Of a stretch of DNA of 38,331 bases, positions 1 to 38,331 are shown one piece after another. The DNA comes from a virus: IMG/VR virus record IMGVR_UViG_3300034682_000085, positions 1-38,331 of that record. One strand, given 5' to 3'. The notes below the pieces were generated by a model that saw only the letters and a program-made list of their open reading frames with translations, had not been told where the DNA came from and did no database searches. Positions within the stretch are counted from its first letter, which is position 1. Every line of letters starts with the position of its first letter. Made by a program: the position numbers and the translations under genes.

Positions 1-12
1 ATCTCGGGCGTT

Positions 13-99
13 GCCCGGATGGTGAAACTGGTAGACACCGCAGACTTAAAATCTGCTGCCAGCAATGGCGTGCCGGTTCGATTCCGGCTCCGGGCACCA
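13..99 (+). tRNA. tRNA-Leu (anticodon TAA), prophage target
   Basis: Acceptor strands GCCCGGA (13-19) and TCCGGGC (89-95) pair perfectly and are followed by A and an encoded CCA (97-99). The anticodon stem GCAGA/TCTGC encloses loop CTTAAAA, giving anticodon TAA (reads UUA). A long variable arm follows, as expected for class II tRNA-Leu. The 3' end is the integration site of the prophage, and the element restores an intact tRNA gene at this junction. Confidence 0.97.
80..99 (+). repeat. attL core (20-bp direct repeat)
   Basis: The sequence gattccggctccgggcacca is identical to 37981-38000. It covers the T-loop 3' side, T stem, acceptor strand and CCA of the tRNA-Leu gene. The bases on either side differ between the two copies, which sets the limits of the identity block. 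Confidence 0.95.
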
Positions 100-222
100 C
101 GAGAATCTTTAGCTTTACCCACCTTTTCACCCCTTCCCCATTTAAAACAAGCACTTATCATTAAGCGCTTGAGTGGTAGTTCATCTCATTTCTCATCGTT
201 CTTCCCCTTCTCTAACGCAGCC

Positions 223-253
223 ATTACGCACGTTTTACGCCATAATTACGCAC
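223..253 (+). promoter_or_regulatory. Candidate integrase arm-type sites (left arm)
   Basis: ATTACGCAC occurs at 223-231 and 245-253, 22 bp apart, with a partial copy (TTTACGC) between them at 234-240. The 8-bp core TTACGCAC recurs close to attR at 37940-37947. Repeats near both att cores, in non-coding DNA next to int, fit integrase arm-binding sites. They also lie in the int leader and could act on its expression. Function is inferred. Confidence 0.45.
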
Positions 254-274
254 TATTGAACATAGGGGGTGAGC

Positions 275-1279
275 ATGGCGTCGATCGCCAAAAGACCAAG
301 CGGCTGGCGCGTCCAGATCGCCATCCAGGGCGTTCGCGAGTCGCGTGTTTTTGCAACGAAGACCGAGGCCTTGGTTTGGGCCGCCCAGCGCGAGACCGAG
401 ATCCGCACCGAAAAAGCGACCGGCATCCAGCGCGGCCGCACGCTTCAGGATGCGTTCGATCGGTACGGGAAGGAGGTTTCCGTGCACAAGCGCGGCGCCG
501 AAAAGGAGCTGATTCGGTTCGCCGCCATTGGCCGCATGGTGATCGACAATGTTCCGCTCAAGGACTGGAAGCTCGCCGACGTGACGACCGAGGTGCTCGG
601 GAAGTGGCGCGACCAGCGGCTGAAAACGGTGCTTGGCTCGTCCGTGAACCGCGACCTCAACTTGCTGTCGCACGTGTTCGCCAGCGCCGCGAGGGAATGG
701 AAGTGGATCGCCTCCTCGCCCACCACCAACCTGCGCCGGCCAGCCGATCCACCTTCGCGCGACCGCCTCTACACCCAGGAAGAGATCGACCGGCTATGCG
801 CGGCGCTCGGGATCGACGCCGACCAGGCCGAGCCGGTCACGTCCAGCTCGCAGCGCGTGGGCATCGCCTTTCTGTTCGCCATCGAGACTGCGATGCGCTC
901 GGGCGAAATATGCGCGCTCATGCCGGGCGACATTGCAGGCCGGGTGGCGACGCTGCCGCGAACGAAGAATGGAACTAAGCGCGCGGTACCACTGTCGTCG
1001 CGCGCCATGGCCTTGCTCAAGCTCCTCCCGGAGTCGCCGGAGAAGGGTTCAGTGTTTAACCTCGCGCCGGCGTCGGTCGACGCCCTCTTCCGCAAGGCGC
1101 GCAGCCGGGCGGCCGTCGAAGGCGCGACGTTCCACGACACTCGCCACCTGGCGATTACCCGGCTGGCCAAGAAACTGCATGTGTTGGACCTGGCCAGGAT
1201 GACCGGCCATCGGGATCTGAAAAAACTGCAGATTTACTACAACGAATCCGCCGAGGATATGGCGGCTCGCCTGGACTGA
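275..1279 (+). CDS. int: Tyrosine-family phage integrase
   Basis: This 334-residue site-specific recombinase would carry out attP x attB recombination at the adjacent tRNA-Leu. An N-terminal arm-binding region (about 1-50) and a SAM-like core-binding domain (about 55-145) precede the catalytic domain. Catalytic residues are R208 in AMRSGE, K231 in RTKNGT, H287 and R290 in FHDTRH, H312 in GHRD and the nucleophile Y321. ATG 275 is preferred because AGGGGG (264-269) lies 5 nt upstream. A GTG at 269 would sit inside that ribosome-binding site. Its place beside attL and its rightward reading are typical of lambdoid prophages. Confidence 0.96.
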   Translation: MASIAKRPSGWRVQIAIQGVRESRVFATKTEALVWAAQRETEIRTEKATGIQRGRTLQDAFDRYGKEVSVHKRGAEKELIRFAAIGRMVIDNVPLKDWKLADVTTEVLGKWRDQRLKTVLGSSVNRDLNLLSHVFASAAREWKWIASSPTTNLRRPADPPSRDRLYTQEEIDRLCAALGIDADQAEPVTSSSQRVGIAFLFAIETAMRSGEICALMPGDIAGRVATLPRTKNGTKRAVPLSSRAMALLKLLPESPEKGSVFNLAPASVDALFRKARSRAAVEGATFHDTRHLAITRLAKKLHVLDLARMTGHRDLKKLQIYYNESAEDMAARLD

Positions 1280-1381
1280 TGTGGTGCTAGCTATTCTCCA
1301 AGAGGAAATGTATCATCCCTACGCAGTTTTGCTTTTTAGATAAGCACCCGATTTGGGTAGGTCATTAATAGGGAGAGAAAA

Positions 1382-1606
1382 ATGGGCCGTGTAAAAGGAT
1401 CGATAACGAAAGAACGCTCGATTGACGCTGAGGCACTGCGCGAAGTGCTCAAGCCAATTTACGAAAACTTGAAGGCAAAGGGAGTCAACGATGCCGACTT
1501 GCCAAGTAACGAGGATTTGGTTGATCGCCTTCTGAACTTTATCGACGAGAAGGCCGTCGATGACTGGGGCAATCAGTACGCTGAGTGGGTCAAACAAAAA
1601 CCGTAA
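1382..1606 (+). CDS. Small unknown phage protein
   Basis: A 74-residue charged, probably helical cytosolic protein that I do not recognise. It has no signal peptide or membrane segment. A good ribosome-binding site (AGGGAGA, 1371-1377) lies upstream of ATG 1382. It is read in the int direction after a 100-bp gap and faces the excisionase-like gene at 1655-1924. It is less GC-rich than its neighbours, which suggests recent acquisition. Confidence 0.65.
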   Translation: MGRVKGSITKERSIDAEALREVLKPIYENLKAKGVNDADLPSNEDLVDRLLNFIDEKAVDDWGNQYAEWVKQKP

Positions 1607-1614
1607 TAAATTGT

Positions 1615-1646
1615 GGCGACATAGATATACTTAATTCTAGGTCGCC
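1615..1646. terminator. Possible bidirectional terminator between convergent genes
   Basis: GGCGAC (1615-1620) and GTCGCC (1641-1646) pair across a 20-nt AT-rich loop and are followed by TTTATAA. It lies between the convergent ends of the 1382-1606 and 1655-1924 genes. The loop is long and the T-run short, so this is a weak call. Confidence 0.3.
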
Positions 1647-1654
1647 TTTATAAG

Positions 1655-1924
1655 TTAATGCCGGTCCTGGTATTTTTTTGCCCACTCCAGCACCTCGGCG
1701 GCCAGGTACAGCGGCTGTCCGCGCCCACCACCGGCAACCGGCAGGCGGATTGCCTTCGGGAAGTCCGGCAAGCAGATCATCCGGTTGCGTACCTGGCTTT
1801 CGCTGCGCTTCATGACGCGCGCGATCGTCGCCACGTCCCACAGATCGATATCCACCGGCACCGGCGGTTGCAGCTGGCCAGCCAGGGCAGCGCTCAGTCG
1901 CTGAATCAGTTCGTTGTCGCTCAT
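1655..1924 (-). CDS. Excisionase/AlpA-like HTH protein
   Basis: An 89-residue protein with a MerR/AlpA-type winged helix-turn-helix. The helix pair is DLWDVATIARVMKRSESQV, followed by RLPVAGGGRGQPLYLAAEVLEW, where the wing and the xAxEVLxW ending are typical of AlpA/Xis-like proteins. Such proteins bind near att to favour excision or activate int. The start ATG 1924 follows GGAAGAG. It is the last gene of the leftward early operon, next to int, which suits a directionality factor. A purely regulatory role is also possible. Confidence 0.7.
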   Translation of the reverse strand: MSDNELIQRLSAALAGQLQPPVPVDIDLWDVATIARVMKRSESQVRNRMICLPDFPKAIRLPVAGGGRGQPLYLAAEVLEWAKKYQDRH

Positions 1925-1936
1925 CTCTTCCCTCTC

Positions 1937-2131
1937 CTATTCCATTCCCGAATCCAGGCACTGCCGGCGCTCACGCCGTGGCCGCGCTTCGCCGACACCT
2001 GGTCGGATCATTCCGCGCGTGCTCGGCGCCGGCGCAGCCAGCGCACGGCGGTCGAAACCGTCGCGCCGGTCGGGCAGCAGCTGGCCAGGGCCGGCATCGC
2101 GCCAGCGGCGATCGGCGCCGCGCTCAATCAT
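1937..2131 (-). CDS. Hypothetical Arg-rich small protein
   Basis: A 64-residue frame whose ATG (2131) overlaps the upstream gene's end (stop 2124-2126) and whose stop lies just before the ribosome-binding site of the 1924 gene. The spacing is exactly that of an operon gene. The product is rich in Arg, Gly and Pro, which in such GC-rich DNA is also typical of a chance frame. An in-frame ATG at 2140 is an alternative start. No domain is recognised. Confidence 0.4.
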   Translation of the reverse strand: MIERGADRRWRDAGPGQLLPDRRDGFDRRALAAPAPSTRGMIRPGVGEARPRRERRQCLDSGME

Positions 2132-2429
2132 GATGGCCACCTTCGCTTTCGTCGAACTCGACGTCGGTCTGAGCGCACATCGGGGCGGGACCGACTGGGC
2201 ATTCCATCCAATCGCAATATCCCGCTGGGTCGCCTGGCAGCCGCTTGCAGTGCGCGCAGGCGTCCGGATCTTCCTGCAGGAGCTTCACGATCGCCGGCGC
2301 CGGGCCGACCGCTACGAGCAGCGGCGGGGCAGTATCGGGCACCGGCAGCACGCAGGCGGTGGCGCGCTCGAGCGCCAAGTGGGCTAAGGCCGCGTCGATC
2401 AGCTTGCTTGTGTTATCGGGAATGGTCAT
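2124..2429 (-). CDS. Small cysteine-rich phage protein
   Basis: A 101-residue protein starting MTIPDNTSKL at ATG 2429, 9 nt after AGGA. Two further in-frame ATGs upstream are poorly served by a ribosome-binding site. The middle contains DACAHCKRLPGDPAGYCDWMEC, with paired cysteines that could bind zinc, and the C-terminus is acidic. The family is not recognised. It belongs to the distal early operon and is divergent from the membrane protein gene at 2495. Confidence 0.65.
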   Translation of the reverse strand: MTIPDNTSKLIDAALAHLALERATACVLPVPDTAPPLLVAVGPAPAIVKLLQEDPDACAHCKRLPGDPAGYCDWMECPVGPAPMCAQTDVEFDESEGGHHD

Positions 2430-2494
2430 AAACTTCATCCTATAAAAACTTGACGGCATGTTACGATTTCGCAACTTATTGAATCGAGGTCGTC

Positions 2495-3142
2495 GTGCAC
2501 GAGAAAATCCGCCGCCAGGCATATACCGCTATGGTTGCCGCCATCAGCGTATTGATGCTGATCGCAGTGTTGCTCTTCGCCTGGACCGTCGAGGAGGCGA
2601 CCCCGTGGAGCGAGATGGATGCCGCCGACTGGGGCGTGTGGGCTGGGTCGGCCGGCACGGTGGCGACCTTGATCGGGACGATAATTCTGGCCACCGCGGA
2701 CAAGCGGACCGCGAGGCGAGAGGCCCACGACCGTGCAGTCGTTGCTGCAGCTGCGCTTGGCCCAAGGCTGAGCAGCCTCCATCAGATTCTCAACAACTTC
2801 ACTGAGAATTTGCTTGACGAAAAGTTCGAAAAAACCCAGATCCAGTACGCCAGCATGGCGATCCTGTTGAAGGCGAAGCACCTGTGGACAAACGACGATA
2901 TCCTGCCATTGATAGTGCTGCCTCGTCATGTATGCACCCGCCTCGCGGGCGGACGCACGCTCTTGGAGCAACTGGTTAGCGATATCGAAGATTTGGCCGA
3001 GACGTGGGGTCACAGCTACGTTCAAGAGCAGCTTCCCAATCGTCAAGGGAAGATCCTGGGCAACATGATCGCCTGTCGTGAGATTGTTGCGTTCGCTGCC
3101 GGGGAATGCACGAGTGCGGTCCGAAGCGCGCTTCGCAGCTGA
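2495..3142 (+). CDS. Two-TM membrane protein, against the early operon
   Basis: A 215-residue protein with two hydrophobic segments (about 11-30 and 48-67), a short loop between them and a long C-terminal cytoplasmic region with helical character. The start is GTG 2495, 5 nt after GAGGT (2485-2489). It lies against the leftward early operon, convergent with 3160-3408 and divergent from 2124-2429, so it must have its own promoter. That arrangement is typical of prophage morons expressed in the lysogen. Superinfection exclusion or another cell-surface function is possible but not shown by sequence. No family is recognised. Confidence 0.75.
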   Translation: MHEKIRRQAYTAMVAAISVLMLIAVLLFAWTVEEATPWSEMDAADWGVWAGSAGTVATLIGTIILATADKRTARREAHDRAVVAAAALGPRLSSLHQILNNFTENLLDEKFEKTQIQYASMAILLKAKHLWTNDDILPLIVLPRHVCTRLAGGRTLLEQLVSDIEDLAETWGHSYVQEQLPNRQGKILGNMIACREIVAFAAGECTSAVRSALRS

Positions 3143-3159
3143 GAGCAGGCTTTTATCCA

Positions 3160-3408
3160 TTATCCAATCATCCTGTGTTGGCGAATCCCAGTGATCCCCT
3201 GCGGAAGCTCCTCGACCTTCTCCAGGAAGCTACTCCCCTTTTGCCCGGTCGCCTGCGCATACTTCACCTCGACAGCGGCCGTGTTCACCATCACCTGGGA
3301 CAGGTCGCCAATAACCTTCGCCCGGTCGACGTCGAGCGTCCCGGCCTTCACACCTTCGATCGTGCTGAACAGCAGCTCGCGCAGGTCAGCGATGTTCTTC
3401 GTGCTCAT
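3160..3408 (-). CDS. Conserved small phage protein
   Basis: An 82-residue protein beginning MSTKNIADLRELLFSTI, with a central helix ending in VNTAAVEVKYAQATG. Small proteins of this kind recur in proteobacterial phages beside HNH endonuclease genes and have no assigned role. The ribosome-binding site AGGATGAA precedes ATG 3408. The gene overlaps the end of the HNH gene by 23 bp, so the two are probably translationally linked. Confidence 0.8.
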   Translation of the reverse strand: MSTKNIADLRELLFSTIEGVKAGTLDVDRAKVIGDLSQVMVNTAAVEVKYAQATGQKGSSFLEKVEELPQGITGIRQHRMIG

Positions 3409-4072
3409 GATTTTTCATCCTCTTGTTGATCTGGCGGGTGAGCACAGCGCGCAGCTGGATCACCTCGTTTAACTCGGGCGGCAGTTTGTGCCGCGTGTGC
3501 CGCTTCATGTGCTCGGCACGGCTGACGCATTCGACCTTATCGATCGTGATCTCCTCGAGCACGTTGGTGCGCATGCCGGGACGGAACACCACCATGTGCT
3601 TCGGCGGTACTGCGCCATTCGCCTCAATCCAGACCAGCTCGTGAACACTGCGCCACCGCTTATTGTTGGCGCCCTTCGCGTCGCTGATCTTCCGCTGCAG
3701 CGTGCCGTCCGGATCCAGTCGATATGCGCCGATCGGCGCCGTGTTGTATGGCATCTGCCCGGGCTTGAACTGCGTCTGCTCACCACCGGTGTGCACGCCC
3801 TTCGTGCCCTTGTTCCAACTACTATGGCCCTTCTGGAACCTGGTGGCACCACCGCGGATGCCATCGAGCCGGCCTGAATGCGGACCAGCTAGGAACTCGG
3901 CCGATTTGGCCAAGCCGAGCCTGCTCGCCTTAGCGTAGACCTGTTCGGTGCGGAGACCCAGAATGGTGGCAACGTCCTCGGTCTTGAAGCGCGGGTAGAA
4001 ACTGCGCAGCGTCTCGAGCCGCTCCTCCGTCCAGTCGGCTTTCGGCAGGTTTTTTTCCTTCGATACCGTCAT
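3386..4072 (-). CDS. HNH endonuclease with N-terminal HTH-like domain
   Basis: A 228-residue protein. Residues about 11-55 form a SANT/GcrA-like helical DNA-binding region (WTEERLETLRSFYPRF, then DVATILGLRTEQV). Residues about 140-192 hold an HNH_3-type nuclease: H144 in VHELVWIEANG, H159 in PPKHMVVF, then SRAEHMKRH. ATG 4072 overlaps the stop of the H-NS-like gene (ATGA). It may be a free-standing homing-type nuclease or a phage DNA-processing enzyme. The N of the usual GN motif is replaced (GMRTN), which leaves activity uncertain. Confidence 0.85.
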   Translation of the reverse strand: MTVSKEKNLPKADWTEERLETLRSFYPRFKTEDVATILGLRTEQVYAKASRLGLAKSAEFLAGPHSGRLDGIRGGATRFQKGHSSWNKGTKGVHTGGEQTQFKPGQMPYNTAPIGAYRLDPDGTLQRKISDAKGANNKRWRSVHELVWIEANGAVPPKHMVVFRPGMRTNVLEEITIDKVECVSRAEHMKRHTRHKLPPELNEVIQLRAVLTRQINKRMKNHEHEEHR

Positions 4073-4302
4073 GACTGCGCTCCTGGCAGCCGCAGCGCAT
4101 CGAGCGACTTTCCGCCCTGGACCCAATCAGTGATCCAGCGCGGTGGCTTGCCCCGGCCGGTCCACGCCATCCCAGGGTAATCGGGGTGACGGTACCGGAC
4201 TTCGGGCTGGCCGCCAGACTTCCCGATCGGGCGCTCGGCCGGCCGCACAGGCTGCACTGCCGGCGCCGGCGGCACATCGAACAGTCCCAGCTGCAGGCTC
4301 AT
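4069..4302 (-). CDS. Miniature H-NS-like DNA-binding protein
   Basis: A 77-residue protein whose C-terminal half (about 35-72) matches the H-NS C-terminal DNA-binding domain: VRYRHPDYPGMAWTGRGKPP, then RWITDWVQGGKSLDAL. The TGRGKPP loop corresponds to the AT-rich minor-groove hook. The N-terminal part is short and proline-rich and has no H-NS oligomerisation coiled coil, so it may bind DNA without forming filaments. ATG 4302 overlaps the previous stop (ATGA) and the gene's own stop overlaps the HNH start. It could counteract host H-NS silencing or help regulate phage genes, and this is inference. Confidence 0.8.
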   Translation of the reverse strand: MSLQLGLFDVPPAPAVQPVRPAERPIGKSGGQPEVRYRHPDYPGMAWTGRGKPPRWITDWVQGGKSLDALRLPGAQS

Positions 4303-4496
4303 CGCGACACCCACCGGCAAGCGGGCTGCTCGCAGTGCGCCACCACCATTTCACCGTCGACCAGGCGCATTGCCGACTTGCCGGCGCCACCCACCTCGAG
4401 CAGCGCCGCGGCCGCGACTTCGACGCGATCGCGCTGTTCGGCGGGGAAGCTCAGCACGTTGCGCCAGGCGCCGGAATCCTTGATCTGCAGCTTCAT
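4299..4496 (-). CDS. Small phage protein of unknown role
   Basis: A 65-residue protein (MKLQIKDSGAWRNVLSFPAE...) predicted to be a compact soluble alpha/beta fold. The start ATG 4496 overlaps the stop of the upstream gene by 4 bp, and its stop overlaps the start of the H-NS-like gene. It lies within a tightly coupled run of early genes. The family is not recognised. Confidence 0.7.
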   Translation of the reverse strand: MKLQIKDSGAWRNVLSFPAEQRDRVEVAAAALLEVGGAGKSAMRLVDGEMVVAHCEQPACRWVSR

Positions 4497-4882
4497 GCTG
4501 CAGCTCCCTGCGCCGGCCCGAACAGCGCCGCCACCAGGTGATCGCGCCACATGCCAACCTGGCGCGCCGGCACGGTCCTGGTCTGCTGCTGGTCGGCAGC
4601 CGACAGCGTCAAGTCTTCGCCCAGCTCCCACAGGAATGCGCGGCGGTCGTCGCGCTGGCCCGACCTTCGAACCTCGCGCAGCTCGAGCATCATGAAGTTG
4701 AGCGCAGCGTAGGTGGCCGAGCTGCTGACGCCCAGCGCCTTCTTCACGTCGAAGGTGCTCATCGGCCGGTCGGCCAGCACCTCGCGGATCCGGACGACGC
4801 ACGCGGTCCGCATGGCGCGCTTCTCCGCGCTGCAGCCGGGCCGGCCCACGCCGGGGATGATCACGGTAGAAACGCGCGCCAT
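4493..4882 (-). CDS. Putative winged-helix-like phage protein
   Basis: A 129-residue protein starting MARVSTVIIPGVGRPG. The middle (about 35-75) reads IREVLADRPMSTFDVKKALG then SSSATYAALNFMMLELREV, which looks like a winged-helix DNA-binding fold (helix, turn with a phase-dividing STFDV, recognition helix). ATG 4882 lies 2 bp after the stop of the upstream gene. No named family is assigned. A longer frame beginning at 4972 would overlap the upstream gene widely and is rejected. Confidence 0.65.
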   Translation of the reverse strand: MARVSTVIIPGVGRPGCSAEKRAMRTACVVRIREVLADRPMSTFDVKKALGVSSSATYAALNFMMLELREVRRSGQRDDRRAFLWELGEDLTLSAADQQQTRTVPARQVGMWRDHLVAALFGPAQGAAA

Positions 4883-4884
4883 GA

Positions 4885-5400
4885 TCAGGCCGCCGCCTTG
4901 AACAGTTCGCCCACGGTCTGCGGCGCCGGCGGCAGCAGATCCAGGTCGATGTCGCGCTGCATGAATTCGCACAGCTTGCCGACGTCTTCGCTCTCCGGGT
5001 GCGCGATGATGCGGAAGGTGATCACCACGGAGCCGCCGTTCTGCGCCTCGATCTTGAAGTGGTCGACCTTGCAGTCGTGAAGGACGATGTTGCTGTCACC
5101 GCCCAGACCGTAATCGACAGTGGCCGTGTAGCCCGTGCCTTCCCAGTCCCACTTGAGCGCCCCGAGCTTCGGGTACCGCAGCAGGGTGAGGCCATCGCCC
5201 TCGATGACCTGGTCAACCAGGTCGGGATTCTCGTCCTTCTTGAACAGGTGCTGGCGCAGCTCCGGGTGGAAGTAGGCCAGCACGCTGCTCGAGCACGTAG
5301 CCTCGATCTTGAGGTCGAAGGCAGGTTTCGGGTCTTCGCCGTGCATCTCGGCGCGGGGGTTCACGTTGGCCAGCTTGACGGCCTGGTTCAGTTCAAACAT
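4885..5400 (-). CDS. Conserved protein of the recombination module
   Basis: A 171-residue soluble protein (MFELNQAVKLANVNPRAEMHG...) with a long predicted beta-rich centre (YTATVDYGLGGDSNIVLHDC, then GGSVVITFRII) and an acidic C-terminus. Proteins of this kind occur in phages next to RecT and YqaJ genes. The position suggests a part in recombination or ssDNA handling, but no catalytic motif is visible. The ribosome-binding site AGGAGCAATG overlaps the end of the upstream gene. Confidence 0.75.
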   Translation of the reverse strand: MFELNQAVKLANVNPRAEMHGEDPKPAFDLKIEATCSSSVLAYFHPELRQHLFKKDENPDLVDQVIEGDGLTLLRYPKLGALKWDWEGTGYTATVDYGLGGDSNIVLHDCKVDHFKIEAQNGGSVVITFRIIAHPESEDVGKLCEFMQRDIDLDLLPPAPQTVGELFKAAA

Positions 5401-5403
5401 CGG

Positions 5404-5646
5404 TCATTGCTCCTGGGTGGTGTGGTTCTTCGGGTCTTGGCAAAACAACAGAAATGGCTTACGGATAAAGTCGTGGAAACGCTGCGCGGCCGTGGGGTTG
5501 CGGTCGATCTCGCCGCGCGACTTCACCTCGCAGATGGCGCGCACGCTGTGCACCGCCGTTTGCTCGTCCGACACGCGCAGGAACCGCTGGAAAGCCGGCT
5601 CCTTGCAGCGCAGGGCCAGCCAGGCCGAAAGACGCTGGGCCGGCAT
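5404..5646 (-). CDS. Small conserved early phage protein
   Basis: An 80-residue protein beginning MPAQRLSAWLALRCKEPAFQ. It has the features CEVKSRGEIDRNP and FHDFIRKPFLLF that recur in small early proteins of many phages with RecT-type recombination, where they have no known function. ATG 5646 lies just after the YqaJ gene's stop (5649-5651), with 2 nt between them, so it is read by coupled translation. Confidence 0.75.
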   Translation of the reverse strand: MPAQRLSAWLALRCKEPAFQRFLRVSDEQTAVHSVRAICEVKSRGEIDRNPTAAQRFHDFIRKPFLLFCQDPKNHTTQEQ

Positions 5647-5648
5647 GG

Positions 5649-7436
5649 TCAAGCGGCCTTTGCCTGGGCGACGGCGGTGACGTGGCGAACGAGCGCCGCG
5701 CACATCGCCGGGAAGTCGGCTTCGTGGTACAGCACGGCTGCGCGGTCACGACCAGCTGCGGCGAATCCCAGGCGGGCCAGGCCATCGGCAGTGACCGCAA
5801 CCGGCGCGAGGCGCTCATTGATCTGGCCAAGGCGCAGGGTCGGCACGACGCCTGCGGCCGGCCGCACGGCTTCGATCGGCGTCACGGGCGCCGCCTCGAT
5901 GATCTGCATGGTCGGACTCAGCTGCGTGACCTGAGCTTTCGCCTCCTCGCGTGCGCGGGCCGCGGCGATGCTGGCGGCTTGCTCCTCGAGCTGGCGTTTC
6001 GTCTCGGCGGCAACGCGCGCGTGCTCGGCAGCAGCAGTTTCCTCGGCGACACGCGCGGCCTCGACCTGCTCCTGGCGCACCTTCTCGGCCGCCGCGGCTT
6101 CCGCCTTGACGCGTTCCTCTTCGGCGATCTGGGCGCGCAGGGCCTCGGCCTTCGCCGCTTCCGCCGCCTCGTGCTCGGCGATGCGCATCTTGACCAGCGA
6201 GGTCAAATCGTCGGGGGCCTTAAGCACGATCGACGGCGTGTCGGCGAACAGGAAGGCATGCGCGCCGGCCAGCTCGCGCAGCGTGCCCAGGTTGATCTGG
6301 ATCCGGTCGGCCACGGCGTTCGCCTCGATCTTGAAGCGAGCCAGCTCGGTGTCGACCGCGTCGCGCAGGCTGGTGACGGTCTTTTTCCCCTTCATGACCA
6401 GGGCGAAGTCGTAGGCGACCGCTGGCATGTACGGCTTGCCCAGGCGGGCGTTCAGTGCGGCGATGTGCGCCGCTGCCTTCTCCTTGCCGGCCTGCTGAAT
6501 CTCGACGCGGATCGTTTCCTTGCGCGCCTTGACGACCTTCTCCAGCATCAGGCGGGTTTTGCGGGCCAATTCCTTGTAGCTGGCGACCGTCTTGACCATG
6601 TCATCAACCGTCGAAATCTGGCCCAGGGCCGATGCTTCGGCGGCGCCCAGCGCGGTCTCGGCTCGCTCCATCACCTTGATCGCCTGCTCGGCGTCGGCGA
6701 AGGCCTGGTCGTCGCTCGGGTTGGTGTCGATCTCGGCCACGAACGCCTTGAGCTTCTCACCGAACAGCACCAGGTTGTGGTTCAGGGTGAGCTGGCCATC
6801 GACGCGGATCGACAGCGCCGGCAGGTCCTGCACAGCGGCGGCGACCGGCGGCGGTAGCGCTTCGACGTGCTGGTACGCGGCCAGGTCCTGCTCGAACTGC
6901 GCCCAGCCGGCGCGGATACGCTCCTGCCACGCCTGGTCGGGCTCGATCACAATGGATTCGAAGTTGTCGTGGGTGCCATCGGACACGACAAACAGCACCT
7001 TGGTGGCGCCGGTGACCATCATGACCTGCTGGCACTGCGGCATGTACTCGTCGGGCAGCTCGCCGGCGGCGACGGCGGCGCCCAGCCCCTGGTTCCACTG
7101 CTTGTGCTCGAACGCCACATCTTCCGCCATGGTCAGGCCGTCGCACGACGCCGACAGGCGACCGACCGAACAAGTCACTGGGTAGAGGTCGGTGCCGACC
7201 AGTTCCTCGGCGAGCGGCCGCGCCAGCGCTTCCACCTCGTGGCCGTAGTCGAGGATGTTCTTCTGCACCCAGTCGCTGAACTCCTGCGCCGTGCCGGTGG
7301 CCTTCATGTGCAGCAGCTCGTTGCGCTTGACCAGCGACGAGATGCCCAGCATTGCGGCCGCTTCGCTCGCGCCGAACTTCTCCAGCCTGTATTGCTGCCA
7401 CTCGGGCGAGCCCTGGACGAGATCGTGAATTTGCAT
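5649..7436 (-). CDS. YqaJ-type exonuclease with long coiled-coil extension
   Basis: A 595-residue recombination exonuclease that would resect double-strand ends for the RecT annealing partner just upstream. The nuclease core (about 1-180) has FGASEAAAMLG (with E25), DYGHEVEALA (E67), D99 in SASCDGL, E110 and K112 in the FEHKQW strand, and the bridging helix MPQCQQVMMVTGA. Residues about 230-410 form a DUF1351-like helical domain. Residues about 410-500 are a highly charged Ala/Glu/Lys coiled coil. Nucleases of this family are usually 200-330 residues, so the C-terminal fusion is notable. Confidence 0.9.
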   Translation of the reverse strand: MQIHDLVQGSPEWQQYRLEKFGASEAAAMLGISSLVKRNELLHMKATGTAQEFSDWVQKNILDYGHEVEALARPLAEELVGTDLYPVTCSVGRLSASCDGLTMAEDVAFEHKQWNQGLGAAVAAGELPDEYMPQCQQVMMVTGATKVLFVVSDGTHDNFESIVIEPDQAWQERIRAGWAQFEQDLAAYQHVEALPPPVAAAVQDLPALSIRVDGQLTLNHNLVLFGEKLKAFVAEIDTNPSDDQAFADAEQAIKVMERAETALGAAEASALGQISTVDDMVKTVASYKELARKTRLMLEKVVKARKETIRVEIQQAGKEKAAAHIAALNARLGKPYMPAVAYDFALVMKGKKTVTSLRDAVDTELARFKIEANAVADRIQINLGTLRELAGAHAFLFADTPSIVLKAPDDLTSLVKMRIAEHEAAEAAKAEALRAQIAEEERVKAEAAAAEKVRQEQVEAARVAEETAAAEHARVAAETKRQLEEQAASIAAARAREEAKAQVTQLSPTMQIIEAAPVTPIEAVRPAAGVVPTLRLGQINERLAPVAVTADGLARLGFAAAGRDRAAVLYHEADFPAMCAALVRHVTAVAQAKAA

Positions 7437-7446
7437 GTTGTTCTCC

Positions 7447-8223
7447 TTATTCGCCTTCGTGGGCCCACGAATCGATCGTGAGTTTCTGGTCTTCCGTGAG
7501 GACTGCTTTGGTGCTAAGCATCGCGATCAGCGCGTCCGGCGTCTTCTTCCCGGACAGCACCAGGTCGCGCCAGGCCGCCGCGTTCTCGGCGAACTTTTCG
7601 GCACTGCATTCGGGCAGCTCGGCCGGAGCGGCGCGGCCAACCTGGGCGACCGCTGGCGCCGTCGACGCCGGCGTGATGTCGTGCTCGACACGCTCGCCCT
7701 CTGGGTAGTCGCGCACTTCCTCGATCGACTTGATGCCCTTGAGCGCGTCGGCGAACAGGTCGCGCGCGGCGAAGGCGAAGGCGCGCATCTGGAGCATCCG
7801 CTTCGGTGCGGTCTGCCATGGGCCTGACTTGCCAGCCAGGCCGGCCTTCTTCGCGTCCTCGACGGTGAACGTGCTGACCACCGCCGAGCGGCCGCGCCGC
7901 TTGAGCGTCACCGTGCAATAGGTGTCCTGCTTGTCCTCATGCAGGTCTTCGAACTCGGGATGGCTGATCACCAGCGCGCGCATCGCGTCACCCCAGATGC
8001 TCGGGCGGCCGTTGATCACCGAGATACCCTGCAGCGACTGCATCGGCTTCAGGCCCAGCTCGGCGCCGGTCTGCACCGCCACCAGGACATTGCCCGGCTT
8101 GTTCACGTAGTCCTTCGGCACCATGTCCGATGAGGCGATGATCTTCGCGAATTCCATGGCCTCGGCCAGGTTGCGCGGGGTGAGGGAGAACGTCGGTTCG
8201 CCCTGGGTGGTCAGTTCGTTCAT
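7447..8223 (-). CDS. recT: RecT-family single-strand annealing protein
   Basis: A 258-residue recombinase that anneals complementary ssDNA and promotes strand exchange. The core (about 10-175) has NLAEAMEFAKIIASSDMVPK, GNVLVAVQTGAELGLKPMQS, INGRPSIWGDAM and the conserved RMLQMRAFAFAARDLFADAL helix of RecT. The C-terminal part (about 195-258) is a small helical domain likely to contact partner proteins. It lies 10 bp upstream of the YqaJ exonuclease gene, the standard two-gene recombination module. Confidence 0.95.
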   Translation of the reverse strand: MNELTTQGEPTFSLTPRNLAEAMEFAKIIASSDMVPKDYVNKPGNVLVAVQTGAELGLKPMQSLQGISVINGRPSIWGDAMRALVISHPEFEDLHEDKQDTYCTVTLKRRGRSAVVSTFTVEDAKKAGLAGKSGPWQTAPKRMLQMRAFAFAARDLFADALKGIKSIEEVRDYPEGERVEHDITPASTAPAVAQVGRAAPAELPECSAEKFAENAAAWRDLVLSGKKTPDALIAMLSTKAVLTEDQKLTIDSWAHEGE

Positions 8224-8237
8224 GGTTTCCTTCGTGG

Positions 8238-8342
8238 TTAAAAGCCGGTGAAATAGGTGCGCAGCGCGCGGGTGATTGCCTTGCGCGGGCCGAAGCCGGC
8301 CAGCAGGGACAGGCGGTACTGGATGCGGATATGGCGGATCAT
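8238..8342 (-). CDS. Tiny conserved phage protein
   Basis: A 34-residue protein (MIRHIRIQYRLSLLAGFGPR...YFTGF). Its ATG 8342 overlaps the stop of the upstream gene (ATGA), and it ends 14 bp before recT. Small basic proteins with a central hydrophobic stretch and a final YFTGF-type ending appear in many phage early operons, which supports it as real. The function is unknown. Confidence 0.6.
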   Translation of the reverse strand: MIRHIRIQYRLSLLAGFGPRKAITRALRTYFTGF

Positions 8343-8575
8343 GCGAAGCCCTGCTCGATCTGCTGGCGGCGCTGCATCAGCTTCACCTGGCGGCGGTGCT
8401 CCGCGTGCAGCATCGCGACCGCCTCGACGCGTGCCAGCTCGAGGTGGCGCACGTTGCCCTCGGACAGGGCTAGTTGGTGGCGGATCACGGCCAGGCGCAG
8501 CGGCTTGAGCAGCTTGCGCGCCAGGCGGCGGACGACGCGGTACGGGCCGCGGTGGAGCCGGGTGGCTGCGATCAT
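8339..8575 (-). CDS. Small basic early protein
   Basis: A 78-residue Arg/Leu/Gln-rich helical protein starting MIAATRLHRG at ATG 8575, 2 bp after the previous stop. Helical character and basicity suggest nucleic-acid or protein binding, but no family is recognised. It is part of a run of overlapping genes ending in recT. Confidence 0.6.
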   Translation of the reverse strand: MIAATRLHRGPYRVVRRLARKLLKPLRLAVIRHQLALSEGNVRHLELARVEAVAMLHAEHRRQVKLMQRRQQIEQGFA

Positions 8576-8577
8576 GG

Positions 8578-8835
8578 TCACTCCACGCACGAGTAGCTCT
8601 GCGGGCAGCTGGTGCGGCCGCAGCAGGTTTTCGGAGTAAAGCAGAAGGAGGGGCAGACGCCGTACCTCGGATCCTCATACTTGTTGATGCGCGGCGCGGC
8701 TGGATACGGCAAATCCTTGACGCTCGTTGCATCGAAGCCGGTAATCTCCTTCGCGACGGCGGCCGCGGCCTGCTCGTCCTTGGCCTCGACACAGCCGGCC
8801 TCCCTCTCGTTGAACGTCAACCAGAAACTGCGCAT
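8578..8835 (-). CDS. Cysteine-rich conserved phage protein
   Basis: An 85-residue protein starting MRSFWLTFNEREAGCVEA, followed by a short helix and a C-terminal cysteine cluster (GVCPSFCF...CCGRTSCPQSYSC) likely to bind zinc. Small proteins with this layout, including PYPAAPRI before the cluster, are common in early regions of proteobacterial phages, and their role is unknown. ATG 8835 is preceded by a strong AGGAGAAGGA. The frame stays open upstream to 9045, but that part looks non-coding. Confidence 0.8.
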   Translation of the reverse strand: MRSFWLTFNEREAGCVEAKDEQAAAAVAKEITGFDATSVKDLPYPAAPRINKYEDPRYGVCPSFCFTPKTCCGRTSCPQSYSCVE

Positions 8836-9316
8836 GTCCTTCTCCTTTTTGGCGCCGGCGCGGCCGGCTTCGGTATTGGTGCCGGTTACGTCTCCGGCGC
8901 CGCTGGTGCGGCCGTGCATGGCTTTGCCTTTTCGCGGAACTGTGCTGCTCCATGCTTCCCCGCGTGTGGTGGCCGGGCGCCACTCCGGCATGGCACTGTC
9001 GACACGTGCCCCAGTAGTCAGCCGCATGGTTTCGGTAGCGGCCAAGCTGATTTCTTCCCCGGTTTATCGTCCCGGCGTATTTCCGACTTTGGGCGCCGCT
9101 TAGAAACTTCGCCCACTCACCACACAGCTACCGCCTGCCAGCCGCCCTCGCGACCTCGCGGGCTACGCCCTGGAAGCAAGCGGTAGCTGTGTGATCACCC
9201 CTTACGAGGGTGAGGCGGCACCTAACGTAGTGCGAACGGGGCATGCTCTGATCCCACAGTCCCTGTTTCCTGAGCCGGGCCTGCCAAGCCGCGCGTTTCG
9301 GGGCGCGGCGCGCCGA
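8836..9316. other. 481-bp stretch with no convincing gene
   Basis: Both strands hold several short overlapping frames of about 30-155 codons, none with good composition and a ribosome-binding site together. The best small candidate is a 38-codon leftward frame at 9128-9244. The block contains the long inverted repeat at 9121-9193 and a GC-rich palindromic stretch near 9290-9320. It lies inside the leftward early transcription unit, so it probably acts as RNA (leader, antitermination or terminator) rather than protein. Confidence 0.5.
9121..9193. repeat. 14-bp perfect inverted repeat, long hairpin
   Basis: CACACAGCTACCGC (9121-9134) and GCGGTAGCTGTGTG (9180-9193) are exact reverse complements. 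One mismatch and three more pairs extend the stem inward. The 45-nt loop contains its own short GC-rich palindrome around GCGACCTCGCGGG. As RNA it would form a very stable stem in the early leftward transcript. Confidence 0.75.
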
Positions 9317-9661
9317 TCACGCCGCCAGGGTGTCCAGGTAGCGATGAATCCGGTCCTCCGTCGAGACTTCCCGCGCTTCGCGCTCGAGCGCCGCCAGCTC
9401 GCGCTCGGCCATCTGCTCGGCTTCCGTCCAGATCAGGTCGGTGATGACGCCCTGCAGGCTGTTCGTGCCGGCCAGCGATTCGCGCACTAGGGTGGCGATC
9501 GCGTTGTCGTCGGTGAGGTAGTCGCCCAGCAGCTCGATCACCAGCTTCGTGGCCTGCGGCTGGCCGGCGCGCACGGCGGCGGTGAGGCCTGCGGATTTCT
9601 GGCGGGTGATGTCGATCAGCTGCGATTCGCGCTGCTCATGGGATGGGGCGGTGCGGGTCAT
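9317..9661 (-). CDS. First gene of leftward early operon, unknown
   Basis: A 114-residue acidic, mostly helical protein (MTRTAPSHEQRESQLIDITR...). The N-terminal half contains KSAGLTAAVRAGQPQATKLV, and the rest is Glu/Leu-rich. No domain is recognised. It is the first gene behind the leftward promoter at 9714-9742, the place occupied by the antiterminator N in lambda, but it is acidic and lacks the N-type Arg-rich motif. GGAG lies upstream of ATG 9661. Confidence 0.7.
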   Translation of the reverse strand: MTRTAPSHEQRESQLIDITRQKSAGLTAAVRAGQPQATKLVIELLGDYLTDDNAIATLVRESLAGTNSLQGVITDLIWTEAEQMAERELAALEREAREVSTEDRIHRYLDTLAA

Positions 9662-9713
9662 GGCGTCTCCAGTCGGCTGCTCGGCGGGTGCTGAGCTTGG
9701 TTGCGATGGAGTG

Positions 9714-9742
9714 ACTATACGGAAGCGTATCGGTCAAGTCAA
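9714..9742 (-). promoter_or_regulatory. Leftward early promoter (pL-like)
   Basis: Read on the minus strand: -35 TTGACT (9737-9742), 17-bp spacer, -10 TATAGT (9714-9719), predicted start near 9707. This is close to the sigma70 consensus. It would drive the 9661 gene and the recombination operon beyond it. Repressor operators at 9717-9730 and 9742-9755 overlap the -10/spacer and the -35, so the promoter should be shut in the lysogen. Confidence 0.85.
9717..9730. promoter_or_regulatory. Operator OL1 (ATACG-N4-CGTAT)
   Basis: ATACGGAAGCGTAT is a palindromic half-site pair with a 4-bp centre and lies across the -10 and spacer of the leftward promoter. The same motif recurs at 9742-9755 and three times between cI and cro. 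Confidence 0.8.
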
Positions 9743-9755
9743 TACGAAAACGCAT
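9742..9755. promoter_or_regulatory. Operator OL2 (ATACG-N4-CGCAT)
   Basis: ATACGAAAACGCAT matches the operator pattern with one base change in the second half-site. It begins at the last base of the -35 box of the leftward promoter, 25 bp centre to centre from OL1. Confidence 0.75.
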
Positions 9756-9817
9756 AATTTTTCGCTGCAATGCATAGGCCCGATGCGTTCGGCTAGGCAG
9801 GCCCCGGCGTTGGGGCG

Positions 9818-9841
9818 AAAAAAAGCCCGCGTGTAGCGGGC
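9818..9841 (-). terminator. Terminator of the repressor-moron operon
   Basis: Read leftward: GCCCGC, a 5-nt loop, GCGGGC (9825-9841), then seven T (9824-9818). It lies 30 bp beyond the stop of the coiled-coil membrane protein gene. It should end the cI transcript and keep it from entering the leftward early promoter. Confidence 0.9.
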
Positions 9842-9871
9842 ATGTTGGGGGGGCGGGGGGACTATGTAGAG

Positions 9872-10411
9872 TTACTCTTTGGCGTCTGCAGATTTAGTTT
9901 TCGATTCGGCTTCGGGCTTGTCCATGCCCTTCGCTTCTCGCCCTGCTTCAAACGCGGATATAGTGGACCCGACGATTCCAATATTGGACGCTTGGGTGCC
10001 AAAGTATGCTGCGAATGCAATACCTAGAACTGCCAAGATCGTCGTGATCGAGGTCAACCACATAGTCGATTTCAGTCCGCCAGCATCAACAGCAGCACGC
10101 GCTGCCCGCTCAGCTGCAGCTGCCGCTTGCTCCGACGCGGCTGCAGCGCGTTCTGATGCAGCCGCGGCACGTTCCGCGATGCGGCCCATGTTGGCCTCAT
10201 TAGCAACGAGTTGGGCTGCCAGGGTGTCGATCTTCCCCATCGCGGTTGCGACTCGAGCATCCATCCTCGCTTCACTGGCCTGGATGGTTGCTTGAAATTC
10301 TTCTCTGCTGGGCGAGTTCATAGTTGGATGATATGGGCGATTATCCGGATTAGCAACCGTGGCGCCAGAGTCGCTGTCGCCTACCCATGGTCCACGCGTG
10401 ATGTTGGTCAT
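9872..10411 (-). CDS. Coiled-coil, C-terminal membrane-anchored protein
   Basis: A 179-residue protein. Residues about 35-110 are a helical coiled coil with repeated SERAAAAxE-type units, and 117-136 form one membrane segment (WLTSITTILAVLGIAFAAYF). A short charged tail rich in Lys, Glu and Ala follows. ATG 10411 overlaps the stop of the zinc-ribbon gene (ATGA), so the two are coupled. It is the last gene of the repressor operon, ahead of a terminator, and is therefore probably made in lysogens. Membrane coiled-coil proteins in this place often serve exclusion, but no specific function can be assigned. Confidence 0.8.
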   Translation of the reverse strand: MTNITRGPWVGDSDSGATVANPDNRPYHPTMNSPSREEFQATIQASEARMDARVATAMGKIDTLAAQLVANEANMGRIAERAAAASERAAAASEQAAAAAERAARAAVDAGGLKSTMWLTSITTILAVLGIAFAAYFGTQASNIGIVGSTISAFEAGREAKGMDKPEAESKTKSADAKE

Positions 10412-10746
10412 TCACCGCCCTCCACCTTCTTTTTTCTTTCTCTCATCCAACTCATTACACGCGATGGAGAGAAGTTTCGGACGTATCCGCAGTTGCTGCA
10501 GATAGTGTAGATGGTAGGGTAATAATGCCCACTCGGCCGTAGTGAACCATCTTCCATGATTTCAGCCGATGAGGCCATCCAGAGCCGAACCAGTTTTTTC
10601 GAACCATCCGGACTTGGGTAAACATTTATCGCGGTATTCCCTACTTCGCAGGCGATACATTTCGACTTGATACCTACATCGGTAAAAAACTCGACCAAAT
10701 CCGCCATTGGTATTTCGCGAATTATCTGACCTGAATTTTCATCCAT
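10408..10746 (-). CDS. Zinc-ribbon protein of unknown role
   Basis: A 112-residue soluble protein with two CxxC knuckles, C30-C33 (CIAC) and C83-C86 (CSNC), about 50 residues apart. A beta-rich stretch between them contains NVYPSPDGSKKLVRLW. The C-terminus is basic (RERKKK). The DNA around it is markedly more AT-rich than the rest of the prophage, a sign of recent acquisition. It is translationally coupled to the downstream membrane protein gene and follows the Rap1a-like gene by 47 bp. Confidence 0.8.
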   Translation of the reverse strand: MDENSGQIIREIPMADLVEFFTDVGIKSKCIACEVGNTAINVYPSPDGSKKLVRLWMASSAEIMEDGSLRPSGHYYPTIYTICSNCGYVRNFSPSRVMSWMRERKKKVEGGE

Positions 10747-10793
10747 ATTATTCTCTAACGCTCATTAATAAGCCTTTCCTGACACAGCGAAAA

Positions 10794-11159
10794 CTATTTC
10801 ATCTGGCAAGGAAACGCTTCACTCCAAGCCTTTATCGCGAGAACCGTTGCGTCCAAATGTCGGTTTTCAGGATGATTGTTGAGATACCTAAAAAAAACGT
10901 CCGAGTATTGTCCAAAAGTGACGCCGCGCGGGGCGCAATATGGCTTGATCGTATTGGAGTAGGAGGCTTGAGCTATTACACCATTGACAATTCCCATGGC
11001 GTACGTTGTACATGAGTATGGGCGTTCTTTGGCGGTTGAATTGCATATGCCATGCCAATAGTTACCCGTGTCTGCGTAGCCGTCTTCCTCAGCCCATGCG
11101 GGTGAAGCAGTCAGCAAGGCAAGCATAACGACCCTGCTTACTAAATTTCGCTCAATCAT
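10794..11159 (-). CDS. Rap1a/Tai-like secreted protein coupled to cI
   Basis: A 121-residue protein with a clear Sec signal peptide (cleavage likely after AWA, residue 23). The mature part has four cysteines and the pattern NYWHGICNST, CTTYAMGIVNGVI, YCAPRGVTFGQ, VFFRYLNNHPE and AFPC of the Rap1a/Tai family, whose founders are periplasmic immunity proteins against type VI amidases. ATG 11159 overlaps the cI stop (ATGA), so it should be made with the repressor in every lysogen. A periplasmic role such as immunity, or blocking phage entry or lysis enzymes, fits. No cognate effector is present in the window. Confidence 0.8.
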   Translation of the reverse strand: MIERNLVSRVVMLALLTASPAWAEEDGYADTGNYWHGICNSTAKERPYSCTTYAMGIVNGVIAQASYSNTIKPYCAPRGVTFGQYSDVFFRYLNNHPENRHLDATVLAIKAWSEAFPCQMK

Positions 11160-11857
11160 ATGTGCGTGCTTTCTTTTCTAACGACCCTACCGATGACGAT
11201 GCACTCGGCGCCCTTGCATGACTTTCGGTGGTACTTGCGCTGATCCAGGTTATCGGATGTGAGCCACCACATCCCCGCATCGCGCATCATTCGTTTCACC
11301 ACTACCTCGCCCTCGTAGTTCACTGCATACACGGCACCGTCGACCAGCGTCTTGTCGCCGGTGTTCACGACGATGACGTCGCCATCGAACAATGACGGCT
11401 CCATGCTCTCGCCGCGCACGGTGATCGCCAGCAGATCTCCAGCCACGAAGCGCTCATTTCGCACCCATTCCGTTGGCACGCCCATTGTCCGACCATCGTG
11501 ATATTCGGGCTCGACGGTGAACCCGGTTATTCCGGCCTGGACCTTGAGTGTGACCTTCATGATCTGGGTCAGGCTGGGATCATGCGCGTCGGCGGCGTGA
11601 ACGCGTCTGGCGCCGGGCGGCAGGGGGTCAGCAGAGGCAGAAAGGTCTCGGTCGCGCAGATCCGCCACGGTCACACCGAAGTGGTCTGCCAGCGGCTGTA
11701 GCGTCGAAGTACGCGGATCCGTGCTTTCCCCGGTCAGGATGCGGTGAATCGTGGGCTGGGGGACACCCGTCTTCTCTTTCAAGACGTGCGGATTCGTGCC
11801 TGCCCTCTCGATCAGCCACTCCAAGTTCTTTCTAACAAGTAATTCCTTATTGCTCAT
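11156..11857 (-). CDS. CI-type repressor, HTH plus S24 autoprotease
   Basis: A 233-residue lysogeny repressor. Residues about 8-68 are an XRE-type HTH (GVPQPTIHRILTG recognition region). Residues about 100-230 are a LexA/UmuD S24 domain with nucleophile S151 (GESMEPSLFDGD), base K188 (VVVKRM) and the likely cleavage site A108-G109 (VQAGITG). It should be cleaved upon RecA activation, giving SOS induction. I chose ATG 11857 because longer starts run into the operators. The start lies at the predicted transcription start, so the mRNA may be leaderless. The downstream Rap1a-like gene is coupled to it. Confidence 0.95.
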   Translation of the reverse strand: MSNKELLVRKNLEWLIERAGTNPHVLKEKTGVPQPTIHRILTGESTDPRTSTLQPLADHFGVTVADLRDRDLSASADPLPPGARRVHAADAHDPSLTQIMKVTLKVQAGITGFTVEPEYHDGRTMGVPTEWVRNERFVAGDLLAITVRGESMEPSLFDGDVIVVNTGDKTLVDGAVYAVNYEGEVVVKRMMRDAGMWWLTSDNLDQRKYHRKSCKGAECIVIGRVVRKESTHI

Positions 11858-11864
11858 CCGGAAG

Positions 11865-11893
11865 AATATGCGCTTACGCATATGAATACGCAA
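11865..11893 (-). promoter_or_regulatory. Candidate repressor promoter (pRM-like), leaderless
   Basis: Read leftward: -35 TTGCGT (11888-11893), 17-bp spacer, -10 CATATT (11865-11870). Predicted initiation is near 11858, directly at the repressor ATG (11857). No ribosome-binding site precedes that ATG. Operator OR3 (11868-11881) covers the -10 and spacer, which would give negative autoregulation. The boxes are moderate matches, so the call rests partly on the layout. Confidence 0.45.
11868..11881. promoter_or_regulatory. Operator OR3 (ATGCG-N4-CGCAT)
   Basis: ATGCGCTTACGCAT is a perfect palindrome around its 4-bp centre. It is the copy closest to the repressor gene and differs from the other operators at the third base of each half-site, as OR3 does in several lambdoid switches. 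Confidence 0.75.
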
Positions 11894-11899
11894 ATTGTT

Positions 11900-11913
11900 A
11901 TACGGTTACGCAT
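11900..11913. promoter_or_regulatory. Operator OR2 (ATACG-N4-CGCAT)
   Basis: ATACGGTTACGCAT lies between OR3 and OR1 and ends at the first base of the -35 box of the rightward promoter. Centre-to-centre distances are 32 bp to OR3 and 22 bp to OR1. Confidence 0.75.
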
Positions 11914-11940
11914 TGACACCGATACGCTTTCGTATAGAAT
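11913..11940 (+). promoter_or_regulatory. Rightward early promoter (pR-like)
   Basis: A perfect -35 TTGACA (11913-11918) is followed 16 bp later by TAGAAT (11935-11940). TATAGA two bases upstream is an alternative -10 with a short spacer. It reads into the Cro-like gene at 11967. OR1 (11922-11935) fills the spacer. The block CCGATACGCTTYCGTATAG is shared with the leftward promoter, so the two look duplicated from one ancestor. Confidence 0.8.
11922..11935. promoter_or_regulatory. Operator OR1 (ATACG-N4-CGTAT)
   Basis: ATACGCTTTCGTAT has perfect half-sites and lies between the -35 and -10 of the rightward promoter. It is one of five copies of the motif in the prophage. Confidence 0.8.
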
Positions 11941-11966
11941 GGCCGAAACAACTCTCGGACCATGCC

Positions 11967-12200
11967 ATGACCTTTCGAACCCCTCAAGAAGCCGCGCAGC
12001 TGCTGGTTGCTGCCGGCCATTCCCAAGCAGCGATCGCGGACCGCGCCGGCGTCAAACAGCCGACCATCAGCCGCATCTTGTCTGGCGAACACAAGGATCC
12101 GAAAAGCTCGGTGCTGATCAAGCTTAACGAATTCGCCGACCAGGTGGCCGCTGAAGCAGCGCAAGCTGCGGCCGCCCAGTCGGAGCCCCAGCCGCAGTAA
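11967..12200 (+). CDS. Cro-like HTH regulator
   Basis: A 77-residue protein made almost wholly of a helix-turn-helix: EAAQLLVAAGHSQAAIADRA, then GVKQPTISRILSGEHKDPKS. The C-terminus is Ala/Gln-rich. Its recognition helix (KQPTISRILSGE) closely resembles that of the repressor (PQPTIHRILTGE), so both probably bind the same ATRCG-N4-CGYAT sites. ATG 11967 is the first useful start after the promoter, with only a weak GGAC upstream. It is the first gene of the rightward early unit. Confidence 0.85.
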   Translation: MTFRTPQEAAQLLVAAGHSQAAIADRAGVKQPTISRILSGEHKDPKSSVLIKLNEFADQVAAEAAQAAAAQSEPQPQ

Positions 12201-12216
12201 CCCCTGCGGTTTTTTT
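12192..12216 (+). terminator. Terminator over the end of cro (tR1-like)
   Basis: CCGCAG (12192-12197), loop TAACCC, CTGCGG (12204-12209), then seven T. The hairpin includes the stop codon of the Cro-like gene. Because the early and replication genes continue beyond it in the same direction, it is placed to act as an attenuator that limits their expression unless read through. Confidence 0.88.
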
Positions 12217-12296
12217 GCGGCCAAGCAGTTGCCTATGGGCTCTTGCCCGCGCCCACCACCACCCGAAGTCCTGCACCACGAACATAGGAAACCACC

Positions 12297-12542
12297 ATGT
12301 CCCCACGCAATATCGAAGTGAAAACCCTGCTCAATGCCGACGAGTTTGTCGACCTGGAGCGGGAATGCAAAGCCGCCGACGTCACCCGCAGCAAGCTGCT
12401 ACGCGACCTGGCAAAGGGCTGGATGGCCGACCGGAAGGATAGCCGACGCCAGCACCAGGCGGAACGTCCCGGCTATGGCCAGAACATGGCCGTGTTCCTG
12501 CCGAGCCGCGCCGCACGCCCGCGCATGCACATGCGTCTTTGA
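12297..12542 (+). CDS. Ribbon-helix-helix-like regulator
   Basis: An 81-residue protein beginning MSPRNIEVKTLLNADEFVDL, then ECKAADVTRSKLLRDLAKGW. This is a beta strand and two helices in the pattern of Arc/MetJ-type ribbon-helix-helix DNA-binding proteins. The basic C-terminal tail may be disordered. AGGAAA lies 9 nt before ATG 12297. It occupies the place of cII in lambda and may be an early regulator, which is inference from position. Confidence 0.75.
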   Translation: MSPRNIEVKTLLNADEFVDLERECKAADVTRSKLLRDLAKGWMADRKDSRRQHQAERPGYGQNMAVFLPSRAARPRMHMRL

Positions 12543-12590
12543 GGCGGGTGGCGCATGGCAGATCGAAGCAGTCTCGTAACCGAGGAAAGT

Positions 12591-12767
12591 ATGGAAAGCA
12601 CACGCAAGGCGACGCCGAACGAGAAGATCGTCGTGCAGTCGCACACCTGGCGCCGCGCCGACAAGGAAGCGATCGCCGACAAGCAGAACGTCGAGAAGCA
12701 GCGGGCCGAATACCGCGCGCGCCGCGAGCTGGCCAAGGCCATTGACGACGCGGGAGAACGGCCATGA
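12591..12767 (+). CDS. Small charged early protein
   Basis: A 58-residue Arg/Lys/Glu/Ala-rich helical protein. ATG 12591 has GAGGAAAG close upstream. An earlier in-frame ATG at 12555 would add 12 residues and also has a purine-rich site, so the start is uncertain. The end overlaps the next start by 4 bp. No family is recognised. Confidence 0.6.
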   Translation: MESTRKATPNEKIVVQSHTWRRADKEAIADKQNVEKQRAEYRARRELAKAIDDAGERP

Positions 12768-12967
12768 CGGACCAGATCATCAGCATCGCCATGATCCAGG
12801 AGAAGGCCCGCCGCGCGTTCAACCGCGGTGCCGGCCGCGACGAACACGGCTTCAACTGGCATTCGCCGGCGATCGCCGCATGGCAGGCCGAATGGGACCG
12901 CTGCGCGCTGGCCTGGCACGCGGCCACGCAGCAGCAAGCCCAGGTGGTGAAGGGTTCGCCGCCATGA
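12764..12967 (+). CDS. Small early phage protein
   Basis: A 67-residue protein (MTDQIISIAMIQEKARRAFN...) with the segment NWHSPAIAAWQAEWDRC. Many phages carry a similar small protein in the replication region with no known function. ATG 12764 overlaps the previous stop (ATGA), and the stop overlaps the start of the next gene in the same way. Confidence 0.65.
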   Translation: MTDQIISIAMIQEKARRAFNRGAGRDEHGFNWHSPAIAAWQAEWDRCALAWHAATQQQAQVVKGSPP

Positions 12968-13569
12968 CCACGCTTACCCCTACCCCATCGGCGCCGGCCA
13001 GGGTCGCCCCCATCACCTGGACTGAGACGACCATCGCGCGCGCACTCGCGCTGCAGTTTTTCAAGCGCCGCTACTTGTGCGTGGTGCCGAACTGCACCTG
13101 GACCGGTCACGAATGCGACCTGCTGGTGGTGACGGACGACCTACGCATCATCGACGTCGAGATCAAGATCAGCCGAGCCGACCTCAAGGCCGATGCCAAG
13201 AAGGAAAAATGGTGGCACCGGCCGTACAACTGGCCGTTCACGATCGACCATCCACTCTTCCACGGCGCCCCCGCGCCGGACCGTCGACTACTGCATCCCG
13301 CGAAGGTCTGGAAGCATTACTACGCGCTGCCGATGGAAATCTGGAAGCCGGAGCTCGAGACGGCGCTGCCATCGAGTGAGAGCGGCATCCTGCTGCTGAA
13401 TGGCGGCGACACCGGCATCTACTCGCACGTGGAGCGCCGCGCCAAGCCAGCGCGTGACGCTGATGTGCTGACGTCGAAGCAAGCCATCGATATCGCGCGC
13501 CTGGCCAGCCTGCGGATGTGGAACACCTACCAGCAGCTCGAGGCCGCGACCTCGAAGGCGGCCGCATGA
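12964..13569 (+). CDS. Putative PD-(D/E)XK (MmcB-like) DNA-processing protein
   Basis: A 201-residue protein. Residues about 15-75 read TTIARALALQFFKRRYLCVV, a Cys-containing turn, then ECDLLVVTDDLRIIDVEIKI. The D-LLVV and V-EIK pattern followed by SRADLKAD is that of a PD-(D/E)XK nuclease-like fold as in MmcB-type repair proteins. The C-terminus is less conserved. Its place just before replication genes suggests DNA processing or repair. Catalytic activity is not proven by the motif alone. Confidence 0.65.
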   Translation: MTTLTPTPSAPARVAPITWTETTIARALALQFFKRRYLCVVPNCTWTGHECDLLVVTDDLRIIDVEIKISRADLKADAKKEKWWHRPYNWPFTIDHPLFHGAPAPDRRLLHPAKVWKHYYALPMEIWKPELETALPSSESGILLLNGGDTGIYSHVERRAKPARDADVLTSKQAIDIARLASLRMWNTYQQLEAATSKAAA

Positions 13570-14411
13570 ACTTCTACAAGCGACACATCGGCGACTACAT
13601 CAAGAAGGCCGGGCACCTGACGCTGCTCGAGCACGGCATCTACGCGCGCCTCATGGACGTGTACTACACCCGCGAGGCCGGCATTCCCGAGGACAAGGCC
13701 GCGCGCCTCATCAGCGCCAGGTCGAAGGAGGAGCTGCAGGCGCTGGCCAACGTCCTGGACGAATTCTTCACGCTGGTCGACGGCCTGTGGACGCAGGGCC
13801 GCTGCGAGGAGGAAATCGGCAACGCCAGCGAGAAAGCGGAGCAGAACCGGGAGAACGGAAAAAAGGGCGGCAGGCCGAAGAAATCGGCAAGCGAACAAAA
13901 ACCCACGGAAAACCCAAACGGTTATGAAACCGAAAACCATGTGGGTTTCAAAAATAACCTTAGCCAGACTCCAGACTCCAGACTCCAGACTAAAACCCTT
14001 GGAGACACCGCGCCTACTCAACCGGAGTTGAGCGCAATCCTCGGCAACGAGCCTACGCCGGCTGGGTCGCTCAGCATGGCAATGCGCCGCTTCGGCATCA
14101 GCTCGAATCCCGGAGACCTGCGCTTGATCGCGCTAGCCGATCAGGGCATCACTGTCGACACCGTGAACGCTGCCTGTGAGGCGGCCAAGAAATCGAAGCC
14201 CGACGCCGCCATCCCGCCTGCCTACGTGTTCTCGATCCTGGAGCGCTGGGCGAAGGACGCAGCCGAGCTGCGCGCCACCGGCGCCGCGCCACCACGCACC
14301 ACAACCCGCCAGGCCGGCCAGGCCAACATCCAACGCCTCAACGACCGCATCAACGGAGCAAGCCATGACGACGACCATCGCATCATCGACATCAACGACC
14401 GCCCTGCCTGA
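13566..14411 (+). CDS. DUF1376-family replication initiator (O-like)
   Basis: A 281-residue protein. The N-terminal domain (about 1-90) is DUF1376: MNFYKRHIGDYIKKAGHLTL, EHGIYARLMDVYYTREAGIP and EEIGNASEKAEQNRENGKKG. A low-complexity linker (about 95-145) encoded by iteron-like repeats follows, then a helical C-terminal domain (about 150-265) likely to bind the helicase loader or replication P-like partner. ATG 13566 overlaps the previous stop (ATGA). It should recognise the phage origin, probably the repeats within its own gene. Confidence 0.88.
   Translation: MNFYKRHIGDYIKKAGHLTLLEHGIYARLMDVYYTREAGIPEDKAARLISARSKEELQALANVLDEFFTLVDGLWTQGRCEEEIGNASEKAEQNRENGKKGGRPKKSASEQKPTENPNGYETENHVGFKNNLSQTPDSRLQTKTLGDTAPTQPELSAILGNEPTPAGSLSMAMRRFGISSNPGDLRLIALADQGITVDTVNAACEAAKKSKPDAAIPPAYVFSILERWAKDAAELRATGAAPPRTTTRQAGQANIQRLNDRINGASHDDDHRIIDINDRPA
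13964..13991 (+). repeat. Four 7-bp direct repeats, candidate replication origin
   Basis: CCAGACT is repeated four times without spacing inside the DUF1376 gene. The stretch just upstream (about 13855-13965) is notably rich in A on this strand, in otherwise GC-rich DNA. Tandem iterons next to an AT-rich stretch within the initiator gene are the layout of the lambda origin in gene O. They encode only a linker, so the protein does not demand their sequence. Confidence 0.6.
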
Positions 14412-15066
14412 GGCATGGGTCGAGCGCCTGTTCGAGCGCATGCTGCTCGAGTACGGCAAGCGCTTCGCCGACCAGTGGGCGCAGGCCGACATGGACAAGC
14501 TCATCGCCTACTGGTCGCAGGAGCTGTCTGGCTACAGCAGCAACGAGCTCAAGCGAGGCCTCGACGCGCTCAGCCAGCGCGACTGGCCGCCCACCCTGCC
14601 GGAGTTCAAGCGCCTGTGCAGGCCCAGGGTCGACCCGGTCGCCGCGTACTACGAGGCCGTCGCCGGCGTGCAGGCCCGCTTCGCCAACGAGCATGGCAAG
14701 TGGACCCACCCGGCAATCTACTGGGCCGCCATGCCCATGGCCAGCGAGCTGCAGCAGCAGCCGTACAGCGCCGTCAAGGCGCGCTGGGAAGCTTCGCTCG
14801 ACAAGCAGCTCGCCCTGGGCGCTTGGGACGAGATCCCGAAGCCGATGCTGCAGCTGACTGCGCCGGGAAAGTCGACCACCAACACCGAGAAGGCCCGCGC
14901 CGCGATCGCGCACGCCGTGCGCTGCGTCAGCCACAAGGGGCCGAACCACGACCACTTGGGCTGGGCCCGGCGTCTCGTGGCCCGTGAGCAGGCCGGCGAA
15001 TCGCTGCTGCCCTACCAGGTGCAATGCGCGCATCAGGCGTTGGAGCGTGAGGCCAGCGCCACCTGA
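14365..15066 (+). CDS. Replication protein P-like protein
   Basis: A 233-residue helical protein. Residues about 17-85 (WVERLFERMLLEYGKRFADQW, with 20 more residues to YSSNELKRGLDALSQ and then RDWPPTLPEFKRLCRP) match the pattern of phage replication protein P and similar helicase-loading proteins. ATG 14365 overlaps the end of the DUF1376 gene. With it, it forms an O/P pair that would recruit host DnaB. The C-terminal third has no recognised motif. Confidence 0.75.
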   Translation: MTTTIASSTSTTALPEAWVERLFERMLLEYGKRFADQWAQADMDKLIAYWSQELSGYSSNELKRGLDALSQRDWPPTLPEFKRLCRPRVDPVAAYYEAVAGVQARFANEHGKWTHPAIYWAAMPMASELQQQPYSAVKARWEASLDKQLALGAWDEIPKPMLQLTAPGKSTTNTEKARAAIAHAVRCVSHKGPNHDHLGWARRLVAREQAGESLLPYQVQCAHQALEREASAT

Positions 15067-15118
15067 CCGAGACCATTTCGCGCGCGAGCGCGACTACAAC
15101 GACAAGGAGAATCACCCC

Positions 15119-15595
15119 ATGAACATCCTGGCCATCGACATCGGCACCACCACCGGCTGGGCCCGCACCGACCGCAACGGCATCGTGCACGGCGGCAGCG
15201 CCAAATTTCAGCCGCTCGCGATGGAGAAGCCCGGCCACCGCTGGCTCAAGTTCCGCGCCTTCCTGGGCGAGCAGCGCGCAGCCGGCGAGATCCACGCGGT
15301 CTACTACGAGGACGTGAAGCAGCACGCCGGCACCCTGGCGGCCCACGTCTACGGCGGCTTCCTCGCATGCCTGGAGATGTGGTGTGCCGCGAACAACGTC
15401 CCGCTGCGCCCGGTCGGCGTCGGCCAGGTCAAGAAGCACTGGACCGGCAAGGGAAACGCGGACAAGACGGCCATGGTGGAGGCGGCGCGCGCCAAGGGTT
15501 TCCGCCCGGTCGACAACAACCACGCCGACGCGCTGGCCATCCTGGCGCTCGCGCAGCACATCGAGGGCGTGGCGCCGGTGCGGGAGGCAGCGTGA
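15119..15595 (+). CDS. RuvC-like Holliday junction resolvase
   Basis: A 158-residue RNase H-fold nuclease. MNILAIDIGTTTGWA carries the first catalytic aspartate, D7. YYEDVKQHAG supplies a glutamate, and the C-terminal DNNHADALAI supplies the HxD pair typical of RuvC. It would resolve branched intermediates made by replication or by the RecT pathway and prepare concatemers for packaging. AAGGAGA lies upstream of ATG 15119, the best ribosome-binding site in this region. Its stop overlaps the GTG of the next gene. Confidence 0.9.
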   Translation: MNILAIDIGTTTGWARTDRNGIVHGGSAKFQPLAMEKPGHRWLKFRAFLGEQRAAGEIHAVYYEDVKQHAGTLAAHVYGGFLACLEMWCAANNVPLRPVGVGQVKKHWTGKGNADKTAMVEAARAKGFRPVDNNHADALAILALAQHIEGVAPVREAA

Positions 15596-15864
15596 CTGAC
15601 GACACCGACACCATCGAAAAGCGCGCCTATGCCCGCGGCTACGCCGCCGGCCGCAGGAAGGCCAAGACCATCCGGGACGAGACGAACCGCCGGCGCGAGC
15701 GCCAGACCTTCCTCGATCGCGCGTTCCTGGCCGCCCTGCCCTTCGCAATGGAGCAAAGCACCTGGCAACACGACGGCAAGAAGATCGACACGGTGCGCGA
15801 TCGCGTCGATCTGGCCTGGCGCGTGGCCATGACCTCGGTAGCAGCGCGGAGGATGGCCCCATGA
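15592..15864 (+). CDS. Small basic protein, GTG start
   Basis: A 90-residue Arg-rich helical protein starting at GTG 15592, which overlaps the resolvase stop (GTGA), with GGGAGG upstream. It begins TDDTDTIEKRAYARGYAAGR. No family is recognised. The stop overlaps the next ATG (ATGA). Confidence 0.7.
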   Translation: MTDDTDTIEKRAYARGYAAGRRKAKTIRDETNRRRERQTFLDRAFLAALPFAMEQSTWQHDGKKIDTVRDRVDLAWRVAMTSVAARRMAP

Positions 15865-16178
15865 CCGACCAGGCTTACAGCTTCCTCGTGGCAGGCGGCC
15901 TGGCGACAGTCAGCGCCGGCCTGGTCTGGCTGACGGTGCGCATGCACGCCCGTGATCGCGCTGGCCGCGCGGCGCGGGAGGAACGTGCACGTGCCGCCCT
16001 GATCCCTTCCGGCAGCGCCGCCTTCGACGCCGGCGCCATCGCCGCCCTGGATGGCGTCGAGGCCTGGGAGAACCCGCATTGCACGCCGAGCCGACTGCCG
16101 AAGGACGCCACCGCCTGGGCCGCGGGCTGGTGCTACGGGCGCCAGGTGTGGCGCGATTCATGGAGGGCTGCGGATTGA
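15861..16178 (+). CDS. N-terminally anchored membrane protein
   Basis: A 105-residue protein with one N-terminal membrane segment (about 7-26, FLVAGGLATVSAGLVWLTV) followed by a basic region. The C-terminal motif NPHCTPSRLPKDATAWAAGW resembles the short RMF-like Pro/Ala/Trp-Gly motif of small phage proteins. ATG 15861 overlaps the previous stop. The function is unknown. Confidence 0.65.
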   Translation: MTDQAYSFLVAGGLATVSAGLVWLTVRMHARDRAGRAAREERARAALIPSGSAAFDAGAIAALDGVEAWENPHCTPSRLPKDATAWAAGWCYGRQVWRDSWRAAD

Positions 16179-16357
16179 CTATCGCCATCACCGACAAGAC
16201 CGACGTCGAGCTGGCCGCCGACGCACGCATGATCGCGGCTGCGCTGACCAGGATCCGCACCGAGCTGCACCGGCGAGGCATCGAGGTCGACCTGCTCACC
16301 TGGAGCGAAGGCAAGATCGAGGTGCAAATCGAACGGGTAACGAGGGAGAAGCTTTGA
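16175..16357 (+). CDS. Small helical protein, probable TTG start
   Basis: A 60-residue protein with helix AADARMIAAALTRIRTELHR and a beta hairpin (VDLLTWSEGKIEVQIE). TTG 16175 overlaps the previous stop (TTGA) and has GGAGGG 7 nt upstream, so I prefer it to ATG 16160 in the same frame, whose own ribosome-binding site is poor. It lies just before the Q-like gene. Confidence 0.6.
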   Translation: MTIAITDKTDVELAADARMIAAALTRIRTELHRRGIEVDLLTWSEGKIEVQIERVTREKL

Positions 16358-16728
16358 CCGAACGACGCGATATCGGTGCCCGCCTCGAGAACTGGGGCCG
16401 GGTCTACCGCCCCAGCCGCACCATCGGTGTCAGCACCACCGGCAAGTTCTGCGACCAGCTCGAGCGCGAGGCCAACGGCGAGAAGCCCACGGCCGAGCGC
16501 CGCAAGGTGGACGAGGTCGACGCCCAGGCGATCGAGCACGCCATGCGGCTGCTGTCCCGCCGCGACCGTCTGCTGCTCAAGCTCTGCTACGTCGACCAGG
16601 CCGAGCCGCATGTCGTGTGCCGGAAGCTGTCGATCGCGCACCGACCCGCGACTGTTTTCGTCAATGCGTTCCGAGCAGCACAAGGTGCTGTCGAAGTAAT
16701 CGCCAATAAAAACGTTGCTCCAGAGTAA
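16354..16728 (+). CDS. Q-like late antiterminator, TTG start
   Basis: A 124-residue protein with RDIGARLENWGRVYRPSR near the N-terminus and VDEVDAQAIEHAMRLLSRRD plus LLLKLCYVDQ in the middle, as in the small lambdoid Q/late-regulator proteins. It would modify RNA polymerase at the promoter at 16951 so that it reads through the terminator at 17062 into the late genes. TTG 16354 overlaps the previous stop (TTGA) and follows GAGGGAGAA. A C-terminal HTH (VVCRKLSIAHRPATVF) is visible. Confidence 0.75.
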   Translation: MTERRDIGARLENWGRVYRPSRTIGVSTTGKFCDQLEREANGEKPTAERRKVDEVDAQAIEHAMRLLSRRDRLLLKLCYVDQAEPHVVCRKLSIAHRPATVFVNAFRAAQGAVEVIANKNVAPE

Positions 16729-16731
16729 AAT

Positions 16732-16760
16732 GCTTTCTCCAAAAACTTTTGCGGAGAAGC
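16732..16760 (+). promoter_or_regulatory. Hairpin masking a ribosome-binding site
   Basis: GCTTTCTCC (16732-16740) can pair with GGAGAAGC (16753-16760) across a 12-nt loop with one bulged base. GGAG of the stem is the ribosome-binding site of ATG 16762, so translation of that gene would need the hairpin to be opened. Confidence 0.45.
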
Positions 16761-16761
16761 T

Positions 16762-16941
16762 ATGAAGGTGGTCGATTACAAACTGGTCGAATCCAATTCC
16801 GGATCTGATTTTGACGACAAGGTGAAGTACGCCCTAAGGAACGGCTGGCAACCGTGGGAAAGCCCAATCTGCAAGTATCAGGACGGCCTGCGAATGTGGC
16901 TTTATGCTCAGGCATTTGTGAAATACGCGAAAGAAACCTGA
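16762..16941 (+). CDS. DUF1737-like small protein
   Basis: A 59-residue protein (MKVVDYKLVESNSGSDFDDK, followed by KYALRNGWQPWESPIC and ending MWLYAQAFVKYAKET). The pattern of a short helix, GWQPW and a final QAFVK strand resembles DUF1737, a small bacterial and phage family with no known function. GCGGAGAAGC precedes ATG 16762. It lies between the Q-like gene and the late promoter. Its DNA is less GC-rich than its neighbours. Confidence 0.7.
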   Translation: MKVVDYKLVESNSGSDFDDKVKYALRNGWQPWESPICKYQDGLRMWLYAQAFVKYAKET

Positions 16942-16950
16942 GCAGCGAGC

Positions 16951-16979
16951 TTGACAGCCGGAAACTCCAGCAGTAAATT
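16951..16979 (+). promoter_or_regulatory. Late promoter (pR'-like)
   Basis: A perfect -35 TTGACA (16951-16956), a 17-bp spacer and -10 TAAATT (16974-16979) predict initiation near 16986. It lies just downstream of the Q-like gene and DUF1737-like gene and ahead of all late genes. The transcript would meet the terminator at 17062 after about 110 nt, as in lambda pR'. Confidence 0.75.
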
Positions 16980-17061
16980 CCGCTCTACAACTTAATTCCG
17001 TCCAGAAATTCGACGTGTTAGCGTTCCCTGATGGGAGCCCGCGGCACACCTGGAGGATCTC

Positions 17062-17097
17062 AAAGCCCTGCGATCAGCGATGACGCGGGGCTTTTTG
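17062..17097 (+). terminator. Terminator of the late leader (tR'-like)
   Basis: AGCCCTGCG (17064-17072) and CGCGGGGCT (17084-17092) pair with one G-T wobble, followed by five T. It sits between the late promoter and the first late gene, so the late transcript ends here unless RNA polymerase is made termination-resistant by the Q-like protein. Confidence 0.85.
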
Positions 17098-17112
17098 CTT
17101 TCCGGAGCCACG

Positions 17113-17235
17113 ATGAAATTCTTTGCTGACTGGGGCGGCTTTGTCTCGACCGCCATGCTGCCTACCGTGATGGTCGGCCCGCGCTGGATCTACCTGTACT
17201 GGCTCCAGGGACGGATCGGTGCCCGCTGGGGCTGA
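17113..17235 (+). CDS. Possible small membrane-associated protein
   Basis: A 40-residue frame (MKFFADWGGFVSTAMLPTVM, ending WLQGRIGARWG) with one weak hydrophobic stretch and aromatic residues. CGGAG lies upstream of ATG 17113, in the first position after the tR'-like terminator. Such short frames precede terminase genes in related phages, but this one has no recognised family. Confidence 0.45.
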   Translation: MKFFADWGGFVSTAMLPTVMVGPRWIYLYWLQGRIGARWG

Positions 17236-17619
17236 TCCCTTCCAGTTCTGCCGCACGCCGGTAGCGTAGAGCGCGACGAAACGCGCACGGGACCTTACTT
17301 GCCCGAGAAGTGCCGGAGCCCCCGCCCGGCCAGACTTCGAAGACGGCACCCACGACTACGTGAACATGACCTGGCACTGGCCAGCACAGCTGAGCGCACA
17401 CCGCGTTGCTCGGCGCCGGACGCTGTAACCGGCAACCACACGCAAGCCGATTCCCTGCCGAGTCGTTTTCCGTGTGGTGGACACCCGCCCACCTCTCCGT
17501 CCGCCGTGTGCGGCACTCGCGGGGTTGTCCACCCAACCCTGTCTCCACGGGATGCGGGTCCCAATCCTTCCCGCATCTCCTTCGCCCGGCCACGTGCCGG
17601 GCTTTTTTATTCCGCAACC
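17236..17619 (+). other. Hairpin-rich leader before terminase, no gene
   Basis: This 384-bp stretch has no reliable coding frame. It holds three stems: GGGTTG/CAACCC (17522-17539), GATGCGGG/CCCGCATC with an 11-nt loop (17551-17577), and the terminator at 17584-17608. Lying just before the small terminase gene, it is a candidate for the packaging initiation site or an RNA control element of late transcription. No direct sign of either is visible. Confidence 0.5.
17584..17608 (+). terminator. Terminator just upstream of terminase small subunit
   Basis: GCCCGGC, loop CACGT, GCCGGGC (17584-17602), followed by six T. It is the second strong terminator in the late leader, ending 11 bp before ATG 17620. 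Transcription from the late promoter must pass both for late genes to be expressed. Confidence 0.85.
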
Positions 17620-18048
17620 ATGACCGCGACCACCTACACGCCCGAGCTCGGCGCCAAGTTCTGCGCCGCGATGGCGTCGACCACCGACAGTATCGCGACC
17701 ATCTGCCGGCGCGCCGGCATGCCCAGCAAGGCGACGGTGTTTCGCTGGAAGTCTGAGCATCCGCTGTTCGCTGCAATGTACGACGCCGCCAAGAGCGCGC
17801 AGATCGACACGCAGTTCGATGAGATTGTCGAGATCGCGGACAACTGCAAGGCCGATAAAGACTCGGTGGCCAAGGCAAAGCTGCGCATCTACGCGCGCAT
17901 CGAGGCGGCCCAGCGCCTGAAGCCGAAGGAATACGGCCTGAAGGTCGCGCACGGCGGCACCGACGACCTGCCGCCTATGAAAACCGAGTCCCACGTGACC
18001 GTCACCGCCGAGGAGGCGTACAAGAGGATGCTCGATGGCGGTACCTGA
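17620..18048 (+). CDS. terS: Terminase small subunit
   Basis: A 142-residue protein. The N-terminal part (about 5-45) is a DNA-binding HTH: ATICRRAGMPSKATVFRWKS. A central helical region follows (VAKAKLRIYARIEAAQRLKP), with YGLKVAHGG, as in many phage TerS proteins with a downstream oligomerisation core. It would recognise the packaging site and load the large subunit, with which it overlaps by 14 bp. ATG 17620 lacks a good ribosome-binding site. Confidence 0.88.
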   Translation: MTATTYTPELGAKFCAAMASTTDSIATICRRAGMPSKATVFRWKSEHPLFAAMYDAAKSAQIDTQFDEIVEIADNCKADKDSVAKAKLRIYARIEAAQRLKPKEYGLKVAHGGTDDLPPMKTESHVTVTAEEAYKRMLDGGT

Positions 18049-19558
18049 CTGGTTCGACTTCAAGGCGCCCGACTACGAGCGGGTGTACCAGCTGCGCGCC
18101 GAACGCCTGCAGCGCATCCGCGCCGATCCCGGCCTGGTCCCAGCCCTGAAGGAGCACTACAAGGCCAACCCGATCGACTTCATCAACGACTGGGGCATGA
18201 CCTTCGATCCACGTAACGCCGAGATCGGGCTGCCCAGCATCATCCCCTTCATGCTGTTCCCGAAGCAGGCCGACTTCGTCACATGGGTACGCGAGCGCTG
18301 GCTGGGCCGCGAGGATGGCTTGGCCGAGAAATCCCGCGACATGGGTATCTCCTGGCTGTGCGTCGGCATCGCGGTCTGGATGTGGACGTTCTACCCGGGT
18401 GTGGTGATCGGCTTCGGTAGCCGCAAGGAGGAATACGTCGACAAGCTGGGCGACCCGAAGTCGCTCTTCTGGAAGGTGCGCCAGTTCATCAAGCTGCTGC
18501 CGAACGAGTTCCGGCCGAAGGGCTACGTCGAGAAGCAGCATGCGCCGCACATGCGGATCCTGAACCCCGAGACCGGCGCCGCCATCATCGGCGAGGCCGG
18601 CGACAACATCGGGCGCGGTAACCGCACCTCGATCTACTTCAAGGACGAGTCGGCCTTCTACGAGCGCCCGGATGCGATCGATGCAGCGCTGTCCCAGACC
18701 TCGAACTGCAAGATCGACGTCTCCACCGTCAACGGCAACGGCAACCCGTTCTACCGCAAGCGGCACGGCGGCAAAATCAAGGTATTCACGTTCCACTGGC
18801 GCCAGGACCCGCGCAAGGACGATGCCTGGTACCAGAAGCAGCGCGAGGCGCTCGATCCGGTCATCGTGGCGCAGGAAATCGACATCGACTACAACGCGTC
18901 GACCTCGGACGCCTGGATCGTTGGCGACCTGATCGCCGCCGCCCAGGGTAAGGGGCCAGCCGATGTCGAGCCGGTCGGCAGCTGGAACATCGGCGTCGAT
19001 GCGGCGCACTTCGGTGATGACGAAAGCGTGATCCACAAGCGCCGCGGACGCCTGAACCTGCCACAGGTCACGCGCCGCAGCCTCGATGGCCTGGGCCTGG
19101 CCGCCGTGGTCACCAGCGAATGCGACGACCTGGTTGCCGCCGGCGGTGAGATCGGCGTGATCGTGATCGAGCTGGACGGCCCGGGCGTGTCCTGCTTCGA
19201 CCAGCTCAAGGCCGGCAAGTACGCCAGCAAGGTTCAGGGCGTGCACACCGGCGCCCGGCTCTCCGATGGCAAGAACTACAACATCAAGGCGCGCATCTGG
19301 CGTGACGCGCGCGACTACCTGGTCGACGCGCCGGTGTCGATGCCGAACTGCGGCGAGCTGCGGTCGCAGCTGGCCTCGGTGAAGTACAAGTACAAGGATG
19401 GCTTGCTGCTCATGCAGTCGAAAAAGGAATACAAGGCGTTCTACGGCAAGTCGCCTGACCGCGCCGACGCCTTCGTGCTGACCTTCGCCCGCCCTGCCGT
19501 CGCACCCCGACCTCAACAGAAACGACCGGCCGCCGCACCTGGGGGCTGGATGGGATAA
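18035..19558 (+). CDS. terL: Terminase large subunit
   Basis: The 507-residue DNA-packaging motor. The N-terminal ATPase has a Walker A-like AEKSRDMGISW (97-107) and Walker B SIYFKDES with catalytic D204-E205. The C-terminal RNase H-like nuclease has D322 in GVDAAHFGDD and the final DRADAF (D475, D478). Length and motif order are typical. It cuts concatemers and pumps DNA into the procapsid via the portal encoded next. ATG 18035 lies in the end of terS. Confidence 0.95.
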   Translation: MAVPDWFDFKAPDYERVYQLRAERLQRIRADPGLVPALKEHYKANPIDFINDWGMTFDPRNAEIGLPSIIPFMLFPKQADFVTWVRERWLGREDGLAEKSRDMGISWLCVGIAVWMWTFYPGVVIGFGSRKEEYVDKLGDPKSLFWKVRQFIKLLPNEFRPKGYVEKQHAPHMRILNPETGAAIIGEAGDNIGRGNRTSIYFKDESAFYERPDAIDAALSQTSNCKIDVSTVNGNGNPFYRKRHGGKIKVFTFHWRQDPRKDDAWYQKQREALDPVIVAQEIDIDYNASTSDAWIVGDLIAAAQGKGPADVEPVGSWNIGVDAAHFGDDESVIHKRRGRLNLPQVTRRSLDGLGLAAVVTSECDDLVAAGGEIGVIVIELDGPGVSCFDQLKAGKYASKVQGVHTGARLSDGKNYNIKARIWRDARDYLVDAPVSMPNCGELRSQLASVKYKYKDGLLLMQSKKEYKAFYGKSPDRADAFVLTFARPAVAPRPQQKRPAAAPGGWMG

Positions 19559-19561
19559 CAC

Positions 19562-21700
19562 ATGGCTGACAAAGAAGACAACGACCTGCACTCGGAAGGG
19601 CTGCGGATCTACGGCGTTGCCGTCGAGCGCGAGAGCGAAAACCGTACCCGGTACGAGAATGACGTGAGGTTCGCGCGCCTGAGCGAGCAATGGCCGGATG
19701 CCGTGCGCAGGCAGCGTGAGCTCGACGGCCGCCCTTGCCTGACTATCAACAAGCTGCCGGCATTTATCCGCCAGGTGGTGAACGACGCGCGCCAGAACAC
19801 GCCACAAATCAAGTTTCACCCGGTCGGCGATGGCTCGGATCAGTGGACTGCCAAGGTGCTGGACGGCCTGGTGCGCAACATCGAGGTTCAGTCGAACGCG
19901 GACGTCGCCTACGACACGGCGATCGAGAACGCTGTGACCGGTGGCTTCGGCTTCTTCCGCATCACGACCGACTACACCAGCGACGACAGCTTCGACCAGG
20001 ATATTCGCATCGAGCGGATCCCGAATTCGCTGTCGGTGGTGCCGGATGCTCATTGCATGGACGCCGACTCGGCGAACTGGAACGACTGCTTCGTCACCGA
20101 GACCTATTCGCTGGACGCATTCAAGGCGAAGTGGCCGAAGGCCGACGTCTCCAGCTTCGAGGGTGATGGTCGCAGCCAATGCGCACCGAACTGGCTCGAT
20201 GGCGACGACATCATGGTTGCCGAATGGTGGACGCGCCGCGAGGTCGAGAAGACCCTGCTGAAGCTGTCGAACGGCGACGTCATGTACCAGGAGCAGTTCG
20301 ACGCGATCGCCGAGTTGCTCGATCTGGATGGCGTTACGGTAGCCGATCAGCGGCCGGTGCGCTCGATGAAGGTCACGCAGCACATCATGACCGGCGCCGG
20401 CATTATCGAGACGAACGACTGGGCCGGCAAGTACATTCCGGTTGTCCCAGTCTACGGCGACGAGGTCGTCATCGATGGCAAGCGGCACCTGAAGTCGATG
20501 ATCCACGACGCGACGGACGCCCAGCGCAGCTACAACTTCTGGCGCTCCACCGCGACCGAGGTTGCCTCGATGGCACCCAAGGCACCCTGGGTGGGGGCGA
20601 CTGGCTCGTTCGCCAGCGATCCGAATTGGCTGACCGCGAACACGGTCAACCACCCATACCTCGAGTACGACCCGGTCGACAACATGCCGCCGCCGCAGCG
20701 CATCCCGTTCGCCGGGCCTGATGCTGCGTCGATGCAGGAGGCGATGAACGCCTCCGACGACATGAAGTCGGTCATGGGTCTGTTCGACGCCAGCCTGGGC
20801 GCGCAGTCAAACGAAACCTCGGGCCGCGCGATCCTGGCGCGCCAGCGTGAGGGCGACGTCAGCACATTCAACTTCACCGACAACCAGAACCGCGCGATCC
20901 GCCACGCCGGCCGCATCCTGGCCGACCTGATCCCGAAGGTCTATTCGGTCGAACGCATCATCCGCGTGATCCACGAGGACGACACACCGGAGAACGTGAA
21001 GATCAACGGCCCGACCGACCCGATCCAGGCGCAGCAGCAGGCGATGCAGGGGCAGCAGCAAGGCCTGACGGATGAGCAGCGCGGAATCGTCCAGGTGTAT
21101 GACCTGACGACCGGTAAGTACGACGTAACGTGCGAGAGTGGCCCGAGCTACACCACGAAGCGCCAAGAGGCTGCCGAGCAGATGGTCAGCTTCATGCAGG
21201 CCGTACCAGCTTCTGGCCCGATCATCGGCCACCGCCTGGCGAAGGCTCTGGACTGGCCTGGTGCGATGGAGATCGCCGAAGACCTCAAGGCGATGTTGCC
21301 GCCGCAGCTGCAGGGCCAGAACCCGCAAGTGGCGCAGATGCAGCAGGCCCTGCAGCAGCTCCAGCAAGCGCTGGCGCAGGCCCAGGCCGCGCTGAACGAC
21401 AAGCAGCAGGACCGCGAGATTGACGTGGCGAAAGTGAAGATCGACGCCTACAAGGCCGAAAGCGATCGCATCAAGGTCGTCGGCGCCGGCATGGGCCCGG
21501 CCGAGGTGCAGGCGCTGGTCATGCAAACGCTGCAACAAGTGCTGTCGTCTCCGGACATCACACCTGGTGCGCCGACATCGCCCCCTATGCAGCCGGGCAT
21601 GCCGCAGCCCGACATGCAGCCCGGCACCGAGCCGGCCGCGCTCGAGCAACCGCAGCCCGCGGTGCCGCCGCCTGATATGGGCGGTGCAATCCCCTCCTGA
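19562..21700 (+). CDS. P22-type portal protein
   Basis: A 712-residue portal protein, close in size to P22 gp1 (725). The N-terminal region has RTRYENDVRFARLSEQWPD, RPCLTINKLPAFIRQVVND and NAVTGGFGFFRI, hallmarks of P22-type portals. The C-terminal part (about 590-712) is a Gln-rich coiled coil followed by a Pro/Gln/Met-rich tail, which corresponds to the barrel region. It forms the ring for DNA entry and for attachment of the short tail. Confidence 0.92.
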   Translation: MADKEDNDLHSEGLRIYGVAVERESENRTRYENDVRFARLSEQWPDAVRRQRELDGRPCLTINKLPAFIRQVVNDARQNTPQIKFHPVGDGSDQWTAKVLDGLVRNIEVQSNADVAYDTAIENAVTGGFGFFRITTDYTSDDSFDQDIRIERIPNSLSVVPDAHCMDADSANWNDCFVTETYSLDAFKAKWPKADVSSFEGDGRSQCAPNWLDGDDIMVAEWWTRREVEKTLLKLSNGDVMYQEQFDAIAELLDLDGVTVADQRPVRSMKVTQHIMTGAGIIETNDWAGKYIPVVPVYGDEVVIDGKRHLKSMIHDATDAQRSYNFWRSTATEVASMAPKAPWVGATGSFASDPNWLTANTVNHPYLEYDPVDNMPPPQRIPFAGPDAASMQEAMNASDDMKSVMGLFDASLGAQSNETSGRAILARQREGDVSTFNFTDNQNRAIRHAGRILADLIPKVYSVERIIRVIHEDDTPENVKINGPTDPIQAQQQAMQGQQQGLTDEQRGIVQVYDLTTGKYDVTCESGPSYTTKRQEAAEQMVSFMQAVPASGPIIGHRLAKALDWPGAMEIAEDLKAMLPPQLQGQNPQVAQMQQALQQLQQALAQAQAALNDKQQDREIDVAKVKIDAYKAESDRIKVVGAGMGPAEVQALVMQTLQQVLSSPDITPGAPTSPPMQPGMPQPDMQPGTEPAALEQPQPAVPPPDMGGAIPS

Positions 21701-21708
21701 AAGAGAGA

Positions 21709-22587
21709 ATGATGAAGAAAGCAATCTTGGGCCTGTGCCTGGCAGTCCTCTCCACAGCATCGTTCGCGGCTGCGAACAGTATCATCGTCACGCAGCGCAA
21801 CAGCACCGACACCGCCAATCAGGCGCGCACGCTGGACAATCCGGCAAGCGACGGCATCCTGATCTGGAGCCACGCCACGAAGCTGCCGGCGTACCTGACC
21901 GTAGGCGCTGGCCTGGTAGCGAGCAATGGCGTGCTCTCGGCGAACATCCCGGCCCAGGTCAACCCGGACTGGAATGCAACGAGCGGCGCCGGCCAGATCC
22001 TGAACAAGCCGGTTCTCAAGACTGTGGCGATGACCGGCGAGGCGGCCGACCTGACTGGCCTGGCGCCCGTAGCGATCACTGGCGCGTGGGCTGACCTGAT
22101 CGGCAAGCCCTCGCTATTCAGCGGCGCATATGCGGACCTGACCGGCAAACCAACGCTCGCTCCCGTGGCCAGCACTGGCGATTACAACGACCTCGTGAAC
22201 AAGCCGGCGCCGGTCGCGCCATACACGTTCGACTACGGCCTGCCGACCACCCGCACCGTCGCTGTGTCGACCGCATACCAGGCGATCAACGCCGCCAAGG
22301 CCGCGATCGTGACAGTCAGCCCGACCTGCTCGGCGTCGCTCAGCCTGGCCGGCGGCACCACATGCACGCTGCAGGCCAGAATCGGCACGGCACCGCTGAC
22401 CTGCTCGAGCGGCACGGTCGTGGCCACCTGGACGAACGGGAACACCGGCGCCCTCACCGTCGGCCTGTCGCTGAACCAGACCGTCGGCGCGCCTTACGGC
22501 ATCAACCTGCCGATCGGCGCCAGTTTCATCCTGTGTCCGGTCAGCGGCACCTTCACGATTTCCGCAGCCGAGCAATCCGTCGGCTGA
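21709..22587 (+). CDS. Secreted fibre-like protein between portal and scaffold
   Basis: A 292-residue protein with a convincing Sec signal peptide (MMKKAILGLCLAVLSTASFA, cut near residue 20). The middle carries fibre-type units: PDWNATSGAGQILNKPVL, ADLIGKPSLFSGAYADLTGK and STGDYNDLVNKPAP, a motif of phage tail and head fibres. The C-terminal domain (about 185-292) is beta-rich with several cysteines. AGAGAGA precedes ATGATG. A signal peptide is unexpected on a capsid-cluster protein. It might be a bacterial-surface protein or a head decoration with a fortuitous leader. Confidence 0.8.
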   Translation: MMKKAILGLCLAVLSTASFAAANSIIVTQRNSTDTANQARTLDNPASDGILIWSHATKLPAYLTVGAGLVASNGVLSANIPAQVNPDWNATSGAGQILNKPVLKTVAMTGEAADLTGLAPVAITGAWADLIGKPSLFSGAYADLTGKPTLAPVASTGDYNDLVNKPAPVAPYTFDYGLPTTRTVAVSTAYQAINAAKAAIVTVSPTCSASLSLAGGTTCTLQARIGTAPLTCSSGTVVATWTNGNTGALTVGLSLNQTVGAPYGINLPIGASFILCPVSGTFTISAAEQSVG

Positions 22588-22626
22588 TCAACCGCGGCTT
22601 CGGCCGCATCACTGGAGCTTTACCAC

Positions 22627-23502
22627 ATGGACGAACTGGAACAATCGGCAGAACTGCCGAATTCCGACGCCGCAGCCGCTGCAGCCGAGGAACAGCACGA
22701 GCAGCAAGCGGACAACCACGATTCCCAAGCCGACGCGGCCTCGCAAGAGCAAGCCGAAGAGGACGAGGAAATCGAGATCGGCGGCAAGAAGGTCGCCATG
22801 CCGAAGAGCATCGCCGCCGAGATCAAAGCCGGCACGATGCGCAACGCCGACTACACGCAGAAGACCCAAGCGGTCGCCGAGGAACGCCGCGCCGTCGAGG
22901 CAGAGCGCGCCCGGGTGCGTGAAGAGGCGCAGCAAAACCAGCAGTACATGAAGGAAGTCGCCCGCGTGCATGCGCTGGACGACCAACTGGAGCAGTTCAA
23001 GGCGCTCGACTGGAACAAACTCAGCGATGAGGACCCGGTCAGCGCCCAAAAGCTGCATTTCCAGTACCAGGCGCTGCAGCAGCAGCGTCAACAGGCCGCA
23101 GAGGCCGTCGCGCAGAAACAGCACGAACATGCACTGAATGAGCAGCAGGCAACTGCCAAGCAAATCCAGGAAGCGGAAGCGTATGTGCAGCGTGAAATCC
23201 CGGGCTGGAGCCCCGACCGTGCGAAGGCGCTCAACGAATTCGCCGGCTCGGTCGGCCTGACCGTCGACCAGAACCTGGCCAAGGTGCTCGTGCAGCATCC
23301 TGCCCTGTTCAAGGTCATCGACCAGGCCGAGAAGTTCGCCCAGCTCGTGAAGAAGCAGACCGCCAAGCCGCAAACCCCAGCCGCACCGCCGGCGCCGGTC
23401 ACCCGCGTGGGCGCTGCACGCGCAAGCGCGAAACCGGACCCGTCGAAGATGAGCGACGCCGACTGGTATGCGGCACGCAAGGACCAGCAGCGCAAGCGCT
23501 GA
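22627..23502 (+). CDS. Scaffolding protein
   Basis: A 291-residue, highly charged, Gln/Ala/Glu-rich helical protein. The acidic N-terminus (about 1-50), VAMPKSIAAEIKAGTMRNAD at about 57-76, a long coiled coil (about 78-190) and a basic C-terminus (WYAARKDQQRKR) form the usual pattern of podovirus scaffolds, in which the basic end contacts the coat protein. It lies just before the coat gene. It would direct procapsid assembly and be released before or during DNA packaging. Confidence 0.85.
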   Translation: MDELEQSAELPNSDAAAAAAEEQHEQQADNHDSQADAASQEQAEEDEEIEIGGKKVAMPKSIAAEIKAGTMRNADYTQKTQAVAEERRAVEAERARVREEAQQNQQYMKEVARVHALDDQLEQFKALDWNKLSDEDPVSAQKLHFQYQALQQQRQQAAEAVAQKQHEHALNEQQATAKQIQEAEAYVQREIPGWSPDRAKALNEFAGSVGLTVDQNLAKVLVQHPALFKVIDQAEKFAQLVKKQTAKPQTPAAPPAPVTRVGAARASAKPDPSKMSDADWYAARKDQQRKR

Positions 23503-23523
23503 TCCGCACAAACCCCAAATCCA

Positions 23524-23545
23524 CCCGCCCATGAGGCGGGTTTTT
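23524..23545 (+). terminator. Terminator between scaffold and coat genes
   Basis: CCCGCC, loop CATGA, GGCGGG (23524-23540) and five T. It lies in the 62-bp gap between scaffold and coat genes. With termination-resistant polymerase it may be read through. It could also stabilise the 3' end of upstream mRNA or adjust the coat:scaffold ratio. Confidence 0.85.
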
Positions 23546-23564
23546 ACTTTCTGGAGCTAGAAAC

Positions 23565-24776
23565 ATGCCAAACGGTATCCTGACCCACCAAATGCTGGCC
23601 CGCGAAGCGGCCGCCATCCTGACCGAGGAAATGAACTTCCTCTCCAACATCAACCGCGGCCGCGAGGAAGAATTCAAGTCGCAGCCGAACGGCTACAAGA
23701 AAGGCGACTTCGTTGACATCGGCATCCCGCCAGTGCCGACCGTCTTCGACGGCACCAACTTCGCCGGCGGCGGCGCCGCTCCGGACCAGAACGAGCAGAA
23801 GGTGCGCCTGCAGCTGAACACGCAGAAGCACGTGCCGCTGACCTTCACCGCCAAGGAAAAGGCGTTGTCGATCAGCCAGTTCAAGGTACGCTTCCTCAAG
23901 CCGGCGATGAACTCGCTCGGCTCGGTGGTGCAGGCCGACCTGATCCAGCGCGGCGTGCTGGCGACCCCGAACGTGGTCGGTACCCCTGGCACGCTGCCGA
24001 ACACCTTCAAGACCTACGGCCAGGCGCGCAGCTCGATGGAACGCTTCCTGGCACCTGGTGGTGATCGCACCGTGCTGCTGTCGTCGGACGCAAGTAACGA
24101 GCTGGCCGACGCGATCAAGAATCAGCAGAACCCGACCGACACCGGCAACAAGGCGTTCAAGGAGGGCTACATCACCCGCGCGCAGAACTTCGACATGTAC
24201 GAAAACCAGTCGCTGCCGGTGTTCGCCAACGGCACCGCGACCGGCTTTACCGTCAACGGCGCCGGTCAAACCGGCTCGACGCTGAACATCGGCGGCATCA
24301 CCGCAGGCCAGACGATCCTCAAGGGTACCGTCTTCACCCTGCAGAACGTGTTCGCCGTGCACCCGGTGCTGGGCGTCTCGAACGGCAAGCTGCGCCAGTT
24401 CGTGGTGACCGCCGATTTCACCGCTGCCGGCACCACCGGCGCGATCGGCATCTACCCGCCCCTGGCAGCGTCGAGCGCATCGCAGGTCGGCACTGTGTCG
24501 GTCCTGCCATCCAACGGCGCTGCTGCCTCGATGGTCGGCGCGGCGAGCACCGGCTACCGTCAGGAGCTGGCGTTCCACAAGGACGCCTTCACCGCTGCAT
24601 TCGCACCGCTGCCAATCCTGGCGTCGTGCGAAGGCTACACCGCGACCATGGGCGGCTTCTCGGTGCGCGTCATGACCTTCGGTAACGGCCAGACCGACAC
24701 CGAGTCGACCCGTATCGACGTGCTGTACGGCTTCGCCGCCGTGCGCCCGGACCACGCGGTCCGCATCACCGAGTAA
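23565..24776 (+). CDS. Major capsid (coat) protein, P22 gp5-like
   Basis: A 403-residue protein with P22-type coat features: MPNGILTHQMLAREAAAILT at the N-terminus, FLSNINRGREEEFKSQ, GDFVDIGIPPVPTV, VPLTFTAKEKALSISQFKVR and a final GGFSVRVMTFGNGQTDTEST. An inserted beta-rich domain lies around 220-330. The fold is expected to be HK97-like. GGAGCTAG is its ribosome-binding site. It follows the scaffold gene and is followed by a weak terminator. Confidence 0.93.
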   Translation: MPNGILTHQMLAREAAAILTEEMNFLSNINRGREEEFKSQPNGYKKGDFVDIGIPPVPTVFDGTNFAGGGAAPDQNEQKVRLQLNTQKHVPLTFTAKEKALSISQFKVRFLKPAMNSLGSVVQADLIQRGVLATPNVVGTPGTLPNTFKTYGQARSSMERFLAPGGDRTVLLSSDASNELADAIKNQQNPTDTGNKAFKEGYITRAQNFDMYENQSLPVFANGTATGFTVNGAGQTGSTLNIGGITAGQTILKGTVFTLQNVFAVHPVLGVSNGKLRQFVVTADFTAAGTTGAIGIYPPLAASSASQVGTVSVLPSNGAAASMVGAASTGYRQELAFHKDAFTAAFAPLPILASCEGYTATMGGFSVRVMTFGNGQTDTESTRIDVLYGFAAVRPDHAVRITE

Positions 24777-24792
24777 TCGGCCATACCCACCC

Positions 24793-24823
24793 GCCCCGCC
24801 CGCGCAAGCCGGCGGGGCTTTCT
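24793..24823 (+). terminator. Weak terminator after the coat gene
   Basis: GCCCCGCC (24793-24800) pairs with GGCGGGGC (24811-24818) over a 10-nt loop, followed by TTTCT. The short T-run makes it weak. It stands between the coat gene and the HeH-domain gene. Confidence 0.55.
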
Positions 24824-24837
24824 CATTGGAGAAGTAC

Positions 24838-25128
24838 ATGGAATTCCAGGAATACCCGAAGGCGCTGTACCTGGCCGGCCAGCAGCTGGTGGTCGAGGAC
24901 AGCGAGCAGGAAGAGGCGGCGCGCGCCGACGGCTACGACGACTGGCACGCGGACCATGCGCGCATCACCGGCGAGCCGGAGGCCAAGACCGGCGAGCAGG
25001 CCGACGACGAAGCGCCGCTCGACCGCGATGCGCTGAAGGCCCGCGCCGCCGAGCTGGGCGTCGAGTTCCCAAAAAACATCGGTACCGAAAAGCTCGCTGA
25101 ACTGGTGGCCGCCGCCGAGAAAGCCTGA
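24838..25128 (+). CDS. HeH/LEM-domain head protein
   Basis: A 96-residue acidic protein. The C-terminal 40 residues (DRDALKARAAELGVEFPKNI, TEKLAELVAAAEKA) match the HeH/LEM helix-extended-loop-helix domain found in phage proteins next to coat and adaptor genes. The N-terminal part is unlike any family I know. GGAGAAGT precedes ATG 24838. A TTG 12 bases upstream is an unlikely alternative. It may decorate or join heads. Confidence 0.75.
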   Translation: MEFQEYPKALYLAGQQLVVEDSEQEEAARADGYDDWHADHARITGEPEAKTGEQADDEAPLDRDALKARAAELGVEFPKNIGTEKLAELVAAAEKA

Positions 25129-25130
25129 TC

Positions 25131-25772
25131 ATGCCCTTCGCCGACTACACCGAACTGCAGGCCGCCGTGACCGGCTGGCTGCACCGCAAGGACCTCGCGG
25201 AGCGCGTGCCCGACTTCATCGCGCTGGCTGAGACGAGCATGAACCGCATCGTCCACGTGAGCGCCATGGAGAACGAGGTTCTGCTGACGCTGGGCGCAGG
25301 CGAGCGGTCAATTCCGCTGCCTACCGGCTTCAGCACTCCGCTGGCGGTGTGGTTGGCGGCGCCGCAGCCGCGCGAACAGCTCACGGCCATGGTGCCCGAA
25401 GTCCTGCCGGTAACGAGCGATCCCGGGCGCCCGCGCTATTGGGCAATCGATGGCCAGTCGCTGGCATTCGAACGCCCTGCCGACGTCGAAACGTCGGTGA
25501 CTCTGCGCTACCGCGGCGGGTTCCGCTTGAGCGACGACGTGCCAACGAACGCGCTGCTGACGAAATACCCCGACATCTACCTGTACGGCGCGCTGCTCCA
25601 GGCCGCGCCATACATCCGCGACAACGACTCTATCGGGCTCTGGCAAACCATGTACCGCCAAGCCGTGAAAGAGATCAACGCGACCGAGAGCCGCGCGCGC
25701 GCCGCCGCGCCGCTGCGCACGGAGCTGGCCGGCCTGCTGGGCCGCTGCTCCGATCACTTCATGAATGGATAA
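25131..25772 (+). CDS. Head-tail adaptor protein (gp4-like)
   Basis: A 213-residue helical protein that begins ADYTELQAAVTGWLHRKDLA, with FIALAETSMNR, NALLTKYPDIYLYGALLQAA and QAVKEINATES. This is the pattern of podovirus adaptor proteins (P22 gp4-like) that bind the portal and build the neck. It lies between head and tail-tip genes, as expected. ATG 25131 is 2 bp after the previous stop. Confidence 0.8.
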   Translation: MPFADYTELQAAVTGWLHRKDLAERVPDFIALAETSMNRIVHVSAMENEVLLTLGAGERSIPLPTGFSTPLAVWLAAPQPREQLTAMVPEVLPVTSDPGRPRYWAIDGQSLAFERPADVETSVTLRYRGGFRLSDDVPTNALLTKYPDIYLYGALLQAAPYIRDNDSIGLWQTMYRQAVKEINATESRARAAAPLRTELAGLLGRCSDHFMNG

Positions 25773-25775
25773 GCA

Positions 25776-27953
25776 ATGGCCCTCGAACCCGCTACCCACA
25801 TTTCCGAACTGGTGCCGACGAACCCGACCCCGGGCGACCCGAAGAGCCAGGGCGACGACCACATCCGCAACCTCAAGACCTCGCTACTGAACGACCTGGC
25901 CGGCTTCGAAGGCGCGATCATGTGCACTGGCGTCGACGGCGGCGCGGCGAACGCCTACACCGTCGCCCCGGCCCGGCCAATCATCGGCTACGGCAAGCGC
26001 ATGACCGTCGTTTTCGGCGTGACCGTCGCGAACACCGGCGCGTCCACCATCAAGGTCTCGGCGCTGGACGCCAAGCCGCTCAAGAGCGTGAACGGCCTTG
26101 CCCTGGTCCAGGGCGACCTGGTGCCGGGCGTCATCTATGCCGCCTGCTACACCGGCGACGAGTTCCGCCTGCTGTCGATCACGAAGAATGCGCTCGACCA
26201 GGCCGCGTTCAGCGCTGCCCTGCCTGGCCTGGACGACCCGGCGAACAACGGCAAGTACGTGCGCGTGCTGAATGGCTCCGTGGTCTACTCGAACCCGGGC
26301 ATTGCGACCGTGGCCACAACCGCGACCGACAACATCACGCTGACCACGTCCTTCCAGCTGGTGCCTCTGCAGATGGCCGCGCAAGGCAAGTCGGTGACGC
26401 TTCCGAGCGCGATCGGCCTGACCCTGGGCGGCCCGCAGTTCATCATCGACAACAGCAAGGGGATGTACCCGACCGGGATCCGCGACAGCGCTGGCACGCT
26501 GCTACAGGCGGTTGCCGCCGGTGGCGTGGCCTTCGTCTCGCTCAAGGAGAACGCGACGGCGGCCGGCGCCTGGCTGGTGACCGGCATGGGCATGGAGCCC
26601 GGCATGATCACCGGCGATGTGCTGTTCCCGGCCGGCTTCGGCACGACCATCTTCCCGGCCTTCGTCGCGATGGACGCGAACACCAGCGTCCACTTCGCTG
26701 CGCTGTCGAGCGGGTTCGCCGCCTTCGTGGTGGACAACCTGGGCAAGGTGGTGAGCACGCCGGTGACTGTGGACACGACCTCGGGCCAGACGCCGCTGAA
26801 CGCGTACAAGATCGACGCGACGCGCCTGATCGTGTTCACGAACAGCAAGGCGGTCGTGATCTCGCTGACCGGCTCGAGCCCGACCTATTCCCTGTCGGTC
26901 GGGGTGCTGGCAACCGTGCCGAATGCCGATACCGGCATTGGATCGCCACGCATGGCGCAGTTGTCCCCGACACTGTACGTCGTGATGAGCAATAGCACGA
27001 CCGTCATGTCGGTCTCTGTGAGTGGCACAACCGTAACTCCAGGCACGCAGCTCAACATGGGGTTGTCCGTATCCGGTGAGTACGCACTCTATCCGCTCAC
27101 GACAACTACGGCGATTTTGATCTATTCGGTCTCAAACGGGCCTGGGGCATTGATCGTAACGGTGAGCGGGGTGACGTGCACCGCCGGCACTCCGGTGCTG
27201 ATGGCAAATGCCGGCAGCCCAGCGCTCACCTCATCATGCCAGCTATCGCAAACGAAGTTCTTGCTGACCGTCGGCAACGGAACTACGCAGGCCGTGTTTG
27301 TGATGCCGATGACCGTTATAGGCGCCGCGATCACCTTCGGCGCGGCCACCGTGCTCGGGGCAGGTAATGCGGTGATTACGTACTCTAATATAGTCACGCG
27401 GTTCAACCCTCAACTATTCCCAACCGGTCTAAATTCGGCGCTGCTTACGTGGACGGACAGCGGCGCAACCCGGGCCGTGGTCGTGACGGAGGCTGGCAAT
27501 GTCCTGACTTTCGGTGCGCTGCTATCAGGCAGCTTCGCGGGTGGCTTTGTCGCCGCCCAGAATACAACCGACTTCATCGCGATCACGAACTCGGGCATCA
27601 CGGGCAACCAGCGATACAACATCGTCCCGCACAAGATCAGCGGCCCCAGCTTGACGCTTGGCACGGCCCAGCCAATCCCGGAGGTTTCGCCAACCGGTAC
27701 GGCGGGGGTGATCGGCACGACCCCAGCCGTGCGCCTGTCACAGGGCGACTACCTGGTCTTCGGCGCCGGCATCCAGGCCATCCCGGTCTACCGGTCGAAC
27801 GGCGACCTGGCGGTCAAGCGAGGCTCAATCGTGGTGCCGGGCCTGAGCGGGCCGACCATGCAGCCGATCCAGGCGGTGGCGCCGAACCGCGTCGTGGTGC
27901 TGGCCCCCTTTAACTCGCAGCTCCGGCTGCTCAACATCGAGGTAGCAGCATGA
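25776..27953 (+). CDS. Tail fibre/receptor-binding candidate
   Basis: A 725-residue protein. The N-terminal segment (HISELVPTNPTPGDPKSQGD, DHIRNLKTSLLNDL) is a common particle-attachment module of phage fibres. Residues about 55-150 are a beta-rich shaft, and the rest (about 280-725) is a string of Thr/Val/Ser-rich beta repeats suggesting a propeller or beta-helix. It is followed by a small gene that may be an assembly helper. The part from about 26980 to 27660 is noticeably less GC-rich, which fits an exchanged receptor-binding region. No enzymatic motif is seen. Confidence 0.75.
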   Translation: MALEPATHISELVPTNPTPGDPKSQGDDHIRNLKTSLLNDLAGFEGAIMCTGVDGGAANAYTVAPARPIIGYGKRMTVVFGVTVANTGASTIKVSALDAKPLKSVNGLALVQGDLVPGVIYAACYTGDEFRLLSITKNALDQAAFSAALPGLDDPANNGKYVRVLNGSVVYSNPGIATVATTATDNITLTTSFQLVPLQMAAQGKSVTLPSAIGLTLGGPQFIIDNSKGMYPTGIRDSAGTLLQAVAAGGVAFVSLKENATAAGAWLVTGMGMEPGMITGDVLFPAGFGTTIFPAFVAMDANTSVHFAALSSGFAAFVVDNLGKVVSTPVTVDTTSGQTPLNAYKIDATRLIVFTNSKAVVISLTGSSPTYSLSVGVLATVPNADTGIGSPRMAQLSPTLYVVMSNSTTVMSVSVSGTTVTPGTQLNMGLSVSGEYALYPLTTTTAILIYSVSNGPGALIVTVSGVTCTAGTPVLMANAGSPALTSSCQLSQTKFLLTVGNGTTQAVFVMPMTVIGAAITFGAATVLGAGNAVITYSNIVTRFNPQLFPTGLNSALLTWTDSGATRAVVVTEAGNVLTFGALLSGSFAGGFVAAQNTTDFIAITNSGITGNQRYNIVPHKISGPSLTLGTAQPIPEVSPTGTAGVIGTTPAVRLSQGDYLVFGAGIQAIPVYRSNGDLAVKRGSIVVPGLSGPTMQPIQAVAPNRVVVLAPFNSQLRLLNIEVAA

Positions 27954-28414
27954 CGCAACTGCTTGTTGTCGGCACGGCCGTCTTGGCGGTCGGCCCGTTC
28001 ACGATGACGCCGGACGAGATCCGCGCGCCCGACGTCATTTTCCCCGTGCACACGGTCGAAGGCTGGCAGATGGTGAGCGCCGAACTGCCGGCGGACTTCA
28101 CGCCGCTGGCCTACGAGTGGGTGAAAGGCGCACTGGCGGCGAAGGCGCCGCCGGCGCTGCCGATCGAGGTGCCGGCGCGCGTGCCGATGCTCAACGCGCA
28201 GCTGGTGCTGATCGAAATGGACTGGTGGGAGCCGCTCCAGGCCTACATCGGCGCCATGCCGGCCAAGGAGCAACTGCTGGCGCGCACCTACATGGCCCAA
28301 GCGCTGACCATGGCGCGGGACCACGAGCTGGTGCTGGCCATCCCGGCCGCGCTCGGCAAGACGGATGCCGAGGTCGACCAGCTGTTCATCATGGCGGGGG
28401 CGCTCGATGTCTAA
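27950..28414 (+). CDS. Possible fibre assembly helper
   Basis: A 154-residue soluble protein. The N-terminal half is a beta-rich module (FTMTPDEIRAPDVIFPVHTV), and the C-terminal half is helical (NAQLVLIEMDWWEPLQAYIG...LARTYMAQALTMARDHELV). ATG 27950 overlaps the end of the fibre gene (ATGA). Small proteins coupled to fibre genes often act as fibre chaperones. I do not recognise the family. Confidence 0.65.
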   Translation: MTQLLVVGTAVLAVGPFTMTPDEIRAPDVIFPVHTVEGWQMVSAELPADFTPLAYEWVKGALAAKAPPALPIEVPARVPMLNAQLVLIEMDWWEPLQAYIGAMPAKEQLLARTYMAQALTMARDHELVLAIPAALGKTDAEVDQLFIMAGALDV

Positions 28415-29978
28415 GGTCACCATCGAAAGCGCCGGCTCGGTGGGCGTGATCAAGGACCTGACGCAGCAGAAGCTGCCGCCGGCCGCCTGGACGGACGCGC
28501 AGAACGTCCGCTTCCTGGACGGCGCGGCGCGCCAGTTCTTCGGCCACGGCCCAGCCTACGGCGCGCCGACGATCACGCCCTACCATGTGGCGCAGCTGAA
28601 CATCAGCGGCAACAGCTACTGGCTCTACGCCGGCGCCGCCAAGATCTACGCCACGGCCGTGGTCAACGGCGCCGCGATGCACACGAACCTGACGCGCCAG
28701 ACGGCCGGGGCCGACGTCGATTACACCGGCAAGCAGAATGCCTGGACCAGCACCATGCTGTCGGGTATCCCGATCCTGAATCCCGGGAACGAAGTCGACC
28801 CGCCGCAGCGCTGGAATCTGGACATCGCCGGGCGTTTCCAAGTGCTGGACAACTGGCCGGCCAACACCTTCTGCAAGTCGCTCCGGGCATACAAGAACTA
28901 CCTGGTCGCGCTGAACATCACGCGCGGCGGCGTCAACCTGGGCTACATGGTGAAGTGGTCGTCGCCGGCCGACCCAGGCGGCGTACCGATCACCTGGGAT
29001 GCGAGCGATCCGACACAGGACGCAGGCGAGACCGATCTGGCCGAGGGTGGCGATCGCATCGTGGACGGCCTGCAGCTGCGCGACAGCTTCATGATCTACA
29101 AGGAGCAGTCGGTCTGGCGCATGGACTTCACCAGCGGCGGGTACGTATTCAGCTTCAGCAAGGTGCTGGGCACCGCCGGCGCCATGAACCGCAACTGCAT
29201 CGTGGAACTCGACGGTGTGCACTTCGTGCTGGGCAACTCTGACGTTTATGTGCACGACGGCCAGTCGGCTGTATCGGTGCTGGACAAGGTGGCCCGCCGC
29301 GCCCTGTTCCAGGATATGGACACCGCCTACACCGATCGCGCGTTCGTGTTCAAGAACCCGTTCATGAACGAGGTCTTCGTCTGCTATGTGAGCGTGGGCG
29401 GCACGGTGCCGAACAAGGCGCTGGTCTGGAACTACGTCGACAAGACGGTCAGCTACCGCGACATCCCAAACCTGAACCATGCAGCGTTCGGGCCGGTGAA
29501 CAGCACGCTGAGCGACAGCTGGGCATCGGACGGCGATCCGTGGGAATCCGATATCTCGTCCTGGAATGGCCCGGGCTTCGTCCCGAACCAGGCGCGGGTG
29601 CTGATGGCGTCCAACGACACGCAGCTGCTGCTACTCGACGCCTCGGCCACCTTCAACGGAACGCTGCCCATGGCCTACCTCGAGCGGCGGGGGCTGGCAT
29701 TCGGCGACGCCACCATCACGAAGCGCATCACCGGCGTGCGTCTGCGCGTGACCGGCAACCAGGGCGAGACCGTGATCGTGAAGGTGGGCGGCCACCAGAC
29801 CGACCCGTTCGCGGATCCGGAATGGGAAGCCGAAATGGAGCACGTCATCGGCGAGACGATCGCCTGCGACTGCTTCGTGGATTCCCGCTATCCGGCGCTG
29901 CGCATCGAGTCCGGCACGGCCGCGCAATGGCTGCTGGAGAGCTACGACTATGACATTCAACCTGGGAGCCGCTGGTGA
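28407..29978 (+). CDS. Packaged-DNA stabilisation/tail hub protein (gp10-like)
   Basis: A 523-residue beta-rich protein beginning KDLTQQKLPPAAWTDAQNVR, with NRNCIVELDGVHFVLGNSDV and YVHDGQSAVSVLDKV, typical of podovirus hub or P22 gp10-like proteins that close the portal after packaging. The length is near P22 gp10 (472). ATG 28407 starts within the end of the previous gene. Its place between fibre and ejection genes supports this. Confidence 0.7.
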   Translation: MSKVTIESAGSVGVIKDLTQQKLPPAAWTDAQNVRFLDGAARQFFGHGPAYGAPTITPYHVAQLNISGNSYWLYAGAAKIYATAVVNGAAMHTNLTRQTAGADVDYTGKQNAWTSTMLSGIPILNPGNEVDPPQRWNLDIAGRFQVLDNWPANTFCKSLRAYKNYLVALNITRGGVNLGYMVKWSSPADPGGVPITWDASDPTQDAGETDLAEGGDRIVDGLQLRDSFMIYKEQSVWRMDFTSGGYVFSFSKVLGTAGAMNRNCIVELDGVHFVLGNSDVYVHDGQSAVSVLDKVARRALFQDMDTAYTDRAFVFKNPFMNEVFVCYVSVGGTVPNKALVWNYVDKTVSYRDIPNLNHAAFGPVNSTLSDSWASDGDPWESDISSWNGPGFVPNQARVLMASNDTQLLLLDASATFNGTLPMAYLERRGLAFGDATITKRITGVRLRVTGNQGETVIVKVGGHQTDPFADPEWEAEMEHVIGETIACDCFVDSRYPALRIESGTAAQWLLESYDYDIQPGSRW

Positions 29979-30253
29979 GAACACCGACCATAGCCACAAT
30001 CCAATACTCGCACGGCCCGATGCCGAGCGACCTTCCGCCGAGTGCGAAGCGCTACCTCGAGGAAGAGCTGGGAAAGATCGCTGTCGCGATCCAACGCCTG
30101 GCAGAAGGCCACATCGACGTCACCTATGCGGCGCCGCCGAAGCCGCGTCAAGGGGATATCCGCTACGCCGACGGCGTGCTGTGGAATCCGGGCAGCGGCC
30201 GCGGCCTGTACCTGCACAACGGCATGAACTGGAGCTGGTTCGGTGGTGAATGA
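29975..30253 (+). CDS. Small tail-associated protein
   Basis: A 92-residue protein that starts at GTG 29975 overlapping the previous stop (GTGA), with an alternative ATG 30020. It contains DLPPSAKRYLEEELGKIAVA, then GDIRYADGVLWNPGSGRGLY and WSWFGGE, a pattern of small phage tail proteins with a helix followed by a beta strand module. The role is unknown but probably structural. Confidence 0.7.
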   Translation: MRTPTIATIQYSHGPMPSDLPPSAKRYLEEELGKIAVAIQRLAEGHIDVTYAAPPKPRQGDIRYADGVLWNPGSGRGLYLHNGMNWSWFGGE

Positions 30254-30614
30254 GCCACTTCACCTCGCGTACGAGTCGGCGCGCGACCGTATGCCGGGCG
30301 TGACCCTCGAGCAGTTTGCCGCCGAGGTGGCCGACTTCGACGTTCACCCTGTGAAGGCTCGCGGCCGCCTGTGCGGCGCGATCTTGGTGCGCGGCAAGGA
30401 AGTTCACGCGTGCGTAATGCCATGGGTGCGCGGCCGGTGGTTCGGGCGGAAGGAAGCCGCGCTGCTCAACCTGATCATCGACACCCACGGCGAGGTCACG
30501 ACGACCGCCAGCACTGAGGACGGCCGGCTCTTTGTCGAACGGCTCGGCTTCATCAACGACAACGGAATCTACAGGAGCACCAGAAAATGGGCATCGAATC
30601 GATCTTCAAAGTAG
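30243..30614 (+). CDS. GNAT-like small virion-region protein
   Basis: A 123-residue protein starting with GTG 30243 (or 30246). The strand-helix order and the ending GEVTTTASTEDGRLFVERLG resemble an N-acetyltransferase-like fold seen in small phage proteins near ejection genes, although no acetyl-CoA binding motif is clear. It overlaps the ejection protein gene by 28 bp. The role is unknown. Confidence 0.65.
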   Translation: MVNEPLHLAYESARDRMPGVTLEQFAAEVADFDVHPVKARGRLCGAILVRGKEVHACVMPWVRGRWFGRKEAALLNLIIDTHGEVTTTASTEDGRLFVERLGFINDNGIYRSTRKWASNRSSK

Positions 30615-31702
30615 CAGCCCCGATCGTCGGCGGCCTGCTCGGCAGCAAGGGCAGCTCGCAGTCGGGCACGCAGCAGATCACGCAGGACGTGAAGCAATCT
30701 GGCACCCAGTCCAGCACGACGTCCAACGCGCTCGACCCGCGCATCGCGCAGCTGCTGGGCCTCGGCGGCCAGGGCGGCGTGCTGGGCGGCCTGGAATCCC
30801 TGCTCGGGAATGGCGGCTCCAGCCTGGCAGGCCAGAGCAACAGCTTCCTGAACTCGAACGCTGGCCAAATCCTGAACAACGGTAAGGCCGGCACCGACGT
30901 GCTGATGAGCGGCCAGTTCAGCGCGCCGGCAATCCAGGGCGCACAGGTCCGAGCGCCGTCGCAGAACAATATCAACCTGTCGCCCACATTCCAGAGCCTG
31001 CTCGGCGGCGGCGACACGTCGGCGCTGATGAAGTCGCTCCAGGCCGGGAACGCGCTCGCCGGCGCCCAGTTCCAGCAGAACCAGCAGAACCTGACCGACA
31101 ACCTGCAGCGCAGCATCCTGGCCGGTATCCGCGGCGGCGCGATCGCGGCCGGCCAGTACGGCGGCTCGCGCCAGGGCATCGCCGAGGGCTTGGCCATCAG
31201 CGACCTGACGAAGCAGCTGAACAACTCGAACACGCAGTTCGGCCTCGGCGCCACGGCGGCCAACTCTTCGGCGCTGGCCAATGCGTACGAGAACGGCCAA
31301 AACCGCGCCCTGTCAGCGGCGCAGGGCCTGTCCGGCCAGCAGTACGGCGTCGCCTCCCAAGATGCAGCCGCGCGCCAGGCGGCCGACAACACGAACGTGC
31401 AGGCGCTGCTCGCCACGCGGGGCCAGAACAGCAACAACCTGGCCACCGGCATCGGCCTGCAGCAGGGCCTGCTGGGCAGCGCGGCGAACTACAGCAATAC
31501 CGACCTCGGGCGCCTGGGTATGGGTAGCGGCATCCTGGCACCCTTCCTCGGCGCCGGCGCCACGACCACCAGCAACGGCACCAGCAGCAGCACCAGCAAC
31601 ACCACGGGCAACCAGCCGATCTATCAGAACCAGCTGGGCGGCATCCTGGGCGGCGCGCAAGCCGGCCTGGGCCTGTTCAACAGCCTCAAAGGCATGTTTT
31701 AA
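30587..31702 (+). CDS. Ejection (internal virion) protein 1
   Basis: A 371-residue low-complexity protein very rich in Gly, Ser, Gln and Asn, with an N-terminal hydrophobic segment (IFKVAAPIVGGLLGSK) and many NNxN and SGQQ-type stretches. Such composition is characteristic of P22 gp7/gp20-type proteins that leave the head ahead of the DNA. AGGAG precedes ATG 30587. It is the first of three ejection genes in a row. Confidence 0.75.
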   Translation: MGIESIFKVAAPIVGGLLGSKGSSQSGTQQITQDVKQSGTQSSTTSNALDPRIAQLLGLGGQGGVLGGLESLLGNGGSSLAGQSNSFLNSNAGQILNNGKAGTDVLMSGQFSAPAIQGAQVRAPSQNNINLSPTFQSLLGGGDTSALMKSLQAGNALAGAQFQQNQQNLTDNLQRSILAGIRGGAIAAGQYGGSRQGIAEGLAISDLTKQLNNSNTQFGLGATAANSSALANAYENGQNRALSAAQGLSGQQYGVASQDAAARQAADNTNVQALLATRGQNSNNLATGIGLQQGLLGSAANYSNTDLGRLGMGSGILAPFLGAGATTTSNGTSSSTSNTTGNQPIYQNQLGGILGGAQAGLGLFNSLKGMF

Positions 31703-31711
31703 GGAAAACAG

Positions 31712-33079
31712 ATGGGAATCCTCGACGCAATCCTCAACCTGTCGCCAGAGCAGAACCGTGGCCTGTTGGCGTCCGCCGCACAGATGCTGCAGGCCTCGGG
31801 CCCATCGCGCACGCCCACCAGCTTCGGCCAGATCCTGGGCGGCGGGATCATGGCTGGCCTCGACGCTACCCAGCAAGCGCGCCAGCAGGGCCAGCTCGAG
31901 CAGCTGCGCGCGATCCAGCTCCAGGAGGCCCAGGCCAGCCTGGCGGCGCAGCAGCGCGCGCGAGAGAAGCAGCAGCGCGTCGACGACGTGTTCAGCAACT
32001 CATACCGCACTGCTGGCGCGCAGGCAGCGTCCCTTCCCGGTGGTCCCACCGTCGAGAACGCGGCGCGTATCGGTGAATTTCAGGACGGCTTCGACACGAA
32101 GGGCGCAGTCGACAAGCTGTGGTCGATCGATCCGATGATGGCCCTACAGCTGCAGCAGTCGATGAAGAAGGTCGGCCCGAAGTATGACTCGGGAATCACT
32201 TGGGTGAACGGTCCGGACGGCCGGCCTGTCGCCGTACGCACTGCAGACGACGGCAGCATCAAGCAGCTGGAAGGCTTGGCTCCACGCGACAAGCTCGAGC
32301 TGGCGAATCTGGGCGGCCGTAGCGAAGCGTACAACCCGTATGCGCTGCAGCCCGGACAGGCGTTCACGCGCACGGCGTCGCCCGACGCGCTGCTGCAGGC
32401 ATCGGTTGCGCGCGAGGGTCACATCCGCGCCGATGCGCGCGCCGAGCGAGCAAACCCGGCGAACAAACCGATGTCGGCTCTGCAGGAAACGAAATACCGA
32501 ACGCAGATCGCCAAGGACTACCAATCCGCGAACACCTTGCTCGCCAACATGGCAGATGTCGAACGCTCCGCTGCCGAGGTAAAAAGCGCACCAGGCCTGA
32601 AAGGTGCGACCGGCTTGCAGTCGTACTTCCCGTCTATGCCAAACAGCCTGGCAGCACAGGCCGAAGTTAAGCTGCAGAACCTTGAGGGCAAGGTAACCCA
32701 GCTTGGTAAGGCGGCCGCTGCGCAAGGCGGCGCTGTCGGTCCGATGGCTGTTCAGGAATGGAAGATCGTCAGGGACATGATTGCAGCAATCGACCCGTCC
32801 AAAGGCGACCAGGCACTTGTCGAGCAGATTGAACTGGTCGAGGGTCAGGCCAGAGGGGCAGCGGCACGGCTTCGGGATGCATACAGCAAACAGTATTCGG
32901 CGGACTTCGACCGCTACCCGCAGTTTGAAGAGTTGGCGCCCCCATCGCCGGCGCCCAACAAAAACTCGAAGCCAAATGGTACGTCCAAGTTTTCCGTCAC
33001 CGCACCGAACGGTAAGACTTACGACTTTCCCGATGCCCAATCGTTGGCGAACTTTAAACTCTCGGCCGGAATTCGATAA
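31712..33079 (+). CDS. Ejection (internal virion) protein 2
   Basis: A 455-residue protein with a Gly/Ala/Gln-rich helical N-terminus (MGILDAILNLSPEQNRGLLA) and a long helical centre. The C-terminal end (FSVTAPNGKTYDFPDAQSLA) resembles small modules attached to DNA-transfer proteins. AAGGAAA precedes ATG 31712. It is likely to be the P22 gp20-like DNA-transfer protein. Confidence 0.7.
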   Translation: MGILDAILNLSPEQNRGLLASAAQMLQASGPSRTPTSFGQILGGGIMAGLDATQQARQQGQLEQLRAIQLQEAQASLAAQQRAREKQQRVDDVFSNSYRTAGAQAASLPGGPTVENAARIGEFQDGFDTKGAVDKLWSIDPMMALQLQQSMKKVGPKYDSGITWVNGPDGRPVAVRTADDGSIKQLEGLAPRDKLELANLGGRSEAYNPYALQPGQAFTRTASPDALLQASVAREGHIRADARAERANPANKPMSALQETKYRTQIAKDYQSANTLLANMADVERSAAEVKSAPGLKGATGLQSYFPSMPNSLAAQAEVKLQNLEGKVTQLGKAAAAQGGAVGPMAVQEWKIVRDMIAAIDPSKGDQALVEQIELVEGQARGAAARLRDAYSKQYSADFDRYPQFEELAPPSPAPNKNSKPNGTSKFSVTAPNGKTYDFPDAQSLANFKLSAGIR

Positions 33080-35208
33080 TGACCGACTACGACAAAATCG
33101 CAGCCCGCTTCGGCGGTGCTGGCGCTGGTGCTGGAGCAGGAGCCGTCGAGGATAAATATGAGGCGGCGGCACGGAAGTTCGGTGGCGCCAGCCAAGGCGA
33201 GACGCTGCGGCGCGGCTTCGGTGCCCAACTCGAAGACGTCATTGCCGATGCTCCGCGCCAGCTCGGCCTCACCGCGCGCTACGCAGCCGAAGGCCTGGGC
33301 GACACCTTCGACAGCTTCGTGGGCAACCCGTTGCGCACCCTGGCCAGTCCGATCCTGGGTAATGCGCCGACAGCGCGCACCGGCGCCGCGCTGGCTGATG
33401 CTGTCGGCCTGCCACAGCCGCGCACCGCTGGCGAACGTGTCGTCGGCGACGCGGCGCGCCTGGTCTCGGGCGGCGCAGGCATGTTGGGCGCGGCGTCGAA
33501 GGCCGCGCAGGCCACCACCGGCACGGCGCAGGCTGCTGCTCGGCTGCTGGCATCGAATCCCGGCTCGCAGCTGGCTTCCGCCGGCGGCGCTGGCCTGGCT
33601 GGCGGCTACACGCGCGAGACCGGCGGCGGCGACGCCGCGCAACTCGTCGCATCGCTGGCTGGCGGCCTGGCCGCGCCGGCGGCGATTGGTGGCGCTCAGC
33701 GTGCGGCTGGCGCCGTGTCGCGCCGCATGCAGCCGCGCACGCCGACGCCCGAACAGTCGCAGCAGATCAACGTCACGATCAATAACGCGCTTCAGGATTC
33801 CGGGGTCACGCTGGAGGAGCTGCCGCGCCAGGTGGCGCAGAGCATCCGCAACGACGTCGCCGCGGCGTTCCGTACCAGTGACCAAGTATCGCCCGACGCA
33901 ATCCGACGCCTGGCCGACTACCGCCTGACCGGACTAACGCCGACGGCCGCCGGGCTAACGCTGGATCCGGCCGTGGTCACCCAGCAGAAGAACCTGGCCA
34001 AGCTGGGCGTGAACAGCAAGGACGCGACGGCGCAGTTCCTGGGCCAGACCGAGAACCGCAACAACCAGCTGCTCAAGCAGGGCCTGAACAGCCTGGGCGC
34101 CAGCGCGGCGGACGATGCCTATGCTGGCGGACAGCGCGTGATCGATGCCCTGGCCAGTCGTGATGCCCGTGCGCGGCAGTTGATCGGTGAGCGCTATAGC
34201 GAAGCGCGCGCCGCAGATGGCCGTAGCGCGATGCTCGACCCCCATGCATTCACCCAGCGCGCCAACAACCTGCTTGACGACGCACTGCTGGGCGGGAAGC
34301 TGCCGGGCGACGTGCGCAACCTGCTGAACCGCACCGCGGCCGGACAAATGCCGCTGACTGTGGACGTTGCCGAGCAGTTCAAAACGCGCATCGGAGACCT
34401 GCAGCGCTCGACCACCGATATGGCTGAACGCAAGGCGCTGTCGCTGGTGCGCTCCGCGCTGGACGACACGCCCCTGCAGTCTGGCCAGCAGATCGGTCAA
34501 CAGGCGCAGGATGCCTTCAACCGTGCGCGCGGGCTCAATCGGTCGTATATGCAGATCGTGGAGCGCACTCCGGCGCTGCAGGCGGTGCGCGACGGCGTCG
34601 AGCCCGACAAGTTCGTCCAGCAGTTCATCGTCGGTACCGGCAAGCCTGCCAGCGTGATGAGCGTGGCGCAGCTCAAAAGCTCGATCAAGGGCAGCCCAGA
34701 CGCAATGAACGCGGTGCGCGAACAGATCACCGGCTTCCTCAAGCAGCGCGCGCTGAATGGCCAGGCAGACGAGGTAGGCAACTTCAGCAGCGCCGCCTAC
34801 ACCAAGGCGCTCGAACAGATCGGGGAGCGCAAGCTCCGGCTGTTCTTCCAGCCGGACGAGATCAACCAGATGAAGGCGCTGGGCCGCGTGTCGCGCTACG
34901 AGCAGTTCCAGCCGGCCGGTGCTGCGGTGAACAATTCGAATACGGCGGGCGCGCTGGGCGGCCTCGCGGAGCGGATCCTGAGCCAGTCGGTGCTGTCGAA
35001 GATTCCCTTTGGTCAGGCCGCAATCGGTGAGCCGCTGCAAAACATCCAGGTGGGCTTCCAGTCTGGACGCGCGCTGGACGTGCCGCGCAACCTGGCGGGG
35101 CCCCGCACGCAGGTTCCGGCCGGCCAACGAGGGCTGCTGCTCTCGCCGGCGGCGTTTATGGACTTGGAGACGGAGGAGGAACGGCAGCGCCGGCTACTTA
35201 CGCCGTGA
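33079..35208 (+). CDS. Ejection (internal virion) protein 3, gp16-like
   Basis: A 709-residue protein. The N-terminal 220 residues are Ala/Gly-rich and repetitive, and the rest is helical with charged blocks (LDPAVVTQQKNLAKLGVNSK, ESLxRNxxD-type helices). It is comparable in size to P22 gp16 (609). No lytic transglycosylase motif was seen, so cell-wall penetration must come from elsewhere. ATG 33079 overlaps the previous stop (TAATG). Confidence 0.72.
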   Translation: MTDYDKIAARFGGAGAGAGAGAVEDKYEAAARKFGGASQGETLRRGFGAQLEDVIADAPRQLGLTARYAAEGLGDTFDSFVGNPLRTLASPILGNAPTARTGAALADAVGLPQPRTAGERVVGDAARLVSGGAGMLGAASKAAQATTGTAQAAARLLASNPGSQLASAGGAGLAGGYTRETGGGDAAQLVASLAGGLAAPAAIGGAQRAAGAVSRRMQPRTPTPEQSQQINVTINNALQDSGVTLEELPRQVAQSIRNDVAAAFRTSDQVSPDAIRRLADYRLTGLTPTAAGLTLDPAVVTQQKNLAKLGVNSKDATAQFLGQTENRNNQLLKQGLNSLGASAADDAYAGGQRVIDALASRDARARQLIGERYSEARAADGRSAMLDPHAFTQRANNLLDDALLGGKLPGDVRNLLNRTAAGQMPLTVDVAEQFKTRIGDLQRSTTDMAERKALSLVRSALDDTPLQSGQQIGQQAQDAFNRARGLNRSYMQIVERTPALQAVRDGVEPDKFVQQFIVGTGKPASVMSVAQLKSSIKGSPDAMNAVREQITGFLKQRALNGQADEVGNFSSAAYTKALEQIGERKLRLFFQPDEINQMKALGRVSRYEQFQPAGAAVNNSNTAGALGGLAERILSQSVLSKIPFGQAAIGEPLQNIQVGFQSGRALDVPRNLAGPRTQVPAGQRGLLLSPAAFMDLETEEERQRRLLTP

Positions 35209-35271
35209 CGCCCACCAGGCATTGATGATGAACGCGAGCACCGCGCCCAGCTGAATCGGATCGAAGTGCAT
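35194..35271 (-). CDS. Possible 25-residue single-TM protein, antisense
   Basis: MHFDPIQLGAVLAFIINAWW is followed by ASRRK: one hydrophobic helix with a positive end. On the minus strand AGGGGTGG lies 4 nt upstream of ATG 35271, an unusually good ribosome-binding site for a chance frame. It overlaps the end of the ejection gene and lies in a 136-bp non-coding gap ahead of the lysis genes. It could be a small membrane regulator, or a chance frame. Confidence 0.4.
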   Translation of the reverse strand: MHFDPIQLGAVLAFIINAWWASRRK

Positions 35272-35302
35272 TCGCCACCCCTGAAAGTTTCGACAATTAT
35301 AC

Positions 35303-35329
35303 GGCCACCCTCGGGTGGCCTTTTCTTTT
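35303..35329 (+). terminator. Terminator after the ejection genes
   Basis: GGCCACCC (35303-35310) and GGGTGGCC (35313-35320) form a tight hairpin followed by TTTTCTTTT. It separates the virion genes from the lysis cassette. It also works moderately as a terminator only on the + strand. Confidence 0.88.
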
Positions 35330-35344
35330 CCTGAAAGGGTCCAC

Positions 35345-35590
35345 GTGACCACCACGACCGAACAACAAAACGCGATCAACGTGGCGGCCATCCAGGTGGA
35401 AGTTGCCCACCTCAAGCTGGCTGTCGCCGAACTGCGCACCACCAACGCCGAACTCGACCGCAAGGTCGACCTGGTGCTGGCCCAACTGGCCGAGGCCCGG
35501 GGCGGCTGGCGCACCCTGATGCTGATCGGCGGCGCCGCCGGCTCCCTGGGCAGCGGCATCACCTGGCTTGTCTCCCACCTGAAAGGCTGA
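35345..35590 (+). CDS. Holin candidate (coiled coil plus C-terminal TM)
   Basis: An 81-residue protein with an N-terminal helical coiled coil (about 10-50, VEVAHLKLAVAELRTTNAEL) and one C-terminal membrane segment (about 55-76). This is the shape of the XhlA-like phage lysis proteins. It starts at GTG 35345 after GAAAGGG and directly precedes the endolysin gene. A different function, such as an antiholin, cannot be excluded. Confidence 0.7.
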   Translation: MTTTTEQQNAINVAAIQVEVAHLKLAVAELRTTNAELDRKVDLVLAQLAEARGGWRTLMLIGGAAGSLGSGITWLVSHLKG

Positions 35591-35592
35591 CC

Positions 35593-36009
35593 ATGGACCG
35601 CCAAAAGCTGATGGCCCAACTGGTCATCGATGAGGGCCGCCGCGCCCTATCCTACGTCGACACCGTCGGCAAGATCACCGCCGGCGTCGGCCGAAACATC
35701 ACCGACCGCCCGTTCTCGGACGACGAGATCGACCTGATGCTGCGCAACGACGTCGCCGGCGTCGAGCGCGACCTGGACAAGCGCCTGCCCTGGTGGCGCC
35801 AGATGACGCCGGCGCGCCAGAACGTGCTGGCGAACATGTGCTTCAACCTCGGCATCAACCGGCTGCTCGGCTTCGAGCAGGCGCTGACGCATATGCGCGC
35901 CGGCCAGTACGACGACGCCGCACGCGAAATGCTCGATTCCCGTTGGGCCCGGCAGGTTGGCGATCGCGCCAAGCGCCTGGCCGCCCTCATGCGCAAAGGA
36001 GAATTCTGA
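35593..36009 (+). CDS. Endolysin, T4-type lysozyme (GH24)
   Basis: A 138-residue muramidase that cleaves the glycan of peptidoglycan. The catalytic triad E14-D23-T29 has the E-x8-D-x5-T spacing of T4 lysozyme (E11-D20-T26), within IDEGRRALSYVDTVGKITAG. No signal peptide is present, so it depends on the holin for release. The fold end (ARQVGDRAKRLAALMRKG) is typical. It overlaps the next start (TGATG). Confidence 0.93.
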   Translation: MDRQKLMAQLVIDEGRRALSYVDTVGKITAGVGRNITDRPFSDDEIDLMLRNDVAGVERDLDKRLPWWRQMTPARQNVLANMCFNLGINRLLGFEQALTHMRAGQYDDAAREMLDSRWARQVGDRAKRLAALMRKGEF

Positions 36010-36128
36010 TGAAACGCATCCTGCTGCTCGCCGCCATGCTCGCCCTGGCCGGCTGCTCGAACCTGGCCCTGCAATGCAGCGGCACCTATACCGGCGACGA
36101 GGTGCGCAATGGCGCGGCCAGCAAGTAA
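36009..36128 (+). CDS. Small lipoprotein, Rz1/spanin-like
   Basis: A 39-residue lipoprotein: MKRILLLAAMLALAGC, with lipobox LAGC and a short mature part. It follows the endolysin gene with ATG overlapping its stop. In lysis cassettes such a lipoprotein is the outer-membrane spanin (Rz1). It is very short and not nested in an Rz gene, and no inner-membrane Rz partner is visible here, so its pairing is unclear. Confidence 0.7.
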   Translation: MKRILLLAAMLALAGCSNLALQCSGTYTGDEVRNGAASK

Positions 36129-36507
36129 GGCCCGGTTCCTGTCGACGCTGCGCACGGACCGCGTGAGCCTGACCAGCGCCGACCGGATCCTGCTGGCGCC
36201 GCTGGTGTTCTCGTCCGAACTGCTCGATCGCTATGTGGTCGTGCCGGAAGGGTTCGTGACCGACTTCGCCAGCGTGCCGCGCGCGCCGCTCACTTACTGG
36301 CTGTTCGGTGGCGTGGGCGACGAGGCGGCGGTCGTGCACGACTTCCTCTACGAGACCGGCGCCGTGCCGCGCGCGCTGGCCGACGAGGTCTACGGCGAGG
36401 CGCTCGAGGCCTGCGGCGTGCCGGCGTGGCGCCGCGGCCCCATGGTGCTGGCCGTGCGCCTGTTCGGTGGCAGCCGGTACACCCCGCCCGCGCCGGCGGC
36501 ACCGTGA
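36109..36507 (+). CDS. DUF1353 phage protein
   Basis: A 132-residue protein with the DUF1353 signature YVVVPEGFVTDFASVPRAPL, HDFLYETGAVPRALADEVYG. Homologues occur at the lysis end of many tailed phages and are of unknown function. ATG 36109 lies within the lipoprotein gene. Its stop overlaps the next ATG (TGATG). Confidence 0.88.
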   Translation: MARPASKARFLSTLRTDRVSLTSADRILLAPLVFSSELLDRYVVVPEGFVTDFASVPRAPLTYWLFGGVGDEAAVVHDFLYETGAVPRALADEVYGEALEACGVPAWRRGPMVLAVRLFGGSRYTPPAPAAP

Positions 36508-36704
36508 TGGAGTTCGACATCTTCGCCCTCACCCCGGGCGGCGGCGGCCACGTGCTGACCGTTCACCAGGAGCGCAAGGACGCCGGGCCGCGCCTGGTCA
36601 TCATCGCTGGCGGCGAGGTTCCGGCGCCGGCCGAAGCGGCGATGGAGCGCCTGCTGGGCGAGCCGCTCGACGCTGCGTCGGCTGCAGTAGCACCCGCCAC
36701 GTAA
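36507..36704 (+). CDS. Small unknown protein after DUF1353
   Basis: A 65-residue protein (MEFDIFALTPGGGGHVLTVH...) with a beta-rich start and a helical, Ala-rich end. ATG 36507 overlaps the DUF1353 stop (TGATG). No family is recognised. It is the last gene of the late block read in this tight coupling. Confidence 0.65.
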   Translation: MEFDIFALTPGGGGHVLTVHQERKDAGPRLVIIAGGEVPAPAEAAMERLLGEPLDAASAAVAPAT

Positions 36705-36813
36705 GGTCGAAAGGGATGGTCTGCTCATGCAGCGCGCAGGCGCCCTCGGCGACTTCCATCCTCACAGCCCGGTCGACCAGCAACGCCGTCTGCACATCGA
36801 TTCGCTTGTCCAT
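36601..36813 (-). CDS. Possible small regulatory-like protein, antisense
   Basis: A 70-residue frame. The first 45 residues (MDKRIDVQTALLVDRAVRME...) form a plausible helical protein and lie mostly outside the other gene, while the last 25 are Arg/Pro/Ala-rich and run antisense to 36507-36704. No ribosome-binding site is evident. It would diverge from the 36921 gene. Confidence 0.4.
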   Translation of the reverse strand: MDKRIDVQTALLVDRAVRMEVAEGACALHEQTIPFDLTWRVLLQPTQRRAARPAGAPSPLRPAPEPRRQR

Positions 36814-36920
36814 AGCTGATGATCGCAGGCGGCAGCCAGGCGGCGGTGACGTTGCTCAACAGTGCTACACTCCGGCCGATGCGAGTACGAGTCAAACGAC
36901 TAAGGGAGCGCGGCCAGCGA

Positions 36921-37169
36921 ATGTCGGACCGCCAGATCGATTCAGCAATACCGGTTGAGGGTGAGCTGCGCGTCTACGGCATCGCCGGCGCCATCCAGGC
37001 GACCATCACCGACCCAAATAGCCAGGTGGCCGAGCCGCTGCTACTGCTCCACGAAGCCAAGCTGACCACGATGCACGGCGCCGGCATGCTGCTCAAGGGC
37101 GAGGAGCGGCCGCAGGGAGAGAAGGGTCCTGCATATATCCAGGAATGGTCAATCCGTCTCGACGGCTGA
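36921..37169 (+). CDS. Small unknown protein near the right end
   Basis: An 82-residue soluble protein (MSDRQIDSAIPVEGELRVYG...) with a beta-rich core containing ATITDPNSQVAEPLLLLHEA. I chose ATG 36921, which has GGGAG about a dozen bases upstream. The frame is open to 36819 (ATG 36879 and 36819), so the N-terminus is uncertain. No family is recognised. It may be a late or lysogenic accessory gene. Confidence 0.65.
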   Translation: MSDRQIDSAIPVEGELRVYGIAGAIQATITDPNSQVAEPLLLLHEAKLTTMHGAGMLLKGEERPQGEKGPAYIQEWSIRLDG

Positions 37170-37337
37170 GTTACCATCGACATCGCCGGATCGCTGTAGC
37201 AAATCCACAACACACGCGAACTTTTATCGCAAGATTCTTATCGCGCCTCCCGCCGTTTTGACTCCCGTTTCATCAAAAAGCTTACGAAATGTAGTCGTCC
37301 TATGACGGGATTACCATTTCGTGCAGCGAAACGCTAC

Positions 37338-37355
37338 ATTTTGCAATTGCAAAAT
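37338..37355. repeat. 18-bp perfect palindrome
   Basis: ATTTTGCAATTGCAAAAT is a perfect palindrome centred at 37346-37347 in the AT-rich block, flanked by AACGCT and AGCGTT inverted arms. It could be a DNA-binding protein site or the core of a cruciform. Confidence 0.7.
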
Positions 37356-37491
37356 AACGCATAGCGTTGGTTCCGTAAGATTCTTGTTCACAGAACGTAG
37401 TTTTCATAGGAGAACGCTGTAACCAGCGAACACTTGTGAGAGTTGAAGCGTTTGCAGTATGCTGAATTCGCTGTCTCAAAACAGCAATGAA

Positions 37492-37529
37492 AAAGCCCCG
37501 ACCCACCGTGGAAAGTATGTCGAGGCTTT
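37492..37529 (-). terminator. Stem-loop, possible leftward terminator
   Basis: AAAGCCCCGAC (37492-37502) and GTCGAGGCTTT (37519-37529) form an 11-bp stem with one mismatch and a 16-nt loop. Read leftward it ends in five T, so it could stop transcription approaching from attR. Read rightward it has only three T and may instead be an mRNA leader structure. Confidence 0.5.
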
Positions 37530-37550
37530 GAATCCCTCAAGCGAATTATC

Positions 37551-37562
37551 GTGACATGTCAC
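37551..37562. promoter_or_regulatory. 12-bp palindrome before the last gene
   Basis: GTGACATGTCAC is a perfect palindrome 19 bp before ATG 37582 and just ahead of its ribosome-binding site (AGGAG). It has the form of an operator for a dimeric regulator, which would act at the RNA polymerase or ribosome access region of this gene. Confidence 0.5.
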
Positions 37563-37581
37563 GAAAAATAGGAGATCCGAT

Positions 37582-37872
37582 ATGGACAATAGTAGCGCCC
37601 GGGCTGAAAGTCAACCGCCCGTTCACCTTCCCGAACTGCGGCTCATCCAGTACCTGTGCGACATCATGCAAATGCTGCGCGGCTGGTACGAGTACTACGA
37701 GGATGCCATCCGGTCAGTCGACCAGGCGGTCGCCGCCAAGGTCCACGACCTGATGATCGAAGGCGTGATCGCTGCCCGACAGATCGCCCGGGCGCTCAAC
37801 TTCGAGCTGCCGACACAGCCACTAGACTGGACGCTGACGCCCCCCCCGCCTCGTCCGTCACGTGAGTTGTAG
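37582..37872 (+). CDS. Last prophage gene, unknown
   Basis: A 96-residue helical protein with conserved-looking LPELRLIQYLCDIMQMLRGW and EYYEDAIRSVDQAVAAKVHD, and a Pro-rich C-terminal end. AGGAG lies 9 nt before ATG 37582. It has its own strong terminator at 37892. The position between the regulatory block and attR, and the standalone transcript structure, suit a lysogenic conversion gene. No family is recognised. Confidence 0.7.
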   Translation: MDNSSARAESQPPVHLPELRLIQYLCDIMQMLRGWYEYYEDAIRSVDQAVAAKVHDLMIEGVIAARQIARALNFELPTQPLDWTLTPPPPRPSREL

Positions 37873-37891
37873 TCCAAGGTGCGTGTTCTGC

Positions 37892-37912
37892 AGCGCCCTT
37901 CGGGGCGCTTTT
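37892..37912 (+). terminator. Terminator with TTCG tetraloop
   Basis: AGCGCCC, loop TTCG, GGGCGCT (37892-37909) followed by a short T-run (TTTT). It lies 19 bp after the stop of the 37582-37872 gene and about 70 bp before attR. Confidence 0.8.
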
Positions 37913-37939
37913 CGAAATCTCTACAGTACTACGCAGAAT

Positions 37940-37947
37940 TTACGCAC
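37940..37947 (+). promoter_or_regulatory. Candidate integrase arm-type site (right arm)
   Basis: TTACGCAC matches the core of the two repeats near int (224-231 and 246-253). It lies 34 bp inside attR. Its position suits the P-arm site on the attR side. Only one full copy is visible here. Confidence 0.4.
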
Positions 37948-37980
37948 GCTGACCATATTGCCTTTGGTGACAAGCAGTTG

Positions 37981-38000
37981 GATTCCGGCTCCGGGCACCA
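37981..38000 (+). repeat. attR core (20-bp direct repeat)
   Basis: The second copy of gattccggctccgggcacca. It is not part of a complete tRNA gene here. It marks the right boundary of the prophage. Flanking bases differ from those of attL. Confidence 0.95.
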
Positions 38001-38122
38001 AGGATTTACGCGGGTTAACGGGTATCTGCGGGGTATGTGCGGGGTAAGTACGTACCCATTTTGCCGCTCCAGCTTCCCCAAACTGCGCGCTTTTTCACAA
38101 AAGCCTTTGAATCTCGCCATTT

Positions 38123-38331
38123 CTACCCCGTTGGCTTGACCAACTCGCCTTTGCGGTAGCCCACATAGTTCGAACTCATTGACGGCACGGTATGGCCCAG
38201 CTATTCCATGGCGGCCATGCTCCGCTGCACCTCGTCGATGCTCATTGGCGCCTTTGCGCGCAGGTCCCGCAGATCGGCTTTTGTAATGCCAGCGTACTCA
38301 AGAACACCCGTACAGGATTCTCTGAAACCAC
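38123..38331 (-). pseudogene. Remnant of a second tyrosine integrase
   Basis: A partial frame read leftward from the window edge to the stop at 38123-38125. Residues DLRDLRAKAPMSIDEVQRSM, then LGHTVPSMSSNYVGYRKGEL, match the C-terminal end of phage tyrosine recombinases, with DLRAKA following the HxxR region and the nucleophile Y in SSNYV. An in-frame TAG (38201-38203) interrupts it just before LGHT, where a CAG (Gln) would be expected. The 5' part lies outside the window. It belongs to chromosomal DNA beyond attR and is a relic of another element. Confidence 0.75.

Follow-up and report, generated by a model that had tools for sequence, protein, structure and literature searches.

A putative exported and accessory fibre protein encoded among the head genes of a temperate phage

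The window analysed here, a 38.3 kb IMG/VR virus record, derives from a phage that is temperate and podovirus-like and whose head genes are of P22 type. Between portal and scaffold it encodes a 292-residue fibre-like protein that, in our preferred reading, is a Sec-exported, accessory phage fibre outside the virion. We consider the chances of this reading to be even. Its elements, as far as sequence can reveal them, are a conserved leader predicted to be cleavable, a conserved N-terminal module (N-module), stalks and tips that can be exchanged, cysteines in pairs and a gene site that is empty in close relatives. Related proteins are encoded by about 50 IMG/VR contigs and by the Pseudomonas phages AF (AF_025), AH02 (gp17) and Orisa01 (gp41). 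Viral contigs were scanned with the whole protein, the N-module and the tips, and named phages were searched by tblastn. The resulting family set comprises 53 leader-bearing records, some near-identical to one another, and in all of them the leader is followed by a module with the QRN motif or a divergent form of it.

Genomic setting and history of the fibre gene

The fibre gene lies between portal and scaffold, as already proposed by the initial annotation and confirmed by profile matches of both flanking genes; it starts 9 bases past the portal stop and ends 39 bases short of the scaffold gene. The relevant features of the window are as follows.

5649-8223, minus strand: RecE-like exonuclease and RecT-like annealing protein, adjacent
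17299-18048: TerS, P22-type head gene
18035-19558: TerL, P22-type head gene
19562-21700, plus strand: portal gene (phrog_156, E 2.9e-142), left flank of the accessory cassette
21709-22587, plus strand: fibre-like ORF, 292 aa
22588-22626, plus strand: intergenic stretch, found directly after the portal stop in the fibre-less contigs L115 and L127
22627-23502, plus strand: scaffold gene (phrog_3927, E 2e-30), right flank of the accessory cassette
23565-24776: major head protein
28365-29978: virion structural protein, packaged-DNA-stabilisation type

A CI-like repressor is encoded, like the RecE/RecT pair, on the strand opposite to the head genes. At the extreme left end, a tRNA-Leu (UAA) at 13-99 is a plausible prophage attachment site. 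The region 25776-28414 likely holds the true tail fibre, a protein of 725 aa whose tip is unrelated; the 154-aa product of the next gene may assist its assembly as a partner.

Is the fibre gene an integral part of the head cluster? It has the strand and position of the late head genes and is preceded by a ribosome-binding-like sequence, AGAGAG, at about 21702-21707. In contigs L115 and L127, whose portals are 84% and 81% identical to that of the window, the portal-scaffold junction is empty and the scaffold gene lies 36 bases past the portal stop. DNA similarity (83%) resumes at window position 22587, the last base of the fibre stop codon, which aligns with the final position of the portal's stop codon in L115 (6142) and in L127. 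The gene is likewise missing from L118 (portal 70%). Because close relatives lack it at the same junction, the fibre gene is accessory, situated in the head cluster yet dispensable there. Such absence, seen in all three contigs, is one mark of a moron or accessory cassette; as to a promoter and terminator of its own, another such mark, a scan for the sigma-70 consensus found no promoter-like site before the gene, and no terminator-like site was found on its strand.

The history of the fibre is discordant with that of portal and major head protein. Contig L034 resembles the window in portal (87%) and major head protein (89%), with a fibre that is only about 50% identical and has another stalk; in L029, in turn, identity is 77% for the fibre, 69% for the portal and 36% for the major head protein. 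The head-protein values of both contigs (89% and 36%), set against those of the portals, suggest that the major head protein has itself been exchanged. In other carriers the fibre gene has lysis genes or tailspikes as neighbours. In AF and related phages it directly follows a small phrog_35311-type gene (L025 8561-8941; L036 7678-8007; L042 7678-8001; L048 7594-8001), whose product could be a partner or chaperone of the exported fibre. The portal-scaffold junction (window 21700-22627) seems to be an insertion hotspot; unrelated, leaderless ORFs occupy it in L120 (4878-6110), L121 (3764-4462) and L134 (2774-3034).

Leader, cysteines and export

The fibre protein can be divided into four parts.

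21709-21768, plus strand: Sec/SPI signal peptide MMKKAILGLCLAVLSTASFA, residues 1-20, cleavage after A20, possibly A22
21769-21948, plus strand: conserved N-module of the mature protein, residues 21-80, defined by the family alignment
21949-22221, plus strand: variable stalk with ADLxGKP-type repeats, residues 81-171; collagen-like GXY in relatives
22222-22584, plus strand: C-terminal tip of type T1, about 120 residues (172-292), predicted C1q/TNF-like jelly roll with four invariant cysteines

The N-terminus reads MMKKAILGLCLAVLSTASFA followed by AANS, with the n-h-c layout and AxA-type site of a Sec-exported SPI substrate, and this layout is conserved. The leader call rests on a crude SPI rule combined with conservation: 51 of the 53 members satisfy the rule, far above the chance level set by 7 of 314 other ORFs. 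The two leaders that fail, MDARYLKALLLCLVVASPLALA and MKKLIMVLALLSPMCFA, are narrow misses and look like plausible SPI signals by eye. Scans with the tip alone provide a fair test, as they do not select for a leader. With the T1 tip, a leader was found in 15/15 contigs (the L007/L090 contig counted once); with the T2 tip, in 18/21. The three exceptions (L098, L099 and L104) lack the N-module too and share the tip only. In L104 (about 3935-4357) and L099 (about 3956-4357) the short leaderless proteins contain little beyond the T2 tip. A start-codon artefact as the origin of the leader is ruled out by the ribosome-binding-like sequence together with leader conservation.

Cysteines provide indirect support for export, because they come in pairs. 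Among 50 distinct tips, the mature part has no cysteine in 19, an even number in 27 and an odd number in 4 (46/50 even or zero); as the rows are related by descent, we attach no probability to this parity. Pairs have been gained separately in the tips (T1 207/219/232/276; AF 244/307; L037 198/239; L105 286/298; L112 255/291), and different branches show N-module pairs at 50/65, 75/84 and 89/100. The pattern is as expected for proteins that would form disulfides in an oxidising compartment. Among T2 tips the correlation between cysteines and leader is not clean, many leader-bearing tips being cysteine-free.

Taken with the tip-only finds, the conserved leader and paired cysteines make export of the window fibre well supported at the sequence level. 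The Sec signal and the export of a fibre-like protein, both suggested by the initial annotation, are thereby upheld. Signal-less homologues, which it had named as counter-evidence, do not occur among N-module homologues; the signal is missing from the tip-only proteins of L098, L099 and L104 and from a true Erwinia tail fibre that has their tip. These findings also bear on the reading of the protein as a conventional fibre of head or neck, with a hydrophobic N-terminus that does not serve in export. Its location between portal and scaffold and its stalk repeats, common in tail fibres, would suit such a role, and against it stand the leader in 53/53 members and in 15/15 contigs of the T1-tip search, the pairing of cysteines and the empty site in relatives. 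We regard this reading as highly improbable.

Could the exported protein instead remain on the cell? The Sec leader would also suit a protein that an infected cell or a lysogen displays on its surface, as an adhesin or for superinfection exclusion. Lipobox-like LLAAC occurs in the leaders of L030, L032, L035, L081 and L084, which keep the conserved AxA|G site, and a lipoprotein subset among these members is possible. A collagen-stalk member also matches the bacterial adhesins Lcl and SclA/SclB, in the collagen part and far below cut-offs. The lipobox is, however, not conserved, whereas the SPI site is; the window leader has none (it reads LGLC) and so does not resemble an Llp-like lipoprotein. 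Nor is there a recognised outer-membrane translocator among the window proteins scanned, and a gene placed with the late head genes, with no sigma-70-like promoter site ahead of it, argues further against display. We therefore judge display unlikely; as offered by the initial annotation for the infected cell, it is unproven, no translocator being recognised nearby. Periplasmic storage with release at lysis would be the simpler course.

Stalks, tips and carriers

The N-module has the consensus [GA][PA]NxI..TQRNxxDTxNxxRT ... VGxGLxxSxGVL and is all-beta in the predicted model, with a pLDDT of about 70-77. The stalk of the window protein contains the repeats ADLTGLA (113), ADLIGKPS (128), ADLTGKPT (142) and NDLVNKPA (160); the ADLxGKPxL repeats noted initially are thus present, in degenerate form. 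Synechococcus and Pseudomonas phages frequently have this stalk type in their tail fibres. The cysteines noted initially in the C-terminal domain are the four of the tip, 207, 219, 232 and 276 (codons 22327, 22363, 22402 and 22534), invariant across T1 tips. Under one type of N-module we count 32 members with ADLxGKP and 21 with collagen-like stalks; the rule used is simple, and some calls may be wrong. The family has at least three tip types, with stalk and tip freely swapped: AF_025 and the L041 protein, for example, have near-identical N-modules and different tips. T1 and T2 tips are related (hhalign E 3.4e-6). The protein thus has the make-up of a fibre stalk with a receptor-binding tip, as seen from its stalk repeats and from the homology of T1/T2 tips.

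Pfam and NCBIfam yielded zero matches for the window protein, including any known virion-attachment N-terminal domain; its N-module stands behind a leader and occurs across unrelated virions. Sequence profiles of the PDB were likewise uninformative. The profile phrog_31472 matches residues 2 to 132, that is leader and N-module (E 1e-16). AF_025 matches this profile, which has no described function, across its whole length; the window tip is of another type. Two alignment-based scans of GTDB genome contigs returned no confirmed relative, a weak negative because they relied on one or two short peptide patterns. Matches of AF_025 to Streptomyces and Microbacterium minor-tail proteins (checked for Caron) appear to be stalk-only and were rejected.

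Because AlphaFold modelled the complete protein poorly (mean pLDDT 50), the fold search was made with a model of the tip only (26 sequences, pLDDT 75, pTM 0.70, all-beta). Its best PDB matches, at E 1.9e-3 to 2e-2, are phage baseplate proteins and TNF-/C1q-like jelly rolls, among them the TNF-like lectins Bc2L-C and PLTL; TM against TNF/C1q structures is about 0.4-0.5. Among viral models, it matches a tailspike-type protein of phiEa2809 (E 1.7e-4). With moderate confidence, the model suggests a C1q/TNF-like jelly-roll fold.

The carriers include P22-like and BPP-1/T7-like podoviruses as well as a myovirus. AF encodes an endoprotease, tail-tubular proteins and internal virion proteins, AH02 is annotated as P22-like, and Orisa01 is the myovirus; by tblastn, AF and the window have no virion proteins in common except for a weak TerL match. 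As the virions of the carriers are unrelated, a dedicated virion-docking role is unlikely, as is a common docking site on these virions. The label 'phage structural protein' in the initial annotation fits neither these unrelated virions nor the empty junction of close relatives. The same evidence weighs on the idea that the periplasmic fibre decorates virions after lysis, docking via its N-module as an extra adhesin. Tail fibres do show this pattern, in which the N-module is conserved while stalk and tip vary, and a true tail fibre, that of Erwinia phage Bue1 with its PF18668 N-terminus, likewise has a T2 tip at its end. But the N-module occurs in all three kinds of carrier with no obvious docking protein in common, and close relatives that have the same portal do without the gene. 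Decoration of virions is, in our estimate, improbable.

Proposed role and relation to known systems

On the preferred reading of an exported, non-virion fibre, the protein would be made late, together with the head genes, cross the inner membrane, and trimerise and form disulfides in the periplasm. It would leave the cell at lysis alongside, not on, the virions. Its C1q/TNF-like tip may then bind glycans or proteins on cell surfaces, debris or matrix. Progeny phages could thereby survive or spread better, for instance if receptors on debris and on neighbouring infected cells were masked. Counting against this reading, the fibre has no second match within its own genome and hence does not simply duplicate the receptor-binding protein of the phage; a copy of its own fibre tip was rejected on the same ground.

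Slightly short of even, in our view, are the chances of the broader proposal, a class of 'free fibres': exported tail-fibre architectures of tailed phages, many of them disulfide-stabilised and all with interchangeable stalks and tips, that would occur across virion types and, once released, work as lectins directed at cells, debris or matrix. Annotation treats fibre-like phage genes as virion parts. If the exported family is real, phages would also release fibres as separate agents, which may steer adsorption, debris binding and competition among phages, and which would offer small ready-made glycan binders.

How does this family relate to known systems? Tail fibres such as those of Erwinia phages Bue1 and phiEa2809 (PF18668) and the collagen proteins of EHEC prophages (PMC3368898) share stalk repeats, tip homology or fold with the window protein. 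Unlike it, they have virion-attachment N-termini; Bue1 has no leader, and none is mentioned for the EHEC proteins (PMC3368898). Gp047 of Campylobacter phage is RBP-like, absent from the virion and hypothesised to act on cells after lysis (PMC4690887). It is in this role that we liken it to the window fibre, as an RBP-like phage protein with a proposed action outside the virion; the passages that describe it mention no signal peptide. T5 Llp is a superinfection-exclusion lipoprotein that protects against useless adsorption to fragments of lysed cells (PMC9586334), and is like the window fibre a phage-encoded exported protein. Llp differs in being a small, early-made lipoprotein that jams FhuA, and is no fibre. 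We found no description of the fibre family in the open-access papers searched. Each component is known from one system or another; what appears to be new is that a single exported family combines them and spans several virion types.
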